A stretch of DNA of 55,643 nt from Bifidobacterium breve. Its GTDB lineage: Bacteria > Actinomycetota > Acidimicrobiia > Acidimicrobiales > Acidimicrobilacustridaceae. Position numbers and translations under genes: made by a program. Where the stretch lies: contig CAMAYJ010000008.1 in the NCBI GenBank assembly GCA_945862505.1, positions 1 through 55,643 of the forward strand, given 5' to 3'. Each line of letters starts with the position of its first letter. Position 1 is the first letter of the stretch. Shown in pieces: positions 1 to 55,643 of the stretch. Below the pieces are notes generated by a model. That model was given only the letters and a program-made list of their open reading frames with translations. It was not told where the DNA came from and did no database searches.

Positions 1-296
1 CGACCGTCACTCATGTCATCGATTTGTGCGACCGCAACAGCGAGCTGTCCCGGCAAACGGAATGTTGCCGAAGCGACGAGTGTGCCAAGACGAATCGTGC
101 TGGTTTCGCGCGCGATTGCACCGAGCGTGACCCAAGAATCGGTAGGGCCGGGCATCGGATCGCCAGCGCCCATGCGCAAGTAATGATCGGAGCGGAAGAA
201 GCCGTCGAACCCGAGTTGTTCGGCAAGTTGCGCAACCGCGAGTTGTTCACGATACGAAGCGCCCTGCTGGGGTTCAACAAAGATGCGAAGTTCCAT
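1..296 (-). CDS. Luciferase-like (LLM) flavin/F420-dependent oxidoreductase, N-terminal part
   Basis: The gene starts at an ATG at 296 and runs out of the window; about 98 residues are visible. The start MELRIFVEPQ, then QLAEQLGFDGFFRSDHY and SWVTLGAIARETSTIRLGTLV, is the typical first beta-alpha units of the bacterial luciferase-like TIM barrel, which uses F420 or FMN for hydride transfer. It lies 9 nt after the ccdA stop, so it is probably the third gene of a tlpA-ccdA-LLM operon. The F420 preference is inferred from the actinobacterial context; the substrate cannot be told. Confidence 0.85.
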   Translation of the reverse strand, partial: MELRIFVEPQQGASYREQLAVAQLAEQLGFDGFFRSDHYLRMGAGDPMPGPTDSWVTLGAIARETSTIRLGTLVASATFRLPGQLAVAVAQIDDMSDG

Positions 297-305
297 ACCC
301 CGAGG

Positions 306-1166
306 CTACTTGTCGTCGGCCCGGGCTTTGCTGAGCAACGCGATGAACACAACTAGCGCAATCACGAGGCCGAGGATGAGTCCGATACGAGTCGGGCCAA
401 CGTCGTTGATCCATTGCGTGATGTGGCCGTTGATGTTGAACATCCAGCCGGCGATTCCGCCGCCTGACGTGTTGCCGTTCAGAACGCGTAGTTCGTACCA
501 TCCGTAATAGGCGACATACAGACCAGCAAGAACGAGCAATACGCCAGAGATGCGATTGATATACGGCAGCACACCGCGCATTTTCTTCACGATGCCTTGG
601 CGAGCAAGCGCGATGGCAAGCGTGAGCACGATCAACACGAGTCCCATGCCGAGCGCATAGGCAATAAATGCACCGAGACCAACAAAGAAGTTCTGCTGAT
701 CAATAACCGTTGAGATCGCAGCGATGAACAACGACAACGTGCAACTCAGTGAAACGAGGGCATAAGAAATACCGAATACGAAAACGGATCCGAGTTCGCG
801 ACCTTCGGGGCCTTTCGAAATCTTCGGCAAACTCACGGTGATTTCGCGACCCATCAGCAAACGAATACCAAGGATCACCAGGACAACGCCCAACACGATG
901 GTGAGCCACGGCAACTTGTCGTTGATGGAAGAAAGAATTGGATCAAGAACGAGTCCGAGTACACCGAACACCACAACAAAGCCAGCCGTCATTGCCGCGC
1001 CCACGGCGAGTGCACGAAGAACGGTTGCGTCGGCTCGACTGTCTGTGTCTCTCGCGTTCTCGAGTCCTAAGAAATACGACAGATACGCCGGCAACATGGC
1101 GAAGCCGCACGGGTTAAACGTGGCAACCATGCCAACACCAAACGCGTAAACGATCGCCGAGTTCAT
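306..1166 (-). CDS. ccdA: Cytochrome c biogenesis protein CcdA (DsbD transmembrane domain)
   Basis: This 286-residue polytopic membrane protein has about six hydrophobic segments. The conserved redox cysteines are visible: Cys20 in FNPCGFAMLPAYLS and Cys142 in SLSCTLSLF. Proteins of this family move reducing power from cytoplasmic thioredoxin across the membrane to extracytoplasmic thioredoxin-like proteins used for heme attachment or disulfide repair. It starts one base after the stop of the TlpA-like gene, which is its likely electron acceptor, so the two are translationally close and probably work as a pair. The length is usual for the short CcdA form. Confidence 0.93.
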   Translation of the reverse strand: MNSAIVYAFGVGMVATFNPCGFAMLPAYLSYFLGLENARDTDSRADATVLRALAVGAAMTAGFVVVFGVLGLVLDPILSSINDKLPWLTIVLGVVLVILGIRLLMGREITVSLPKISKGPEGRELGSVFVFGISYALVSLSCTLSLFIAAISTVIDQQNFFVGLGAFIAYALGMGLVLIVLTLAIALARQGIVKKMRGVLPYINRISGVLLVLAGLYVAYYGWYELRVLNGNTSGGGIAGWMFNINGHITQWINDVGPTRIGLILGLVIALVVFIALLSKARADDK

Positions 1167-1167
1167 G

Positions 1168-1782
1168 TCAGTTACCGGTTGCGGTCTTCACGAGTTCGGT
1201 GAACTGAGCTTGGGTGAGTGCACCCGAATGCGTGGCCAGAATAGTTCCGTTTGACGCCACGAGGACGGTGTAGGGGAGTCCGATTCCACCAAGCGAGCGC
1301 AGAATCGACCCATTGACGTCGCGTCCAAGCGGATAGGTGACGCCGGTTCGATCGGCCATCGCTTGTCCGAGTTCGGGGGGTTCCAGATAAGCAAGACCAA
1401 GAATGTCGATGTCGTTGCGGTTGGCCTGCCATACCTTTTCCAGTGCAGGCATTTCTGTCACACAAGGAACACAGGTTGACGACCACACATTGATGAGAAG
1501 TGGTTTGCCGTTCGGTGCGAGTTCTTTGGTCGAGCCGTCGAAGGCGACGTAGGTGAGTTTCGGCAATCTGGTGCCGGTCACGTCGTTCGTGATGACGAGC
1601 TCAGGCGGTTGCGTGGCGTTCGGATCGAGCTTGGTGACATCTGACGATGTCGTTGACGAACCACCCGAGAACGACAGAATCAGGGCAATTGCGAAACCCA
1701 CGACAATCAGCCCCGCCACAGTGAGCGGGAGATAACGGCGCAGGGCCGATCGGGGTTGGGGAGGAAGCGGTGCGGGTTCCAT
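1168..1782 (-). CDS. Membrane-anchored TlpA/ResA-like thioredoxin
   Basis: With the ATG at 1782 the protein has 204 residues: a short basic N-terminus, one membrane segment (about residues 18-38), a linker, then a thioredoxin fold with the motif CVPC (Cys104 and Cys107) preceded by PLLINVWSST and a later cis-Pro region (GIGLPYTVLV). It is expected to face the cell exterior and receive electrons from CcdA, encoded immediately downstream. An in-frame GTG at 1926 would add 48 residues of Pro/Arg-rich sequence; I prefer 1782 because the anchor then sits near the N-terminus, but neither start has a strong ribosome site. Confidence 0.88.
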   Translation of the reverse strand: MEPAPLPPQPRSALRRYLPLTVAGLIVVGFAIALILSFSGGSSTTSSDVTKLDPNATQPPELVITNDVTGTRLPKLTYVAFDGSTKELAPNGKPLLINVWSSTCVPCVTEMPALEKVWQANRNDIDILGLAYLEPPELGQAMADRTGVTYPLGRDVNGSILRSLGGIGLPYTVLVASNGTILATHSGALTQAQFTELVKTATGN

Positions 1783-1947
1783 ATGAGATCCGACTGCGAG
1801 AGGCAGTGCCGACCGTACTTGGAGCCCCGCACCACTCCCAATCACCTCTCGACCGGAGGCCGGTTCGGTGACAGGTCCGACTGTCCGAGGCTGCAGGTGG
1901 GATCGGCTCGGGGGCGGCGATCCCACCCGGCTGCGGGCAGGTGGTTG

Positions 1948-2292
1948 CTAGGCGGAGCGCAACCAGGACTGAAGATGCACCGGCACAGGGATGTCGGGCA
2001 GCTCATCCTCGACTCGAGCGAGCTTCGGCGGGCGGCCGCGGCGACGCTTGGTGGCGAGGATCTTTCCGTTGATGAACATTTGTCCACCCCACACGCCCCA
2101 TGGCTCGTGGCGCTCAATCGCCCCTTCGAGACACTCGACGATCACCGGACAGGTCGAACAGATCGACTTGGCGATGGCGATGTCCTGGAGCTCTTCAGAG
2201 AAATAGACGCCGGTCAACGTTGCATTGAGGTCGTTGCATGCGGCGTCGGCCCTGACGGCCGGTGAGATGTCGTCGAGCGTCTCGGCGAGCAT
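1948..2292 (-). CDS. whiB7: WhiB7-like iron-sulfur transcription regulator with AT-hook
   Basis: The 114-residue protein has the four WhiB cluster ligands (Cys19, Cys45, Cys48, Cys54 in CSTCPVIVEC) and the EPWGVWGG turn at 63-70. A basic AT-hook-like stretch, RRRGRPPK (83-90), follows, as in WhiB7/WblC, the actinobacterial regulator of intrinsic antibiotic resistance that binds sigma factor region 4 through a 4Fe-4S cluster and AT-rich DNA through its hook. The extra C-terminal tail of about 24 residues is unusual. The start ATG has a ribosome site (AAAGGA) and a leader of over 200 nt with attenuator elements. The WhiB7 assignment rests on motifs, not on a tree. Confidence 0.82.
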   Translation of the reverse strand: MLAETLDDISPAVRADAACNDLNATLTGVYFSEELQDIAIAKSICSTCPVIVECLEGAIERHEPWGVWGGQMFINGKILATKRRRGRPPKLARVEDELPDIPVPVHLQSWLRSA

Positions 2293-2401
2293 CGGTTCAT
2301 TCCTTTCGTGGGTGCACCGTGGTGCATTGGGCTGGGGAGTTGAGGGACAGGCGTAGGTGGATGGAAGTTGGTGGATGGGGGGCGTGGCCGCACATGAAGA
2401 A

Positions 2402-2427
2402 AGGCCGCCGGGGGAACCCGGCGGCCT
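2402..2427 (-). terminator. Terminator hairpin in the whiB leader (attenuator)
   Basis: An 11-bp perfect stem (2402-2412 with 2417-2427) closes a 4-nt loop. Read on the minus strand it is followed by TTTCTTC, as in an intrinsic terminator. No complete minus-strand gene lies upstream of it, and it is 110 nt before the whiB start, so it most likely terminates the whiB transcript itself. Confidence 0.75.
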
Positions 2428-2474
2428 CAGTGCATGTACGCAGTGGTTACTGCGTCAGCTCAGAGATCGCCGGG
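2417..2474 (-). promoter_or_regulatory. Candidate antiterminator pairing in the whiB leader
   Basis: On the minus strand the segment CCCGGCG (2474-2468) can pair over 7 bp with CGCCGGG (2423-2417), which is the upstream arm of the terminator. The two structures exclude each other. Between them sits a 7-bp hairpin, ACGCAGT/ACTGCGT (2438-2444 with 2449-2455). The antiterminator segment lies inside the last codons of the upstream ORF, where a translating ribosome would mask it. Confidence 0.6.
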
Positions 2475-2522
2475 ACGGGTGCTTATGACCGAAGGTCGTA
2501 AAAGCGTTGGTGCCGGTGGCAT
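2460..2522 (-). CDS. Short upstream ORF in the whiB leader (candidate leader peptide)
   Basis: An ATG at 2522 opens a 20-codon frame (MPPAPTLLRPSV...) ending with TGA at 2460-2462, 33 nt before the terminator stem. No clear ribosome site precedes it. Its last codons overlap the antiterminator segment at 2468-2474, so its translation would decide which structure forms. It could be chance; the position relative to the hairpins is the argument. A second, three-codon frame (ATG CAC TGA, 2435-2427) abuts the terminator stem. Confidence 0.4.
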   Translation of the reverse strand: MPPAPTLLRPSVISTRPGDL

Positions 2523-2707
2523 ACCAAGTGGCGGAAATGGTCACGTTGGCTCGCGGTGCCACAGGCGCGACGGAGGCCGGAATGGCCGAATTGCGCGGTG
2601 TGGAGGCGGTCGTGAACATGAACTCCACCGAACCATGCCTGTGGTGGCCCCGTCAACTGAATTATTGGAAATCGGCCTGTTCCCGTTCCTGTCAAGGGAT
2701 CGGGGGC

Positions 2708-2713
2708 TAGCGT
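2708..2713 (+). promoter_or_regulatory. -10 element TAGCGT, leaderless type
   Basis: The hexamer ends 8 nt before the thioesterase ATG at 2722. No ribosome-binding site lies between, so transcription would start at or next to the start codon. Confidence 0.55.
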
Positions 2714-2721
2714 CGCGGGTC

Positions 2722-3567
2722 ATGGGAAACGCGGATTCGGCGGCGGGACAGGGCTCAACCCGGCGATCTGAGCGCGAAAACGGGGCCAGCCGAGTACTGC
2801 CTCTACCGACTTCGGGCCGGATTTTTCGTCGCGAACGAAGAGTGCGGTTGGGCGATGTCGATGCCACTGGCCGTCTTCGCCTCGATGCGGTGGCCCGCTA
2901 TCTCCAAGACGTTGCCACCGACGATTCCGATGACGTCGGCAGCCTCGAGGCCCGGGCCTGGGTAGTTCGGCGCACATTGATCGAACAGCGCAAAGCGATG
3001 CGAAATAGCGAAGACGTTTCGCTGGCCACGTTCTGTTCGGGAATGGGCAGCCGCTGGGCCGAACGTCGTGTGTCGATGACGGGTGAGCACGGTGGTTCGG
3101 TGGAAGCGGTGACCTTGTGGGTGCATCTCGACCCCGTGTCCGGTCGTCCGAAGACGTTGCCCGCCGGGTTTGTCGCCACCTACACCGAACCTTCAGGCGG
3201 TCGCGAAGTCACTGCGCGCCAAGTGCATGATCCCGTGGTTCCTGGCGACGACGGGGTGCACACGATGCCTTGGTGGCCGCGAGTCACCGATCTTGATGTT
3301 CTTAATCACGTCAACAATGCAGTGTCATGGGAAGTTGTGGAACAAACGCTCGAGCGTGTTCGAGCTCGTGAGCTCATCGACCTCGACACGGGCGGTTCAT
3401 TACGCGCGGAAGTGGAATTTCGCGATGCAATTGATTACGACGTGGTTATTGGCGCGATGCCATTGACGATCGCGTATCGAGTGGCGAACGAGGTTCTCGA
3501 ACTCGCGTTGTGGTCAACCGATGCTGAAACCGTGCACATGACCGCACAGGTGACGTCACTGCGCTGA
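2722..3567 (+). CDS. Acyl-ACP thioesterase-like protein (FatA/double hotdog)
   Basis: From ATG 2722 the protein has 281 residues. It shows two hotdog halves: the first begins at RIFRRERRVRLGDVDATGRL and the second has WWPRVTDLDVLNHVNNAVSW, the signature of acyl-ACP/acyl-CoA thioesterases that release fatty acids from the acyl carrier protein in the cytoplasm. The frame is open back to 2434, but the extra 96 residues are low-complexity and unlike the family, and a -10 element sits just before 2722. An in-frame start a little further in is possible. It is monocistronic and convergent with mrp. Confidence 0.82.
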   Translation: MGNADSAAGQGSTRRSERENGASRVLPLPTSGRIFRRERRVRLGDVDATGRLRLDAVARYLQDVATDDSDDVGSLEARAWVVRRTLIEQRKAMRNSEDVSLATFCSGMGSRWAERRVSMTGEHGGSVEAVTLWVHLDPVSGRPKTLPAGFVATYTEPSGGREVTARQVHDPVVPGDDGVHTMPWWPRVTDLDVLNHVNNAVSWEVVEQTLERVRARELIDLDTGGSLRAEVEFRDAIDYDVVIGAMPLTIAYRVANEVLELALWSTDAETVHMTAQVTSLR

Positions 3568-3582
3568 TTGCTGGTTAGCAAA

Positions 3583-4755
3583 TCAATTAGTTGTATCGAG
3601 CGCGGCAAGGGCTGCGTCGAGCATTCGCGCTGAACAACCGCTCATCGAAATCGGCGGAGCTAGTTCAGTCACAAGTAGTTCAGTGATTGCCCGAAGGGCC
3701 GATGACGCTTCGCCTTCGCTGAGCACGATGGGTGCACCGGAATCGCCGCCTAGAGAAACGGCGGGTTCAAGAGGAATGCAACCAAGGAGCGGAAGGCCCT
3801 CGTCGGCAGCCAGCCTAACGCCTCCCCCTTCACCGAATACGGCGTGCGTGTGGCCGTGCTCACAGGTGAATGCGCTCATATTTTCGATAACGCCGAGAAC
3901 ATGAAGATGGCTTTTGCGGGCCATGGTGACGGCACGAGTTGCAACCCGTTGTGCGCCGACCGCAGGAGTGGTGACAACGATCATCTCCGCTTGCGGAAGC
4001 ATGCGGGCCAACCCCATTTGCACGTCGCCAGTGCCGGGCGGAAGGTCGACGACGATGTAGTCGAGATCGCTGGCCCACGAAACGTCTTCGAGGAAGTGCT
4101 GCACGGCACGATTCAAAATGAGTCCGCGCCACATGAGCGCGTCGGTTTCATCGTCAACAAGTAATCCCATGGACACGACATCAAGACGACCGGTACCGAT
4201 GGGAATCGACTTCGGGATGATCGTGCGTTCTTCGTTGGGTCCCGTTGTTGCTTCGAGGCGACCTTCAATGCCGAGCATGCGCGGAATTGAGAAACCCCAA
4301 ATGTCGGCATCAATGACGCCAACGGCGAAACCCCGGTCGGCGAGTGCGGCGGCAATGTTCGCGGTCACCGACGACTTGCCGACGCCACCTTTGCCCGAAG
4401 CGATGGCCAGCACGCGGGCACCGGGCGGCACTCGGTTGGGACCGGCAGAAGATTGCGCGTGCTTGCGGGCGACGTTCATGGCCGCCGCCTTCTGATCGGC
4501 ATCCATCTCGGCCCAGTCAATGGAGGCCGAGGTAATGCCCGGGAGAGCTTCGATGCGGGTCAGAATCTCGCGCTTGAGTTGCGCTTTCAGAGGGCAGCCG
4601 GCCGCAGTGAGAGCCACAACAACCACCGCTGCGCCGGCCTCGGACACCGTTGCTGACCGGGCCATGCCCAGTTCCACGATGTCAGCGCCCAACTCAGGAT
4701 CGATAACGCCACGAAGCGCTGTGAGGATCTCGTCGCTCGTGGGAAGGGTGGCCAT
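3583..4755 (-). CDS. mrp: Mrp/ApbC-type iron-sulfur carrier ATPase
   Basis: The 390-residue protein joins an N-terminal MIP18/DUF59 domain (about 5-80, with conserved AAGCPLK) to a ParA-like P-loop domain with the deviant Walker A GKGGVGKSS at 121-129 and YIVVDLPPGTGD. Such proteins bind and hand over Fe-S clusters. The C-terminal CxxC that holds the bridging cluster in many members is not intact: after ENMSAFTC the next ligand position is Gly (CEHGH). It is divergent from iscA, another Fe-S factor, with 106 nt between starts. Its start is preceded by a leaderless-type -10 element. Confidence 0.92.
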   Translation of the reverse strand: MATLPTSDEILTALRGVIDPELGADIVELGMARSATVSEAGAAVVVVALTAAGCPLKAQLKREILTRIEALPGITSASIDWAEMDADQKAAAMNVARKHAQSSAGPNRVPPGARVLAIASGKGGVGKSSVTANIAAALADRGFAVGVIDADIWGFSIPRMLGIEGRLEATTGPNEERTIIPKSIPIGTGRLDVVSMGLLVDDETDALMWRGLILNRAVQHFLEDVSWASDLDYIVVDLPPGTGDVQMGLARMLPQAEMIVVTTPAVGAQRVATRAVTMARKSHLHVLGVIENMSAFTCEHGHTHAVFGEGGGVRLAADEGLPLLGCIPLEPAVSLGGDSGAPIVLSEGEASSALRAITELLVTELAPPISMSGCSARMLDAALAALDTTN

Positions 4756-4761
4756 AGCAGA

Positions 4762-4767
4762 AATCTA
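4762..4767 (-). promoter_or_regulatory. -10 element TAGATT of mrp, leaderless type
   Basis: On the minus strand the hexamer is followed by 6 nt and then the ATG of mrp at 4755. Confidence 0.6.
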
Positions 4768-4861
4768 CCGGCGGAAACAGCGGTTGGCCCTCCTCATCGT
4801 GGGAACTTGCCACGGCTCCGCTAACCTTTCTGCAAACACCGCTTTATCACGGAGGTCCACA

Positions 4862-5182
4862 GTGATCACGCTCACCGAAACCGCTTCTACCAAGGTTGCG
4901 GAACTCATTGCTCAAGAAGGTCAGGAAGACCTCATGTTGCGCGTCGCTGTCCGTCCTGGTGGCTGCAGCGGCTTTAGTTACGAGATGTTCTTCGATTCCG
5001 AGAAGGACTCCGAAGATGTTGTGAACACCGAGTTCGGCGTTCCCGTTGTGGTCGATCCTTCAAGCGCTCAGCTGCTCACCGGCGCCACCCTTGATTACAA
5101 GGATGGCCTCCAGGGTGCAGGTTTCGCGATCGACAATCCCAACGCCCAGAAGACGTGTGGCTGCGGTAACTCGTTCAGCTGA
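4862..5182 (+). CDS. erpA: HesB/IscA/ErpA-type A-type Fe-S carrier
   Basis: The GTG at 4862 is 5 nt after GGAGG and gives 106 residues. The three cluster-binding cysteines of A-type carriers are present: Cys35 in RPGGCSGFSY and Cys99/Cys101 in KTCGCGNSFS at the C-terminus. The protein delivers Fe-S clusters to apo-enzymes in the cytoplasm. An upstream TAACCT could be its -10 element, which would give a short leader with a real ribosome site, unlike the divergent mrp. A strong hairpin follows the gene. Whether it matches IscA or ErpA more closely cannot be decided here. Confidence 0.9.
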   Translation: MITLTETASTKVAELIAQEGQEDLMLRVAVRPGGCSGFSYEMFFDSEKDSEDVVNTEFGVPVVVDPSSAQLLTGATLDYKDGLQGAGFAIDNPNAQKTCGCGNSFS

Positions 5183-5201
5183 TTCTGCTTTTACTTTCTG
5201 A

Positions 5202-5229
5202 ACGACGACCGCCTTCGGGCGGTCGTCGT
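5202..5229 (+). terminator. Hairpin terminator after the IscA-type gene
   Basis: A 12-bp perfect stem (5202-5213 with 5218-5229) carries a TTCG tetraloop, 20 nt after the stop codon. It lacks a good T tract. Confidence 0.6.
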
Positions 5230-5273
5230 CGCGTAACCCTTAGGTTTCCGATCAATGATTCGATCGCGATGTC

Positions 5274-6917
5274 ATGACTGATCCAACTTCAATCGAAATT
5301 CCGCAGATTACGTTCTTCGTTGATGGCGAAGAAGTGAGCGTTCCCGACAATGGCGTGTCGTTGTTGGCGGCATTGCGCGGTCGACTCGGAGTTCGTGCGC
5401 CCAAAGCGGGTTGTAATCCGCAGGGGCAATGCGGCTGTTGCACGGTTTTGGTCGACGGCGCTCCACGAGTTTCATGCGTAACACCAGTTCGTCGTATTGC
5501 TGGTCGTGTTATTACGACTGTTGATGGACTGGCGGAAGAAGATCGCGAACGTTGGTCCGACGCGTTGATGGCCACCGGCGGCAGCCAGTGCGGATTCTGC
5601 ACGCCGGGCATCGTTTGTCGCCTTGAAGGTTTGCGATCGAAAAACACAGCAGCTGATGATCTTGATGCAGTCGACCGGGCGTTGGCAGCGCATCTGTGTC
5701 GATGCACGGGGTGGCAAACAATCCGAGAAGCGTGGTCGATGGTGGTGAGCGGTTCCTCGGTTGTGGAACATGAACGCCGCGAGGATCGTAATTTCGAGGA
5801 TGCATCGCGCCGGGCAACGATCGAAGGCCGATCAGCGCAGCAGGTTTCCGCCGAAGTTGCGCTTGGGCGTGGAGGCTTCGCTGAAGACACGGCGCCGCTC
5901 GATGCGTTAGTCGCCGTTCCCAACGGAGCCGGCGGATGGGTCGTCGCCGGTTCGTTAACCGAAGCTCGTGCGTTGGCGGGCAAGGTGCAAGGGCGACACG
6001 GAACCACATCGCCAGAGCCGCCGCTTGAGCTTCCTGAAGGAGAGTGGGAACTCACGATGCGAACCGGTTGGGTGGAACCGGCCTATTTGGAAACCGATGC
6101 TTCGTGGTGCGAGCCCGGCGGCGAACCGTTCACATCGCTGGCCAACGGCGGAGCATTTGGCGGAAAGTTGACCACCGATGTCGGACAGGTTGCTCGTGAG
6201 CTTGCCGATGAACATCGCCAAGCGGTTCGTGTGGTGTTGTCACGAGAAGACGTTGTGCGCGACGGACCCAAGCGTCCACCGATTGCTGCGGGCGTCCGTA
6301 CCGATGGCTCAGGTGTAATTCGTGTCGCACGCACGGAAGGCATTGCCGAAGCGATTACGAACATTGCGCCGCAATTTATGGTTGAAGAGATCGACGTTTT
6401 TGGTCCCCCGACCTCGGTAGATATCCGTGGAGCCGGTGTTGCTGAAGCACAGATCCTGCTTGCTGCGCTTGCCGCCAAGAACGCAAGAGAATCAGGCGAC
6501 AACAACGCTCACTGCGCAACGGCGACGAGTGCTGAAGGAGCGGTCGCCACAGTTGCAATCGGTTTCGATGACATCGTGCGCGTTGATCTGCGATGTGGTC
6601 GAGTACTCGATTCCATTGTTCTGCGTTCGTACGCGATCGGTGCGGTGCACATGGCGCTGGGCTGGGTCACCAGCGAAGGACTATCGGTTGATGAAGATGG
6701 AACGATTAGTGATCTGACGATTCGTTCCTTCGGTGTACTTCGTTCTGCCGATATGCCCCATGTCGAGGTCACGCTGCACGAGGAAGATACGGAGCCGGTC
6801 AATGGATCCGATGCTGTCTTCGCGGCCACGGCGGCAGCGGTGTGGTCGGCTCAAGGTTGGCCAACCGACTGGCCGACTGGTCGCAGTGTTCTCAGCAATG
6901 CTCGTGTGACACAGTGA
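5274..6917 (+). CDS. Fused, shortened xanthine-dehydrogenase-like protein ([2Fe-2S] plus molybdopterin-domain remnant)
   Basis: The 547-residue protein begins with a complete small subunit of the xanthine dehydrogenase/CO dehydrogenase family: plant-type [2Fe-2S] domain with Cys47, Cys53, Cys56 and Cys68 and a second helical domain with Cys106, Cys109, Cys142 and Cys144 (QCGFCTPG, LCRCTGW). From about residue 200 it resembles pieces of the molybdenum large subunit (SLANGGAFGGK; the C-terminal SDLTIRSFGVLRSADMPHVEV) in some 350 residues instead of the usual 750 or more. Most of the hammerhead and cofactor-binding domain seems absent, so catalysis is doubtful. ATG 5274 follows a terminator. Confidence 0.75.
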   Translation: MTDPTSIEIPQITFFVDGEEVSVPDNGVSLLAALRGRLGVRAPKAGCNPQGQCGCCTVLVDGAPRVSCVTPVRRIAGRVITTVDGLAEEDRERWSDALMATGGSQCGFCTPGIVCRLEGLRSKNTAADDLDAVDRALAAHLCRCTGWQTIREAWSMVVSGSSVVEHERREDRNFEDASRRATIEGRSAQQVSAEVALGRGGFAEDTAPLDALVAVPNGAGGWVVAGSLTEARALAGKVQGRHGTTSPEPPLELPEGEWELTMRTGWVEPAYLETDASWCEPGGEPFTSLANGGAFGGKLTTDVGQVARELADEHRQAVRVVLSREDVVRDGPKRPPIAAGVRTDGSGVIRVARTEGIAEAITNIAPQFMVEEIDVFGPPTSVDIRGAGVAEAQILLAALAAKNARESGDNNAHCATATSAEGAVATVAIGFDDIVRVDLRCGRVLDSIVLRSYAIGAVHMALGWVTSEGLSVDEDGTISDLTIRSFGVLRSADMPHVEVTLHEEDTEPVNGSDAVFAATAAAVWSAQGWPTDWPTGRSVLSNARVTQ

Positions 6918-6921
6918 GTTC

Positions 6922-7278
6922 ATGAGTACACCGATTGGTCCCTACACGCCCATTGTTCGAGCCGGAGACTTCCTTGTGATTTCCGGTCAACTCGGCATGG
7001 TGAATGGCGAGATGATTGTGGGCGGTGTTGTCGAAGAGACAACCCAAGCCCTTCTCAATATGGAGGCACTCTTGACGGCGCAAGGCGCATCGCTTGCGGA
7101 TGTGGTGAAGACCACGGTCTTCCTTCGCCACATGCGGGACTTTGACTTGATGAACGAGGCCTACATGGCCGGGTTCGGTGATCATCGCCCCGCCCGAAGC
7201 GCCTTTGCCGTGGCTGAGCTTCCTCGCCTGGCTCTTGTTGAGATCGAAGCATGGGCGTATTCGCCGGTCGCGAAGTAA
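6922..7278 (+). CDS. ridA: RidA family (YjgF/UK114) imine/enamine deaminase
   Basis: The 118-residue protein shows the RidA core GPYTPIVRAGDFLVISGQ, a central ASLADVVKTTVFL and the C-terminal RPARSAFAVAELPRLALVEIEAWA, whose Arg holds the substrate carboxylate. These trimeric cytoplasmic proteins hydrolyse reactive 2-aminoacrylate and similar intermediates. It starts 4 nt after the stop of the xanthine-dehydrogenase-like gene and is probably cotranscribed with it and with the next small gene. Confidence 0.92.
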   Translation: MSTPIGPYTPIVRAGDFLVISGQLGMVNGEMIVGGVVEETTQALLNMEALLTAQGASLADVVKTTVFLRHMRDFDLMNEAYMAGFGDHRPARSAFAVAELPRLALVEIEAWAYSPVAK

Positions 7279-7288
7279 GGTTTGGCTC

Positions 7289-7456
7289 ATGCTTGGTGCC
7301 GTCATCATTGTGCTCGTGCTCGTGATCGCAATCCCCGTGGGGTTTCTCATGACGATGTCGATCGTGGCGGCTGTGTTGGGCTGGACCGTCGGCGATGAGG
7401 TCGACCACACCTATGCCGGCACCGAGGACTACGTCCTCGCTTACCCCGAATCCTGA
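7289..7456 (+). CDS. Small membrane protein of 55 residues
   Basis: ATG 7289 opens a 55-residue frame 10 nt after ridA. One or two hydrophobic segments cover residues 2-33 (MLGAVIIVLVLVIAIPVGF...), followed by an acidic tail with GDEVDHTYAGTEDYVLAYP. No function is recognised. The frame keeps normal codon use, and its position suggests cotranscription with ridA. Confidence 0.6.
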   Translation: MLGAVIIVLVLVIAIPVGFLMTMSIVAAVLGWTVGDEVDHTYAGTEDYVLAYPES

Positions 7457-7515
7457 CTGCACGACACCGCTTTCTCCGGCTCGAGATGATCTTTTCGCGG
7501 CTCGGAAACTTTTCG

Positions 7516-7545
7516 TCGACACGGACCGGCCTAGAGCGGTAGCGT
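7516..7545 (+). promoter_or_regulatory. Sigma-70-type promoter of the cold-shock gene
   Basis: A -35 TCGACA (7516-7521) and -10 TAGCGT (7540-7545) are separated by 18 bp. The leader would be close to 58 nt, in keeping with the structured leaders of cold-shock genes. Confidence 0.5.
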
Positions 7546-7609
7546 GCCGATTCGTTAAGAAGGTGCTGGGAAGGTGTTCCGACCCCGCAGGACAGAAAGG
7601 GGTTCCGGA

Positions 7610-7810
7610 ATGGCTGCCGGTACCGTCAAGTGGTTCAACTCAGAAAAAGGCTTCGGCTTCATTTCACGTGAAGGAGGCCCAGACGTATTCGTGCATTACA
7701 GCGCGATCAGCGGCTCGGGTTACCGCTCACTCGAAGAAGGTCAAGCTGTCGAATTCGAGGTCACTAGTGGCCCGAAGGGCGATCAGGCACAGGACGTTCG
7801 TCCGGCCTGA
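7610..7810 (+). CDS. cspA: Cold-shock domain protein
   Basis: The 66-residue protein is a single OB-fold cold-shock domain: [18 protein letters not shown] carries RNP1 (KGFGFI) and VFVHYSAI is RNP2. It binds single-stranded RNA or DNA and acts as an RNA chaperone. ATG 7610 has a purine-rich site (GAAAGG) upstream; the frame is open for 12 further codons but the family starts at MAxGTVKWF. A strong bidirectional terminator follows. Confidence 0.96.
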
Positions 7811-7827
7811 GACCACATCAGTTTCGT

Positions 7828-7857
7828 AAACACGCCGCTCTTCGGGGCGGCGTGTTT
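7828..7857. terminator. Terminator between the cold-shock gene and the GlnR-like gene
   Basis: A 13-bp stem (7828-7840 with 7845-7857, one wobble pair) with a TTCG loop runs into TTTCGTTTT on the plus strand. The two flanking genes converge here, so it may stop both. Confidence 0.8.
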
Positions 7858-7896
7858 CGTTTTCATCTCAGTTGTTGATGCGGTGCGTGAACGTAG

Positions 7897-8577
7897 TCAC
7901 GAACCCCAACGCGATTGCCCAAAGCGATAACCAACACTGCGCACGGTTTGAATGAGGTTGGCATGATGTTCGCCGAGCTTGGCGCGCAAACGCCGAATGT
8001 GAACGTCGACAGTTCGCGCACCGCCGTAGTACTCATAACCCCACACTCGACTCAGCAACGTTTCACGAGTGAAGACCTTGCCCGGGTTGGAGGAAAGAAA
8101 CTTAAGAAGTTCGTATTCCATGTATGTGAGATCGAGTGGTGCGCCACCGATGGCTGCCTGATAGGTCTCGAGATTAAGAACAAGTTCACCGTACTCAACA
8201 AGTTCCGGACGCATGCCAGCACCGGTGTTCCAGTACAAGTGCTTAAGTCGTGCTTCGAGCTCGCGCGGATGAAACGGAGCAAGACAGAAGTCGTCGTATA
8301 AGTCATCACGCAACTCAAGATCGCCGAGTTGGGTGCCGTTGACGAGTAACAAAAGTGGTTCGAGCGGCACATCGCGCTTGCGCAGTGCTCGGCACAAAAG
8401 GAATGCGCGCTCTGGGTCGAGATAGGCGCAGATAATCGCGCCACCCCAACCGTCCTCGGGTTCGATGCGCGAGGCAGCAAGTTCGTCACTTGCTGCCTTC
8501 CACGGATAACCAGACAAGTCGAGTGCCTGGGCCAGCTCTGGTGGCGGAGGATCAGGAAAGATCAGGATTGGTTCCAT
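7897..8577 (-). CDS. glnR: GlnR-like OmpR-family transcription regulator
   Basis: From ATG 8577 the protein has 226 residues: a degenerate receiver domain (about 1-105) and a winged-helix domain (about 125-226). The motif EYELLKFLSSNPGKVFTRETLLSRVWGYEYYGGARTVDVHIRRLRAKLG closely resembles actinobacterial GlnR (given here by its key blocks ELLKFL, VFTRE, VWGYEYYGG, RTVDVHIRRLRAKLG). By eye the phosphoacceptor Asp position is Ala (IICAYL), consistent with an orphan regulator without a kinase. It starts 5 nt after the glnA2-type stop, hence one operon. A GlnR-like operator is found at 9980-10017. Confidence 0.8.
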   Translation of the reverse strand: MEPILIFPDPPPPELAQALDLSGYPWKAASDELAASRIEPEDGWGGAIICAYLDPERAFLLCRALRKRDVPLEPLLLLVNGTQLGDLELRDDLYDDFCLAPFHPRELEARLKHLYWNTGAGMRPELVEYGELVLNLETYQAAIGGAPLDLTYMEYELLKFLSSNPGKVFTRETLLSRVWGYEYYGGARTVDVHIRRLRAKLGEHHANLIQTVRSVGYRFGQSRWGS

Positions 8578-8582
8578 CGTCG

Positions 8583-9917
8583 TTACCAAGCCGGCAGGTA
8601 CCGATCGAGTTCGAACTGGGTGACCTGAGCCTTGTAATCGTTCCATTCCGAGCGCTTATTGCGCAGGAACCATTCGAAGATGTGTTCGCCGAGTGCTTCA
8701 GCAACGAGTTCGGAATTTTCCATAACATCAAGCGATTCCGACAGCGATTGCGGGAGCGGTCGGATGCCCTCAGCGGCGCGTTGTTCGGGAGTGAACTCGA
8801 ACACGTTGGCGGCAGCTTCAGGCGGTAGTTCGTAGCCACCTTCGATGCCCTTGAGCCCTGCAGCAAGCATGACCGAGTAGGCCAGGTATGGGTTACATGC
8901 GGGATCGGGGGCGCGGTATTCGATACGGGTCGATGACTGCTTGCCGCGCTTGGTGACAGGAACACGCACGAGCGCAGACTGATTGTTTCGCGCCCACGTG
9001 ATGTATACGGGGGCTTCGTAACCAGAGACAAGTCGCTTATAGGAGTTCACGAGTTGGTTTGTGACCGCAGTGATTTCTGGTGCGTGGTGCAACAAGCCGG
9101 CAATGAAACCGCGTGCAACCTTTGACAAGCCAACGGGATCGCCGGGCTCGTGGAACGCGTTCTCGTCGCCCTCAAAAAGCGACATATGCGTATGCATGCC
9201 TGAACCCTGCACTCCGGCAAGTGGCTTTGGCATGAATGATGCAAACACGCCTTGTTCCATCGCGATCTCTTTGACGATGAGACGGAACGTCATGATGTTG
9301 TCGGCCATCGTGAGTGCATCGGTGTAACGCAGATCGATTTCGTGCTGGCTCGGAGCATCTTCGTGGAACGAATACTCAACGGGAATGCCCATGGCTTCAA
9401 GAACCAGCAATGTGCGCGTGCGCAGATCGCTGGCGACATCGGCAGTGGTGAGATCGAAGTACGAACCGGAGTCCAATGGCACCAGCGGTTTCGAAGGGTC
9501 ACCCTCGGCGAAATAAAAGAATTCCATTTCGGGTGCAGTCATGAACGAGAAGCCGCGGTCATGGGCTTTGTCGAGGTTGCGCTTCAGTACCTGACGAGGG
9601 TCGCCCTCAAATGGCGTGTCGTCGTGGTTGAGAATGTCGCAGAACATTCGGCCAGAGATTTCTGAGCCCTTGCCCCACGGAAGGATTTCGAACGTGTTGG
9701 GGTCGGGCTTGGCCAGCACGTCAGATTCCTGGACGCGGCTGAAGCCATCAATGACCGACCCATCGAAGTGGAGACCCTCTTCGAAGGCGTTCTCAAGCTC
9801 GGCCGGCGAGATCGCCACCGACTTGAGCTGGCCGAGCACATCGGTGAACCACAGGCGGATGAGGCGAACCCCACGCTCTTCAACGGTCCTGAGTACGTAA
9901 TCTTGCTGACTTCCCAT
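8583..9917 (-). CDS. glnA2: Type I glutamine synthetase, GlnA2-type
   Basis: The 444-residue protein has all glutamine synthetase I regions: FDGSVIDGF, the metal and glutamate site GSGMHTHMSLF, NQLVNSYKRLVSGYEAP and IEYRAPDPACNPYLAYS. It is shorter than GlnA1, starts like mycobacterial GlnA2 (YVLRTVEERGVRLIRLWFTDVLG) and lacks the adenylylation Tyr segment, so GlnE should not act on it. The reaction is glutamate plus ammonia plus ATP to glutamine. It is divergent from glnA1 and leads an operon with the GlnR-like gene. The ATG at 9917 has no strong ribosome site. Confidence 0.93.
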   Translation of the reverse strand: MGSQQDYVLRTVEERGVRLIRLWFTDVLGQLKSVAISPAELENAFEEGLHFDGSVIDGFSRVQESDVLAKPDPNTFEILPWGKGSEISGRMFCDILNHDDTPFEGDPRQVLKRNLDKAHDRGFSFMTAPEMEFFYFAEGDPSKPLVPLDSGSYFDLTTADVASDLRTRTLLVLEAMGIPVEYSFHEDAPSQHEIDLRYTDALTMADNIMTFRLIVKEIAMEQGVFASFMPKPLAGVQGSGMHTHMSLFEGDENAFHEPGDPVGLSKVARGFIAGLLHHAPEITAVTNQLVNSYKRLVSGYEAPVYITWARNNQSALVRVPVTKRGKQSSTRIEYRAPDPACNPYLAYSVMLAAGLKGIEGGYELPPEAAANVFEFTPEQRAAEGIRPLPQSLSESLDVMENSELVAEALGEHIFEWFLRNKRSEWNDYKAQVTQFELDRYLPAW

Positions 9918-10131
9918 CCACTAAGTGTCCCACGTCGGGCCCTCTGGACCCAAGGCCGTTCCCGGACTCCGGGGCCGAGTTCACGTTCCGTTCACAATTG
10001 GGCAACAGTGGGGAAAACAGCGGCTGGCACGCTCATCAAGTCACCCTTCGGAACCACTGCGGCGCCGGGGGTAGTGTCCCCAACGATCAGCGCTCTGGAA
10101 CCGACTAGACCGCACCCCCACAGGAGGAACC
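9918..10131. other. Control region between the two glutamine synthetase genes
   Basis: The 214-bp gap separates divergent glnA2-type and glnA1-type genes. It contains a four-fold 11-bp-phased motif at 9980-10017 (putative GlnR operator), possible -10 elements for glnA1 at TAGTGT (near 10070) or TAGACC (near 10106), and the glnA1 ribosome site AGGAGG. Confidence 0.6.
9980..10017 (+). promoter_or_regulatory. Putative GlnR operator, four elements at exact 11-bp spacing
   Basis: The pentamers TTCAC (9980), TTCAC (9991), GCAAC (10002) and GAAAA (10013, followed by C) start exactly 11 bp apart. The GlnR consensus in actinobacteria is two a/b half-sites of the form gTnAC-n6-GaAAC repeated with 11-bp phasing. 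The fit is partial in base identity but exact in spacing, and the site lies between two glutamine synthetase genes with a GlnR-like gene adjacent. Confidence 0.55.
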
Positions 10132-11556
10132 GTGCAGGAACGCACTCCCGAAGAAGTACTGAAGCTGGTGAAGGACGAAGGCTGCGAGTTCGTCGACCTC
10201 CGCTTCTCGGACCTGCCCGGCATCATGCAGCACGTGACCATTCCGGCTCACGTTCTGAGTGAGGACCACTTCACCGAAGGCCACGGTTTCGATGGCTCAT
10301 CGGTTCGTGGTTTCCAGGAGATTCAAGAATCGGACATGGTGCTCATCACCGATCCGAACACCGTGTACATGGATCCGTTCATGAAGCACAAGACCGCGGT
10401 CATCCATTGTTACGTGGCCGATCCGGTAACGCACGAGAGCTACTCGCGCGATCCGCGTTATGTCGCAACCAAGGCCGAGGCGTATCTCAAGACCACTGGC
10501 ATTGCCGACACGGCGTTCTTTGGTCCCGAAGCCGAGTTCTTCGTGTTCGATGACGTTCGTTTCGACACGCAGCCCAATGGCTCGTTCTACATGGTCGACT
10601 CCATCGAAGGTGAATGGAACTCCGGCACCGACGAAGGTCCGAACCTTGGTTACAAGCCGCGTACCAAGCAGGGCTACTTCCCTGTGCCGCCGATGGATCA
10701 CTACCAAGATCTTCGCGGTGACATGACCCTCGCCCTTCATGGCGTTGGCATTGAGACCGAACTTCATCACCACGAGGTTGCCTCTGGTGGTCAGGGCGAA
10801 ATCGGCATCAAGTTCAACACCCTTTTGAAGATGGCTGATCAGCTCATGACCTTCAAGTACGTCTTGAAGAACGTTGCATGGCAGGCCGGCAAGTCGCTCA
10901 CCTTCATGCCGAAGCCGATCTTCCAAGACAATGGTTCGGGCATGCACACACATCAGTCGCTTTGGAGCGGTGGAGAGCCGCTGTTCTACGACGAAGCTGG
11001 TTATGCCGGACTTTCCGACATGGCTCGCTGGTATATCGGTGGACTTCTCGCCCACGCCGGCGCCGTCATTGCCTTCACCAACCCCACCACCAACTCGTTC
11101 AAGCGTTTGGTGCCGGGTTACGAAGCTCCCGTGAACCTCGTTTACAGCCAGCGCAACCGTTCAGCATCGATTCGTATCCCGTTGGCATCGCAAAGCCCGA
11201 AGGCCAAGCGCATCGAGTTCCGTTGCCCCGACTCCACCAGCAACCCGTATCTCGCTTTCTCGGCGATGATGCTTGCTGGTCTCGACGGCATTCAGAACCG
11301 CATCGAACCGCCGGCACCTGTCGACAAGGACCTCTACGACCTTCCGGCGTCAGAACTGGCCTTGGTTCCCCAGGTTCCCGCGACGCTCGAAGCAGCACTC
11401 GATGCACTCGAAGCCGACAACGCGTTCCTCAAGGCCGGTGGTGTGTTCACCGACGATCTCCTCGAAACATGGGTCGAGTACAAGCGTAAGAACGAGGTGG
11501 ATGCGATCCGTTTGCGCCCGCATCCCTACGAGTTCTCGATGTACTACGACATCTGA
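10132..11556 (+). CDS. glnA: Type I glutamine synthetase GlnA1 (adenylylatable)
   Basis: The GTG at 10132 follows AGGAGG by 5 nt and gives 474 residues, the full GSI-beta length. [40 protein letters not shown] and the C-terminal MYYDI are present. The adenylylation site is intact: Tyr402 in DKDLYDLP, the target of GlnE, which is also encoded in this window. The enzyme makes glutamine, the main nitrogen donor. Upstream lies the putative GlnR operator. The gene ends in a terminator and looks monocistronic. Confidence 0.97.
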
Positions 11557-11592
11557 GCCGGATCATTTAAAGTTTCATTGCATGAATCGAAC

Positions 11593-11619
11593 GAGGACCG
11601 GTCCACTGGATCGGTCCTC
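11593..11619 (+). terminator. Terminator after glnA1
   Basis: A stem of 12 bp with one wobble (GAGGACCG at 11593-11600 pairing with 11612-11619, extended inward) is followed by TTCG. It lies 37 nt after the glnA1 stop. Confidence 0.55.
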
Positions 11620-11638
11620 TTCGCGTGTCATCAGTCGG

Positions 11639-11644
11639 TACGGT
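11639..11644 (+). promoter_or_regulatory. -10 element TACGGT, leaderless type
   Basis: It ends 8 nt before the ATG at 11653 of the nuclease-like lipoprotein. Confidence 0.5.
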
Positions 11645-11652
11645 GGTGGGTG

Positions 11653-12669
11653 ATGTCCACACGTTCTGATCGGCGGATCGGCCCTTTCCTCTGTGTTTGC
11701 CTCGTTGCTCTTGTTGTTTTTGTCGCGGGCTGCGAGAAGTCATCGACTACTTCTAAATCGCGTTCGGGAAGCCCTGTGGCCTCAGGCCAGAGTTCCGATA
11801 CGACAGGTTCAAGCACAACAACTGCGGTGGTTCCAGCGGTGGTGCCTGCTGTCCCGACAACCGCAACACCAACCTCTCAATCCACGCGTGATCGACTGTC
11901 GATTCTTGCGGTCGATGACCGGCAAAGCCCGCAAGGCACCTATCACCGGGAAGAGTGGCCGCATTGGGCAGACGTCGATAGCAACGGATGCGACGCGCGA
12001 CAAGACGCGCTTGCGGTTTGGTCAGTAGTTACCGCAACTGTGAATCGATCAGGTACCTGCAAGGTTGTTGTTGGTTCATGGGTGTCGCCCTACGACGGAG
12101 TGACATCGAACAATCCCAGTGACTTCGATGTTGACCATCTCGTTCCGCTTGAGAATGCCTTCCGTTCTGGTGGCTGGGCATGGAGCACCGAGCGTCGACG
12201 CGCTTTTGCGAACAACCCCGCCGAACTTGTTGTCGCCTCTGCGTCATCGAATCGTTCGAAGGGCTCTGACCCACCCGATCAATGGCGACCGGCGAATCGC
12301 GACTCTTGGTGTGCGTATGCCGATGGTTGGGTGAAGGTGAAAAGCCTGTGGGAGCTGACCGTCACTACCGCAGAACGCGATGCTCTTGGTCAGATGCTTG
12401 ACACCTGTGGAATCGCTGGTCCGGTCTGGCCGTTAGGTAGCACGGCATTCACATCCCCGACAGGACCTGCTCCTTCAGGGTCTGCCTCTGGGGGAGCGTC
12501 GGGCACGCCGGCAGTTCCTCCTTCCCCAAGTGCTCCGGCCACGGGTGCAGACGTGTACTACGCGAATTGCACGGCGGCGCGCGCTGCCGGTGCAGCACCC
12601 ATACGTGTCGGCCAGCCTGGCTATCGAACTGCTCTCGACGGAGATAAAGACGGCGTTGCGTGTGAATGA
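11653..12669 (+). CDS. Lipoprotein with HNH nuclease-like and excalibur calcium-binding domains
   Basis: ATG 11653 gives 338 residues beginning with a lipoprotein signal (lipobox VFVAGC, Cys27). A Ser/Thr/Pro-rich linker leads to an HNH/DUF1524-like domain with DVDHLVPLENAF, followed by NPAELVVAS and a Trp-rich end. After a Gly/Pro/Ser linker the last 38 residues form an excalibur domain (YYANCTAARAAG...DGDKDGVACE), an EF-hand-like calcium site. It is probably a cell-surface DNase or related hydrolase; substrate is not shown. The start fits both the signal peptide and the -10 element. Confidence 0.82.
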   Translation: MSTRSDRRIGPFLCVCLVALVVFVAGCEKSSTTSKSRSGSPVASGQSSDTTGSSTTTAVVPAVVPAVPTTATPTSQSTRDRLSILAVDDRQSPQGTYHREEWPHWADVDSNGCDARQDALAVWSVVTATVNRSGTCKVVVGSWVSPYDGVTSNNPSDFDVDHLVPLENAFRSGGWAWSTERRRAFANNPAELVVASASSNRSKGSDPPDQWRPANRDSWCAYADGWVKVKSLWELTVTTAERDALGQMLDTCGIAGPVWPLGSTAFTSPTGPAPSGSASGGASGTPAVPPSPSAPATGADVYYANCTAARAAGAAPIRVGQPGYRTALDGDKDGVACE

Positions 12670-12700
12670 TGTTCGACGCGCGTCGGACAGCCATCGTCAC

Positions 12701-12706
12701 TAGGGT
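12701..12706 (+). promoter_or_regulatory. -10 element TAGGGT, leaderless type
   Basis: It is followed by 6 nt and the ATG of the nitroreductase at 12713. Confidence 0.6.
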
Positions 12707-12712
12707 GCGCGC

Positions 12713-13357
12713 ATGGAGCAACTTGATCTGAGCGCCGACGCACTGCTCACCACAACTCGCGCAGTGCGTAAACGGCTTGACCTTGAACGACCTATCGATC
12801 GAACTGTTGTCGAGGAATGTTTGCGTGTTGCGTTGCAGGCACCGAACGGATCGAATCGCCAAACTTGGAACTGGGTTGTTGTTGACGATGCATCGACGCG
12901 TGCTGCGATGGCTGATATTTGGCGAGGCGGGGCCGCTGATCTCGGTGCTGCAGCCGCGAATTCTGCGACACCACCTCGGCCACCGGGAGAACGCCAACCC
13001 GAGATCATGGAATCAGTCTCATGGCTCAATCAGCATCTCCACGAAGTGCCGGTGCTTGTTGTTGCCACGGTCGATGGCCGTCCTGAAGGTGCATCGATGT
13101 TCACGCAAGCAACAATGTGGGGGTCGGTGCTGCCTGCCGTATGGAGTTTCATGCTGGCATTGCGCAGTCGCGCGTTAGGGAGTTGTTGGACAACTGTGCA
13201 CCTTGAGCGCGAACGCGAGATGGCCGAGTTGTTGGGGATTCCATTTACCGATGTCACGCAAGCAGGGATGTTTCCGGTTGCCTACACGGTTGGAACGGAA
13301 TTTAAACCAGGGGCCCGCGAAGCTTCGGCCGACACGATTCGTTGGAATCGCTGGTAG
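12713..13357 (+). CDS. Nitroreductase family FMN oxidoreductase
   Basis: The 214-residue protein has the family start RAVRKRLDLERPIDRTVVEECLRVALQAPNGSNRQTW, in which RxVRxF-like and APNGSNRQ segments bind FMN phosphate, and GSCWTTVHL near the C-terminus. Members reduce nitro groups, quinones or enones with NAD(P)H. It stands alone between the lipoprotein gene and the convergent amidohydrolase, with which it shares no intergenic space. The substrate is unknown. Confidence 0.88.
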   Translation: MEQLDLSADALLTTTRAVRKRLDLERPIDRTVVEECLRVALQAPNGSNRQTWNWVVVDDASTRAAMADIWRGGAADLGAAAANSATPPRPPGERQPEIMESVSWLNQHLHEVPVLVVATVDGRPEGASMFTQATMWGSVLPAVWSFMLALRSRALGSCWTTVHLEREREMAELLGIPFTDVTQAGMFPVAYTVGTEFKPGAREASADTIRWNRW

Positions 13358-14782
13358 TTAGGCCTCGTTGGCGAGCAGTTGACGAACCTGCGATTCCACT
13401 GCAGTTCCGTCAAAGAATTGCGGGTTCGTTCCGGTGAAAAGACGGGCAACATTGCCGAACATGAAATCGCTGAACTGATCGCGAGTGACGAGATCGTCTT
13501 CGATCAACTCCCACGCTTCCGGAAGAACGCCGGTGAAATCCGGGACATCCCAGTGGCCGATGTCGGATGCGAACATTGCGCGAAGTCGCGAACCATCAGG
13601 ATTGATGGCGTCATTGAAGGCGAGAGCGTTCATGGGGTCATCGGCTTCGCAGCCAAAGAAGCACTGATCGGTGAATATTTTTACGATGTCTGCCTTTGAC
13701 GTGATGCCGCTCTTTTCCCACTCGTCGATGGTGTTGGGCTCTTCATTTGGGTCAGAAAGAAACGACAGCGTTTCATCAAGTCGATCGGCACGATCGGTGA
13801 AGAGTGCATCGCCGTGTTCGGCGATGAGGGATTCAAGCAGTGCCCGATCGAGATGGGCGGGGTTGTAGTGCTCAACGTCCTCGCTATTGCGTTTTTCGAA
13901 GTGACCGCAGATGTCGGAAAGAAGGTTGCAACCCCACGCAACGCCGCCTTCGAGAAACGCAAAGCGCAGTTCAGGGAACCGTGACATGACGCCACCGAAG
14001 AAAAGCGAGCGAAGGACGGCCTCGGTACCCGCAGCGAAGTTGCCAATGTGATTCGCCACGTAGTTGGTGGGAGAGACGCGACTCCCGAATCCGATACCGG
14101 TTGAGTGGAATGTGGGCGAAACATTGAGTTCGGCACACTTCTTCCATAACGGGTCGTAGTCGTGCATGCTGTCGAGCCCCAGACCATCAACCCAACGAGC
14201 AGCACGGTCACCCTCGTGCCCTGGAGCATTGCGAAGAACTAGTCCGCCAAACAGGAATCCGCGCAGGCCGAGTTCTTTGGTTGCGTACTCAAGTTCGGCA
14301 ATCGCCTCGTCGGGATCGTAGGTGGGGATCACGCCGACGGGGAGAAGTCGGTCGGAGTACTTGTCGTAGGCCTCGGCGTAATAGCGGTTGCACGCGCGTG
14401 CGAGCGCACGACGCAGTTCTGGGTTGTCAGTCGCCATCACCGTGAGGCCAACGGTTGGGTAGAGCACTGCGACATCGATACCGATTTCATCGAGTCGGTT
14501 GTACAGAAGGCGTGGAAGCATCGCAGTTGCACGGTCAAGGGTGTTGCGTGTTGGAACGGCCCACCATCCTGTTCGGCTCATGCCGTTTGCTCGACGCTGG
14601 TCGTCGGTGAGTCCGCGTCGTGCCGCCGCACCGGCGGTGCTCATCGCTTGAAACGTGTCAGCAAGCGCTGTTCCCGCGTCGGCGGCGATTAGGTCGCGAA
14701 TGGCAGGAATAAATTCGATGATGTGTCCGTCGGCGTCAATGACGGGATGATCGAGTTCGGCACGAATTGCAGCTGCGTCCAT
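13358..14782 (-). CDS. Amidohydrolase (PF04909-type TIM barrel)
   Basis: From ATG 14782 the protein has 474 residues; an SD-like AGGGGG precedes this start, while the frame runs 17 codons further. VIDADGHIIEF is the first metal-site strand, followed by LYPTVGLTVMATDNP, RGFLFGG, a central FHSTGIG and the late FASDIGHWDVPDF. This is the family of decarboxylating or hydrolysing amidohydrolase-2 enzymes, common in aromatic or polyketide breakdown. The next minus-strand gene upstream is glnE, only 47 nt away, so transcription from there is possible but functional linkage is not. Confidence 0.87.
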   Translation of the reverse strand: MDAAAIRAELDHPVIDADGHIIEFIPAIRDLIAADAGTALADTFQAMSTAGAAARRGLTDDQRRANGMSRTGWWAVPTRNTLDRATAMLPRLLYNRLDEIGIDVAVLYPTVGLTVMATDNPELRRALARACNRYYAEAYDKYSDRLLPVGVIPTYDPDEAIAELEYATKELGLRGFLFGGLVLRNAPGHEGDRAARWVDGLGLDSMHDYDPLWKKCAELNVSPTFHSTGIGFGSRVSPTNYVANHIGNFAAGTEAVLRSLFFGGVMSRFPELRFAFLEGGVAWGCNLLSDICGHFEKRNSEDVEHYNPAHLDRALLESLIAEHGDALFTDRADRLDETLSFLSDPNEEPNTIDEWEKSGITSKADIVKIFTDQCFFGCEADDPMNALAFNDAINPDGSRLRAMFASDIGHWDVPDFTGVLPEAWELIEDDLVTRDQFSDFMFGNVARLFTGTNPQFFDGTAVESQVRQLLANEA

Positions 14783-14829
14783 AGTGGCCCCCTGAATTGT
14801 CAGGCCATCATGCCTCAAACTGGTCTGGA

Positions 14830-17556
14830 TCAACCCTTTGAAGGCAGCCCATAGAAAAGTCTCTCGACGACCGTTCGGGATCGGCGGGTGACTCGGCGAT
14901 AGTGCTCTCGGAGCGCACCTGGTTCAGTGTCGAGCGAGCGAGCCAACCACAGCGCGGATTCAGGTTGGGTGGGCATGGAATCACCTGGTGCACTGTTCAC
15001 CAAGAACCATCTATTGCGCACCTGTTCACAGAACTCGTAGGCCTCGTTGAGAATCTCGGCATCATCTGAATCGAGCACATCGCCTTCGGCCAAGGCCCGG
15101 AGCCCATCGATTGTGCCGGTGGCCTTTACGCCGTATTGCAGTTGCAACATTTGAACGGTGAATTCAATATCGGACAGAGAACCCCGACCGAGTTTCAAAT
15201 GAAAGTCGGGATCTTCACCCATAGGGATGCGCTCGGCTTCAATGCGAGCCTTCATCTGCCGTATCTCCCGGATGCCTTCCGCCGAGAGGCCGCCGCCCCA
15301 CACCCACGGCTCGATTTCATCGAGAAGCTCGTCGCCGAGTGATTGGTCACCTGCGACGACCCGAGCGCGGGTCATTGCCTGACGTTCCCATGTGAGCGCG
15401 TGTTCCCGCCAATAGATGGCGTAAGAGTCGATACCCCGGGTGAGCGGTCCGTTCTTACCTTCAGGTCGGAGGTCGCAATCAACGTCATAGAGGCGTGTCG
15501 CTGGCGTTGAACCGGCGACCATACGCATTAATGCTTTTGCAATTTTTCGGGCTTCGTCGGTGTCGCTCGCGCTGGAACCGCGATGCACGAACATCAGATC
15601 AAGGTCGCTTGTATAGGCGAGTTCAGCACCGCCAAATCTTCCGACACCCAGAACAGCGAACGGAATTTGTGGATCAAGACTTTGCAGTGCAGATTCGAGA
15701 GTTGCTTCAGCGAGGGTGGTGAGGTCGTGACCGACTCGTTCAACGTTGTCGTGCGCAAAAACATCCCGAGCCGCGATTCCCAACAGATTTCGCTGTTGCC
15801 ATCTTCGGAGCGATGCTTGTTGATCGGTACTTCCTTCGCGCAGTTCAACGGATGAAGTGGCGGTTGCGATGAGCCCTGCACGATCTTTCGTGACAAGTTC
15901 TTCTGGAAGTGGCAGACGGGCGACGAGATCGGGATTCGCAGCGATGATGTCGCCCAGCAATCGGCTGGTGCCAGCAATTATGCAAAGGGATTGAGCAGCA
16001 GCAGGCGATTCCCGGAACGTCTCAGCAATCTGTCGCGATTGGCGCGGCCCGGTGAGCAAATTCCGAAGAAGTAGGAGCCCAAGATCGGGGTCAGGGGACA
16101 ACGACAGCCAATCAAGAAGCAACGGCAGCATTTGCTGCATTAATCGACTTGAGCGGCGCAGCCCCCTCGTGAGTTCACCAAGGGCGGCGGCTGTGCGTCG
16201 GGCATCGACGAAGCCGAACGCAGCGAGACGAACCTCGGTCGCTTCTGCGCTAATGGAAGTTTCATCAGTTCTTGTTGTTGCAAATGCTTCAAGTAGTGGA
16301 CGAAAATACACCCGTTCATGAATACCGCGAACTGTTGTTTGAACGTGATGGAGTTCGCGCTCGAGTTGTTCGGCGGCAGTTCCTCCGGGTTCATCGTGAC
16401 GACCCATGACCCGCGCAAGGTGGTCAAGTGAAATCGAATCATTCGGGATGGTGTGAACTTGTTGTTCGTCAACGAGTTGAAGACGATGTTCGACAGTTCG
16501 AAGTTCTCGGTAGGCAGCGGCCATGCGCATAGCGTCGTTGTCGTCGATGTATCCGGCGTTGGCTAATTCCTCGAGCATCGTGAGCGTTGCCGGTCCGCGA
16601 AGGCCGGGGTCTCGGTGACCATGAACGAGTTGAAGAAGTTGCACGGTGAATTCGATGTCGCGGATACCACCAGGCGAGCGCTTGAGTTCACGGTTTCCCG
16701 TGCCCGTTTTCGCTGCTTCTTCCTCGGTCCGAGCTTTCATTGCCCGCAGTGACCGGAGGGCCTCGGCATCAAATGGCCGTTCCCATAGAGAGCGTTGTGC
16801 AGCATCAAACCATCGTTCGCCAATGGCAACGTCGCCGGCTACAAGGCGTGCTTTGAGAAGCGCTTGGAACTCCCACGGTTCCGCCCAACGATTCCAGTAC
16901 GAAACGTAGGACTCGACAGAACGAACAAGCGGACCGTCGCGACCCTCGGGACGAAGATTTGCATCGACGCGAAAACATCGGCGGGCGATGTCCATGATCG
17001 CCCGAGCTCGGTAGTCAAGAGTCTTCCGTTCGCCTTCTCCGACAAACAAGATGTCGATATCGCTTGAGTAGTTGAGTTCGTTTCCTCCGAGCTTCCCCAT
17101 TCCGACTACTGCGATCGAACACTGGCCGTCCTCGGTCAGTCTCCACGCTTCGTTAAGTACGTCTCGGCCCAACGCGGCGAGTGCGGCGCCGACGTCGTCG
17201 AGTGCGTCAAGACCGATGAGATCGCGGGCCGCGATGCGAAGGAACTCAAGATTGCGCCAAGCGAGGAGATCGTCGGCCGAGGCGATGGTGGCGATCGGCC
17301 GGTGGTCAAGGTTGCCGAGGACGTCAATGGCATCGCTGGGCCGGGCATCGATGAGTCGAGTCAACGAGCGGCTTGCTGCAAGAACGGCGACCAGAGCTTG
17401 GGCAAGTTTGGGAGCGCTACGAACGCGCTCAGCGAGCGGGGCAGAACGCTCAATGAGATGTGTGAGCGCCGTGCGGACCGCGGCAGGGGAAGCGCTTCGA
17501 TCGGCAAGATCAGCGAGTTGGCTTGGGATTGGGGACGCACCTGAGGGTGTTGCCAC
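14830..17556 (-). CDS. glnE: Glutamine synthetase adenylyltransferase / deadenylylase
   Basis: With GTG 17556 the protein has 908 residues and the two-domain GlnE layout: nucleotidyltransferase 1 with NYSSDIDILFVGEG and a second with YTSDLDLMFVHRG, each followed by a helical GlnE-associated region (RSPGGIRDIEFTVQLLQL, GRGSLSDIEFTVQMLQL). It attaches and removes AMP at the regulatory Tyr of glutamine synthetase, here Tyr402 of GlnA1. The frame opens further to 17631, but that would overlap the divergent nadE start; a -10 element sits 7 nt before GTG 17556. Confidence 0.95.
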   Translation of the reverse strand: MATPSGASPIPSQLADLADRSASPAAVRTALTHLIERSAPLAERVRSAPKLAQALVAVLAASRSLTRLIDARPSDAIDVLGNLDHRPIATIASADDLLAWRNLEFLRIAARDLIGLDALDDVGAALAALGRDVLNEAWRLTEDGQCSIAVVGMGKLGGNELNYSSDIDILFVGEGERKTLDYRARAIMDIARRCFRVDANLRPEGRDGPLVRSVESYVSYWNRWAEPWEFQALLKARLVAGDVAIGERWFDAAQRSLWERPFDAEALRSLRAMKARTEEEAAKTGTGNRELKRSPGGIRDIEFTVQLLQLVHGHRDPGLRGPATLTMLEELANAGYIDDNDAMRMAAAYRELRTVEHRLQLVDEQQVHTIPNDSISLDHLARVMGRHDEPGGTAAEQLERELHHVQTTVRGIHERVYFRPLLEAFATTRTDETSISAEATEVRLAAFGFVDARRTAAALGELTRGLRRSSRLMQQMLPLLLDWLSLSPDPDLGLLLLRNLLTGPRQSRQIAETFRESPAAAQSLCIIAGTSRLLGDIIAANPDLVARLPLPEELVTKDRAGLIATATSSVELREGSTDQQASLRRWQQRNLLGIAARDVFAHDNVERVGHDLTTLAEATLESALQSLDPQIPFAVLGVGRFGGAELAYTSDLDLMFVHRGSSASDTDEARKIAKALMRMVAGSTPATRLYDVDCDLRPEGKNGPLTRGIDSYAIYWREHALTWERQAMTRARVVAGDQSLGDELLDEIEPWVWGGGLSAEGIREIRQMKARIEAERIPMGEDPDFHLKLGRGSLSDIEFTVQMLQLQYGVKATGTIDGLRALAEGDVLDSDDAEILNEAYEFCEQVRNRWFLVNSAPGDSMPTQPESALWLARSLDTEPGALREHYRRVTRRSRTVVERLFYGLPSKG

Positions 17557-17563
17557 AGAACCG

Positions 17564-17569
17564 AGGCTA
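17564..17569 (-). promoter_or_regulatory. -10 element TAGCCT of glnE, leaderless type
   Basis: On the minus strand the hexamer is followed by 7 nt and GTG 17556. Confidence 0.6.
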
Positions 17570-17589
17570 GGGCGTGGAGCCGCGGCCCG

Positions 17590-17595
17590 TAGTCT
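17590..17595 (+). promoter_or_regulatory. -10 element TAGTCT of nadE, leaderless type
   Basis: The hexamer is followed by 6 nt and GTG 17602; the opposing glnE -10 lies only 20 bp away. Confidence 0.6.
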
Positions 17596-17601
17596 GCGGG
17601 G

Positions 17602-19311
17602 GTGCCCACCCTGCGCGTCGGACTCGCTCAACTCAACACAGTCGTCGGTGATATCGACGGCAATGCGTCGCGAATCATTGAATTGATCGCTGAGGCAAGC
17701 GCGTCAGGGTGTGATGTTGTCGCTTTTCCTGAGTTAGCTATCACCGGGTATCCGCCCGAAGATCTTCTTCTTCGCTCTGGATTCGTTGCCGATGTTGGCC
17801 ATGCGCTCGAACGAATCGTTGCATCGACGGGAACTTGTGCGGCGATTGTGGGGTACGTCGAGCAAGGATCAGAAACTCGAAGCGGTACTGACGATCACGG
17901 TGAAGAGGCGACAGGCGGCCGTTCCGCAAGTCGACCAGCGTTGTACAACGCAGCCGCGGTGTGTCGAGACGGAAGTCTGATCGGTAGTTATCGAAAGCGG
18001 GAACTTCCGAACTATTCAGTGTTCGACGAAGCGCGCTATTTCGTTCCTGGTGAAGGTCCGGTCGACGTCTTTGACGTCAACGGCGTGAAGTTTGGTGTGT
18101 CCATTTGTGAGGACGCGTGGACTGCCGGCGGCCCCATTGCGGAACTCGGCCGCCAAAACGCCCTGTTCGTAGTCAATATCAACGCGTCGCCGTTTAACGT
18201 TGGTAAGTCAGAGGAGCGAGCCACTGTGATCGCGGAACGAGCAAAAGAATCGTCGGCGACCATCGTTTACGTCAATCAAGTTGGCGGTCAGGACGAACTT
18301 ATTTTTGATGGCGATTCATTGGTGATGTCGCCAGCCGGTTCGCTGCTCGCTCGTGCGCCACGGTTTGTTGAAGATCTCTACTTCGTTGATCTTGAGTTTC
18401 CTGAAGTTCGGTTAGCGACAGATCGGTCACCGATTGCGCCGTTGGGGGTCGCGGAACTGCTGAGCGAGGAAGCCGAAGTTTGGGAAGCGCTTGTTCTAGC
18501 GACTCGAGATTTTGTGGCCAAGAATGGTTTTTCCGATGTCGTGATTGGATTATCGGGTGGCGTTGACTCCGCGCTGGTCGCCGCGATTGCCGTTGACGCG
18601 GTTGGAGCCAATCATGTTCATGGCGTGCTTATGCCATCGCGTTATTCAAGTGACCACTCCATTTCTGACGCAGTTGCACTCGCTGAAAACTTGGGTTTGG
18701 AGTACCGCACAATCGCGATCGAGCCCGGGCATACCGCACTGATGGAAATGCTCTCGTCGTCCTACGACGGCAAGGCGGTTGGTCTGGCCGAGGAGAATCT
18801 GCAGAGTCGACTCCGTGCCGTCACCTTGATGGGACTATCGAACGCCTTTGGTTGGCTGTTACTCAATACGGGCAACAAGAGTGAATCGTCAGTTGGTTAC
18901 TCAACGTTGTACGGAGATTCTGCGGGTGGTTACGCGGTCATTAAAGATGTTTCAAAACTTTTGGTCTATCGCCTTTGTCGGTATCGCAATGAACGCGCGG
19001 GCCGCGATCTCATTCCCCAAAACGTTTTGGTTAAGCCGCCTTCTGCGGAACTTCGTCCCGATCAGCGTGACGATCAAAGCCTTCCCACCTACGAGGAACT
19101 TGATCCCATTCTCGCGATGTACGTCGAAGGCGATCATTCGATTGAAGAGATCATCGCCGCTGGCCACAACCCAACTGTGGTTGAGCGCATCGTGGGACTT
19201 GTTGATCTGGCGGAATACAAGCGCCGTCAGTCGCCTCCAGGTCCACGTGTGACTTCGAAGGCGTTCGGTAAAGACCGTCGCCTGCCGATCGTGAACCGAT
19301 ATCGCCGGTAG
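17602..19311 (+). CDS. nadE: Glutamine-dependent NAD synthetase
   Basis: The 569-residue protein combines an N-terminal nitrilase-type glutaminase (catalytic Glu44 in AFPELAITGY, Lys132 in YRKRELPNYSVFDE, Cys169 in VSICEDAW) with a C-terminal NAD synthetase domain whose ATP-pyrophosphatase loop is SGGVDS (318-323). It converts nicotinate adenine dinucleotide to NAD with ammonia channelled from glutamine. Residues 90-112 form a charged loop insertion. GTG 17602 abuts a -10 element. The neighbours supply (glnA) or modulate (glnE) its glutamine donor, and nadB and nadC lie in the window as well. Confidence 0.96.
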   Translation: MPTLRVGLAQLNTVVGDIDGNASRIIELIAEASASGCDVVAFPELAITGYPPEDLLLRSGFVADVGHALERIVASTGTCAAIVGYVEQGSETRSGTDDHGEEATGGRSASRPALYNAAAVCRDGSLIGSYRKRELPNYSVFDEARYFVPGEGPVDVFDVNGVKFGVSICEDAWTAGGPIAELGRQNALFVVNINASPFNVGKSEERATVIAERAKESSATIVYVNQVGGQDELIFDGDSLVMSPAGSLLARAPRFVEDLYFVDLEFPEVRLATDRSPIAPLGVAELLSEEAEVWEALVLATRDFVAKNGFSDVVIGLSGGVDSALVAAIAVDAVGANHVHGVLMPSRYSSDHSISDAVALAENLGLEYRTIAIEPGHTALMEMLSSSYDGKAVGLAEENLQSRLRAVTLMGLSNAFGWLLLNTGNKSESSVGYSTLYGDSAGGYAVIKDVSKLLVYRLCRYRNERAGRDLIPQNVLVKPPSAELRPDQRDDQSLPTYEELDPILAMYVEGDHSIEEIIAAGHNPTVVERIVGLVDLAEYKRRQSPPGPRVTSKAFGKDRRLPIVNRYRR

Positions 19312-19329
19312 TCGAGGCGGCGCTTCGCC

Positions 19330-19335
19330 TAACCT
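19330..19335 (+). promoter_or_regulatory. -10 element TAACCT, leaderless type
   Basis: It is followed by 7 nt and the ATG at 19343. Confidence 0.6.
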
Positions 19336-19342
19336 TCAGCCC

Positions 19343-19891
19343 ATGGAGTTCCTTACCGCAGGCGAGTCAGTTGATCGCATGGCGTCCTATTGCCGTGTTG
19401 AACAGTTGCTGTTCGGACTCCTTGGCCGATGGGTGGTCGATGTCAGTGAGCCGAGCGCGAAACTCACACTCGTTGCTACCGCCGATCACTGCGCATGGCG
19501 ATCACGGCGCTGGTTCGAAATGTTGCCGACTGCAGCACCCGGACCCGACGCTTTCATGGAACCAACCGACATTGAGCATGAGGTGTTCACTCTCGTTGCT
19601 GAGCTCGCCGGATCCTCGCAAGGCGCACAGATGGTTCTGGCGTATGAAGAGCTGCTCCCAGCACTTCGTGGGGCCATGATCGAGCATCTTGAGCGGACCA
19701 CCGCCGTCGCCGATGGCCCTATCCGCCGGTTGCTCGGAATCGCCATTACCGATGTCTCCAACGATCTCGAGACGAGTATCGGCCCAAGAGAAATGGTGCT
19801 GGCACTGGCCGAGGAGCGGGCTCACGCCGAGCAGAGCAAGGCCGGCATTGCCGGAGCGACGACCCAAATCCGTCAGATTTTTGGGGCCTGA
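19343..19891 (+). CDS. Uncharacterised helical protein of 182 residues
   Basis: No family is recognised. The protein is predicted by eye to be mostly helical and soluble, with spaced Glu/His residues (RVEQLLFGLLGRWV, ATADHCAWRSRRWFEMLP, DIEHEVF, YEELLPALR) that recall ferritin-like four-helix bundles, though the paired ExxH metal motifs are not complete. It sits between nadE and a sigma factor gene and appears to be transcribed by itself from a leaderless-type promoter. The ferritin-like idea is an inference only. Confidence 0.6.
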   Translation: MEFLTAGESVDRMASYCRVEQLLFGLLGRWVVDVSEPSAKLTLVATADHCAWRSRRWFEMLPTAAPGPDAFMEPTDIEHEVFTLVAELAGSSQGAQMVLAYEELLPALRGAMIEHLERTTAVADGPIRRLLGIAITDVSNDLETSIGPREMVLALAEERAHAEQSKAGIAGATTQIRQIFGA

Positions 19892-20011
19892 CGGCTCTTT
19901 CCCGATCAATTCGGCTTGGCTTGGTTGGGGGGCTTGACCGGACCGGTATCGTTGACACACCCCGGCGGCCCCCATGGCCGATTCTCCGGGCCGAAGTCCC
20001 GAGGTGTGGCA

Positions 20012-20947
20012 GTGGCTAAGGAACGTGTTGAACGCGACGAAGAAGATCTCGTTCGTCTCTACCTCACCGACATTGGCCAGTACCCCCTGCTCACGAAGGA
20101 CGACGAGGTTCGTCTGGCGCAGGCCATCGAGGGTGGCGTTGCCGCTCGCGCCGAAATGGATGCCGCCAAGACCCTCACTGTTGCTCGTAAACGCGAACTG
20201 AAGCGCTCGATCAAACAGGGTGACGACGCCGAGCGCACGTTCGTGCAGTCCAACCTTCGTCTCGTTGTTTCGATCGCCAAGAAGTATCAGGCCTCTGGCC
20301 TTCCCCTTCTTGATCTCATTCAAGAGGGCAACCTGGGTCTTATGCATGCCGTCGAAAAGTTCGACTGGCGCAAGGGTTTCAAGTTCTCCACCTACGCCAC
20401 CTGGTGGATCCGTCAGGCCATCACTCGCGGCATCGCAAACACGGGTCGCACCATCCGTCTCCCAGTTCACGCTGGAGACACGCTTGCTCGATTGCAGAAG
20501 GCGCGTGCGCGTCTTGAACTGAAGCTCGGTCGTCCCGCAACTCTCGCCGAACTTTCGGCCGAGGTTGAAATGCCGGAAGATAAAGTCACCGAAGCGCTTC
20601 GCTTCGCTGCGGAACCTCTTTCGCTTTCTGAGCCGCTTCGTGAAGATGGCGACGCCGAACTTGGCGATGTTGTTGAAGATCGCTCGGCCGAATCGCCCTT
20701 CGAGGTTGCCGCAACAGCGCTCCTTCCCGAAGAGATCAGCCGTTTGCTTTCACCCCTCGACGAGCGTGAGCGCGAAATCCTGAAACTTCGTTTCGGTCTC
20801 GATCGTGGTGAACCTCGCACGCTTGAAGAGGTTGGCGAACACTTCAATCTCACTCGTGAGCGAATTCGTCAGATCGAAGCTCGAGCAATGTCCAAGCTTC
20901 GTCATCCATCGTCAGACACTGGCGCACGCGACCTACTCGCGGTCTGA
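20012..20947 (+). CDS. RNA polymerase sigma factor, sigma-70 family (group 1/2)
   Basis: From GTG 20012, 7 nt after GAGG, the protein has 311 residues. Region 1.2 (DLVRLYLTDIGQYPLLTKDDE), a short non-conserved insert, region 2 (LLDLIQEGNLGLMHAVEKFDWRKGFKFSTYATWWIRQAITR), region 3 and region 4 (LTRERIRQIEARAMSKLRHP) are complete. The long N-terminal region 1.1 of primary sigma factors is missing, so it resembles SigB/HrdA-type factors, though it could still be the main one in this lineage. An alternative GTG lies at 20006. A possible -10 TATCGT is at 19947. Confidence 0.92.
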   Translation: MAKERVERDEEDLVRLYLTDIGQYPLLTKDDEVRLAQAIEGGVAARAEMDAAKTLTVARKRELKRSIKQGDDAERTFVQSNLRLVVSIAKKYQASGLPLLDLIQEGNLGLMHAVEKFDWRKGFKFSTYATWWIRQAITRGIANTGRTIRLPVHAGDTLARLQKARARLELKLGRPATLAELSAEVEMPEDKVTEALRFAAEPLSLSEPLREDGDAELGDVVEDRSAESPFEVAATALLPEEISRLLSPLDEREREILKLRFGLDRGEPRTLEEVGEHFNLTRERIRQIEARAMSKLRHPSSDTGARDLLAV

Positions 20948-20972
20948 TCGTTTCGCGGAGTAACCCGCGGTC

Positions 20973-21593
20973 ATGACTGAACACTTCGACGATGATCCCG
21001 ATGCGGAGTACCCGGTGGCTGGTATTCCGCCGGCACCATCGGTAACGCCTGGACCGAACCCGCCGCCGCCGCTCTCGGCGACCGACGAAGCGACGGACCA
21101 GCGTGGTTGTGTCGCAATTCTCATTGTCGGAGCCGTGTTGGCGATCATCGCGTTGGTGTTGGCCATCGTGCTGGTTGTTGTTGGCATGCGAGTATTCGGT
21201 AGTTCTGACGAAGATGCCAATGCCAAAGTGCGTCAACAGGTATTCGTTGAAACGGGGATTGCCACGGCCAGCCGGGACGCCGTGCATCCGCCCCAGCGCG
21301 ATATCCATCTGGGTACCTGTCAAAGCGACGGGAGCGGCGGGGTGAAGGCCTCGGGCACGTTGACGAACTGGACAACGAAGACGGCCGATTACGAGATTGA
21401 CGTGTCGTTTCGTAGCAGTGGGCCCGGAAGTTCAGGTGAGGAATTCGCAGCCAGTTCCGTCTCGGTACTGGCCGTTCCTGAGCATGCAACCACGACATGG
21501 ACAGCGATCGTTGCCGAACGGCCCGACGGGGCCTATGCCTGCCGGGTGCTTGCTGTGAACCGTTGGCCGACGGGAACCACGCCGCCATCCTGA
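20973..21593 (+). CDS. Single-span membrane protein with extracytoplasmic FxLYD-like domain
   Basis: The 206-residue protein has an acidic, Pro-rich N-terminus, one membrane helix (about residues 47-71), and an outer domain of about 110 residues with KASGTLTNWTTKTADYEIDVSF and TTWTAIVAERPDGAYACRVLAVNRW. The beta-rich pattern resembles FxLYD-type domains that carry a pair of Cys. No specific role is known. It starts 26 nt after the sigma factor gene and may be cotranscribed. Confidence 0.65.
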   Translation: MTEHFDDDPDAEYPVAGIPPAPSVTPGPNPPPPLSATDEATDQRGCVAILIVGAVLAIIALVLAIVLVVVGMRVFGSSDEDANAKVRQQVFVETGIATASRDAVHPPQRDIHLGTCQSDGSGGVKASGTLTNWTTKTADYEIDVSFRSSGPGSSGEEFAASSVSVLAVPEHATTTWTAIVAERPDGAYACRVLAVNRWPTGTTPPS

Positions 21594-21634
21594 GCGCATT
21601 GGAATCGCAATGGAACTGAGCGGAGGCTCCGTTC

Positions 21635-21640
21635 TAGAGT
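21635..21640 (+). promoter_or_regulatory. -10 element TAGAGT, leaderless type
   Basis: It is followed by 7 nt and the ATG of a 24-codon frame at 21648. Confidence 0.5.
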
Positions 21641-21647
21641 GAGACCC

Positions 21648-21722
21648 ATGAAGAAGCTGCTCGTGCTCATCGTCGTTGTCGCCCTCGCCGCATTCGCGGT
21701 GAAGAAGCTCCAAGACGCCTGA
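21648..21722 (+). CDS. Membrane microprotein of 24 residues, DLW-39-like start
   Basis: ATG 21648 starts a 24-residue peptide (MKKLLVLIVVVALAAFAV then KKLQDA). It is a single membrane helix between Lys pairs and looks like the front half of the small actinobacterial DLW-39 family, without the DLW part. A leaderless-type -10 element stands at the right distance. The last 56 nt overlap the 3' end of the HAD gene on the other strand. Too short to be sure. Confidence 0.45.
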   Translation: MKKLLVLIVVVALAAFAVKKLQDA

Positions 21723-22560
21723 ATCCCGCTGACCTCGGCATCGAGTGCCGGGTCAGAATCCACCACCCGAGGAAAAGTCCAGCGGACACCCCGGTGGCGA
21801 CTACCGCGCCTGTTGCGACGCGGCCTGGCGGAGGAAGTGTGACGCGTTCGCGCAAAGGGACGCGATGTGTGAACGACAGAATTGGCCAATCTTCCGCTAT
21901 TGCGATTCGTGTGAGTTCTCGGTCGGGATTCACTGCGACCGGATTTCCAACCGCGCGAAGCATGGGTTCATCGGTTGCTGAGTCGGAATAGGCCCAACTC
22001 TTCGAGAGATCGATACCTCGAGATGCGGCGACATCGGCGATTGCTTCCGCTTTAAAAGGACCGTAGGCATAGACATCGACCTCGCCGGTGTACTTACCAT
22101 CGGCGTCGATGCGCGCTCGGCTGGCAATCGCGCCGTCGGCACCGAGGTAGTTCGCCAGCGGCATGACGATCTCCTCCGGCGATGCGGAAACGATGAAAAC
22201 TAGTCGGCCTGCTTCACGGTGTTCTTGAATCAATTCCAATGCTTCGTCGTAGACAATTGGATCGATGACGTCAGTCAGGGTGGAACGAACGAGGGCGCCA
22301 ACAGCATCGTGGTCCCAGCCTCTTGTGACACGAAGCGCAGACTCTCGGAACTTACGCATTCGTTCTTCGTCGGCGCCGAGCGTGTGAAAGACCAAACCAT
22401 TCCAGGCAGCTCTCGCCATCACGCGTCGATTGATCATCCCTGCCTGACGGAACGATCGTCCAAATGCGATCATCGATGCACGCGCAATAACGGTCTTATC
22501 TAGATCGAAAAACGCGGCTTCCACGTCACTGAGCATACGGGTGGGTTGAGGAATCCCCAT
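21667..22560 (-). CDS. HAD-IB family phosphatase with C-terminal membrane segment
   Basis: From ATG 22560 the protein has 297-298 residues. AAFFDLDKTVIA is the catalytic DxD loop, RLVFIVSASPEEI motif II, and WAYSDSATDEPMLRAVGNPVAVNPD motif III/IV; the pattern is that of HAD-IB (SerB-like) phosphatases acting on small phosphate esters. After the HAD domain a Gly/Val/Ala-rich membrane helix (GAVVATGVSAGLFLGWWIL) and a basic tail follow, as in some actinobacterial members tied to lipid metabolism. The internal ATG at 22536 is an alternative start. Substrate unknown. Confidence 0.85.
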   Translation of the reverse strand: MGIPQPTRMLSDVEAAFFDLDKTVIARASMIAFGRSFRQAGMINRRVMARAAWNGLVFHTLGADEERMRKFRESALRVTRGWDHDAVGALVRSTLTDVIDPIVYDEALELIQEHREAGRLVFIVSASPEEIVMPLANYLGADGAIASRARIDADGKYTGEVDVYAYGPFKAEAIADVAASRGIDLSKSWAYSDSATDEPMLRAVGNPVAVNPDRELTRIAIAEDWPILSFTHRVPLRERVTLPPPGRVATGAVVATGVSAGLFLGWWILTRHSMPRSAGFRRLGASSPRMRRGRQRR

Positions 22561-22580
22561 AATGTTGACGCGCAAGGCCC

Positions 22581-22609
22581 TTGACGTGATGGCTGCGAGT
22601 TCGTACGGT
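22581..22609 (+). promoter_or_regulatory. Promoter of the Tad pilus operon
   Basis: A -35 TTGACG (22581-22586), 17-bp spacer and -10 TACGGT (22604-22609) precede the first tad gene by about 44 nt. It is one of the best -35/-10 pairs in the window. Confidence 0.6.
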
Positions 22610-22652
22610 ACCGGCTCCTTCCCTTGTTTCGATGTCGTGAACGGGAGGGTGC

Positions 22653-23321
22653 ATGGTGTTTTCGTGTTGGTCTGCAAAAGGTGGGTCTGGCACAACGGTG
22701 GTGTCAGTCGCGTTGGCCGTTCTGCTCGGGCAACAGTCCGATGCTGGTTCTGTCTTCGTTGACCTCGAAGGCGATGGGCCCACTGTTTTTGGAAGGCCTG
22801 AACCCGATGGGCCGGGTCTCTCGGACTGGTTCGCAGCGTCGGAGTCGGTCGGAGTTGTGGCGATCGAACGACTCGAGCGACCAGTTGCCGACTCTGTCCG
22901 GCTGGTACCGCGGGGGCGAAGAGCACTCACTAGTGAGGGACGAGCCAGGATCTGCGCGGAACGACTGATTGCCGACGAGCGTCCCGTCGTTGTTGATGTT
23001 GGACGCATCACGGGCAACGGAGATTCAGAGGATCTAGTTCGCCGTTGCTTTGCCGAGGCAGCAACAACCTCGCTCCTCGTCACTCGGCCGTGCTTCATTT
23101 CGCTTCGCCGGGCGTTATCGCTTCCGCTTCGCCCCACCGGCGTTGTTCTCATTGAAGAAGCGGGACGGGCCTTAGGTCGGCGCGATGTCGAGGATGTGCT
23201 CGGAGTCCCAGTCGTCGCAACTATCGAAGTCGATGCCGCAGTCGCCCGTGCCGTCGACGCGGGGCTTCTTGCGGCGCGGCTTCCGTCTTCGTTGGGGAGG
23301 GCGCTCCGTGACGTCGCCTGA
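22653..23321 (+). CDS. tadZ: TadZ/CpaE-like P-loop ATPase
   Basis: The 222-residue protein starts with a deviant Walker A, SAKGGSGTTVV (Lys9), typical of MinD/ParA ATPases; VFVDLEGD and RPVVVDVGRITG follow as switch-like strands. The N-terminal receiver-like domain of full CpaE/TadZ is absent. As the first gene of the tad operon it probably localises the pilus machine at the membrane. ATG 22653 is preceded by GGGAGG. It overlaps tadA by 14 nt. Confidence 0.82.
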   Translation: MVFSCWSAKGGSGTTVVSVALAVLLGQQSDAGSVFVDLEGDGPTVFGRPEPDGPGLSDWFAASESVGVVAIERLERPVADSVRLVPRGRRALTSEGRARICAERLIADERPVVVDVGRITGNGDSEDLVRRCFAEAATTSLLVTRPCFISLRRALSLPLRPTGVVLIEEAGRALGRRDVEDVLGVPVVATIEVDAAVARAVDAGLLAARLPSSLGRALRDVA

Positions 23322-24492
23322 CTCCACTAGTGATTCCCTGCTTGATTCGGTGGTCGAACACATGCATAGGCGATTACTCGATCACGGCCATCACGACGCA
23401 GCGGCGATTCAACAGCTTCTTGTCGAACACGATCCGCTCCTTGACGACCGAACGGTCACCGATCTCATTCACCGCGTTCACTCACGTGTCAGTGGGCTCG
23501 GTGTTCTCGATCAATTTCTCGCCGACCCGGCCATCGATGAAGTCATGGTCAATGGAGCAGGCGATCTTTGGGTCGAGCGTTCCGGTCGGCTTGAGTGCAC
23601 CGGGATCATTATCGAGAGCGCGACAACCTATGCCCTGCTTGAGCGCATTGTCGCTCCACTTGGTCTTCGTATTGATCGCACCTCACCGTTGGTCGATGCC
23701 CGACTTCCTGATGGATCACGGGTGAATGGGGTTGTCCCTCCACTTGCCGTCGATGGGCCGCTGATCACTATTCGAAGGTTCGGTGCGCGACGTGTTCAGT
23801 TACCCGAAGTCTGTTCGCCTGGAGTTGCGAAATTACTGGAGTGGGCCGTGCAGTCGCGATGCAACATCATCGTGAGCGGAGGTGCCGGAGCAGGGAAGAC
23901 AACGTTGCTCAATGCGGTCGCCGCGTTCATTCCGCCAGATGAACGCGTGGTCACGATCGAAGACACGGCCGAGTTGCGGCTCCCCGGGCGCCATGTTGTT
24001 CGACTCGAACGTCGACCAGCAAATGCTGAAGGGGAAGGTGAGGTTTCCATTCGGGACCTTGTTCGTAATGCGTTACGCATGCGCCCCGATCGCATCGTGA
24101 TTGGTGAAGTTCGTTCGGGCGAAGCAATTGACATGTTGCAGGCCATGAACACCGGTCACGACGGTTCACTTTCAACCTGTCATGCCAACTCACCGATTGA
24201 TGCCATTCGACGTCTTGAAACTCTTGTACTTATGGGCGATGTTGTCTTGCCCCTGGCCGCGGTTCGTGAACAACTGCGCGCTGCGGTCGATCTCATCGTT
24301 CACGTTGCTCGCCAACCGGATGGATCTCGGCGAGTTGTTTCGATGGCCGAACCGATGCCCGATGGTGAAACCGGCAGCAGCATCTCTGTGAACGTGTTGA
24401 CAGGCCCTTCGGGTGAACTGGTCACGCTGCCCAGCCGACCGCGCCGGGCGCCTCATCTCGGTCCGGCGCTCTTGTCCTGGGTTGCGTCATGA
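23308..24492 (+). CDS. tadA: Tad/CpaF pilus assembly ATPase
   Basis: GTG 23308 with GGAGGG upstream gives 394 residues. The type II/IV secretion ATPase domain shows Walker A GGAGAGKTTLLNAV, the Asp box EDTAELRLPG, Walker B RIVIGEVRSGEAIDML and the His box TGHDGSLSTCHANS. The hexamer powers assembly of Tad (Flp) pili at the inner face of the membrane. The frame is open upstream to 23185 inside tadZ, but that part is out-of-frame shadow of tadZ. ATGA overlap with tadB. Confidence 0.94.
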   Translation: MTSPDSTSDSLLDSVVEHMHRRLLDHGHHDAAAIQQLLVEHDPLLDDRTVTDLIHRVHSRVSGLGVLDQFLADPAIDEVMVNGAGDLWVERSGRLECTGIIIESATTYALLERIVAPLGLRIDRTSPLVDARLPDGSRVNGVVPPLAVDGPLITIRRFGARRVQLPEVCSPGVAKLLEWAVQSRCNIIVSGGAGAGKTTLLNAVAAFIPPDERVVTIEDTAELRLPGRHVVRLERRPANAEGEGEVSIRDLVRNALRMRPDRIVIGEVRSGEAIDMLQAMNTGHDGSLSTCHANSPIDAIRRLETLVLMGDVVLPLAAVREQLRAAVDLIVHVARQPDGSRRVVSMAEPMPDGETGSSISVNVLTGPSGELVTLPSRPRRAPHLGPALLSWVAS

Positions 24493-25250
24493 GCTTGCGA
24501 TTGATCGTGGTTGTGGTGGTCACTGTCATTGCGGTCCTTTCGACCATAACGGTGATCGTTACCGCCCCCGAGATGATGGCGGCGCGTCGGGTCCATCAAC
24601 GATTTGCTGCGGAAACTCTCACTCGCAGCGACTCGCTGTTCGTGCGTACAGCGCGTGGATCGGTTCTCCGTCTCTCAACGCTTGGAATCATCGAACCATT
24701 TCATCGTGGTGCAGAACAACGAGGTAAGCGGCGAATGGAGATGCGTATTCCCGACTCCCTTGACCGTGTTGTCCGGCAGTTGCGCGCAGGGGCAACGCTC
24801 TCTCTCGCCCTGCGAGGAGTGGGTAACGAAGACGTGGTTTTTGCACGCGTGGCCGCGGAATTAGACAACGGACAATCGCTACAAAAAGCAGTTGCGGAAT
24901 GGGGAGCCGAGGACCAACTTCCGAACCGCAAACTGACCGCGACGGCTCTTGAGTTGGCCTCAAGTTCGGGTGGGGCAACGGCTCGTGTCCTCGACGGGGT
25001 CGCGGCTTCCTTGCGCGACCGTGTCGCGCTTGAACGCGAGGTCGCCGCCCTTTCTTCGCAATCACGGGCTTCTGCGGTTGTACTTGTCGTCGCCCCAGTG
25101 GTTTTTGCCGTCGCGATGGCGATGGTCGATCACCGGATTCTCGACGTGCTTATTAGGCGGCCAATCGGGTGGGCGTGCGTCGGTCTGGGGCTGGGGCTTG
25201 ATGCCTTGGGAGCGTTTTGGATGTCGCGCTTGATTGGTCGTCACCGATGA
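24489..25250 (+). CDS. tadB: TadB-like pilus assembly membrane protein (T2SSF)
   Basis: The 253-residue protein has an N-terminal membrane helix (4-27), a cytoplasmic GspF/T2SSF domain with IPDSLDRVVRQLRAGATLSLAL and ALELASSSGGATARVLDGVAASLRDR, and two C-terminal helices. It forms the platform on which the TadA motor works. The upstream overlap with tadA and downstream ATGA overlap with tadC show translational coupling. Confidence 0.9.
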   Translation: MSLRLIVVVVVTVIAVLSTITVIVTAPEMMAARRVHQRFAAETLTRSDSLFVRTARGSVLRLSTLGIIEPFHRGAEQRGKRRMEMRIPDSLDRVVRQLRAGATLSLALRGVGNEDVVFARVAAELDNGQSLQKAVAEWGAEDQLPNRKLTATALELASSSGGATARVLDGVAASLRDRVALEREVAALSSQSRASAVVLVVAPVVFAVAMAMVDHRILDVLIRRPIGWACVGLGLGLDALGAFWMSRLIGRHR

Positions 25251-25786
25251 TCGTCGTTGGCCCATGGGCTGGTTGTGCGTTGGTGGTGGGGGCATCACTG
25301 GTTCCGGTGCTTCGACATCGATCAGCGTCACTGGCTGCCGATACTGCTCGTCGACAAAGTGCTCCTGAGCTTGTCGACCTCTTCCGCCTTGCCGTCGGAG
25401 CCGGACTTTCGGTGCATCAGTTGGTCGACGTCGTCGAACCGCGAGCTCCAGACGTCTTTGTTCCGACACTTGTCGAGGTTCGTCGACGAGTGTCGCTCGG
25501 TCAACGTCTAGGCGATGCGCTTGATGTGTTTGACGAACTCGGTGAGTCAGTCCGTCCGTTGGCGTCGGCGCTCCGCTCGGCAGCGTTTGACGGCGTGGCG
25601 CTTGGGCCGGCACTTGAGCGGGTTGCGACCGATGCCCGGCTGCAACGTCGGCGTTGGGCGGAAGCTAATGCTCGGCGGCTCCCGGTTCAGTTGCTGTTTC
25701 CTCTCGTGATGTGCATTCTGCCGGCGTTCGGGCTCCTGGCGATCGTTCCACTTGTGGTGTCCTCGCTCGGTTCTCTTCACTGGTGA
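25247..25786 (+). CDS. tadC: TadC-like pilus assembly membrane protein (T2SSF)
   Basis: ATG 25247 overlaps the tadB stop and gives 179 residues, shorter than typical TadC. One N-terminal helix, the T2SSF pattern PELVDLFRLAVGAGLSVHQLVD and ALRSAAFDGVALGPALERVATDARLQRRRWAEANARRLPVQLLFP (key block RRLPVQLLFPLVMCILPAF) and a C-terminal helix are seen. It partners TadB in the platform. Confidence 0.87.
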   Translation: MIVVGPWAGCALVVGASLVPVLRHRSASLAADTARRQSAPELVDLFRLAVGAGLSVHQLVDVVEPRAPDVFVPTLVEVRRRVSLGQRLGDALDVFDELGESVRPLASALRSAAFDGVALGPALERVATDARLQRRRWAEANARRLPVQLLFPLVMCILPAFGLLAIVPLVVSSLGSLHW

Positions 25787-25837
25787 ATCGAATCTTCCCC
25801 CGTTCAAGTTCTGTGTCACTACAACAAAGGAGTTTCA

Positions 25838-26017
25838 ATGAATCGATTTCGCACACGTTTTCGCAGTGAGCGTGGTCAGACCACTGCCGAATATGCGCTT
25901 GTTCTTCTAGGAGCAGCTGGAATGGCGCTGTTGCTTCTCGGTTGGGCAACACAGTCGGGAGCGATCGGCACGCTGTTCGATGCCGTTCTTGATGGCGTGA
26001 TCGGGAAGGTCAAGTGA
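25838..26017 (+). CDS. Flp/DUF4244-type pilin
   Basis: ATG 25838 with AAAGGAG gives 59 residues: a basic leader, then RGQTTAEYALVLLG followed by a hydrophobic helix and a short tail. This is the class III (Flp) prepilin pattern in which a prepilin peptidase cuts after the Gly and Glu+5 is conserved. It is likely the major pilin of the operon. The next gene overlaps it (GTGA). Confidence 0.82.
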   Translation: MNRFRTRFRSERGQTTAEYALVLLGAAGMALLLLGWATQSGAIGTLFDAVLDGVIGKVK

Positions 26018-26418
26018 AGAAGACGAGGTGGGGGGATCACGGACAATCCACTGTTGAATTCGCGTTGATTCTCCCCCTCGTCGTCATCGTTGTCCTCTTT
26101 ATTGCGCAAGCGGGTTTTGTTGTGCGCGACCAAGTTCTTGTTTCCCACGCTGCACGTGAGGCAGCAAGAGCCGCGGCAGTGAGCGACGCAAATCGTTTCA
26201 GCGCAGCAGTGACCGCCGCGAAGCGCGCGGGGGAACTGCGTTCGGATCAGATCTCAGTCGAGGTCACGATGCTCGAGGGCGGTGACACAGTTCGAGTTGA
26301 GGTTTCGTATCGCAGTGTCACTGATTTAGCGATCATCGGAGCACTTGTTCCCGATGTCGACCTGCACGCGACCGTGGTCATGCGGGCGGAATCAGCGGGA
26401 AAGCATGGCCTGCAGTAA
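26014..26418 (+). CDS. tadE: TadE-like pseudopilin
   Basis: GTG 26014 overlaps the pilin stop and gives 134 residues. DHGQSTVEFALILPLVVIVVLF repeats the Flp-like cleavage pattern (G-Q-S-T-V-E-F), a TadE hallmark, and SHAAREAARAAAVSD is the conserved block after the helix. TadE-type proteins are minor pilins. Its last 27 nt overlap the end of the convergent helicase gene. Confidence 0.88.
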   Translation: MKKTRWGDHGQSTVEFALILPLVVIVVLFIAQAGFVVRDQVLVSHAAREAARAAAVSDANRFSAAVTAAKRAGELRSDQISVEVTMLEGGDTVRVEVSYRSVTDLAIIGALVPDVDLHATVVMRAESAGKHGLQ

Positions 26419-28677
26419 CAAAACGGCCGCAGCCTTATCGAGTGGCTCATTGCCATTGCCGCATTTCGGCGACTGAATGCATGACGGACAGCCACTCACA
26501 CATGCGCATGACTCAATGACCTCGAGTGTGGCGGGAAGGTGTCGGTCAGCCGCCGCGAATCCCAGTTCAGCTACTCCCGCGCCACCGGGAAACGCATCGT
26601 GGATGACGATGGTTGCGGCACCTGTTTCGGGCAGGTACGGCGTTGAGACGCCACCGACATCCCAACGGTCGCATATTGCGAAGAGCGGCAGGATGCCGAT
26701 TCCGGCGTGCTCGGCGGCATGAAGGGCACCAGGGAGTTCCGCCGGTCCAAGTCCCGCCACGCTCGTGACGTGATCGCCAATGACATACCAGAACGCGCGT
26801 GTGACCAGTCGAGAGGAAGGCAGCAGGAGGTCGTGAGTACCGAGTTGTTCTCGAGTGAATGTGTCGAATCTTCGATAACCGATAACAGTGGTTTCGACCT
26901 CAACCGTGCCGAGGCAGAGATCGGCGGCGCCAATGGGCCTCTCGTTATCGGTGGTCAGGATGCGGATATCGGTCACTGCTCGAGGCTGGGTGTACTCACC
27001 GCCGTCATGAGGTTCGACGATTGCCACATGATCTTCGATATTGAGTTCGGTTACTTTCCACGCCGTCCCCTGATGCAAATAGATCGAACCTGGATGAACA
27101 AGCCGAAAGGCGCGTGAACCATCGACGGTTCCTATGATTGAACCATCAGCGGTCGCAATGCGAAATTCGTTGGCGTTTGCACTTCGAAGGCCGATGCCAT
27201 TGGCAGGTCTACCGCGACCGGCCCACACAGCTCCAAGACCGGCTCGATCTGTTGGTTGGCGAATCTTGAGCACGTCATCGTGAACGAGATCGCGTATTGC
27301 GTCGTCGAGAACATCTGGCCACCACGCTTCATCAGCGTCGGTGAGCGGAAGTTCGAATGCCGCACAGGCCAAGTGAGGATTGAGAACGTAAGGATTGGCA
27401 ATATTGATGACGGCTGGTTCTGGCGATCGTTGGAAAAGTTCGGTGGGGTTATGCACGAACCATTGGTCGAGCTGGTCATCACCGGCGACGAGGACAGCCA
27501 ACGACTGTTGTGATGCTCGACCGGCGCGACCGGCCTGTTGCCACATCGAAGCGATCGTTCCTGGAAAGCCATTGAGAATGCATGCGTCAAGGCCGCCGAC
27601 GTCGATCCCGAGTTCGAGCGCAGTTGTGGCTACGACGCCGCGCAATGTTCCGTCGAAGAGTTCTTTCTCGATTTCGCGTCGTTCAGATGTGAGGTACCCC
27701 CCTCGGTAGGACCGAACAGTTGGTGAGAGCCGTTTCGAAAGTCGGCGTTTCACATCGGCGGTGACGAGTTCGGTACCTTTGCGACTTCTGCAGAACGCGA
27801 TGGTTCGGTGGTTGTCTTTCACCAACGCACTCAGAATTTCGGCGGTATCCCGAGATGAAGAAACTGGACGGGGCTCTTCTTCGGTCCCTTCGTTGATTCC
27901 ATCGGGGTCCCACAAGACGAAAAGACGTTCGCCGCGTGGAGAACCATCGTCGACGACAGGTTCAACAGGCAATCCACACAAGGTGGACGCCAGTGTGGCT
28001 GGATCACCGATGGTGGCGGAAGTAAAGATAAAAACTGGATCGGATCCGTAGTGTGCGCAGATGCGGCGTAGACGACGCAGGACCTGTGCAACATTGCTGC
28101 CAAACATTCCGCGCAACATGTGCAATTCATCAATAACCACGTAGCGCAGTCGCTTGAAGTAGGTGCCCCAGTTCGCGTGAACCGGGAGCATGCTCATATG
28201 CAACATTTCCGGATTCGTGAGCAGAACGTTTGCGTGTGCACGGGTCCACTTGCGTGCTTCGGGAGAGGAATCTCCGTCGTGAGTTGCGGCGATGAGTCCG
28301 GGAACATCGAGCGCGGTGAGTGAACGAAGTTGGTCTTGGGCGAGGGCCTTGGTTGGAAAGAGAAGCAGGGCCGTTGCCGGAAGCGGTCCCGCGGCGATTG
28401 CTTCTGCGATGGGGAGTTGGAAACACAGTGACTTCCCCGATGCTGTGCCAGTAGCGATGGCCACGGATCGACCGGCACGAATGTGATCAATTGACTCTGC
28501 CTGATGTGACCACAGCCCTTGCTCAGGAATGATTCCCGCAACAGTCTTGGACAACGGCTCGGCAAGGGTCGCGAAACGGGCACGACGCGCTGGTGATCGC
28601 TCGACGTGTATGACGCGTTTATCGGACTGAAGCGCCGTGACAAATGTGTCAAGAGACGGAGAAGGACTGCGAGCCAT
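26392..28677 (-). CDS. MrfA/YprA-type DEAD/DEAH helicase with Zn-binding DUF1998 domain
   Basis: From ATG 28677 the protein has 761 residues. RecA1 has ATGTASGKSLCFQLP (Walker A) and VVIDELHMLRG (DExH), with FTSATI; RecA2 has AFCRSRKGTELV and QQAGRAGR. The C-terminal domain ends with a four-Cys cluster, ESCACVSGCPSCIQSPKCGNGNEPLDK (Cys-x-Cys...GCPSC...C), as in MrfA, which repairs mitomycin lesions in Bacillus. The longer frame to 29100 crosses the STAS gene and is rejected; a -10 element stands before 28677. Confidence 0.92.
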   Translation of the reverse strand: MARSPSPSLDTFVTALQSDKRVIHVERSPARRARFATLAEPLSKTVAGIIPEQGLWSHQAESIDHIRAGRSVAIATGTASGKSLCFQLPIAEAIAAGPLPATALLLFPTKALAQDQLRSLTALDVPGLIAATHDGDSSPEARKWTRAHANVLLTNPEMLHMSMLPVHANWGTYFKRLRYVVIDELHMLRGMFGSNVAQVLRRLRRICAHYGSDPVFIFTSATIGDPATLASTLCGLPVEPVVDDGSPRGERLFVLWDPDGINEGTEEEPRPVSSSRDTAEILSALVKDNHRTIAFCRSRKGTELVTADVKRRLSKRLSPTVRSYRGGYLTSERREIEKELFDGTLRGVVATTALELGIDVGGLDACILNGFPGTIASMWQQAGRAGRASQQSLAVLVAGDDQLDQWFVHNPTELFQRSPEPAVINIANPYVLNPHLACAAFELPLTDADEAWWPDVLDDAIRDLVHDDVLKIRQPTDRAGLGAVWAGRGRPANGIGLRSANANEFRIATADGSIIGTVDGSRAFRLVHPGSIYLHQGTAWKVTELNIEDHVAIVEPHDGGEYTQPRAVTDIRILTTDNERPIGAADLCLGTVEVETTVIGYRRFDTFTREQLGTHDLLLPSSRLVTRAFWYVIGDHVTSVAGLGPAELPGALHAAEHAGIGILPLFAICDRWDVGGVSTPYLPETGAATIVIHDAFPGGAGVAELGFAAADRHLPATLEVIESCACVSGCPSCIQSPKCGNGNEPLDKAAAVLLLQAMLSR

Positions 28678-28685
28678 TGGGGGTG

Positions 28686-28691
28686 ATCGTA
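28686..28691 (-). promoter_or_regulatory. -10 element TACGAT of the helicase gene, leaderless type
   Basis: On the minus strand the hexamer is followed by 8 nt and ATG 28677. Confidence 0.6.
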
Positions 28692-28819
28692 TGACCGCTG
28701 CCTGTCTCTCCGACCTCTCTGGGCGACTTTGCTGAATCGGTTGGATCGAATCAAGAGCGGTAACCTGAAGATCCTCGGCGTATGTGTGCCTTGCTCCCAC
28801 CGGAACGGATTCTCGAGTG

Positions 28820-29167
28820 ATGTTTGATCTCGTTGCGACAGAACCCATTGAGGGTGTGGTGGTCATTGCGATCATCGGTGATCTCGATATCTCCTCGGCT
28901 CCTCGTCTCCGTGAGGAGCTCATTCGCGTAACCGCAGAGCTCAAAACGCCGAAGATCGTGCTGGATCTCGCGGGAGTAGATCTTCTCGATCCAACTGGTC
29001 TCGGTGTGATTTTCGAAGGAATCAAACGAGCGAGACTTCGCCAAGGTGATTTGGCACTCGCCCGAGCCGAGGGGCAAGTCCTGCGCGACCTTGAGATCAC
29101 TCGAGTTATCGAGATTCTTCGTAATTTTCCGGCAGTCGATCAGGCCATCGCTTCCCTTCAACGATGA
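28820..29167 (+). CDS. STAS-domain anti-sigma factor antagonist-like protein
   Basis: ATG 28820 gives 115 residues that match a single STAS domain: VVVIAIIGDLDISSAPRLREEL, then IVLDLAGVDLLDPTGLGVI, where the phosphorylatable Ser of SpoIIAA-like proteins is replaced by Thr (DPTGLGV). Such proteins bind and inhibit anti-sigma factors or sensory kinases. A GTG at 28784 would add 12 residues; TAACCT at 28761-28766 could be its -10. No partner kinase is nearby. Confidence 0.83.
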   Translation: MFDLVATEPIEGVVVIAIIGDLDISSAPRLREELIRVTAELKTPKIVLDLAGVDLLDPTGLGVIFEGIKRARLRQGDLALARAEGQVLRDLEITRVIEILRNFPAVDQAIASLQR

Positions 29168-29174
29168 GCGATCG

Positions 29175-29194
29175 ATGTAATACACCCGTTACAT
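29175..29194. promoter_or_regulatory. Dyad ATGTAA-N8-TTACAT before nhaA
   Basis: Two perfect 6-bp half-sites (29175-29180 and 29189-29194) are separated by 8 bp, 44 nt before the nhaA start. The size and spacing suit a dimeric regulator of the GntR, TetR or CRP type. Which protein binds is unknown. Confidence 0.4.
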
Positions 29195-29237
29195 TCGTGA
29201 AACTGAGTGATGATGTAGCCCGAATAGACAAATTTGT

Positions 29238-30671
29238 ATGGGAATGCCCGTGGCTGATGACGATCTGAACCAACACCATCCGTGGAGCCATACGTGGCTT
29301 GGCACAGATCGATTTCTTGCTCGCCGTCTCGCCCGACCTGCGGCTCGATTCCTCGCGATTGAAGCCGCTAGCGGCATCTTGCTTCTTGCTGCCACGGTGA
29401 TTGCGCTGATCTGGGCGAACTCGCCATGGAAGGACTCCTACGCGTCATTTCTCAATGCAGAGATCATTTTCGATGCAGGACCCGTTGGGTTTCAACTGAC
29501 GCTGCACGAATTTGTCAATGACGCATTGATGGCGTTTTTCTTCTTTGTGGTCGGGCTCGAGATCAAGCGTGAGTTGGTAAAGGGTGAACTCCGCGACCGC
29601 AAGGCCGCAGCGTTGCCGATCATTGCTGCTCTTGGCGGAATGATCGTTCCTGCGTTGATCTATTTCGCCTTCAATGCAGGAACAGACGCGTCCCAAGGAT
29701 GGGGAATTCCGATGGCAACGGATATTGCTTTTGCCGTCGGGGTCGTTGCGTTGTTGGGGAATCGAGTTCCGGTTGCGTTAAAACTCTTCTTGCTCTCTCT
29801 TGCTGTCGCAGATGATCTTGGAGCAATCGCAGTTATCGCGATCTTTTATAGCAAGTCAATGAGTTTTGTTTGGTTAGGCGCAGCAATCGCGTTACTCGTT
29901 CTTGTTTGGCTGATGCGCCGTCGCCGTATTTGGTACGGCCCGCTGTACCTCGCCATCGGCGTGGTGGTTTGGTACTGCATGTTGAAATCTGGCGTGCACG
30001 CAACGGTGGCTGGAGTCGCGATGGGCTTCCTCACTCCTACAGATGCGTTGAGGCCTGATCTCGATTCAGAAGCAATCGCCGATCGACTCGAAAACCAATC
30101 GGAATTGAGCGCAGCCGATGTCGCCGCAGCTTCGTTTTTGATTAAAGAGTCGGTACCAGTTGGTGAACGTCTGGTTGACCGCATGCTCCCGTGGACGAGT
30201 TACGTCATCATCCCAATCTTTGCGCTTTGCAATGCCGGTATTTTGTTGACTTCAGAATCAGTCCGAGCTGCAGCGGGCTCTGCGGTCACATGGGGAGTAG
30301 CACTCGGTCTCGTTGTTGGAAAAACAGTTGGCGTCTTCGGTGCTGCGACGATTGCAATTGCAATTGGGATTGCTCGTCGACCGCGTGGTGCTACCAATCT
30401 GCATTTGCTCGGCATCGCAATGGCCGCGGGAGTTGGCTTTACCGTTTCGCTCTTTGTGACCGAACTTGCGTTTACTAATCCGCTTTTCACCGAGGAGGCG
30501 AAAGTCGGCGTCTTGGTCGCCTCAGCGGTGGCAGGGCTTTTGGCAGCGTTGGTGCTGAGCCTTGCGGCGAAGCGATCCAGTGCTGCAGAGCTCGCGATTG
30601 AAGCTGCGGAAAATGCCGAACTTTTCGATGTGATCCCTGACTCAGCGCTGCTTCCAAAAAGCCCGAAATAG
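29238..30671 (+). CDS. nhaA: Na+/H+ antiporter NhaA
   Basis: The 477-residue protein has the NhaA core of about twelve helices, including the two adjacent transport Asp in LAVADDLGAIAVIAIFY and VGLEIKRELVKGEL. It exports sodium or lithium in exchange for protons and handles alkaline and salt stress. ATG 29238 or the GTG at 29250 could be the start; a TAGACA ending 7 nt before 29238 would favour the former. The tail (about 35 residues after the last helix) is acidic. A dyad precedes the gene. Confidence 0.95.
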   Translation: MGMPVADDDLNQHHPWSHTWLGTDRFLARRLARPAARFLAIEAASGILLLAATVIALIWANSPWKDSYASFLNAEIIFDAGPVGFQLTLHEFVNDALMAFFFFVVGLEIKRELVKGELRDRKAAALPIIAALGGMIVPALIYFAFNAGTDASQGWGIPMATDIAFAVGVVALLGNRVPVALKLFLLSLAVADDLGAIAVIAIFYSKSMSFVWLGAAIALLVLVWLMRRRRIWYGPLYLAIGVVVWYCMLKSGVHATVAGVAMGFLTPTDALRPDLDSEAIADRLENQSELSAADVAAASFLIKESVPVGERLVDRMLPWTSYVIIPIFALCNAGILLTSESVRAAAGSAVTWGVALGLVVGKTVGVFGAATIAIAIGIARRPRGATNLHLLGIAMAAGVGFTVSLFVTELAFTNPLFTEEAKVGVLVASAVAGLLAALVLSLAAKRSSAAELAIEAAENAELFDVIPDSALLPKSPK

Positions 30672-30699
30672 TGGACGAACGAGCGTTGCGGAAATCGCC

Positions 30700-31932
30700 T
30701 CAGGTCGGCTTGGACTCGCCGGAGTCGGTGTAACGCCCGAGTTCGCGGCGAGCCAATTGCATGCGGTGAACCTCGTCCGGCCCATCGGCAAATCGAAGCG
30801 TACGCAGGCCAGCCCACATTCCTGCAAGGGGGAAGTCCTGCGAAACACCGCCGCCGCCATGTGCCTGAATCGCGCGATCGACAACAGCGAGTGCAACGTT
30901 TGGGGCGATCACTTTGATAGCGGAGATCTCGGTGCGAGCACCCTTGTTGCCGACGGTATCCATCAGCCATGCCGCCTTCATAGTGAGCAGGCGGGCCTGT
31001 TCGATTTCGATGCGGGAATCGGCGATCCATTCCTGAATGACGCCTTGTTGGGCAAGTGGCTTACCGAAAGCAACGCGTTCGGTGACTCGGCGACACATGA
31101 GTTCAAGCGCGCGTTCAGCCATGCCGATGCACCGCATGCAGTGATGAATGCGGCCAGGACCGAGACGGGCTTGTGCAAGCGCAAAGCCGCTGCCTTCTTC
31201 GCCGAGAATGTTGGAAACGGGTACGCGAACATTGTCGAACTTCAACTCACAATGGCCTTCGCGATCGTTGTATCCGAACACCATGAGATCGCGCACAACG
31301 GTAAGTCCGGGTGTGTTCATGGGTACGAGCACCATCGATTGCTGCGTGTACGTGGGAGCCGATGGATCAGTTTTTCCCATCACGATTGCCACACGACAAT
31401 GTGGGTTTGCCGCGCCAGAAATCCACCATTTACGGCCATTTAGAACGTAGTCGTCGCCATCGCGAACGATACTGAGACTGATATTTCGTGCATCGCTTGA
31501 TGCAACATCGGGCTCGGTCATCGCGAAACAAGATCGGATTTCGCCTTCGAGCAACGGAACCAACCAGCGATCTTTTTGTTCGGGGGTTCCGAATAGCGCA
31601 AGGATTTCCATGTTGCCGGTATCGGGTGCAGCTGAGTTCACCGACTCGGGCCCAAGCGGGCTGCGTCCGGTGATTTCTGCGAGCGGTGCGTAGTCAACAT
31701 TCGAAACTGGATCAGGTGTCCACTCGGTGGTGTGTGGCATGAAGAGGTTCCACAAACCGCGGGCTTTCGCTTCGGCTTTGAGTTCTTCCATCACGTGTGG
31801 GTGGAAGTGGGGATCACCTGAAGAGCGCATTTCCTCAGCAAAGACAGGCTCTGCCGGGATCACTTTTTCTTCCATGAATGCGAGCAGACGTTGTTGAAGG
31901 TCTGTGGCACGCGGGCTGAGTGCGAAGTCCAT
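30700..31932 (-). CDS. Acyl-CoA dehydrogenase
   Basis: The 410-residue FAD enzyme shows [17 protein letters not shown] (flavin and substrate site), [14 protein letters not shown] and [36 protein letters not shown]. The family removes hydrogens at C2-C3 of acyl-CoA. The Gly before GVSQDF and the long-chain type ending (DGPDEVH) agree with the ACAD10/11-like or short-chain groups; substrate unknown. Its ATG overlaps the stop of the cupin gene (TAATG), so the two are one operon. Confidence 0.93.
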
Positions 31933-32342
31933 TAGGAACCTGCTCTTCCGTAGTCGTCTTCGTAACGGACGATGTCGTCTTCACCAAAGTACGTACCGGT
32001 CTGCACTTCAATAAACACCACGGGTGTCGTGCCGTCGTTACGAACTCGGTGTTTTGTGTGGACAGGAATCTCAATCGTGCCGCCAGACTCGACGGAATGG
32101 TCCACATCGTTGAGCGTGACGATGGCTGTTCCTTCGACAACGATCCAATGTTCTGAGCGCTTGTCGTGCGATTGATAGGACAACCGCTGTCCAGGTTCGA
32201 CGGTGATGCGCTTGACCTTGGCGGCGGGGCCGTCGTCGAGGATGACGAACTCACCCCACGGGCGTCGTTCGCCTGATCCGGCCTCGCCGAGGGGTCGAAG
32301 GGTGTCGTCGTCTGAGATGGGGTTTTCGCCGGCAGGTGTCAC
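31932..32342 (-). CDS. Cupin protein, mannose-6-phosphate isomerase type II-like
   Basis: GTG 32342 gives 136 residues. A single cupin fold is seen: [49 protein letters not shown] (key residues H in SHDKRSEHW) and [19 protein letters not shown]. This is the PMI-like cupin found at the end of GDP-mannose pyrophosphorylase fusions, here free-standing, perhaps a sugar phosphate isomerase. CATACT lies 6 nt before the GTG. The frame continues upstream into non-domain sequence, which is rejected. Confidence 0.8.
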
Positions 32343-32388
32343 GGGCCGAGTATGGCCGAAATCCCCGTTCAGGGCGGGAAAACAGGGC

Positions 32389-32397
32389 TGTGGATAA
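32389..32397 (+). promoter_or_regulatory. Perfect DnaA box
   Basis: TGTGGATAA is the reverse of the consensus TTATCCACA. It is single and lies between the cupin and topA genes; one such 9-mer could occur by chance in a window this long. Confidence 0.3.
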
Positions 32398-32404
32398 GAA
32401 AAAT

Positions 32405-32429
32405 CGGGGACCCCCTTTAGGGGTCCCCG
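32405..32429 (-). terminator. Minus-strand terminator upstream of the cupin gene
   Basis: A perfect 10-bp GC stem (32405-32414 with 32420-32429) is followed on the minus strand by ATTTTTCTT. There is no minus-strand gene for it to close upstream, so it either blocks antisense transcription from the topA side or acts in the cupin leader. Confidence 0.7.
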
Positions 32430-32453
32430 CGACGGTGGTTCGAATGGCTGCGA

Positions 32454-32483
32454 TTGACAGAGGCGCGGGGGTGGTCTCATTGT
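32454..32483 (+). promoter_or_regulatory. Promoter of topA, leaderless type
   Basis: A perfect -35 TTGACA (32454-32459), 18-bp spacer and -10 CATTGT (32478-32483) end 8 nt before the topA ATG. Confidence 0.6.
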
Positions 32484-32491
32484 GTCCCCTC

Positions 32492-35338
32492 ATGGCCGGT
32501 CCCCTCGTCATCGTCGAATCGCCCACCAAGGCGAAGAAGATCACCGAATTCCTCCGCGGCGAGGACACCGGTGGCGCGTCACCGACCGTTATCGCATCGG
32601 TTGGTCACATTCGTGATCTCGTGTCCAAGGCCAAGGAGCTCCCCGAGGGGAAACAAAAAGAGTGGTGGTCGTACCTGGGCATTGATCCCGATGACGACTT
32701 CAAGCCCTATTACAAGGTGTACGACAAAAAGAAAGACACCGTTGCTGAACTTCGTCGTGCATTGAAGAACGCTGATGCGCTGTATCTCGCAACCGATGAG
32801 GATCGCGAGGGCGAAGCAATTGCGTGGCATTTGCTCCAGGTGTTGAAGCCGCCGAAGGACATGCCCGTTTACCGAATGGTGTTCCACGAAATCACCGCCC
32901 CAGCGATTCGCGAGGCATTTGCCAATCCGCGTGAGCTCGATCAGTTACTCGTTGACGCGCAGGAAACACGTCGGCTTCTTGATCGCCTTGCTGGCTATGA
33001 CCTTTCTCAGGTTCTGTGGAAGAAGGTGAATCGTGGATTGTCGGCAGGCCGTGTGCAGAGTGTTGCGACACGCCTTGTGGTGGAACGTGAACGCGAAATC
33101 ATGGCGTTCGTCTCTTCCGACTGGTGGGACATCAAAGGCGTGTTCGCCGCGTCCTCTGAACCGATTCCCTTCGGAGCAAAACTTCTTGAACTCGATGGCG
33201 TTCGTATCGCCACAGGAAATGATTTCGATGACGATGGCGATCTGAAGCGCGACGACCGCGTCATCCTCAATGAAGAAACAGTGACTTCCCTCGCCGCAGA
33301 ACTGCAGTCATCGTCGTTCTCAGTACGAAGTGTTGAGTCCAAGCCCTATCGCAAGCGACCATTCGCCCCGTTCACGACGTCAACGCTGCAACAGGTCGCC
33401 GGTCGCCGTCTCAAAGTGTCAGCCAAGCAGGTCATGTCGATGGCCCAGGGCCTTTACCAGCAGGGCTACATCACTTACATGCGAACGGACTCCACCAATC
33501 TTTCTGCCGCAGCTGTCGCCGCAGCGAAAGCGGAAATCACCGAGCGGTACGGTGCTTCGGCGATTGAACAAAATCCGCGTACCTGGGGCAAGAAAGCAGC
33601 GAATGCGCAAGAAGCGCATGAAGCTATTCGTCCCGCCGGTGATCGATTCCGTCGACCCGAAGAAGTTCGGAATGAAGTTGCCCCCGGCGAATTTCGTCTG
33701 TACGAGATCATTTGGCAGCGCACTGTTGCGTCGCAGATGATCGATGCAATTGGTGAAACCGTCACGGTTCGTCTTGGTTCGGTAACGGCGAGTGGCCGAG
33801 ATGCCGAATTCTCTGCGGCAGGAACGGTTATTACAGAACGCGGTTGGATGCAGGTCGAAGACTGGCGCACCGACGACACCGATTCAGAAAGCGAAGACGA
33901 CACCGAACGTCGACTGCCGCAGTTGAAGGTCGGCGACGGTCTTGATGCAACAGAAATCTCCCCCGAAGGTCACGCCACCAAACCGCCGGCTCGATTCACT
34001 GAAGCGTCGCTTGTCGGAAAGATGGAGGAACTCGGCGTTGGTCGTCCCTCTACCTACGCCTCAATTATGGAAACCATCCAGGGCCGTGGCTATGTATGGA
34101 AGAAGGGTTCCGCTCTCGTTCCGAGTTGGAACGCATTCGCAGTGACAACGCTTCTCGAACAGCATTTTGCTGAACTCGTTGACTACGACTTCACCGCAAA
34201 CCTTGAAGCAATTCTCGATCGAATTTCCAACGGCGACGCGAACAGTGTTGAAACGCTTGCCGAGTTTTATTTCGGACCAATGGTTGATGGTGTGCGCAAA
34301 GACGGTCTGCGTGATCTTGTCACCGAACGACTTCCCGAAATCGATGCGGCCGCTATTAATACGTTCTTGTTGGGCGACGATCACAATGGAATGCCCGTCA
34401 TTGCCAAACCTGGAAAGTTCGGGCCATATGTGCAGCGCGGTGACGACACTGCGTCGGTCCCCGAGAACCTTCCGCCCGCCGATCTCACTGTCGCAGTTGC
34501 GCTCGAATTGCTTGCCATGCCGAAGGGCGGCAAGCCCATCGGAGAAGATCCCGAAACCGGCCTGACAGTTTTCGTGATGAGCGGAAAGTTCGGGCCGTAT
34601 GTGCAGCTGGGAGAAATTGAAGAAGCTCCCGACGAGAAGCCTCGTCGCGCCTCGCTGTTCAAATCGATGGATCCTTACGAGGTGACACTCGAAACCGCAC
34701 TCGAACTTTTGTCGTTCCCGAAGGTTCTTGGTTCAGATCCCGAAACCGGAAAATCGATTCGTGCGCAGAACGGAAAGTTCGGTCCGTATCTGACCAAGGG
34801 CGATGAAGGCGAGGCCGAGAAGCCGGAAACGCGGAGCCTGGATTCTGAAGAGCAGATGCTTGGAGTCACGTTTGAAGACGCACTCGCGCTGTTCGCGGTG
34901 CCGCGCCAGTATGGGAAGCGGGCGCCGAAGCCTCCATTGGCGGACCTCGGCATCGACCCAGCCTCAGGCCGTCAAATGTTGATCAAAGACGGAAAGTTTG
35001 GGCCCTACGTCACTGATGGCGAGACCAATGCCTCGCTTCGTATTGGCGATGTCCCCGAAACACTGAGTCCCGAGCGCGGGGCAGAGCTTCTTCAGGATCG
35101 GCGTGTTTATATCGCCGAAAACGGTGGGCCGGCGGCCAAGAAGGCAGCGAAGAAGTCCGTGAAGAAGGCTGCGGAAAAGAAGTCGACGGGCAAGAAGAGG
35201 GCCAAACCTCGGGCCAAGAAACCTGATCCGCTGACCAAGCACACTTTGGGTACCGGGCAGTCGAAGGCAGCCCAGAAGGCGGCCAAGAAGCCCAATGTGG
35301 TCAGGTCGGACTCCCAGATCTTCGATCAGGAACGCTGA
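32492..35338 (+). CDS. topA: DNA topoisomerase I
   Basis: From ATG 32492 the protein has 948 residues. The Toprim domain begins at LVIVESPTKAKKI and includes TDEDREGEAIAWH; the catalytic Tyr is Tyr329 in YITYMRTDS. Instead of Cys zinc fingers, the C-terminal part carries four copies of a GKFGPYV block (near residues 645, 696, 763 and 834) and a Lys/Ala-rich tail, as in actinobacterial TopoI. It relaxes negative supercoils. The frame is open to 32336, but a complete promoter with -10 ends 8 nt before 32492. Confidence 0.96.
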   Translation: MAGPLVIVESPTKAKKITEFLRGEDTGGASPTVIASVGHIRDLVSKAKELPEGKQKEWWSYLGIDPDDDFKPYYKVYDKKKDTVAELRRALKNADALYLATDEDREGEAIAWHLLQVLKPPKDMPVYRMVFHEITAPAIREAFANPRELDQLLVDAQETRRLLDRLAGYDLSQVLWKKVNRGLSAGRVQSVATRLVVEREREIMAFVSSDWWDIKGVFAASSEPIPFGAKLLELDGVRIATGNDFDDDGDLKRDDRVILNEETVTSLAAELQSSSFSVRSVESKPYRKRPFAPFTTSTLQQVAGRRLKVSAKQVMSMAQGLYQQGYITYMRTDSTNLSAAAVAAAKAEITERYGASAIEQNPRTWGKKAANAQEAHEAIRPAGDRFRRPEEVRNEVAPGEFRLYEIIWQRTVASQMIDAIGETVTVRLGSVTASGRDAEFSAAGTVITERGWMQVEDWRTDDTDSESEDDTERRLPQLKVGDGLDATEISPEGHATKPPARFTEASLVGKMEELGVGRPSTYASIMETIQGRGYVWKKGSALVPSWNAFAVTTLLEQHFAELVDYDFTANLEAILDRISNGDANSVETLAEFYFGPMVDGVRKDGLRDLVTERLPEIDAAAINTFLLGDDHNGMPVIAKPGKFGPYVQRGDDTASVPENLPPADLTVAVALELLAMPKGGKPIGEDPETGLTVFVMSGKFGPYVQLGEIEEAPDEKPRRASLFKSMDPYEVTLETALELLSFPKVLGSDPETGKSIRAQNGKFGPYLTKGDEGEAEKPETRSLDSEEQMLGVTFEDALALFAVPRQYGKRAPKPPLADLGIDPASGRQMLIKDGKFGPYVTDGETNASLRIGDVPETLSPERGAELLQDRRVYIAENGGPAAKKAAKKSVKKAAEKKSTGKKRAKPRAKKPDPLTKHTLGTGQSKAAQKAAKKPNVVRSDSQIFDQER

Positions 35339-35378
35339 ATACCCTCGAGCGGTGCTCAGGGGTGGCAGGGTCCTCTCC

Positions 35379-35384
35379 TAGGCT
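35379..35384 (+). promoter_or_regulatory. -10 element TAGGCT, leaderless type
   Basis: It is followed by 6 nt and the ATG of the MFS gene at 35391. Confidence 0.6.
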
Positions 35385-35390
35385 CCACGC

Positions 35391-37037
35391 ATGGCTGTGC
35401 ATCGCCCCGAACCCCGGGACGAAGCCGATCCCCCCGAGGATGCAACGCCCGTCGAGGCTTCTGGCCCCGACGTTGACGCGACCATGCCGGGCTGGAGTCG
35501 CGCCTCGCTCTTCGGCGAGGACACCGAAACCCTCTTTACGAAGGATCCCTCGGATCGACCAGGCTTCCACGTTCGTCTTTTTGGTAGCCACGAGTTTTTC
35601 CGACTTTGGCTCGTGCAAGTTGTCTCCGCTACGGGCGATTGGTTGGGCTTCTCGGCAATCATCCTTTTAGCGGCCACCATTGGCGGCGGCGCTGGCGCTG
35701 GTGCAATTTCACTCGTCATGGCCGCGCGCATCGTGCCTGGGTTTTTCTTCGGACCACTAGCGGGCGTGCTTGTTGATCGTTGGGACCGCAAGAAGGTGAT
35801 GGTCAGTTGCGATATTGGACGAGCAGTTGTGATGGCGCTGCTTCCGTTCGTCAGCGATGTCATTGGACTCGTACTGGCGTCGCTCGTACTTGAAGTTCTC
35901 ACGTTGTTGTGGGGTCCCGCGAAGGATTCGGAAGTTCCGAACTTGGTTCCTCCGGAACACTTAACGACAGCGAACTCGTTGTCGCTTGCTGCGGCCTACG
36001 GAACCTTTCCGTTCGCATCGTTGCTGTTTGCACTTCTGGCCGGATTGTCAGTGTGGATTGGCCGAGTTCCTGGACTTGGGTGGCTCGAGACTAATCAGAT
36101 GGCATTCGCGTTTTATGCCGATGCACTCACGTTCGTTTTTTCGGCGTGGATGATTAGCCGACTCACATTCCCTAAACGGGAGCGGCGCGTCCGAACGACA
36201 GCCGATGATGAACGACGCGTCGATATCAAAGCCACACTGAAAGAACTTCGTGAGGGCTGGAACGAAATTTGGAAGAACCACACCGTTCGCGCCGTGAATC
36301 TTGGACTTGCTACTGGACTTATCGGTGGCGGCATGCTTATTCCGCTCGGCGCAGTGTTTTCGACCGAAGTTCTCGATGCCGGTGCGGCAGGCTACGGACT
36401 GTTCACCACAGCGCTTGGCTTTGGTGTCGCGATCGGCGTTGTTGGAGTGTCGGTATTCCAGAAGCGATTGCCTCAAACCACAACATTCACCGCCGCGCTC
36501 TTTGTTGCGGGAATAGCGTTGTTCTGCGCTGCCTCATCTTCGTCGTTGTGGGCTGCGGTGATCTTTGTTGGACTGATGGGGATTGCTGTCGGGCCGGTTT
36601 ACGTTCTCGGTTTCGCAATGCTCCAACAAGAAGTCGCTGATGATCTTCGCGGTCGTGTCTTCAGTTCACTCAACACTCTTGTTCGCATGTGCGTGCTTAT
36701 TGCGATGGTTGCTGGCCCACTACTTGCAGCAATTCTTGGACGTATGGCATCAACCTTGATTAACAATCGCATCGACGTCGCTGGAAAAACGGTGGAACTC
36801 CCAGGCGTTCGACTTGCGTTGTGGCTTGCTGCACTGATCATTATCGCAGCGGGTTTCGTAGCAGGGGCTTCGTTGCGTGCAGGGCAGCGAACGAAGCGTG
36901 CTGGCGAATCCGATCATCCATCTCGGCCCAATCCCCCGGATCCACTGCCGCTTGATTTCACTCCGATCGATCTGCGCCCGGCCGGCCCCGTACCTGAACC
37001 TCACCGCGACGACGAAGCTTCCGGAGAACCGATATGA
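35391..37037 (+). CDS. MFS transporter (DHA3-like)
   Basis: The 548-residue protein has a soluble acidic N-terminus of about 60 residues, then twelve membrane helices starting at FFRLWLVQVVSATGDWLGF, with the MFS loop GPLAGVLVDRWDRKKVM and FAMLQQEVADDLRGRVFSSLNTLVR. This sequence type belongs to DHA3/enterobactin-exporter-like drug or siderophore exporters. A Pro-rich tail of about 45 residues follows. Its stop overlaps the tmk start (ATGA); the tmk-holB operon is thus read from the MFS promoter. Confidence 0.88.
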   Translation: MAVHRPEPRDEADPPEDATPVEASGPDVDATMPGWSRASLFGEDTETLFTKDPSDRPGFHVRLFGSHEFFRLWLVQVVSATGDWLGFSAIILLAATIGGGAGAGAISLVMAARIVPGFFFGPLAGVLVDRWDRKKVMVSCDIGRAVVMALLPFVSDVIGLVLASLVLEVLTLLWGPAKDSEVPNLVPPEHLTTANSLSLAAAYGTFPFASLLFALLAGLSVWIGRVPGLGWLETNQMAFAFYADALTFVFSAWMISRLTFPKRERRVRTTADDERRVDIKATLKELREGWNEIWKNHTVRAVNLGLATGLIGGGMLIPLGAVFSTEVLDAGAAGYGLFTTALGFGVAIGVVGVSVFQKRLPQTTTFTAALFVAGIALFCAASSSSLWAAVIFVGLMGIAVGPVYVLGFAMLQQEVADDLRGRVFSSLNTLVRMCVLIAMVAGPLLAAILGRMASTLINNRIDVAGKTVELPGVRLALWLAALIIIAAGFVAGASLRAGQRTKRAGESDHPSRPNPPDPLPLDFTPIDLRPAGPVPEPHRDDEASGEPI

Positions 37038-37645
37038 CTCGCGGAATATTCATTGCGTTTGAAGGTGGCGAGGCCTGCGGAAAATCGACGCAGTCGCAAC
37101 GTTTAGCAACAGCGATCGATGCAGTGCTCACTCGCGAACCAGGTGGAACAGTGATCGGCGCACGATTACGTGCCGTTCTTCTCGATCCGCAAACAGTCAA
37201 CCTTTCTGATCGCGCTGAAGCACTTCTCATGGCTGCCGATCGCGCGCAGCACGTAGCGGAAGTTGTAGAGCCGGCTTTGCTATCGGGACGTCACGTGGTC
37301 TCTGATCGGTTTGCGGGTTCATCGATCGCCTACCAAGGCCATGGTCGTGGACTCCCGGTGAGCGAAATTCGCAACCTCTCGCTGTGGGCGACGGGTGGCG
37401 TATGGCCCGACCTCATCGTTCTTCTCGATGTACCCGAGGCCGAAGCCGATATTCGTCTCGGTTCCTCCCGCGATCGGATGGAGTCAGAACCGGCGTCGTT
37501 CCATGCGGCAGTGATCGAAGGTTTCCGATCCCAAGCGGCGGCCGAACCAGATCGTTGGGTGGTCATCGATGGCACCCCTTCGATCGAAGAGGTTTCCGCT
37601 GCGGTGTTCGCTGTCGTCGCTGAGCGGCTACAACTGCCTCTGTGA
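37034..37645 (+). CDS. tmk: Thymidylate kinase
   Basis: The 203-residue protein has the P-loop FEGGEACGKSTQSQRLA, LTREPGGT, VVSDRFAGSSIAYQGHGRGLP and an LDVPEAEADIRL segment. It converts dTMP to dTDP with ATP. The gene overlaps the MFS gene before and the holB start after (GTGA), so translation is coupled with delta prime, another replication protein. Confidence 0.94.
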   Translation: MTRGIFIAFEGGEACGKSTQSQRLATAIDAVLTREPGGTVIGARLRAVLLDPQTVNLSDRAEALLMAADRAQHVAEVVEPALLSGRHVVSDRFAGSSIAYQGHGRGLPVSEIRNLSLWATGGVWPDLIVLLDVPEAEADIRLGSSRDRMESEPASFHAAVIEGFRSQAAAEPDRWVVIDGTPSIEEVSAAVFAVVAERLQLPL

Positions 37646-38733
37646 CATCACGTACCGACTACCCGCCGCTGTCGGCGGAACTCGCTGGAATTGAACTCTG
37701 GGCCAATGTCGTCGGCCAGGACGATGCGATTGGCGAACTTCGTGCTGCAGTCAATGCACCAGTGCACGCGTACATGCTGGTTGGTCCGCGCGGAAGTGGA
37801 AAGCGTGAACTCGCGCGAGCCTTTGCTGCTGCGTTGGTAAGTCGTGATCGCACGGGCGACGATGCTCTGCGGCAAGCGCGGATGGCATTGATGCAAAATC
37901 ATTCCGACATCACCGAGTTCGAACGAGTTGGTGCATCGATTTCTGCCGAGCAGGCCGACGCGATCATTGCGACCGCGGCGCGTTCGTCTATCGAGAACGG
38001 TCCGAAGGTTCTCATTCTTGACGAGTTCCATCTTGTGACAACCGCTGCTCCAAAGTTATTAAAGACCATTGAAGAACCGCCCGCCGGAACGGTGTTCGTG
38101 GTTCTCGCCGACGATGTTCCGAATGATCTCGTCACAATTGCGAGCCGATGTGTACGCATCGACCTTGCAACGATCACTGATGACGTGGTTACCGAGCGAT
38201 TGATCGCCGAAGGCGTCGCGCCTGACCGTGCCGCTGAAGCGGCAGCCGCTGCGGTCGGAGATCTCCGACGCGCGCGGTTGTTGGCAACCGATGACCGGCT
38301 TTCGTTGCGGCGTGCTGCGTGGCGCGCTGTTCCTGATCGCCTCGATGGCACGGGCGCACGCGCAATTGAAACGGTCGATGACCTGTTGGCGATGATCGAA
38401 GACGCCATGGCTCCATTGGCCGACTCCCATGCCGCGGAAGTTGCCGAGTTCGCCGAACTCGTGGCTGCTCGAGGCGAACGCGGGTCGGGCCGCAAGCAGT
38501 TCGAAGATCGCCATAAACGCGAAGTCCGTCGATACCGAACTGATGAAATTCGTGCCGGTCTTACGGAACTTTCGCGGCGCTACCGCGATGATCTCGCGGC
38601 TTCACCGCGGCCAGCTGAGATTGCTGCTGCAATCGATGACATTGCGGCCCTAGCGACCAATCTGGTGAGGAACCCCAACGAGCGACTGCAGTTGGTGGCG
38701 CTCTTTACGAAACTTGGCCGACCCCACCATTGA
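37642..38733 (+). CDS. holB: DNA polymerase III delta prime subunit
   Basis: GTG 37642 gives 363 residues of clamp-loader AAA+ type. The Walker A loop is degenerate (VGPRGSGKREL: Arg where Thr/Ser is needed), VLILDEFHLV replaces the DEAD box and the SRC motif is present as IASRCVRID. The Cys zinc site of most delta prime proteins is missing. These traits fit delta prime, which does not hydrolyse ATP. The tRNA-Thr follows 70 nt downstream. Confidence 0.9.
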   Translation: MTSRTDYPPLSAELAGIELWANVVGQDDAIGELRAAVNAPVHAYMLVGPRGSGKRELARAFAAALVSRDRTGDDALRQARMALMQNHSDITEFERVGASISAEQADAIIATAARSSIENGPKVLILDEFHLVTTAAPKLLKTIEEPPAGTVFVVLADDVPNDLVTIASRCVRIDLATITDDVVTERLIAEGVAPDRAAEAAAAAVGDLRRARLLATDDRLSLRRAAWRAVPDRLDGTGARAIETVDDLLAMIEDAMAPLADSHAAEVAEFAELVAARGERGSGRKQFEDRHKREVRRYRTDEIRAGLTELSRRYRDDLAASPRPAEIAAAIDDIAALATNLVRNPNERLQLVALFTKLGRPHH

Positions 38734-38764
38734 GTCCACTTCCATCGAGCCCACTTCGCCGAGT

Positions 38765-38780
38765 GGGTCGTTTCCGACCC
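38765..38780 (+). terminator. Short hairpin after holB
   Basis: GGGTCG (38765-38770) pairs with CGACCC (38775-38780) across TTTC. It lacks a T tract, so its role as terminator is weak. Confidence 0.3.
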
Positions 38781-38786
38781 GGCGGC

Positions 38787-38792
38787 TAACCT
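38787..38792 (+). promoter_or_regulatory. -10 element TAACCT of the tRNA-Thr gene
   Basis: The hexamer ends 11 nt before the tRNA 5' end. No clear -35 is seen. Confidence 0.4.
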
Positions 38793-38803
38793 CATCGCTT
38801 CCC

Positions 38804-38876
38804 GCCCGGGTAGCTCAGACGGCAGAGCAGCTCACTCGTAATGAGCAGGTCAGGAGTTCGATTCTCCTCTCGGGCT
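38804..38876 (+). tRNA. tRNA-Thr (anticodon CGT)
   Basis: The 73-nt cloverleaf has a 7-bp acceptor stem (GCCCGGG with CTCGGGC, one G-T wobble), D arm TAGCTCAGACGGCAGAGCA, anticodon stem GCTCA/TGAGC around loop CTCGTAA (anticodon CGT, reading ACG), and T arm AGGAG/CTCCT around TTCGATT. The discriminator is T and the CCA is not encoded, so RNase Z processing is expected. It ends three bases before the ATG of the ECF sigma gene. Confidence 0.95.
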
Positions 38877-38879
38877 CTG

Positions 38880-39470
38880 ATGGCCGATCAACAAGCGTTT
38901 GCCGAGCAGGCAATGGAGTACATGCCGCAGTTGTATTCCACCGCGCTACGAATGACGCATAACGCGTCCGATGCCGAAGATCTTGTTCAAGAGACCTACC
39001 TCAAGGCCTACAAAGGTTTCGCAGGTTTTGAGCAAGGTACGAATTTGCGGGCCTGGATGTTCCGCATCCTGACCAATACCTACATCAACTCGTATCGGTC
39101 GAAGAAGCGCCGTCCCGAAGAAATAGAACTCGACGATGTCGAAGATTTCTACCTGTACCGCCGGATGGGTGGACTTGAAGCCGTTCGTGCCTCTCGCAGT
39201 GCCGAGGATGAACTTATGGACTTGTTCTCCGATGCCGAGGTGCAGAGTGCAATCGATGCGCTGCCAGAGTCCTATCGTCTCGCGATATTGCTAAGCGACG
39301 TCGAGGGGCTTTCGTACAAGGAAATTGCCGAAGATCTTGATATTCCGATCGGTACCGTCATGAGCCGGCTTCATCGTGGAAGAAAAGCACTCCAGAAGCG
39401 GTTACATGACTATGCCCTTGAGCGGGGACTGACCGATGCCATTCCTGAAGCCTCCTTGGAAGCGCCATGA
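38880..39470 (+). CDS. sigR: ECF sigma factor, SigR/SigH-like
   Basis: ATG 38880 gives 196 residues. Region 2 ([53 protein letters not shown]) and region 4 ([44 protein letters not shown]) match the SigR/SigH group that answers thiol-oxidative stress. The frame extends back into the tRNA, which must be wrong. There is no ribosome site; the start is three bases after tRNA-Thr. The anti-sigma factor gene overlaps the stop (ATGA). Confidence 0.93.
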
Positions 39471-39799
39471 CCCACGACCCCAACTCCCCGTCCGGCGTTC
39501 CATTTGCCGTCACCCCCGACTGCGAAAAGGTGATGGCCGAGGTCGACAGCTTTCTTGACCAGGAGCTCACCGACGCCTTGCGGGCGAGCATCGCGGCTCA
39601 TCTTGAGTCCTGCAGTCCCTGCTTCGAGGTGTTTGATTTCGAGGCGGAACTTCGGATGGTGATCTCGACCAAGACCCATACCGTGGAGTTTCCCAACACG
39701 CTTCGTATCCGGATCGAAGAGAAACTGACCTATCTCCGGATCCAAGGATCTGGGGGGACGGAGTCCGGTGGTGGCGGAGAGCCTCGCCGAGAGGCATAG
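39467..39799 (+). CDS. rsrA: Zinc anti-sigma factor (RsrA-like)
   Basis: The 110-residue protein has the ZAS pattern: Cys19 (TPDCEKVM) and HLESCSPC (His-x3-Cys-x2-Cys). In RsrA/RshA these residues bind zinc, and disulfide formation releases the partner sigma factor. Translational overlap with the sigma gene makes a 1:1 pair likely. The C-terminus is Gly-rich and variable. Confidence 0.92.
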
Positions 39800-39802
39800 A
39801 AT
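39797..39802 (+). promoter_or_regulatory. -10 element TAGAAT, leaderless type
   Basis: It overlaps the anti-sigma stop codon and ends 7 nt before ATG 39810 of a 44-residue membrane protein. Confidence 0.5.
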
Positions 39803-39809
39803 TAGACCT

Positions 39810-39944
39810 ATGAATCTTCTGTTCGCGCAGGTATGGGCATTTTGGATTGCGCCGGTTCTGGTCGCCTCGGCAATCGGGGTCTTGGCAGTAATGATCGGCC
39901 TTTATTTGAAGCTGGTCGTCGCTCCCCGCTATCCCAAGCGCTGA
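39810..39944 (+). CDS. Small membrane protein of 44 residues
   Basis: The peptide MNLLFAQVWAFWIAPVLVAS and its continuation form one long helix with a C-terminal basic end (APRYPKR). No family is recognised. A -10 element overlaps the stop of the anti-sigma gene. The next gene starts 5 nt after the stop. Confidence 0.6.
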   Translation: MNLLFAQVWAFWIAPVLVASAIGVLAVMIGLYLKLVVAPRYPKR

Positions 39945-39948
39945 GCTT

Positions 39949-41022
39949 GTGGCCGCAGCGGTCGATTGGGGAGTAGCCGAACGGGTTGCGATCCGCACAT
40001 CAAAGAAGGATCCCTTCGCCGCCAGTTATCACTATCAATCGCTGCAACCTGATTTCGATCGTTTAACGGCGATCGCTGAAGAGTTGGTTGCACAAGAAAC
40101 GGGACTTCGATCACTCGCTGGTACTGCGCGCGCTCGAGTCACCGATCGACCGGGCTGGATCCGCGCCAACCTCGCCTCGTTCCAACGTTTGTTGGCGCCG
40201 ATGCTCGAAAAGTTCGGCGATCGTGTTTCGTCGAGTCGCGTTGCGCCACTGACTGCTCGAATTGCTGGTGCTGAACTCGGAGTGGTCCTCGGTTGGATGT
40301 CGGCGCGGGTGTTGGGTCAGTACGACTTACTCGTGATCGAAGAAGAGAATCCGCAAGACCAGGACATCGTTTATTACGTGGGTCCAAACGTTCTTGCGCT
40401 CGAAAAACAGTTTGCGTTTCCGCCCGAAGAGTTCCGCATGTGGCTTGCGTTGCACGAGGTCACACATCGCGCGCAATTCACGGGCGTGCCGTGGCTCCGA
40501 GAACATTTCCTCGGACTCGTTCACGAAACAATGAACACCATCGACCCCGACCCAGCTCGTGTGAGCGAGACCATCGCTCGGGTCACTGCTGCAATTCGTG
40601 CCGGACAGAAACCACTTGCCGATGGCGGATTGGTCAATCTGATCGCTAGTCCTGAACAACGGGCAGTTCTCGATCAGGTGAGCGGCATGATGAGTCTTCT
40701 CGAAGGACACGGTGACATCACGATGGATCGTGCCGGGCACGACCTGGTTCCGAGCGCCGATCGCTTCTCGAAGGTTTTGCGCGAGCGACGAGAATCGGCG
40801 CGCGGCATGGCGAAAGTTTTTCAGCAGTTGATTGGTCTGCAAGCCAAGTTGGCGCAGTATGCCCAGGGAGAAGCGTTCATCACTGAAGTTGAACGCGCGG
40901 GCGGCCACCCGTTGTTGTCTCGTGCATGGGAAGGTCCAGAGAATCTTCCGAGCATCAGCGAGATTCGCGAACCGCGTTTATGGATCGACCGCATGGCTGC
41001 TCCACTTCCGGTTGCTGGCTGA
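39949..41022 (+). CDS. Zinc-dependent metalloprotease-like protein (DUF2342)
   Basis: GTG 39949 gives 357 residues. The zincin motif is LHEVTHRAQF with LGLVHETMNTIDPDP downstream, and SGMMSLLEGHGDITMDRAG is another conserved block of the family. The family is also labelled F420-biosynthesis associated because of its genomic neighbours; in actinobacteria it regularly precedes tilS. The role is not settled. It starts 5 nt after the 44-residue gene. Confidence 0.85.
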   Translation: MAAAVDWGVAERVAIRTSKKDPFAASYHYQSLQPDFDRLTAIAEELVAQETGLRSLAGTARARVTDRPGWIRANLASFQRLLAPMLEKFGDRVSSSRVAPLTARIAGAELGVVLGWMSARVLGQYDLLVIEEENPQDQDIVYYVGPNVLALEKQFAFPPEEFRMWLALHEVTHRAQFTGVPWLREHFLGLVHETMNTIDPDPARVSETIARVTAAIRAGQKPLADGGLVNLIASPEQRAVLDQVSGMMSLLEGHGDITMDRAGHDLVPSADRFSKVLRERRESARGMAKVFQQLIGLQAKLAQYAQGEAFITEVERAGGHPLLSRAWEGPENLPSISEIREPRLWIDRMAAPLPVAG

Positions 41023-41028
41023 ACTCGA

Positions 41029-41931
41029 TTGTTCGTCGTGAGTTCTCTCGCTGAACGTCACGAGGAATTGCTGGCTCGTTGCACGTTCCCGCCAGCGGGC
41101 TCTCCATTGGTCTGTGGTGTGTCAGGCGGCGCTGACTCGATGGCCCTGTTGGTTTTGGCTGTCGCCGCAGGCTGTGCTGTCACGGCGGTTCATGTCGATC
41201 ACGGGTTGCGTGCTGGCTCGCATGAGGAGGCCGATCGTGTCCGATCGGTTGCCGATGATCTTGGCGCGTCGTTCCGGGCTGAATCAGTGATGGTGGATGC
41301 GGGCGCCAATCTTGAAGCTCGGGCTCGAACCGCTCGCCACGAAGTGCTGGGGCCCGACGCTGCTCTTGGTCACACTGCGGATGATCGGGCCGAAACAATG
41401 ATCGTGAATCTGTTGCGCGGTGCAGGCCCTGACGGGCTGGCCTCGATCCGCCCGGGTGTCCGTCATCCGATTTTGGATCTGCGGCGATCGGAAACAGAAC
41501 AGGTTTGTGAACGTGAGGGGATCAAACCTTTCTTTGACCCCAGTAATAACGATCCGGCGTTCGTTCGCAATCGTGTTCGGCACGAAGTACTTCCGTTGCT
41601 CGCCGAGATTGCTGGCCGCGACCCGGTTCCGATTCTCGATCGCCAGGCCGATGTGTTCGCGTCGGTTGCTGATCATTTGCGTTTCGAAGCGACTGCGCTT
41701 GACCCAACTGATGCGCGGACTCTTCGCAATGCACCCGAAGCGATTGCTCGCGTCGCTCTCCGAGAGTGGCTCCGAGAAGGCGCAGAAGAGCGACATCCGC
41801 CTGACGCAGCAACGATTGATCGCGTCATGGCCGTCGTAAAGGGCGAGGCCACCGCGACCGACGTGGGTGGAAATCGTCGCGTCGAACGAACCGCGGGTCG
41901 GTTGCGAATCGTGGCGGCACCGAAAGTCTGA
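41029..41931 (+). CDS. tilS: tRNA(Ile)-lysidine synthase
   Basis: The 297-300-residue protein shows the PP-loop CGVSGGADSMALLVLA, VHVDHGLRAGSHEEADRV, ALGHTADDRAETMIVNLLRGAGPDGLASI and FDPSNNDPAFVRNRVRHEVLP. It turns the wobble C of the CAU anticodon into lysidine so that AUA is read as Ile. GTG 41038 or TTG 41029 may be the start. The compact form lacking long C-terminal domains is usual in actinobacteria. Confidence 0.93.
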   Translation: MFVVSSLAERHEELLARCTFPPAGSPLVCGVSGGADSMALLVLAVAAGCAVTAVHVDHGLRAGSHEEADRVRSVADDLGASFRAESVMVDAGANLEARARTARHEVLGPDAALGHTADDRAETMIVNLLRGAGPDGLASIRPGVRHPILDLRRSETEQVCEREGIKPFFDPSNNDPAFVRNRVRHEVLPLLAEIAGRDPVPILDRQADVFASVADHLRFEATALDPTDARTLRNAPEAIARVALREWLREGAEERHPPDAATIDRVMAVVKGEATATDVGGNRRVERTAGRLRIVAAPKV

Positions 41932-41940
41932 GGACTGCAC

Positions 41941-41946
41941 TACATT
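41941..41946 (+). promoter_or_regulatory. -10 element TACATT of hpt, leaderless type
   Basis: It is followed by 6 nt and GTG 41953. Confidence 0.6.
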
Positions 41947-41952
41947 CGCCGC

Positions 41953-42534
41953 GTGACCCAAAGCGCGTCTGGAAATGACCACCCGCATCCCGATGTTGAT
42001 CCCCATCTGGGCCAGATCCTCGTCGGCCACGAAGCCATTCAGCAGCGCATTGTTGAATTAGGCGAAGAGATCACGGCCGATTACGCCGGCCGCGCACCGT
42101 TGCTGATTGCGGTTCTCAAAGGTGCGGTCATGTTTATGGCCGACATCGCTCGCGCAATCGCGTTACCCGTCGAACTCGACTTCATGGCGGTGTCTTCTTA
42201 CGGCACAGCAACGAAGACCAGTGGCGTGGTCCGGATCGTGAAAGATCTCGACGTCGACCTCACTGGGCGCGATGTCATCATTGTCGAGGACATCGTCGAT
42301 AGCGGTCTCACGCTGAACTACCTCCGAAAGAATTTGGCGGCGCGACATCCCGCCAGCCTCGAGGTCTGTGCCCTTCTGCTCAAAGAAGGCATGCAGAAAG
42401 TTGAACCCGATCTTCGCTACGTAGGTTTCCGACTTCCCGATGAGTTTGTCGTCGGTTATGGCCTCGATGTGGCGGAGCGCTATCGGAATCTCGACGATCT
42501 TCGGGTCTTTGTTGGCCCGGAAAGTGGTCACTGA
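41953..42534 (+). CDS. hpt: Hypoxanthine phosphoribosyltransferase
   Basis: The 193-residue protein has the PRPP loop VIIVEDIVDSGLTLNYL and LLIAVLKGAVMFMADIARAI, plus DLRYVGFRLPDEFVVGYGLD. It salvages hypoxanthine or guanine. In many actinobacteria ftsH lies next; here folE follows after 81 nt. Confidence 0.95.
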   Translation: MTQSASGNDHPHPDVDPHLGQILVGHEAIQQRIVELGEEITADYAGRAPLLIAVLKGAVMFMADIARAIALPVELDFMAVSSYGTATKTSGVVRIVKDLDVDLTGRDVIIVEDIVDSGLTLNYLRKNLAARHPASLEVCALLLKEGMQKVEPDLRYVGFRLPDEFVVGYGLDVAERYRNLDDLRVFVGPESGH

Positions 42535-42559
42535 GGTCGTTAAATCCAGTGGGAATCGG

Positions 42560-42565
42560 TACGAT
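42560..42565 (+). promoter_or_regulatory. -10 element TACGAT before folE
   Basis: It would give a leader of about 44 nt that contains the AGGAGA ribosome site. No good -35 is seen. Confidence 0.35.
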
Positions 42566-42615
42566 CCTCGCACGAATGAACGTTTCTGTTCTCGTCCCCT
42601 CACTAGGAGACCGTG

Positions 42616-43188
42616 ATGGACCCCGTTGATCTTCCCCGTATCTCAGCTGCCGTGAAAGAGATCCTCATCGCAATTGGTGAGAATCCTGACCGCGATGGCC
42701 TGCAGGACACACCCGATCGTGTTGCGCGCATGTACGCCGAGGTTTTTGCTGGTCTTCGTGATGATCCCCGCAGCCACCTTCAGGTCATGTTCGAAGCGAA
42801 TCATGACGAGATGGTCATGGTTCGCGACATCGCACTCACTTCGATGTGCGAACACCACCTGGTTCCGTTCATGGGTAAAGCCCATGTTGCCTATATCCCC
42901 GGCACCGATGGTCGGGTGACTGGTCTTTCAAAAATCGCTCGCCTTGTCGACGCCTACGCCAAACGCCCGCAGGTGCAAGAGCGTCTGACCGCGCAGATTG
43001 CCGACGAACTCGAAACCACGTTGCAACCGCGAGGCGTGCTCGTTGTCATCGAAGCAGAGCATTTGTGCATGTCGATGCGTGGAGTTCGCAAGCCTGGTTC
43101 AAGCACGGTGACCTCAGCGGTGCGTGGATTGTTCCGTGAAAGCGCTGCGACCCGAGTTGAAGCGATGCGATTCATCGCTCGCGACTAA
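42616..43188 (+). CDS. folE: GTP cyclohydrolase I
   Basis: The 190-residue protein has [18 protein letters not shown], the zinc-binding [20 protein letters not shown] and [21 protein letters not shown]. It makes dihydroneopterin triphosphate, the first step of folate synthesis. ATG 42616 follows AGGAGA; a GTG at 42613 is also possible. It begins a fol gene block where folP follows after 2 nt. Confidence 0.96.
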
Positions 43189-43190
43189 AC

Positions 43191-44012
43191 GTGGCCGACG
43201 TCAAACCTCGGCTCGGAGTCGGAACTCCGACATCAATCCCATTGGTCATGGGGATTGTCAACGTCACCCCCGATTCATTTAGTGATGGTGGGAAGTTTCT
43301 CGACCCCGAAGTCGCAATTGCACATGGCCTGACGCTGGTCGATGAAGGCGCCTCAGTCCTTGACATAGGTGGAGAGTCAACTCGTCCCGGTGCTGCTCCA
43401 GTCGATATCGAAACGGAACTCGCTCGAGTCATTCCGGTGATCGAAGGTCTCGCCGGTCGTTGTCGAATCAGTATCGATACCCGCAAAGCCGAGGTGGCAA
43501 AGGCTGCGGTGGCTGCCGGAGCGACGCTCATCAACGATGTGTCGGCATCACTTTGGCCCGTTGCGGCGGAACTAGGTGTGGGGTGGATCGCCATGCATAT
43601 GCAGGGCGAGCCGGGCACTATGCAGGCCGATCCTCACTACGACGACGTCGTTGCCGAGGTGTGTGCGTTCCTTCGCGAGCGCGCAATGGCTGCTTCAGAG
43701 GCCGGAGTAAAAGAAATTTGGGTCGATCCTGGGTTTGGGTTTGGGAAGACCGATTCGCACAATCTGGCCCTGCTCGCGCACCTCGATCGCATCGTTGAAA
43801 TGGGTTGGCCGGTTGTCGTAGGGACAAGCAGAAAAGCCATGCTGGGAAGGCTCCTTGCGACATCTGACGGTTCCAACGAACTGGTTCCAGCCGACGATCG
43901 TCTTGCCGGATCGATCGCGACGGAAGTCTGGGCCATGCACGCCGGAGCGAGCATGATTCGCGCTCACGACGTCAGAAGCGCCATCCAAGCGGCCAAAGTC
44001 GTGGCAGCATGA
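43191..44012 (+). CDS. folP: Dihydropteroate synthase
   Basis: GTG 43191 gives 273 residues: MGIVNVTPDSFSDGGKF, VLDIGGESTRPGAAPV, TLINDVSA and DPGFGFGKTDSHN are the pterin- and pABA-binding segments of the TIM barrel. It joins pABA to the pterin diphosphate. Its stop overlaps the start of the phosphatase-like gene (ATGA), so the latter is coupled to folate synthesis. Confidence 0.95.
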   Translation: MADVKPRLGVGTPTSIPLVMGIVNVTPDSFSDGGKFLDPEVAIAHGLTLVDEGASVLDIGGESTRPGAAPVDIETELARVIPVIEGLAGRCRISIDTRKAEVAKAAVAAGATLINDVSASLWPVAAELGVGWIAMHMQGEPGTMQADPHYDDVVAEVCAFLRERAMAASEAGVKEIWVDPGFGFGKTDSHNLALLAHLDRIVEMGWPVVVGTSRKAMLGRLLATSDGSNELVPADDRLAGSIATEVWAMHAGASMIRAHDVRSAIQAAKVVAA

Positions 44013-44527
44013 ACGCCGTGGCCAGTAAAGGGAAATGGGCGCAGGGAATCCGACCCCGCAACTTTCATTGGGTGATCGCTGAGCGACTCGCCCTCTGTGA
44101 GCGACCCGGTGGCTATGGAGCGAATCATCGAAAGGTTCGCCGCCAAGAGGAAATCATCTGGGTCCGTGAACAGGGATTCACCTGTGTGATCTCGACGATC
44201 ACGGCTCCCCTCAATCTCCACAACTACGACGAACTTGGTGTCACTTGGCGCCACCGCCCCGTCCCCGAAGATGATCTCGGTCTTTTCGAATCGGCATTCT
44301 TCGCGGAATTGCGAACCCTGCTCGAGCGCGGTGAACGGATCCTCATCCACGCCGAAGAACTCAGCGATCGCGTGTGTGGTCTGATCGCCGGGTACTTGCT
44401 CTGGAACGGCCTAGTCGAGAGCCCGCCGCGTGTTGTTACCGTGATCGAACAGTTGACGCAGCGCCAACTCGGCCCCATTGGTCGTGAGTTGGTTGCCATT
44501 TCACTGACGATCCCCCCGCCTGCCTGA
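44009..44527 (+). CDS. Catalytically dead dual-specificity phosphatase-like protein
   Basis: The 172-residue protein shows the order of a dual-specificity phosphatase: HWVIAERLALCERPGG, EEIIWVREQGFTCVIST, the late GVTWRHRPVPEDD, and then ILIHAEELSDRVCGLIAGYL. The last block fits H-C-x5-R followed by the P-loop helix, but the catalytic Cys is Ala (H-A-EELSD-R). A pseudo-enzyme that binds phosphorylated ligands or partners is thus likely. It is fused in translation with folP (ATGA) and lies 16 nt before folB. Not known to me as part of any folate operon. Confidence 0.7.
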   Translation: MNAVASKGKWAQGIRPRNFHWVIAERLALCERPGGYGANHRKVRRQEEIIWVREQGFTCVISTITAPLNLHNYDELGVTWRHRPVPEDDLGLFESAFFAELRTLLERGERILIHAEELSDRVCGLIAGYLLWNGLVESPPRVVTVIEQLTQRQLGPIGRELVAISLTIPPPA

Positions 44528-44543
44528 ACCGGAGCGCTGCCCA

Positions 44544-44909
44544 ATGGCCCCGACTGATCGAATTGAACTTCGCCAACTTGTGGTGACCGGTATTTGTGGC
44601 GCGCTTCCTGAAGAGCGTGAACGGGCGCAGCCACTTGAAGTCGACCTCGACGTCGTTGCTGACCTTTCTGTGGCGGGTACATCAGACAATCTTGCTGACA
44701 CGCTTGATTACGGAGCTATCACTGCATCAGTCGAGAGCGTGATTCTCAACGGCACCCCGCAGTTACTTGAACACCTCGCCCAGAACATTGCCGATGCAGT
44801 GCTCACCGATCCTCGAGCATTGTCCGTCACAGTTTCTGTGCGGAAGTTGCGCCCACCAGTGCCGCAGGCCCTGGCCACTTCGGGCGTCACCATCACTCGG
44901 GGACGCTGA
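44544..44909 (+). CDS. folB: Dihydroneopterin aldolase
   Basis: The 121-residue protein matches FolB: IELRQLVVTGICGALPEERERAQPLEVDLDVVAD, TLDYGAITASVES and VRKLRPPVPQALATSGVTITR. It cleaves dihydroneopterin to the hydroxymethyl pterin used by FolK. The folK ATG directly follows its stop codon. Confidence 0.94.
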   Translation: MAPTDRIELRQLVVTGICGALPEERERAQPLEVDLDVVADLSVAGTSDNLADTLDYGAITASVESVILNGTPQLLEHLAQNIADAVLTDPRALSVTVSVRKLRPPVPQALATSGVTITRGR

Positions 44910-45374
44910 ATGTCACGTGCCTTCTTGAGCCTCGGCTCAAACATCGGTGATTCGTGGTCGCTTTTGCGTGAAGCGGTGAATTCACTCGATTCAGTTGTTG
45001 CGGTGTCACCGGTCTATCGCACCGATCCCGTGGGCGGACCAGAGCAAGATCCATTTCTTAACATCGTGATTGAACTCGACACCGATTTGAGTGCACGCGA
45101 ATTGTTGGGCGTTTGTCATCGTCTCGAATCGGCGGCAAACCGGGTGCGCACCATTCGGTGGGGCCCGCGCACGCTCGATGTCGACATCATCTGGATCGAA
45201 GGCGTCACAATTTCCGAACCCGATCTCGAGGTTCCTCATCCGCGCATGCAATCGCGTCGTTTCGTAATGGCGCCGCTTGCCGATCTTGCTCCTGATGTAG
45301 CCGGACCTGATTGGGCCGATCGGGCCGAGGGTCACGTGCATCGCGTTGGACCAATCGACGCCGAACCAGGATGA
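44910..45374 (+). CDS. folK: HPPK, 6-hydroxymethyl-dihydropterin pyrophosphokinase
   Basis: The 154-residue protein has FLSLGSNIGDSWSLLREAVN, SPVYRTDPVGGPEQDPFLN, the ATP loop RWGPRTLDVDIIWI and VPHPRMQSRRFVMAPLADLAP. It activates the pterin with pyrophosphate for FolP. Its stop overlaps the DUF2520 gene start (ATGA). Confidence 0.95.
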   Translation: MSRAFLSLGSNIGDSWSLLREAVNSLDSVVAVSPVYRTDPVGGPEQDPFLNIVIELDTDLSARELLGVCHRLESAANRVRTIRWGPRTLDVDIIWIEGVTISEPDLEVPHPRMQSRRFVMAPLADLAPDVAGPDWADRAEGHVHRVGPIDAEPG

Positions 45375-46156
45375 CCACGAACAGTTCGGTCCGAATCATT
45401 GGGCCGGGCCGTGCGGGTGGAGCGCTGGCAATTGCTTTGGCACGGGTTGGATGGACGGTGGTTGCTCCCGTTCAACGCGGTGAGTCGCTGTCGGCGGCAG
45501 CAAGCGGGGTTGATCTTTTGGTCATTGCGACTCCCGACGGCGTCATCGCCGATATCGCACGCGAGATCACGCCCGATCCAACAACCGTTGTTGTCCATCT
45601 TTCTGGCGCCCTTGGCCTTGAAGCGTTAGCAACACATCCGCAACGTGCATCACTGCACCCGCTGACGTCAATGCCCACTCCGGAAGCCGGAGCCGAACGA
45701 TTAGTAGGCGGGGCATGGTTCGCTATCGATGCGAATACAGTTGCCGCGCAGACGTGCATGGAATCGCTTGTCTCGTCACTCGCCGGTCGATCATTTGTTG
45801 TTGACGATGAACATCGAGTTGCGTACCACGCGGCTGCAGCAATTGCATCGAATCACGTTGTCGCCCTACTTGGTTCCGCGGAACGTGTAGCCCGTTCTGC
45901 TGGCGTACCGATCGAGGCGTATTTAGAACTCGTTCGTGCGACGATCGACAACATCGAAGATCTTGGGATCATTGATGCGTTGACGGGTCCCGTGGCACGT
46001 GGCGACTGGGAAACTGTTGCTAGGCATCGAGATGCGATCGACCCTTCCGAACTTGCGTTGTACGACGCATTGGTGGACGCCGCTCGTCGCGTGGTGGACT
46101 CGCGCCAATCAACGAGCGATGAATCGACGCCACCAATTCCTGGAACGGAAAACTGA
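45371..46156 (+). CDS. DUF2520 Rossmann-fold protein
   Basis: ATG 45371 overlaps the folK stop and gives 261 residues. An NADP-type fold begins with VRIIGPGRAGGALAIALARVGW and DLLVIATPDGVIADIA; the DUF2520 helical domain has FAIDANT, AYHAAAAIASNHVVALL and GPVARGDWETVARH. The family resembles pyrroline-carboxylate or ketopantoate reductases but its reaction is unclear. Position before panC suggests the ketopantoate reductase step of pantothenate synthesis. Confidence 0.85.
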   Translation: MTTNSSVRIIGPGRAGGALAIALARVGWTVVAPVQRGESLSAAASGVDLLVIATPDGVIADIAREITPDPTTVVVHLSGALGLEALATHPQRASLHPLTSMPTPEAGAERLVGGAWFAIDANTVAAQTCMESLVSSLAGRSFVVDDEHRVAYHAAAAIASNHVVALLGSAERVARSAGVPIEAYLELVRATIDNIEDLGIIDALTGPVARGDWETVARHRDAIDPSELALYDALVDAARRVVDSRQSTSDESTPPIPGTEN

Positions 46157-47010
46157 TGCAGGTCCTTTCCACAAAATCAGAGTTTCGCGAGCACCTCGAA
46201 ACGGTGCGCGCTCTCGGGCGTACGGTTGGATTGGTGCCAACCATGGGCGCACTGCATGAAGGGCACTTATCGCTCCTTCGTGCTGCCGCAAACGATTGCG
46301 ACGTCGTCGCGCTCACGATTTTTGTCAACCCGCTGCAGTTCGGTGCAGGTGAAGACCTCGATGCCTACCCGCGTCCGCTTGAGCGCGATCTCGAACTCGC
46401 CGAAGCGGCCGGAGCCGATGTTGTCTTCACGCCAACGACCAGCGAGATGTATCCCGAACCGACGCTTACGAACGTTCATGTCGATCGGCTTACTTCCTCA
46501 ATGGAAGGAGCGAGTCGTCCCACGCACTTCGATGGTGTCACCACCGTCGTCACGAAGTTGTTCAACATCGCCGGTCCTTGTCGGGCGTATTTCGGCGAGA
46601 AGGACTTTCAGCAGCTCGCAGTCGTTCGCCGAATGGCGGCCGATCTTGATCAGCCGGTGGAAATCGTGGGTTGTCCCATCGTGCGCGAAACCGATGGCCT
46701 AGCCATGTCGAGTCGGAATGTTTACCTGTCGTCAACCGAACGCGAAGCGGCAACGGTCATCAGCCGAGCGCTTCGTGCCGGGGCCGCCATGATCGAAGCG
46801 GGGGAGAGTGATCCGTCGGTTATCGAAGCACATATGGCCTCAATCATCGAAGCCGAACCGCTTGCCGCCCTCGATTACGCCGCCGTGGTGAATCCCGAGT
46901 CATTGCTCACTCCCGATCGATTGGTGAGTGGAACCACGGTGCGGTTGTTGACGGTGGCGCAGGTCGGAACGCCACGATTACTCGACAACCTGGGTGTCGA
47001 CGTACCGTAG
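46156..47010 (+). CDS. panC: Pantothenate synthetase
   Basis: The 284-residue protein has [21 protein letters not shown] (HxGH ATP motif), [26 protein letters not shown] and [12 protein letters not shown] (KMSKS-like). It joins pantoate and beta-alanine. Start and preceding stop overlap (TGATG). panD, which makes beta-alanine, follows after 53 nt. Confidence 0.96.
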
Positions 47011-47063
47011 GAAGCCTTACCCGCACGGTGACCGCACGCGGCGCCAAGCTGAAGGAGAAGACG

Positions 47064-47462
47064 ATGCATCGTCGAATGATGAAATCAAAGATCCATCGCG
47101 CTTGTATTACTGACGCCAATCTCCATTACGTGGGTTCCATCACGCTCGATACGGAATTGATGGAGCGGGCTGACATTCGCGAATGGGAGCAGGTGCAGGT
47201 CGTAGATATCGATAACGGTGCTCGGTTCGAGACCTACGCGATCCCTGGTGGTCCGGGCACGGTATGTCTCAACGGCGCCGCAGCACGTTTAGTACAGCCT
47301 GGTGACCGCATCATCGTGATCACCTACGCCGACTATGACGAGACCGAACTCGAGGACTACGTCCCTCGTGTTGTGCATGTCGACGGCGCCAACCGCATCA
47401 TTGATGAATTCGAGGCCGTGACCATCGCTGCTCAAGAATTTCCTGTTCGATTCCGAGCCTGA
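47064..47462 (+). CDS. panD: Aspartate 1-decarboxylase
   Basis: ATG 47064 is preceded by GAAGGAGAAG and gives 132 residues. It self-cleaves at Gly-Ser in [10 protein letters not shown] (Ser25 becomes the pyruvoyl group); [16 protein letters not shown] and [22 protein letters not shown] are typical. It produces beta-alanine from aspartate. A longer reading from 47028 has no support. Confidence 0.96.
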
Positions 47463-47490
47463 CCCAGTTCTTCGGTCAGACTGCAGACCT

Positions 47491-49053
47491 GTGACTGCCG
47501 AGCTCGATCTTCTTGTTGTCGGTTCTGGCGTTGCCGGACTTTCGGCCGCTGTGCGAGCCGCGGCCCGGGACGGTGTTCGCGTCGGTGTGCTCACCAAGGG
47601 TCCGCTTGAGCAGTCGACGACCAGATGGGCTCAAGGTGGTGTGGCTGCTGTTCTTGGTGGCGATCCCGATTCCACCGATCTGCATCTTGCTGACACGCTC
47701 GCTGCCGGGGCTGGGCTTTGTGATGTTGATGCGGTGCGCATCCTCGTTGAAGAAGGTCCAGTTCGGGTTCGTGATCTGGTTTCACTCGGGGCACGATTCG
47801 ATCGCGACGCGGAAGGTCAGTTCGAATTAGCCCGCGAAGGTGGTCACTCACTGCCGCGAATTGTTCACGCCGGTGGTGTTGCTACTGGGGCCGAAATCGA
47901 ACGAGCGCTGGTCGTTGCTGTGCGAAGTGAAGCAACGGAAATTCATGAGCATGCATTTGCTCTCAACCTTGTGGTTGAAAACGGTCGATGCGTTGGTGTT
48001 CGTGCGGCGCTAGCCGATGGAACCGTTGGCGTTGTTCGCGCCAGAAATGTTTTGCTGGCATCAGGCGGAGCCGGGCAGATCTTTTCTGTGACGACGAATC
48101 CACTTGAGGCGACGGGTGACGGCATCGCTATGGCGCTGCGCGCTGGTGCTGCGGTAGCCGATGTCGAGTTTGTGCAGTTCCATCCGACAGCGCTTCACCA
48201 TGAGCGCATGCCACGCCCTTTACTCTCTGAAGCATTGCGTGGCCACGGCGGCCTCATTCGTGACATTAATGGCGAGCGATTCGTCGATGAAATGCTCCCG
48301 CGTGATCAGGTGAGTCGAGCGATGGTTCGCCGCATGATCGAACTTCATACCGATCACTGCTTGCTTGATGTGACTGGTCTTGAACAATTCGATGTTCGAT
48401 TTCCGACCATCGCCGCGATGCTTTCCGGACTCAAGTTCGATCCGTCACAAGATCTTCTTCCGATTGCTCCAGCAGCGCATTACCTGTGCGGTGGCGTTCT
48501 CACCGATCTCAACGGCGCGACGAGCATTCCGGGTCTGTGGGCTGCTGGTGAAGTTGCGTGTTCAGGTGTGCACGGCGCGAATCGACTGGCCTCAAACTCA
48601 TTACTCGAGGGAATGGTGTTTGGGGCTCGCGTTGTTGAAGCCATTGAACTGGGTATCGATGCTCCGGAACTGACGGGCGCTATGCGCGCGCTTGATGGCG
48701 ATGGCGGCCGTCGCATTGAGGGATGGTGCGCGCCTGAGTCATTGTCTTCAACGGTCGAAGGCAATGCCGACGCACTTGCGACTGCCCGTGATGACATGCA
48801 ATGGGCAATGACTGTTGGCGCCGGAGTCGTGCGAGATTCAAGTTCGCTCACAGCGACGGCGACAAAGGTCGAGCATGCCCGCACTCTTGCCAATGCCACT
48901 GGTGTCGCCGCGTGGGAACTGGCAAACCTGACCGCAGTGGCCACCGCTCTCCTCGTTGCGGCTGAAGCTCGCACGGAAAGTCGTGGTGCGCATACCCGTG
49001 ACGATTACCCGTCACTGGACCCGAATTTGGCTCTGCGATTGGTGATCGTCTGA
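47491..49053 (+). CDS. nadB: L-aspartate oxidase
   Basis: GTG 47491 gives 520 residues of the FAD fumarate-reductase family: LLVVGSGVAGLSAAVRAA, TTRWAQGGVAAVLGGDPDST, FEFVQFHPTA-type (DVEFVQFHPTAL), RGHGGLIRDINGERFVDE and GLWAAGEVACSGVHGANRLASNSLLE. It oxidises aspartate to iminoaspartate for NAD synthesis. The usual partner nadA is not between it and nadC. Confidence 0.95.
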   Translation: MTAELDLLVVGSGVAGLSAAVRAAARDGVRVGVLTKGPLEQSTTRWAQGGVAAVLGGDPDSTDLHLADTLAAGAGLCDVDAVRILVEEGPVRVRDLVSLGARFDRDAEGQFELAREGGHSLPRIVHAGGVATGAEIERALVVAVRSEATEIHEHAFALNLVVENGRCVGVRAALADGTVGVVRARNVLLASGGAGQIFSVTTNPLEATGDGIAMALRAGAAVADVEFVQFHPTALHHERMPRPLLSEALRGHGGLIRDINGERFVDEMLPRDQVSRAMVRRMIELHTDHCLLDVTGLEQFDVRFPTIAAMLSGLKFDPSQDLLPIAPAAHYLCGGVLTDLNGATSIPGLWAAGEVACSGVHGANRLASNSLLEGMVFGARVVEAIELGIDAPELTGAMRALDGDGGRRIEGWCAPESLSSTVEGNADALATARDDMQWAMTVGAGVVRDSSSLTATATKVEHARTLANATGVAAWELANLTAVATALLVAAEARTESRGAHTRDDYPSLDPNLALRLVIV

Positions 49054-49094
49054 CCGGTTCGCTCTGGTCGGGCTCGGCAGGGCAGGCTTTCGGA

Positions 49095-49955
49095 ATGTCA
49101 GATCTGCTTCAGCCGCCCCGAGTCGTTGTTGTCGACGCGGTCGAACGTGCCCTTGCCGAGGATCTCACGCCCCTCGGTGACCTCACTTCTGCACTCCTTC
49201 CCCAAGATTTGGTTGCCACCGCGCGCTTCGTCGCTCGCAGCAATGGCGTGATTGCTGGTCGGCTTTGTGCGGCGGAAACATTCGCGCAGGTTGATCCAAC
49301 CGTGGTTCTCCAATGGTCAGTCACTGATGGTGACATCGTGAGCCCTGGTTCAGTGATTGCAGCGGCAACTGGTCGGTTGGCTTCGATCCTGACAGCGGAA
49401 CGAACAGCACTGAACTTTCTCGGACACCTTTCGGGCATTGCGACACGAACAAGCGAGTACGTCGCTGAAGCAGCAAAAGGCGGCAGCGCGTATGTGTGGG
49501 ATACACGAAAGACCACGCCTGGATTGCGAGTTCTCGAGAAGGCTGCAGTTCGCGCCGGAGGGGGACGTAACCATCGCGGCAATCTCTCCGACTGGATCCT
49601 TCTGAAAGATAACCACATCGCGTTGTTTGGCATCACCGATGCAGTTGCCCGTTCTCGTTCGATGTGGCCAGCACGAACCGTTCATGTTGAATGCGACACG
49701 ATTGAGCAAGTTCACGAAGCACTCGGGGCGGGCGCAGACGCATTGTTGCTCGACAACATGACGACTGACATGATCCGTGAATGTGTGGCAGTCGCTTCTG
49801 CTTCGCATCGCCGTCCGTTGCTCGAAGCGTCGGGCGGGATCACTCTTGAAACGATCGCGTCGTACAGCGCCGCGGGTGTCGATTGCATTTCGGTGGGTGG
49901 ACTTACGAATTCTGCTGCGGTGCTCGACATTGGACTCGACATCGACCCGGCATGA
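49095..49955 (+). CDS. nadC: Nicotinate-nucleotide pyrophosphorylase (carboxylating)
   Basis: The 286-residue protein has EDLTPLGDLTSALLP, TAERTALNFLGHLSGIATRT, WDTRKTTPGLRVLEKAAVRAGGGRNHR and LLKDNHIAL. It turns quinolinate into nicotinate mononucleotide. Its stop overlaps an ATG of the next frame (ATGA), placing coaX in the same operon. Confidence 0.96.
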   Translation: MSDLLQPPRVVVVDAVERALAEDLTPLGDLTSALLPQDLVATARFVARSNGVIAGRLCAAETFAQVDPTVVLQWSVTDGDIVSPGSVIAAATGRLASILTAERTALNFLGHLSGIATRTSEYVAEAAKGGSAYVWDTRKTTPGLRVLEKAAVRAGGGRNHRGNLSDWILLKDNHIALFGITDAVARSRSMWPARTVHVECDTIEQVHEALGAGADALLLDNMTTDMIRECVAVASASHRRPLLEASGGITLETIASYSAAGVDCISVGGLTNSAAVLDIGLDIDPA

Positions 49956-49969
49956 CGGAGGAACAACGG

Positions 49970-50764
49970 ATGCTTCTCGCTGTTGATGCAGGAAACACAC
50001 AAACGGTTGTAGGTCTCTACGATCTCGATGGTGGAACCGCAGCCGGGCGTCGTCCAGAAGCGGGCCTTCTTGACCATTGGCGGATCTCTACCGCTGCCGA
50101 TCGCACCGGCGATGAGTACGCGGTCATGTTGCAGGGCTTCCTTGCTCTCCGGCGTAACAGTTTTTCGGATATCGATGGGATTGTTATTTCCTCTGGTGTT
50201 CCGCAAGTAACTGCCACGTTGCGTCAGGTCACTGCGCGTCACTTGGATTTTGAGCCAATCGTCATTGGTCCCGGCGTTCGCTCCGGTATCCGCATTGACT
50301 ACGACAACCCTAAAGAGGTCGGTGCTGATCGCATCGCGAATGCTGTTGGCGCGTACGACCTTTACGGTGGGCCGACGATCATTGCTGATTTCGGAACGGC
50401 AACAACATGCGATGCCGTTTCTGAAGACGGGGTCTACCTCGGTGGCGCGATTGCCCCTGGCATCGAAATCTCAATGGATGCGTTAGTTGGCCGGGCATCG
50501 GCATTGCGAGCCGTGGAACTGACCGCACCGCGCAACGTTCTGGGAAAGTCCACGGTGGAATCGATTCAGTCGGGCGCTGTTTACGGGTTCGCCGCACAGG
50601 TCGACGGTTTATGTGACCTGATCGAAGCGGAACTCGGAACATGCACGGTGATTTCCACCGGGGGACTAGCGGAAACGATCACGCCGTTCTCAAAACGCAT
50701 TCAACACACCGAACCGTGGTTGACGCTTCACGGTCTTCGGTTGATTTACGAAAAGAACGTCTGA
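49970..50764 (+). CDS. coaX: Type III pantothenate kinase
   Basis: From ATG 49970, 9 nt after GGAGG, the protein has 264 residues: LLAVDAGNTQTVVGLYDL (phosphate 1), GADRIANAVGA, IIADFGTATTCDAV and GAIAPGIEISMDALVGRASAL. It phosphorylates pantothenate in CoA synthesis and needs no feedback inhibition. ATG 49952, overlapping nadC, is an alternative start. It converges with the polyprenyl synthase gene. Confidence 0.95.
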   Translation: MLLAVDAGNTQTVVGLYDLDGGTAAGRRPEAGLLDHWRISTAADRTGDEYAVMLQGFLALRRNSFSDIDGIVISSGVPQVTATLRQVTARHLDFEPIVIGPGVRSGIRIDYDNPKEVGADRIANAVGAYDLYGGPTIIADFGTATTCDAVSEDGVYLGGAIAPGIEISMDALVGRASALRAVELTAPRNVLGKSTVESIQSGAVYGFAAQVDGLCDLIEAELGTCTVISTGGLAETITPFSKRIQHTEPWLTLHGLRLIYEKNV

Positions 50765-50780
50765 GGCTTCGCTTCGCTGG

Positions 50781-51806
50781 TTAGGCCGCAGAGCGAACAG
50801 TGCCGAGCAAATGTTCAGCAGCGGCTTCGAGAGCAGTGACTGCTTCGGTGCCCGCGTACGGAGCCAGTGCACGCTGGCCCGCTTCAACATAGGAACGAGC
50901 GGTGTCGAGCGAGTCTTTGACCGACAGTGATGAACGCAACAGCGTGCGAGCACGACCAAGCGTGTCGGGATCTTCGACCGGTTCGATGGAACCGTCTGTG
51001 GGCGCCAGTTTCACCAGTAGCGAGCGAAGCTCATCGGCTTCGGTGCCGCCAGCAGCAAGTGTGCGAATCACCGGCAAGGTGTAGGTGCCTTCAACGAGGT
51101 CATGGCCTGCAGGTTTGCCCAGTTCTTCATCGGTGGAAGTGACATCGAGAAGGTCGTCGACGATCTGGAATGCCATGCCGAACGAATTTCCGAATGTGGT
51201 GAGCGCATCGATCTGAGGGCGAGGAAGATTGGCGACAATTCCACCGACCCGACATGCCGTGCCGAGCAGTGATGCGGTCTTGCCATCGATAGAGCGCAGG
51301 TAAGCGTCTTCGGTGCGGTCCATGCTGAACGCGTGTTGCAGTTCAAGTATTTGGCCCTCGCACAGTTTGGCGATGGTTGCAGCGAGCAATCCGGCAACTT
51401 CGGTTCCGAGCGAGGCAGCAATCTCAGAAGCTTTTGCCAGCAAGTAGTCGCCAGCAAGGATGGCCTTGAGGTTGCCCCAACGAGCGTTGACACTTTCGAC
51501 GGTGCGACGGGTCGTGGCATCGTCCATAACATCGTCGTGATAGAGCGATCCGAGGTGGACCAGCTCAACTGACACAGCACCCATGATGACCTCGGGGGTG
51601 GCGGCGCCCATTTCGGTGGCTGAGGTTGCTGCCGAAGTGACGCAGAAGGCAGGACGAACGCGTTTGCCGCCGGCGAGAATTAAATGGCTAGCGACTTCGG
51701 TCAGAAACGGGTCTTCGGTAACCACCGAGGCCTGCAGCGCATTTTCAACCCGGGCAAGGTCAGCCTGAAGAACGGGCAACTGGAGGAGGGGCGAGGCGCT
51801 TGCCAT
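50781..51806 (-). CDS. Polyprenyl diphosphate synthase (trans-type)
   Basis: The 341-residue protein shows [12 protein letters not shown], the first Asp-rich motif [14 protein letters not shown] (DDxxD) and the second [33 protein letters not shown]. It adds isopentenyl units; the long-chain type (Ala/Leu before DDxxD, size) suits menaquinone side-chain synthesis. A -10 element lies 6 nt before ATG 51806. Confidence 0.94.
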
Positions 51807-51812
51807 GGCGCC

Positions 51813-51818
51813 ACGTTA
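51813..51818 (-). promoter_or_regulatory. -10 element TAACGT, leaderless type
   Basis: On the minus strand it is followed by 6 nt and ATG 51806. Confidence 0.6.
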
Positions 51819-51925
51819 GGCCCGCGGCCGGTTCGGACCTCAACCGGGCGGACAGGTTCAGAACGCCTTGTGACAAAGGCACGGCGAAGGTGGTTTTCCG
51901 ACGAGGCGATCTCGGAGGTGATGGG

Positions 51926-51931
51926 TACACT
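51926..51931 (+). promoter_or_regulatory. -10 element TACACT of clpC
   Basis: It is 38 nt before GTG 51969 and would give a leader of about 30 nt. Confidence 0.4.
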
Positions 51932-51968
51932 CACGTCACGTAACCCCGTCTGGGAAGCAGGTCACAAA

Positions 51969-54488
51969 GTGTTTGAACGGTTCACCGATAGGGCCCGCAG
52001 GGTCGTCGTGCTCGCACAAGAAGAAGCGCGACTCCTGAACCACAACTACATCGGCACTGAGCACATCTTGCTCGGGCTGATCCACGAGGGTGAAGGCGTT
52101 GCCGCCAAGGCCCTCGAGTCCTTGGGCATTTCGCTCGAGGCTGTGCGTTCGCAGGTCGAAGAAATCATCGGTCAGGGCGGCTCATCGCCGAGCGGTCACA
52201 TCCCGTTCACGCCGCGTGCCAAGAAGGTTCTCGAACTCTCGCTGCGTGAAGCACTGCAGCTTGGCCATAACTACATCGGCACCGAACACATTCTCCTTGG
52301 TCTCATCCGTGAAGGCGAAGGCGTTGCTGCTCAGGTGCTCGTCAAACTTGGCGCCGATCTTTCTCGAGTTCGCCAGCAAGTCATTCAGTTGCTTTCTGGT
52401 TATTCCGGTCCTGGTCCGCAACAGGGCGAAAAGGCCGGAGCTGCCACTGGCGGTTCGAGCGAAGCGTCACCTAGCGGTTCCGCAGTCCTCGATCAGTTCG
52501 GTCGTAATCTCACCCAACTCGCTCGTGAAAAGAAACTCGATCCGGTTATCGGTCGTGCGCGCGAAACCGAACGCGTCATGCAGGTCCTCAGCCGTCGTAC
52601 CAAGAACAACCCTGTTCTTATCGGCGAGCCCGGCGTTGGCAAGACCGCAATCGTCGAAGGACTTGCTCAAGCAATCGCGTCTGACCAAGTTCCGGAAACG
52701 TTGCACGGCAAGCAGCTCTACACGCTCGATCTCGGCGCGCTTGTTGCTGGCTCGCGTTACCGCGGCGATTTCGAAGAGCGTCTCAAGAAGGTGCTCAAGG
52801 AAATCAAGACACGCGGCGACATCATTCTGTTCATCGACGAAATCCACACCCTCGTTGGAGCTGGTGCTGCCGAAGGCGCCATCGATGCGGCCAGCATTCT
52901 CAAGCCAATGCTTGCTCGTGGTGAACTCCAAACCATTGGTGCCACCACACTCGACGAGTACCGCAAGCATCTCGAAAAGGACGCTGCACTCGAGCGTCGG
53001 TTCCAGCCGATCAAGGTTGAAGAGCCCACCGTCGCCCACACCATTGAAATCCTCAAGGGTTTGCGCGATCGCTACGAGACCCATCACCGCGTCACCATCA
53101 CCGATCAAGCTCTTGTTGCTGCGGCCAACTTGGCCGACCGCTACATCGCCGATCGTTTCCTTCCCGATAAAGCCATTGACCTCATCGACGAAGCCGGTTC
53201 GCGTTTGCGTATTAAGCGCATGGAAACGCCACCCGATTTCAAGGAACTCGAAAACGAAATCACCAAGGTCGTAACCGAGAAGAAGGAAGCGGTTGAGGCT
53301 CAGCAGTTCGAAGAGGCCGGACGCCTGCGTGATCGCGAGAAGGAACTTCTTGCGCAGAAGGAAACCAAAGAGCAGGAAATGAAGGACTCCGGCATCGACT
53401 TGTTCGACGAGGTCGACGAAGAAGCAATCGCCGAGGTGCTTTCACTCTGGACCGGCATTCCCGTTTACCGACTCACTGAAGAAGAAACTGCTCGTCTTCT
53501 GCGTATGGAAGACGAACTGCATAAGCGAGTCATTGGTCAAGAAAACGCCGTCAAGGCAGTGAGCCAGGCCATCCGTCGAACGCGTGCTGGCCTCAAAGAC
53601 CCCAAGCGTCCTTCAGGCTCGTTCATCTTCCTCGGCCCATCGGGTGTCGGAAAAACCGAACTGGCCAAGACCCTCGCCGAGTTCTTGTTCGGCGATGAAG
53701 ATTCGCTCATTTCGCTCGACATGTCCGAGTACCAGGAGAAGCACACCGTCAGTCGTCTTGTCGGTTCGCCTCCCGGCTACGTCGGTTACGAAGAAGGCGG
53801 ACAACTCACCGAAGCAGTGCGTCGCAAGCCGTTCTCGGTGGTGCTTTTCGACGAAATCGAAAAAGCGCATCCCGACGTCTTTAATACGTTTTTGCAGATC
53901 CTTGAAGAAGGACGACTCACCGACTCACAAGGTCGTTCGGTCGACTTCCGCAACACTGTGCTGATCATGACCTCAAACCTCGGTACCGCCGATCTTCGCA
54001 AAGCCAACATTGGTTTTGGTAAGTCCGACGAAGCCGTGTCATACGAGCGCATGAAGGAAAAGGTCAACGACGCACTCAAGGCGCATTTCCGCCCTGAGTT
54101 CCTTAACCGCATCGACGACACCATCGTGTTCCACGAACTTTCCAAGGCCGAGGTCACGACCATTGTCGATCTGCTCATCAAGCGAGTCACCAAGCAGCTT
54201 GAAGGTCAGGGCATTGGTCTTGAACTCACTGAAGCGGCGAAGTTCCTGCTGGCCGACAAGGGTTACGACCCCACGCTGGGTGCTCGTCCACTGCGTCGTG
54301 CCATTCAACGCATGGTGGAAGATCCGCTTTCCGAGCGTCTGTTGTGGAAAGAATTCCGCGCCGGTCAGAACATCGTGGTCGATGCCGAACCCGATCCCGA
54401 AACCGGCGAGCGCATCATCGTGTTCCGTGCCACCGAGGGCTTTGAGCCCCCGCCCATGGAACTGGCAGAAGCTGGCGCTCCCGAATAG
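51969..54488 (+). CDS. clpC: ClpC ATPase
   Basis: From GTG 51969 the protein has 839 residues. Two Clp-N repeats ([33 protein letters not shown] and [20 protein letters not shown]), AAA-1 with [15 protein letters not shown], a UVR middle segment ([18 protein letters not shown]) and AAA-2 with [17 protein letters not shown] and [19 protein letters not shown] are complete. It unfolds substrates for ClpP. The frame opens to 51684, but the added sequence is antisense to the polyprenyl synthase; an ATG at 51921 is less likely than GTG 51969, which begins [11 protein letters not shown] as in the family. Confidence 0.96.
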
Positions 54489-54511
54489 GGAACCAGCGTG
54501 ACCAAGCAGTT

Positions 54512-54544
54512 GAAGGAGCCCGGGCCCAGTGCCCGGGCTCCTTC
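54512..54544 (+). terminator. Terminator after clpC
   Basis: A perfect 14-bp stem (54512-54525 with 54531-54544) with a 5-nt loop lies 23 nt after the clpC stop. The T tract is short (CTTCGCG). Confidence 0.7.
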
Positions 54545-54553
54545 GCGTCGTGC

Positions 54554-54584
54554 CCTACCAGCGCCGAGGACTTGCGCTGGTAGG
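54554..54584. repeat. Perfect 11-bp inverted repeat over the LppM promoter
   Basis: CCTACCAGCGC (54554-54564) and GCGCTGGTAGG (54574-54584) are separated by 9 bp. The right arm covers the first four bases of the -10 TAGGTT at 54581. It may be an operator or a second terminator stem. Confidence 0.65.
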
Positions 54585-54586
54585 TT
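54581..54586 (+). promoter_or_regulatory. -10 element TAGGTT, leaderless type
   Basis: It is followed by 7 nt and GTG 54594 of the lipoprotein gene. Confidence 0.6.
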
Positions 54587-54593
54587 GCGCGCT

Positions 54594-55355
54594 GTGTTTC
54601 GCAACCGTCGGCTGCTGCGTGTCTTCGCGCTAGTTGCGCTTGTCGTTGTCGCCGGTTGTCGTGTCCAGATCGAAACCCAGATCGACATTGGACTTAATGG
54701 CCAAGGAACGATCACCCAAGGCATCGGCTTCGATGACACCGCCTTGAAGCGTGTCGGTGATCCGGCGCGAGCGCTACGCGCTGATGATCTTGTGCAAGCG
54801 GGTTGGGAAGTTGACGCAGCTTCAAAAGAAGGAGACCTCACCTGGATACGCGTGCATCAGTCGTTCGAGACACCTGAAGAAGGAACGGCGCTGCTCGCGC
54901 AGTTGAGCGGTCCCGATGGGCCCTATCGCGACATGCTCATCACTCGGTCTGATGGGTTCCTGTCGACATCAGTAAAGGTCACCGGACAGATCGACACCAC
55001 CGCTGGTCTTCAGATGTTCGGTGACCAACAGTTAGCGACCTCATTGGGTGGCGATGCGTCGGGTGGGTTGCTCGCAAAGATTGAAGCCGAAGAAAAGGCA
55101 CCGCCAGCTTCGATGGTTGATCTGAACCTCGTCGTGAATGCGGGGAGTTCGACGAAGACCTATAACGCGTCATTCACGGACACCGACACACAGTTGGTGA
55201 AGGTCAGTTCTTCACGGGGAAAGCTCCTTCAGATCCTCGAAACCCTTTTCGTTCTTGCGCTCGTCGGTCTCACTGCCACGGTGATTGGCCTCCGGTATCG
55301 CAAGCGCCGCCTGCGTACCCGTCGCCTCATGCACTCCCGCGGCCGGCGCTGGTGA
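54594..55355 (+). CDS. LppM-like lipoprotein (DUF3153)
   Basis: GTG 54594 gives 253 residues with a lipoprotein signal (VVVAGC, Cys22), an outer domain starting RVQIETQIDIGLNGQGTITQGIGFDD, typical of LppM/DUF3153, and a C-terminal membrane helix (about 215-237) with a basic tail. LppM of mycobacteria affects phagosome handling; here its role is likely envelope-related. A frame from 54498 would include the terminator hairpin and push the signal inside, so it is rejected. Confidence 0.82.
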   Translation: MFRNRRLLRVFALVALVVVAGCRVQIETQIDIGLNGQGTITQGIGFDDTALKRVGDPARALRADDLVQAGWEVDAASKEGDLTWIRVHQSFETPEEGTALLAQLSGPDGPYRDMLITRSDGFLSTSVKVTGQIDTTAGLQMFGDQQLATSLGGDASGGLLAKIEAEEKAPPASMVDLNLVVNAGSSTKTYNASFTDTDTQLVKVSSSRGKLLQILETLFVLALVGLTATVIGLRYRKRRLRTRRLMHSRGRRW

Positions 55356-55403
55356 GCGTCCTCGTTGGGTGTGCATTGGGTTGATCCCCAAGAGCCCACT
55401 GAA

Positions 55404-55433
55404 TTGGGCGGCTCAAAATTGATTATCGATACT
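55404..55433 (+). promoter_or_regulatory. Possible promoter of a small RNA
   Basis: TTGGGC (55404-55409) and GATACT (55428-55433) are 18 bp apart, which suits a sigma-70 promoter. Transcription would start near 55440. Confidence 0.3.
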
Positions 55434-55439
55434 CCTTAG

Positions 55440-55556
55440 AGCAATCGGGCGGAGGGTTCGATCCAGTTCTCTGAGTGGCTCCAGCGTTCACCGGCTGATC
55501 GATTCAGCTTCCAGATTTGAACGGTGCCGCTCCTTCGGGGGCGGCACCTTTCGTTT
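55440..55556 (+). ncRNA. Candidate small RNA between lppM and radA
   Basis: A stretch of roughly 115 nt lies between a promoter-like pair and a strong intrinsic terminator. It contains hairpin GCTGA/TCAGC near 55488 and no ORF of note. It could instead be the trailing end of the lppM transcript. No RNA family is recognised. Confidence 0.3.
55523..55556 (+). terminator. Intrinsic terminator upstream of radA
   Basis: An 11-bp stem (55523-55533 with 55538-55548, one wobble) with TTCG tetraloop is followed by TTTCGTTT. Confidence 0.85.
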
Positions 55557-55584
55557 GGGCGCCATGAGTGTCTCGCCTGATGCG

Positions 55585-55590
55585 TAGGGT
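55585..55590 (+). promoter_or_regulatory. -10 element TAGGGT of radA, leaderless type
   Basis: It is followed by 6 nt and GTG 55597. Confidence 0.55.
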
Positions 55591-55596
55591 GTCGCC

Positions 55597-55643
55597 GTGG
55601 CCAAGCTCCGAGCAGTGTTCCGTTGCACCGATTGCGGCACCAG
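55597..55643 (+). CDS. radA: DNA repair protein RadA, first codons
   Basis: GTG 55597 opens a frame of 15 codons that runs off the window: VAKLRAVFRCTDCGT. The start matches the RadA (Sms) N-terminus, in which the CxxC is the first half of its four-Cys zinc finger. RadA is a RecA-like branch-migration ATPase. With so few residues the call rests on the start alone. Confidence 0.65.
   Translation, partial: MAKLRAVFRCTDCGT

Follow-up and report, generated by a model that had tools for sequence, protein, structure and literature searches.

A probable ribosome-mediated attenuator of the WhiB7/WblC kind in the leader of an Acidimicrobiia whiB7 gene

The whiB7 gene and its leader

The window, a stretch of 55,643 nucleotides from a genome of 2.3 Mb in 115 contigs, carries a WhiB gene on its minus strand, preceded by an upstream open reading frame (uORF), a terminator hairpin and an alternative hairpin that shares sequence with both (Table 1). 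In a domain search, PF02467 matched the product of the gene at E 8.5e-14. The top solved relative of the protein was WhiB7 (7kif, E 8.3e-17), in an alignment that spans EPWGVWGG and RGRP, and an NCBIfam search with the same protein gave no match. An earlier note, made from the nucleotide sequence, had called the gene WhiB7-like; judged by its WhiB domain, GVWGG turn and AT-hook, it is a WhiB7 orthologue.

Table 1 Features of the whiB7 locus in the window, in the order of transcription.
Feature	Position	Strand	Details
Promoter with WhiB7-like box, TAATT-CAG-TTGACG (-35) -N18- TTCGGT (-10, weak)	2627..2664	-	Predicted +1 at or next to AUG 2619
Conserved uORF (candidate sensor ORF), 54 codons, MFTTAS...WYATGTNAFTTFGHKHPSRRSLS	2455..2619	-	ATG 2619, stop TGA 2457-2455
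Predicted antiterminator, 5' arm CCCGGCG	2468..2474	-	uORF codons 49-51; partner 2423-2417
Predicted antiterminator, single long 58-nt hairpin	2417..2474	-	Fold -33.1 kcal/mol; uORF stop near apex
Predicted intrinsic terminator hairpin, GAGGCCGCCGGG-TTCC-CCCGGCGGCCTT	2401..2428	-	U-rich tail to ~2396
whiB7 orthologue, 114 aa	1948..2292	-	WhiB domain, GVWGG turn, C-terminal RRRGRPPK AT-hook

Genes for Fe-S handling flank whiB7 (Mrp/ApbC-like at 4755-3583 and ErpA-like at ~4829-5182, together the region 3583-5182), and thioredoxin-like and CcdA/DsbD-like genes lie downstream of it (306-1926). Such neighbours are fitting company for an Fe-S regulator.

The terminator described in the earlier note is present. 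Its stem (2428-2417/2412-2401) has 12 pairs when one G-U is counted, its tail reads TTTCTTC, and the hairpin folds at -26.4 kcal/mol. In folding, the leader end was more structured than chance (z = -4.6, 0/200 shuffles as good). From these features, an intrinsic terminator is predicted between the uORF and the gene. The leader has no match in Rfam at the gathering score; a search at E <= 5 returned two matches, both below threshold.

The spacer between terminator and whiB7 (2293-2392, minus strand) contains 47% C and 16% G and is rut-like by composition. This could make it a second, Rho-dependent checkpoint, a reading that we consider distinctly unlikely. C is at least 1.5 times as frequent as G in 43 of 95 spacers, but the property is not general, since 52 of the 95 fall short of this ratio and the spacer of L050 is G-rich.

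Reading frame and start of the upstream ORF

Across 12 same-genus genomes, the frame from ATG 2619 to TGA 2455 is constant in length, start and stop. Its stop falls 29 nt ahead of the terminator, and the antiterminator arm lies within its last codons. Over the last 30 codons, the 12 genomes gave a pN/pS of 0.16, with 7.8 and 1.3 for the remaining two frames. The first 24 codons are less constrained (pN/pS 0.61) and codons 25-46, upstream of the antiterminator arm, gave 0.144. Codons 47-54, which hold the arm, contained zero changes, synonymous ones included, which fits a stretch under both RNA-pairing and coding constraint. These data point to coding selection on the 54-codon frame, and to a translated uORF like that of a WhiB7/WblC attenuator. 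A different sensor had been proposed in the earlier note, the 20-codon ORF at 2522-2460 (MPPAPTLLRPSVISTRPGDL). This ORF exists, but we rejected it as the sensor because its frame evolves as non-coding, with a pN/pS of 6.4 versus 0.13 for the overlapping 54-codon frame over the same stretch in the 12 genomes. ORF conservation, a check suggested in that note, holds for the 54-codon frame (12/12 same-genus genomes). Of nine further family members, two kept the ATG of the shorter ORF and three lacked it, and in four the look-up motif was not found.

Among 93 distinct uORFs, 32 have KH within their last 20 residues (in the window, 2455-2500 on the minus strand), compared to 5.5% after shuffling. 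This conserved K-H near the C-terminus may point to a role of the nascent peptide, which could arrest or slow ribosomes through the K-H or FGHKHP stretch and so make the sensor partly an arrest peptide. Both the KH excess and the low pN/pS of codons 25-46 agree with this. However, KH is absent from 61 of the 93 uORFs, the last codons are under RNA constraint as well, and the relatives are not independent, and we regard an arrest peptide as rather doubtful.

Upstream of the uORF, TTGAC occurs in 64 of 71 leaders, mostly with an AT-rich box 3 bases before it. In Streptomyces, the WblC site is GAAAWY, 3 nt upstream of the -35 element, according to the available text of PMC7157823. By eye, the box of the window (ATAATT-CAG-TTGACG) agrees with this Streptomyces motif at 4 of 6 positions, and several relatives, such as L031, L046 and L048, have GAAAAT-N3-TTGAC. 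In the window, the putative WhiB7 box is thus present only as an AT-rich box. The AT-rich box and TTGAC also resemble the WhiB7 motif of M. abscessus, as given in the part of PMC10727445 available to us. In the window's genome, whiB7 is the only site with the full pattern of box, -35 and -10. Box and -35 together gave 11 matches in the genome, compared to 9 for a reversed control, and no WhiB7 regulon was seen; reading the translations downstream of the 10 other matches revealed no evident resistance gene.

The distance between promoter and uORF is fixed in three genera, that of the window and two sisters: counted from the first T of the -35, the AUG follows at 36-37 nt in 21/21 loci; 17 of these are from the window's genus, 12 of them nearly identical. 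By eye, the AUG in this three-genus set follows a TTNNNT -10 by 6-7 nt, so that it coincides with the expected start site. GGAG, a possible Shine-Dalgarno sequence, was seen by eye before the AUG in 11 of the 21; the window is one of these, and its GGAG borders on the -10. Elsewhere in the class, the candidate AUGs, as uncertain starts, lie mostly ~60-125 nt after the -35; exceptions include L061 and L087 at 36-37 nt, several loci such as L031, L054, L070, L080, L082 and L084 with a candidate at 27-39 nt, and L039 at 202 nt. From these distances we give an even chance to a leaderless sensor uORF in the three genera, with the AUG as first transcribed nucleotide. If this is true, the switch would read the capacity for leaderless (70S) initiation besides elongation, and its response to initiation inhibitors would differ from that of the leadered mycobacterial whiB7 uORFs.

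Antiterminator pairing and conservation among relatives

We searched for WhiB7 in three overlapping sets, of 61 genomes (the window's and relatives), 149 genomes of the class and 197 of the phylum. All 61 genomes of the first set matched some WhiB protein, 54 of them at E <= 4.1e-25; matches were found in 70/149 genomes of the class at E <= 1e-15 and in 34/197 of the phylum at E <= 1e-12. Comparison of the loci left 97 distinct leaders with a terminator, from the window's genus, family, order and class. Not included are other-class loci, leaders identical over the compared stretch, L022, which has only 71 nt of upstream sequence, and 11 loci set aside because we considered their automatically picked terminator wrong or missing (L045, L059, L060, L092, L095, L097, L116, L122, L128, L144 and L145). 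An ORF of at least 25 codons that stops 20-34 nt before the terminator is found in 94 of the 97 Acidimicrobiia leaders versus 294 of 2910 shuffles (10.1%), and is absent in 3.

The earlier note had described CCCGGCG at 2474-2468 as exactly complementary to CGCCGGG at 2423-2417, and this was confirmed. In the window, pairing of this upstream arm with the terminator arm reached -25.0 kcal/mol, compared to a shuffle mean of -16.1 kcal/mol, and 0/100 shuffles were as good. The two segments form the base of the 58-nt hairpin. At its apex lies the 7-bp stem of the earlier note (2455-2449/2444-2438), which is present as described; we rejected the middle hairpin (2455-2438) as an independent element, it being the apical part of the 58-nt hairpin.

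We also assessed, in 123 leaders, how the end of the uORF pairs with the terminator arm; this set keeps near-identical genus copies and other-class loci and additionally drops L053 and L093. At most 1/100 shuffles was as good in 65 of these, and at most 5/100 in 95; in some leaders, for example L023, L078, L109, L110 and L119, the pairing was not better than in shuffles. When partners were permuted among the 97 leaders, 0/2000 permutations attained the energy sum of the own partners, although only 7 leaders had their own partner as the best of all 97, and 45 had it in the top tenth. Arm words and partner words were associated (25/4/2/13, Fisher p 3.7e-6, for the 44 of 97 leaders in the table and uncorrected for kinship).

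Covariation was measured in two alignments, A1 with 37 hand-chosen leaders (omitting L019, L021, L028-L031, L036, L037, L039 and L041) and A2 with all 47, themselves hand-picked from the 97, in which the counts were repeated with the same outcome. A 10-pair outer stem was formed in 89.6% of cells in A1 (shuffled 86.1%, slid 25-49%) and in 88.2% in A2 (shuffled 84.8%, slid 24-48%). Cells with both sides changed numbered 11 in A1 (0/500 shuffles) and 15 in A2 (0/500 shuffles), and the A2 covariation score was 0.157 versus 0.112 (0/500), uncorrected for kinship. Two further A2 measures were unremarkable, namely pairs changed on both sides (26/500 shuffles) and further pair types (137/500). The key pair in A1 is GC in 27 leaders, AU in 7, GU in 1 and other in 2, and in A2 (columns 19 and 90) GC in 32, AU in 11, GU in 1 and other in 3. 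A C-to-U change at this position of the terminator arm gives a U-G pair in the terminator (12 leaders), whose opposite arm has G in 47/47; in 11 of the 12, the antiterminator arm has the matching A. The terminator tolerates the arm change, yet the antiterminator pair shifts from G-C to A-U, which argues for selection on the antiterminator. Another stem position (A2 columns 22 and 87) is unpaired in 20 of 47 leaders, including the window. The alignment of the leader across relatives, as proposed in the earlier note, therefore showed a covarying antiterminator, and a terminator stem paired in 95.2% of cells (47 leaders, A2). Taken together, covariation, shuffles and swapped partners point to an antiterminator that uses the uORF end and the terminator arm.

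To locate the leader by sequence and structure, we used a covariance model, R1, built from 37 leaders, many of them from the 61 genomes searched, and run with stricter filters. R1 matched 52 of the 61 genomes, and each best match lay directly upstream of whiB7 (coordinates compared by eye). In G042, it precedes the second of two tandem copies. Among the nine genomes without a match, seven reach at best E 8.8e-11 in the WhiB search (two of these are 78-80% complete), G013 has only 71 nt of contig upstream of the gene, and G053 has a divergent leader (L042, 23.7 bits). None of the seven genomes lacking a WhiB7 orthologue had an R1 match. R1 also gave opposite-strand echoes at the same places, and four weak matches of 25-27 bits elsewhere (G051:C13, G046:C39, G042 near 4.02 Mb and G029:C452). 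Of the loci set aside, the covariance model found the leader in L045, L059, L122 and L128 (31.7-61.4 bits) and weakly in L097 (20.6 bits); at E <= 1 it found nothing in L060, L092, L095, L116, L144 and L145. Five partial WhiB matches (L162-L166) have no clear leader, the best score being 15.0 bits (E 0.084) in L162, far upstream of the match; by eye, we took L162-L165 to be WhiB1-like.

L059 (G042) and L122 (G184) are tandem pairs of WhiB7-like genes in which the leader precedes the second copy, and G085 has three WhiB7-like genes. The same-genus genomes G012, G015 and G016 have neither a WhiB7 orthologue nor a leader match; G012 is 100% complete and the others 78-80%, which suggests that whiB7 and its leader were lost jointly, at least in G012. 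In 21 other-class loci, R1 reached at most 22.7 bits, indicating that the leader sequence has diverged between classes. Geometry is retained in 15 of these loci, whose stop lies 24-30 nt from the terminator; in 3 the distance is 17-18 nt, two have no uORF (L108 and L110), and in one the terminator was judged wrong (L097).

These results bear on a rival arrangement, in which the uORF would encode a small protein and be followed by an ordinary terminator, and whiB7 would have its own promoter between 2400 and 2293. A strong terminator does stand between uORF and whiB7, and amino-acid selection acts on uORF codons 25-46. However, antiterminator covariation and the fixed stop-terminator spacing in 94/97 leaders call for a coupling of uORF and terminator, and the WhiB7-like box sits upstream of the uORF. 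A consensus promoter scan reported no promoter-like site on the minus strand over positions 1-6000, which is weak evidence because it also failed to report the conserved promoter at 2627-2664. We consider an independent whiB7 promoter highly improbable.

Proposed mechanism and known attenuators

The leader of the window is very probably a ribosome-mediated transcription attenuator of the WhiB7/WblC kind. Coding selection on the uORF, the terminator, antiterminator covariation, conserved geometry and the identity of WhiB7 support this computationally, and the start site, footprint effects, inducers and autoactivation that we infer would act as follows. Transcription would start at position 2619 or an adjacent one, and the 54-codon uORF would be translated by a ribosome following RNA polymerase. 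Translating to the stop, the ribosome would cover ~2475-2446, including the antiterminator 5' arm; with this arm covered, the terminator would form before polymerase leaves the U-tract, and whiB7 would remain unread. A stall in about codons 1-43, caused by an antibiotic or amino-acid shortage, or a failure of ribosome loading would leave the arm free. The long antiterminator would then form first and polymerase would continue into whiB7, whose product would activate its own promoter via the AT-rich box. The same logic of termination after a finished uORF and readthrough upon stalling was put forward in the earlier note; geometry, covariation and masked folding agree with it, with a uORF other than the one named there.

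In masked folding, growing transcripts were folded with an assumed ribosome footprint of 30 nt and 10 nt hidden by polymerase. When the arm was free, with no ribosome present or with one stalled at codon 5, 20, 35 or 43, the antiterminator was predicted up to 34 nt past the terminator start, and at 36 nt the terminator form became the minimum in the folding model. With a ribosome at codon 46, 50 or the stop, the full antiterminator never formed, and the terminator appeared from ~28-32 nt. The minimum-energy state of the finished leader is the terminator form. Since a free arm does not keep the terminator form from prevailing at 36 nt, antitermination needs kinetics, and the margin is narrow. 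The model predicts induction by a stall at any of about the first 43 codons, provided that the antiterminator forms faster than it rearranges.

The sensor could instead respond to one amino acid or charged tRNA rather than to translation stress in general, which seems quite improbable to us. Pro, Arg, Ala, Thr and Ser are frequent among the last 25 uORF residues, and the available parts of the respective papers report whiB7/wblC expression under amino-acid starvation (PMC11550727) and a response to alanine starvation that requires WhiB7 (PMC10727445). However, the uORF peptide of the window has no run of a single residue, near the antiterminator arm or elsewhere, the composition and sequence of the uORF differ between families, and the stall-permissive stretch in the masking model spans ~43 codons. 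We rejected an amino-acid-specific leader as the main reading on the first two of these grounds.

As a translation-stress attenuator, the leader adds the class Acidimicrobiia to the range of this kind of WhiB7 control, next to the loci from other classes of the phylum. This fits an old origin of the attenuator in the phylum and fits translation-stress sensing in small-genome freshwater bacteria. WhiB7 is a master regulator of antibiotic resistance, and these bacteria are not known as drug producers or pathogens. The analysis also yields a covarying RNA alignment for a leader without Rfam match and a candidate leaderless-uORF variant. We found no literature description of a whiB7 leader for Acidimicrobiia, which is weak evidence of absence, as subscription papers were thinly covered. 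The novelty in this lineage suggested by the earlier note is therefore narrow, the kind of attenuator being known.

Lee, Lee and Roe (2022) reportedly described the WhiB7/WblC uORF attenuator of Mycobacterium and Streptomyces. Control of whiB7/wblC by a uORF-dependent terminator and antiterminator is also described in the available text of PMC11550727, PMC9618640, PMC10727445 and PMC13393426, and Dinan 2014 (PMC4128351) is a further source on this system. Amino-acid leader attenuators, as far as the available text of the sources goes, are alike in uORF, terminator/antiterminator and footprint logic (ilvBNC of Corynebacterium, PMC10272879; ilvB1 of M. tuberculosis, PMC13236596). Their uORFs have codons of the regulated amino acids and biosynthetic genes downstream, whereas the window uORF has neither. 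Attenuators of the ABCF resistance genes vmlR, lmrC, are5sc and tiaA likewise relieve termination through a drug-stalled uORF ribosome, according to the part of PMC12421871 available; the are5sc and tiaA uORFs are described there as very short, with stalling at the start codon, in contrast to 54 codons before a transcription factor gene in the window. With the Mycobacterium and Streptomyces attenuators, the window leader shares the uORF, the intrinsic terminator, WhiB7 downstream, an antiterminator overlapping the uORF end and the terminator arm, and an AT-rich box 3 nt upstream of the -35. It differs in its class and in the sequences of uORF and arms. In M. bovis and M. marinum, the uORF lies ~10 nt downstream of a consensus Shine-Dalgarno sequence (PMC4128351, available text), whereas the predicted +1 falls on the AUG in the three genera named above, the window's and its two sisters, with no conserved Shine-Dalgarno sequence. 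In conclusion, the window leader is very probably the known WhiB7/WblC uORF attenuator, in another class.
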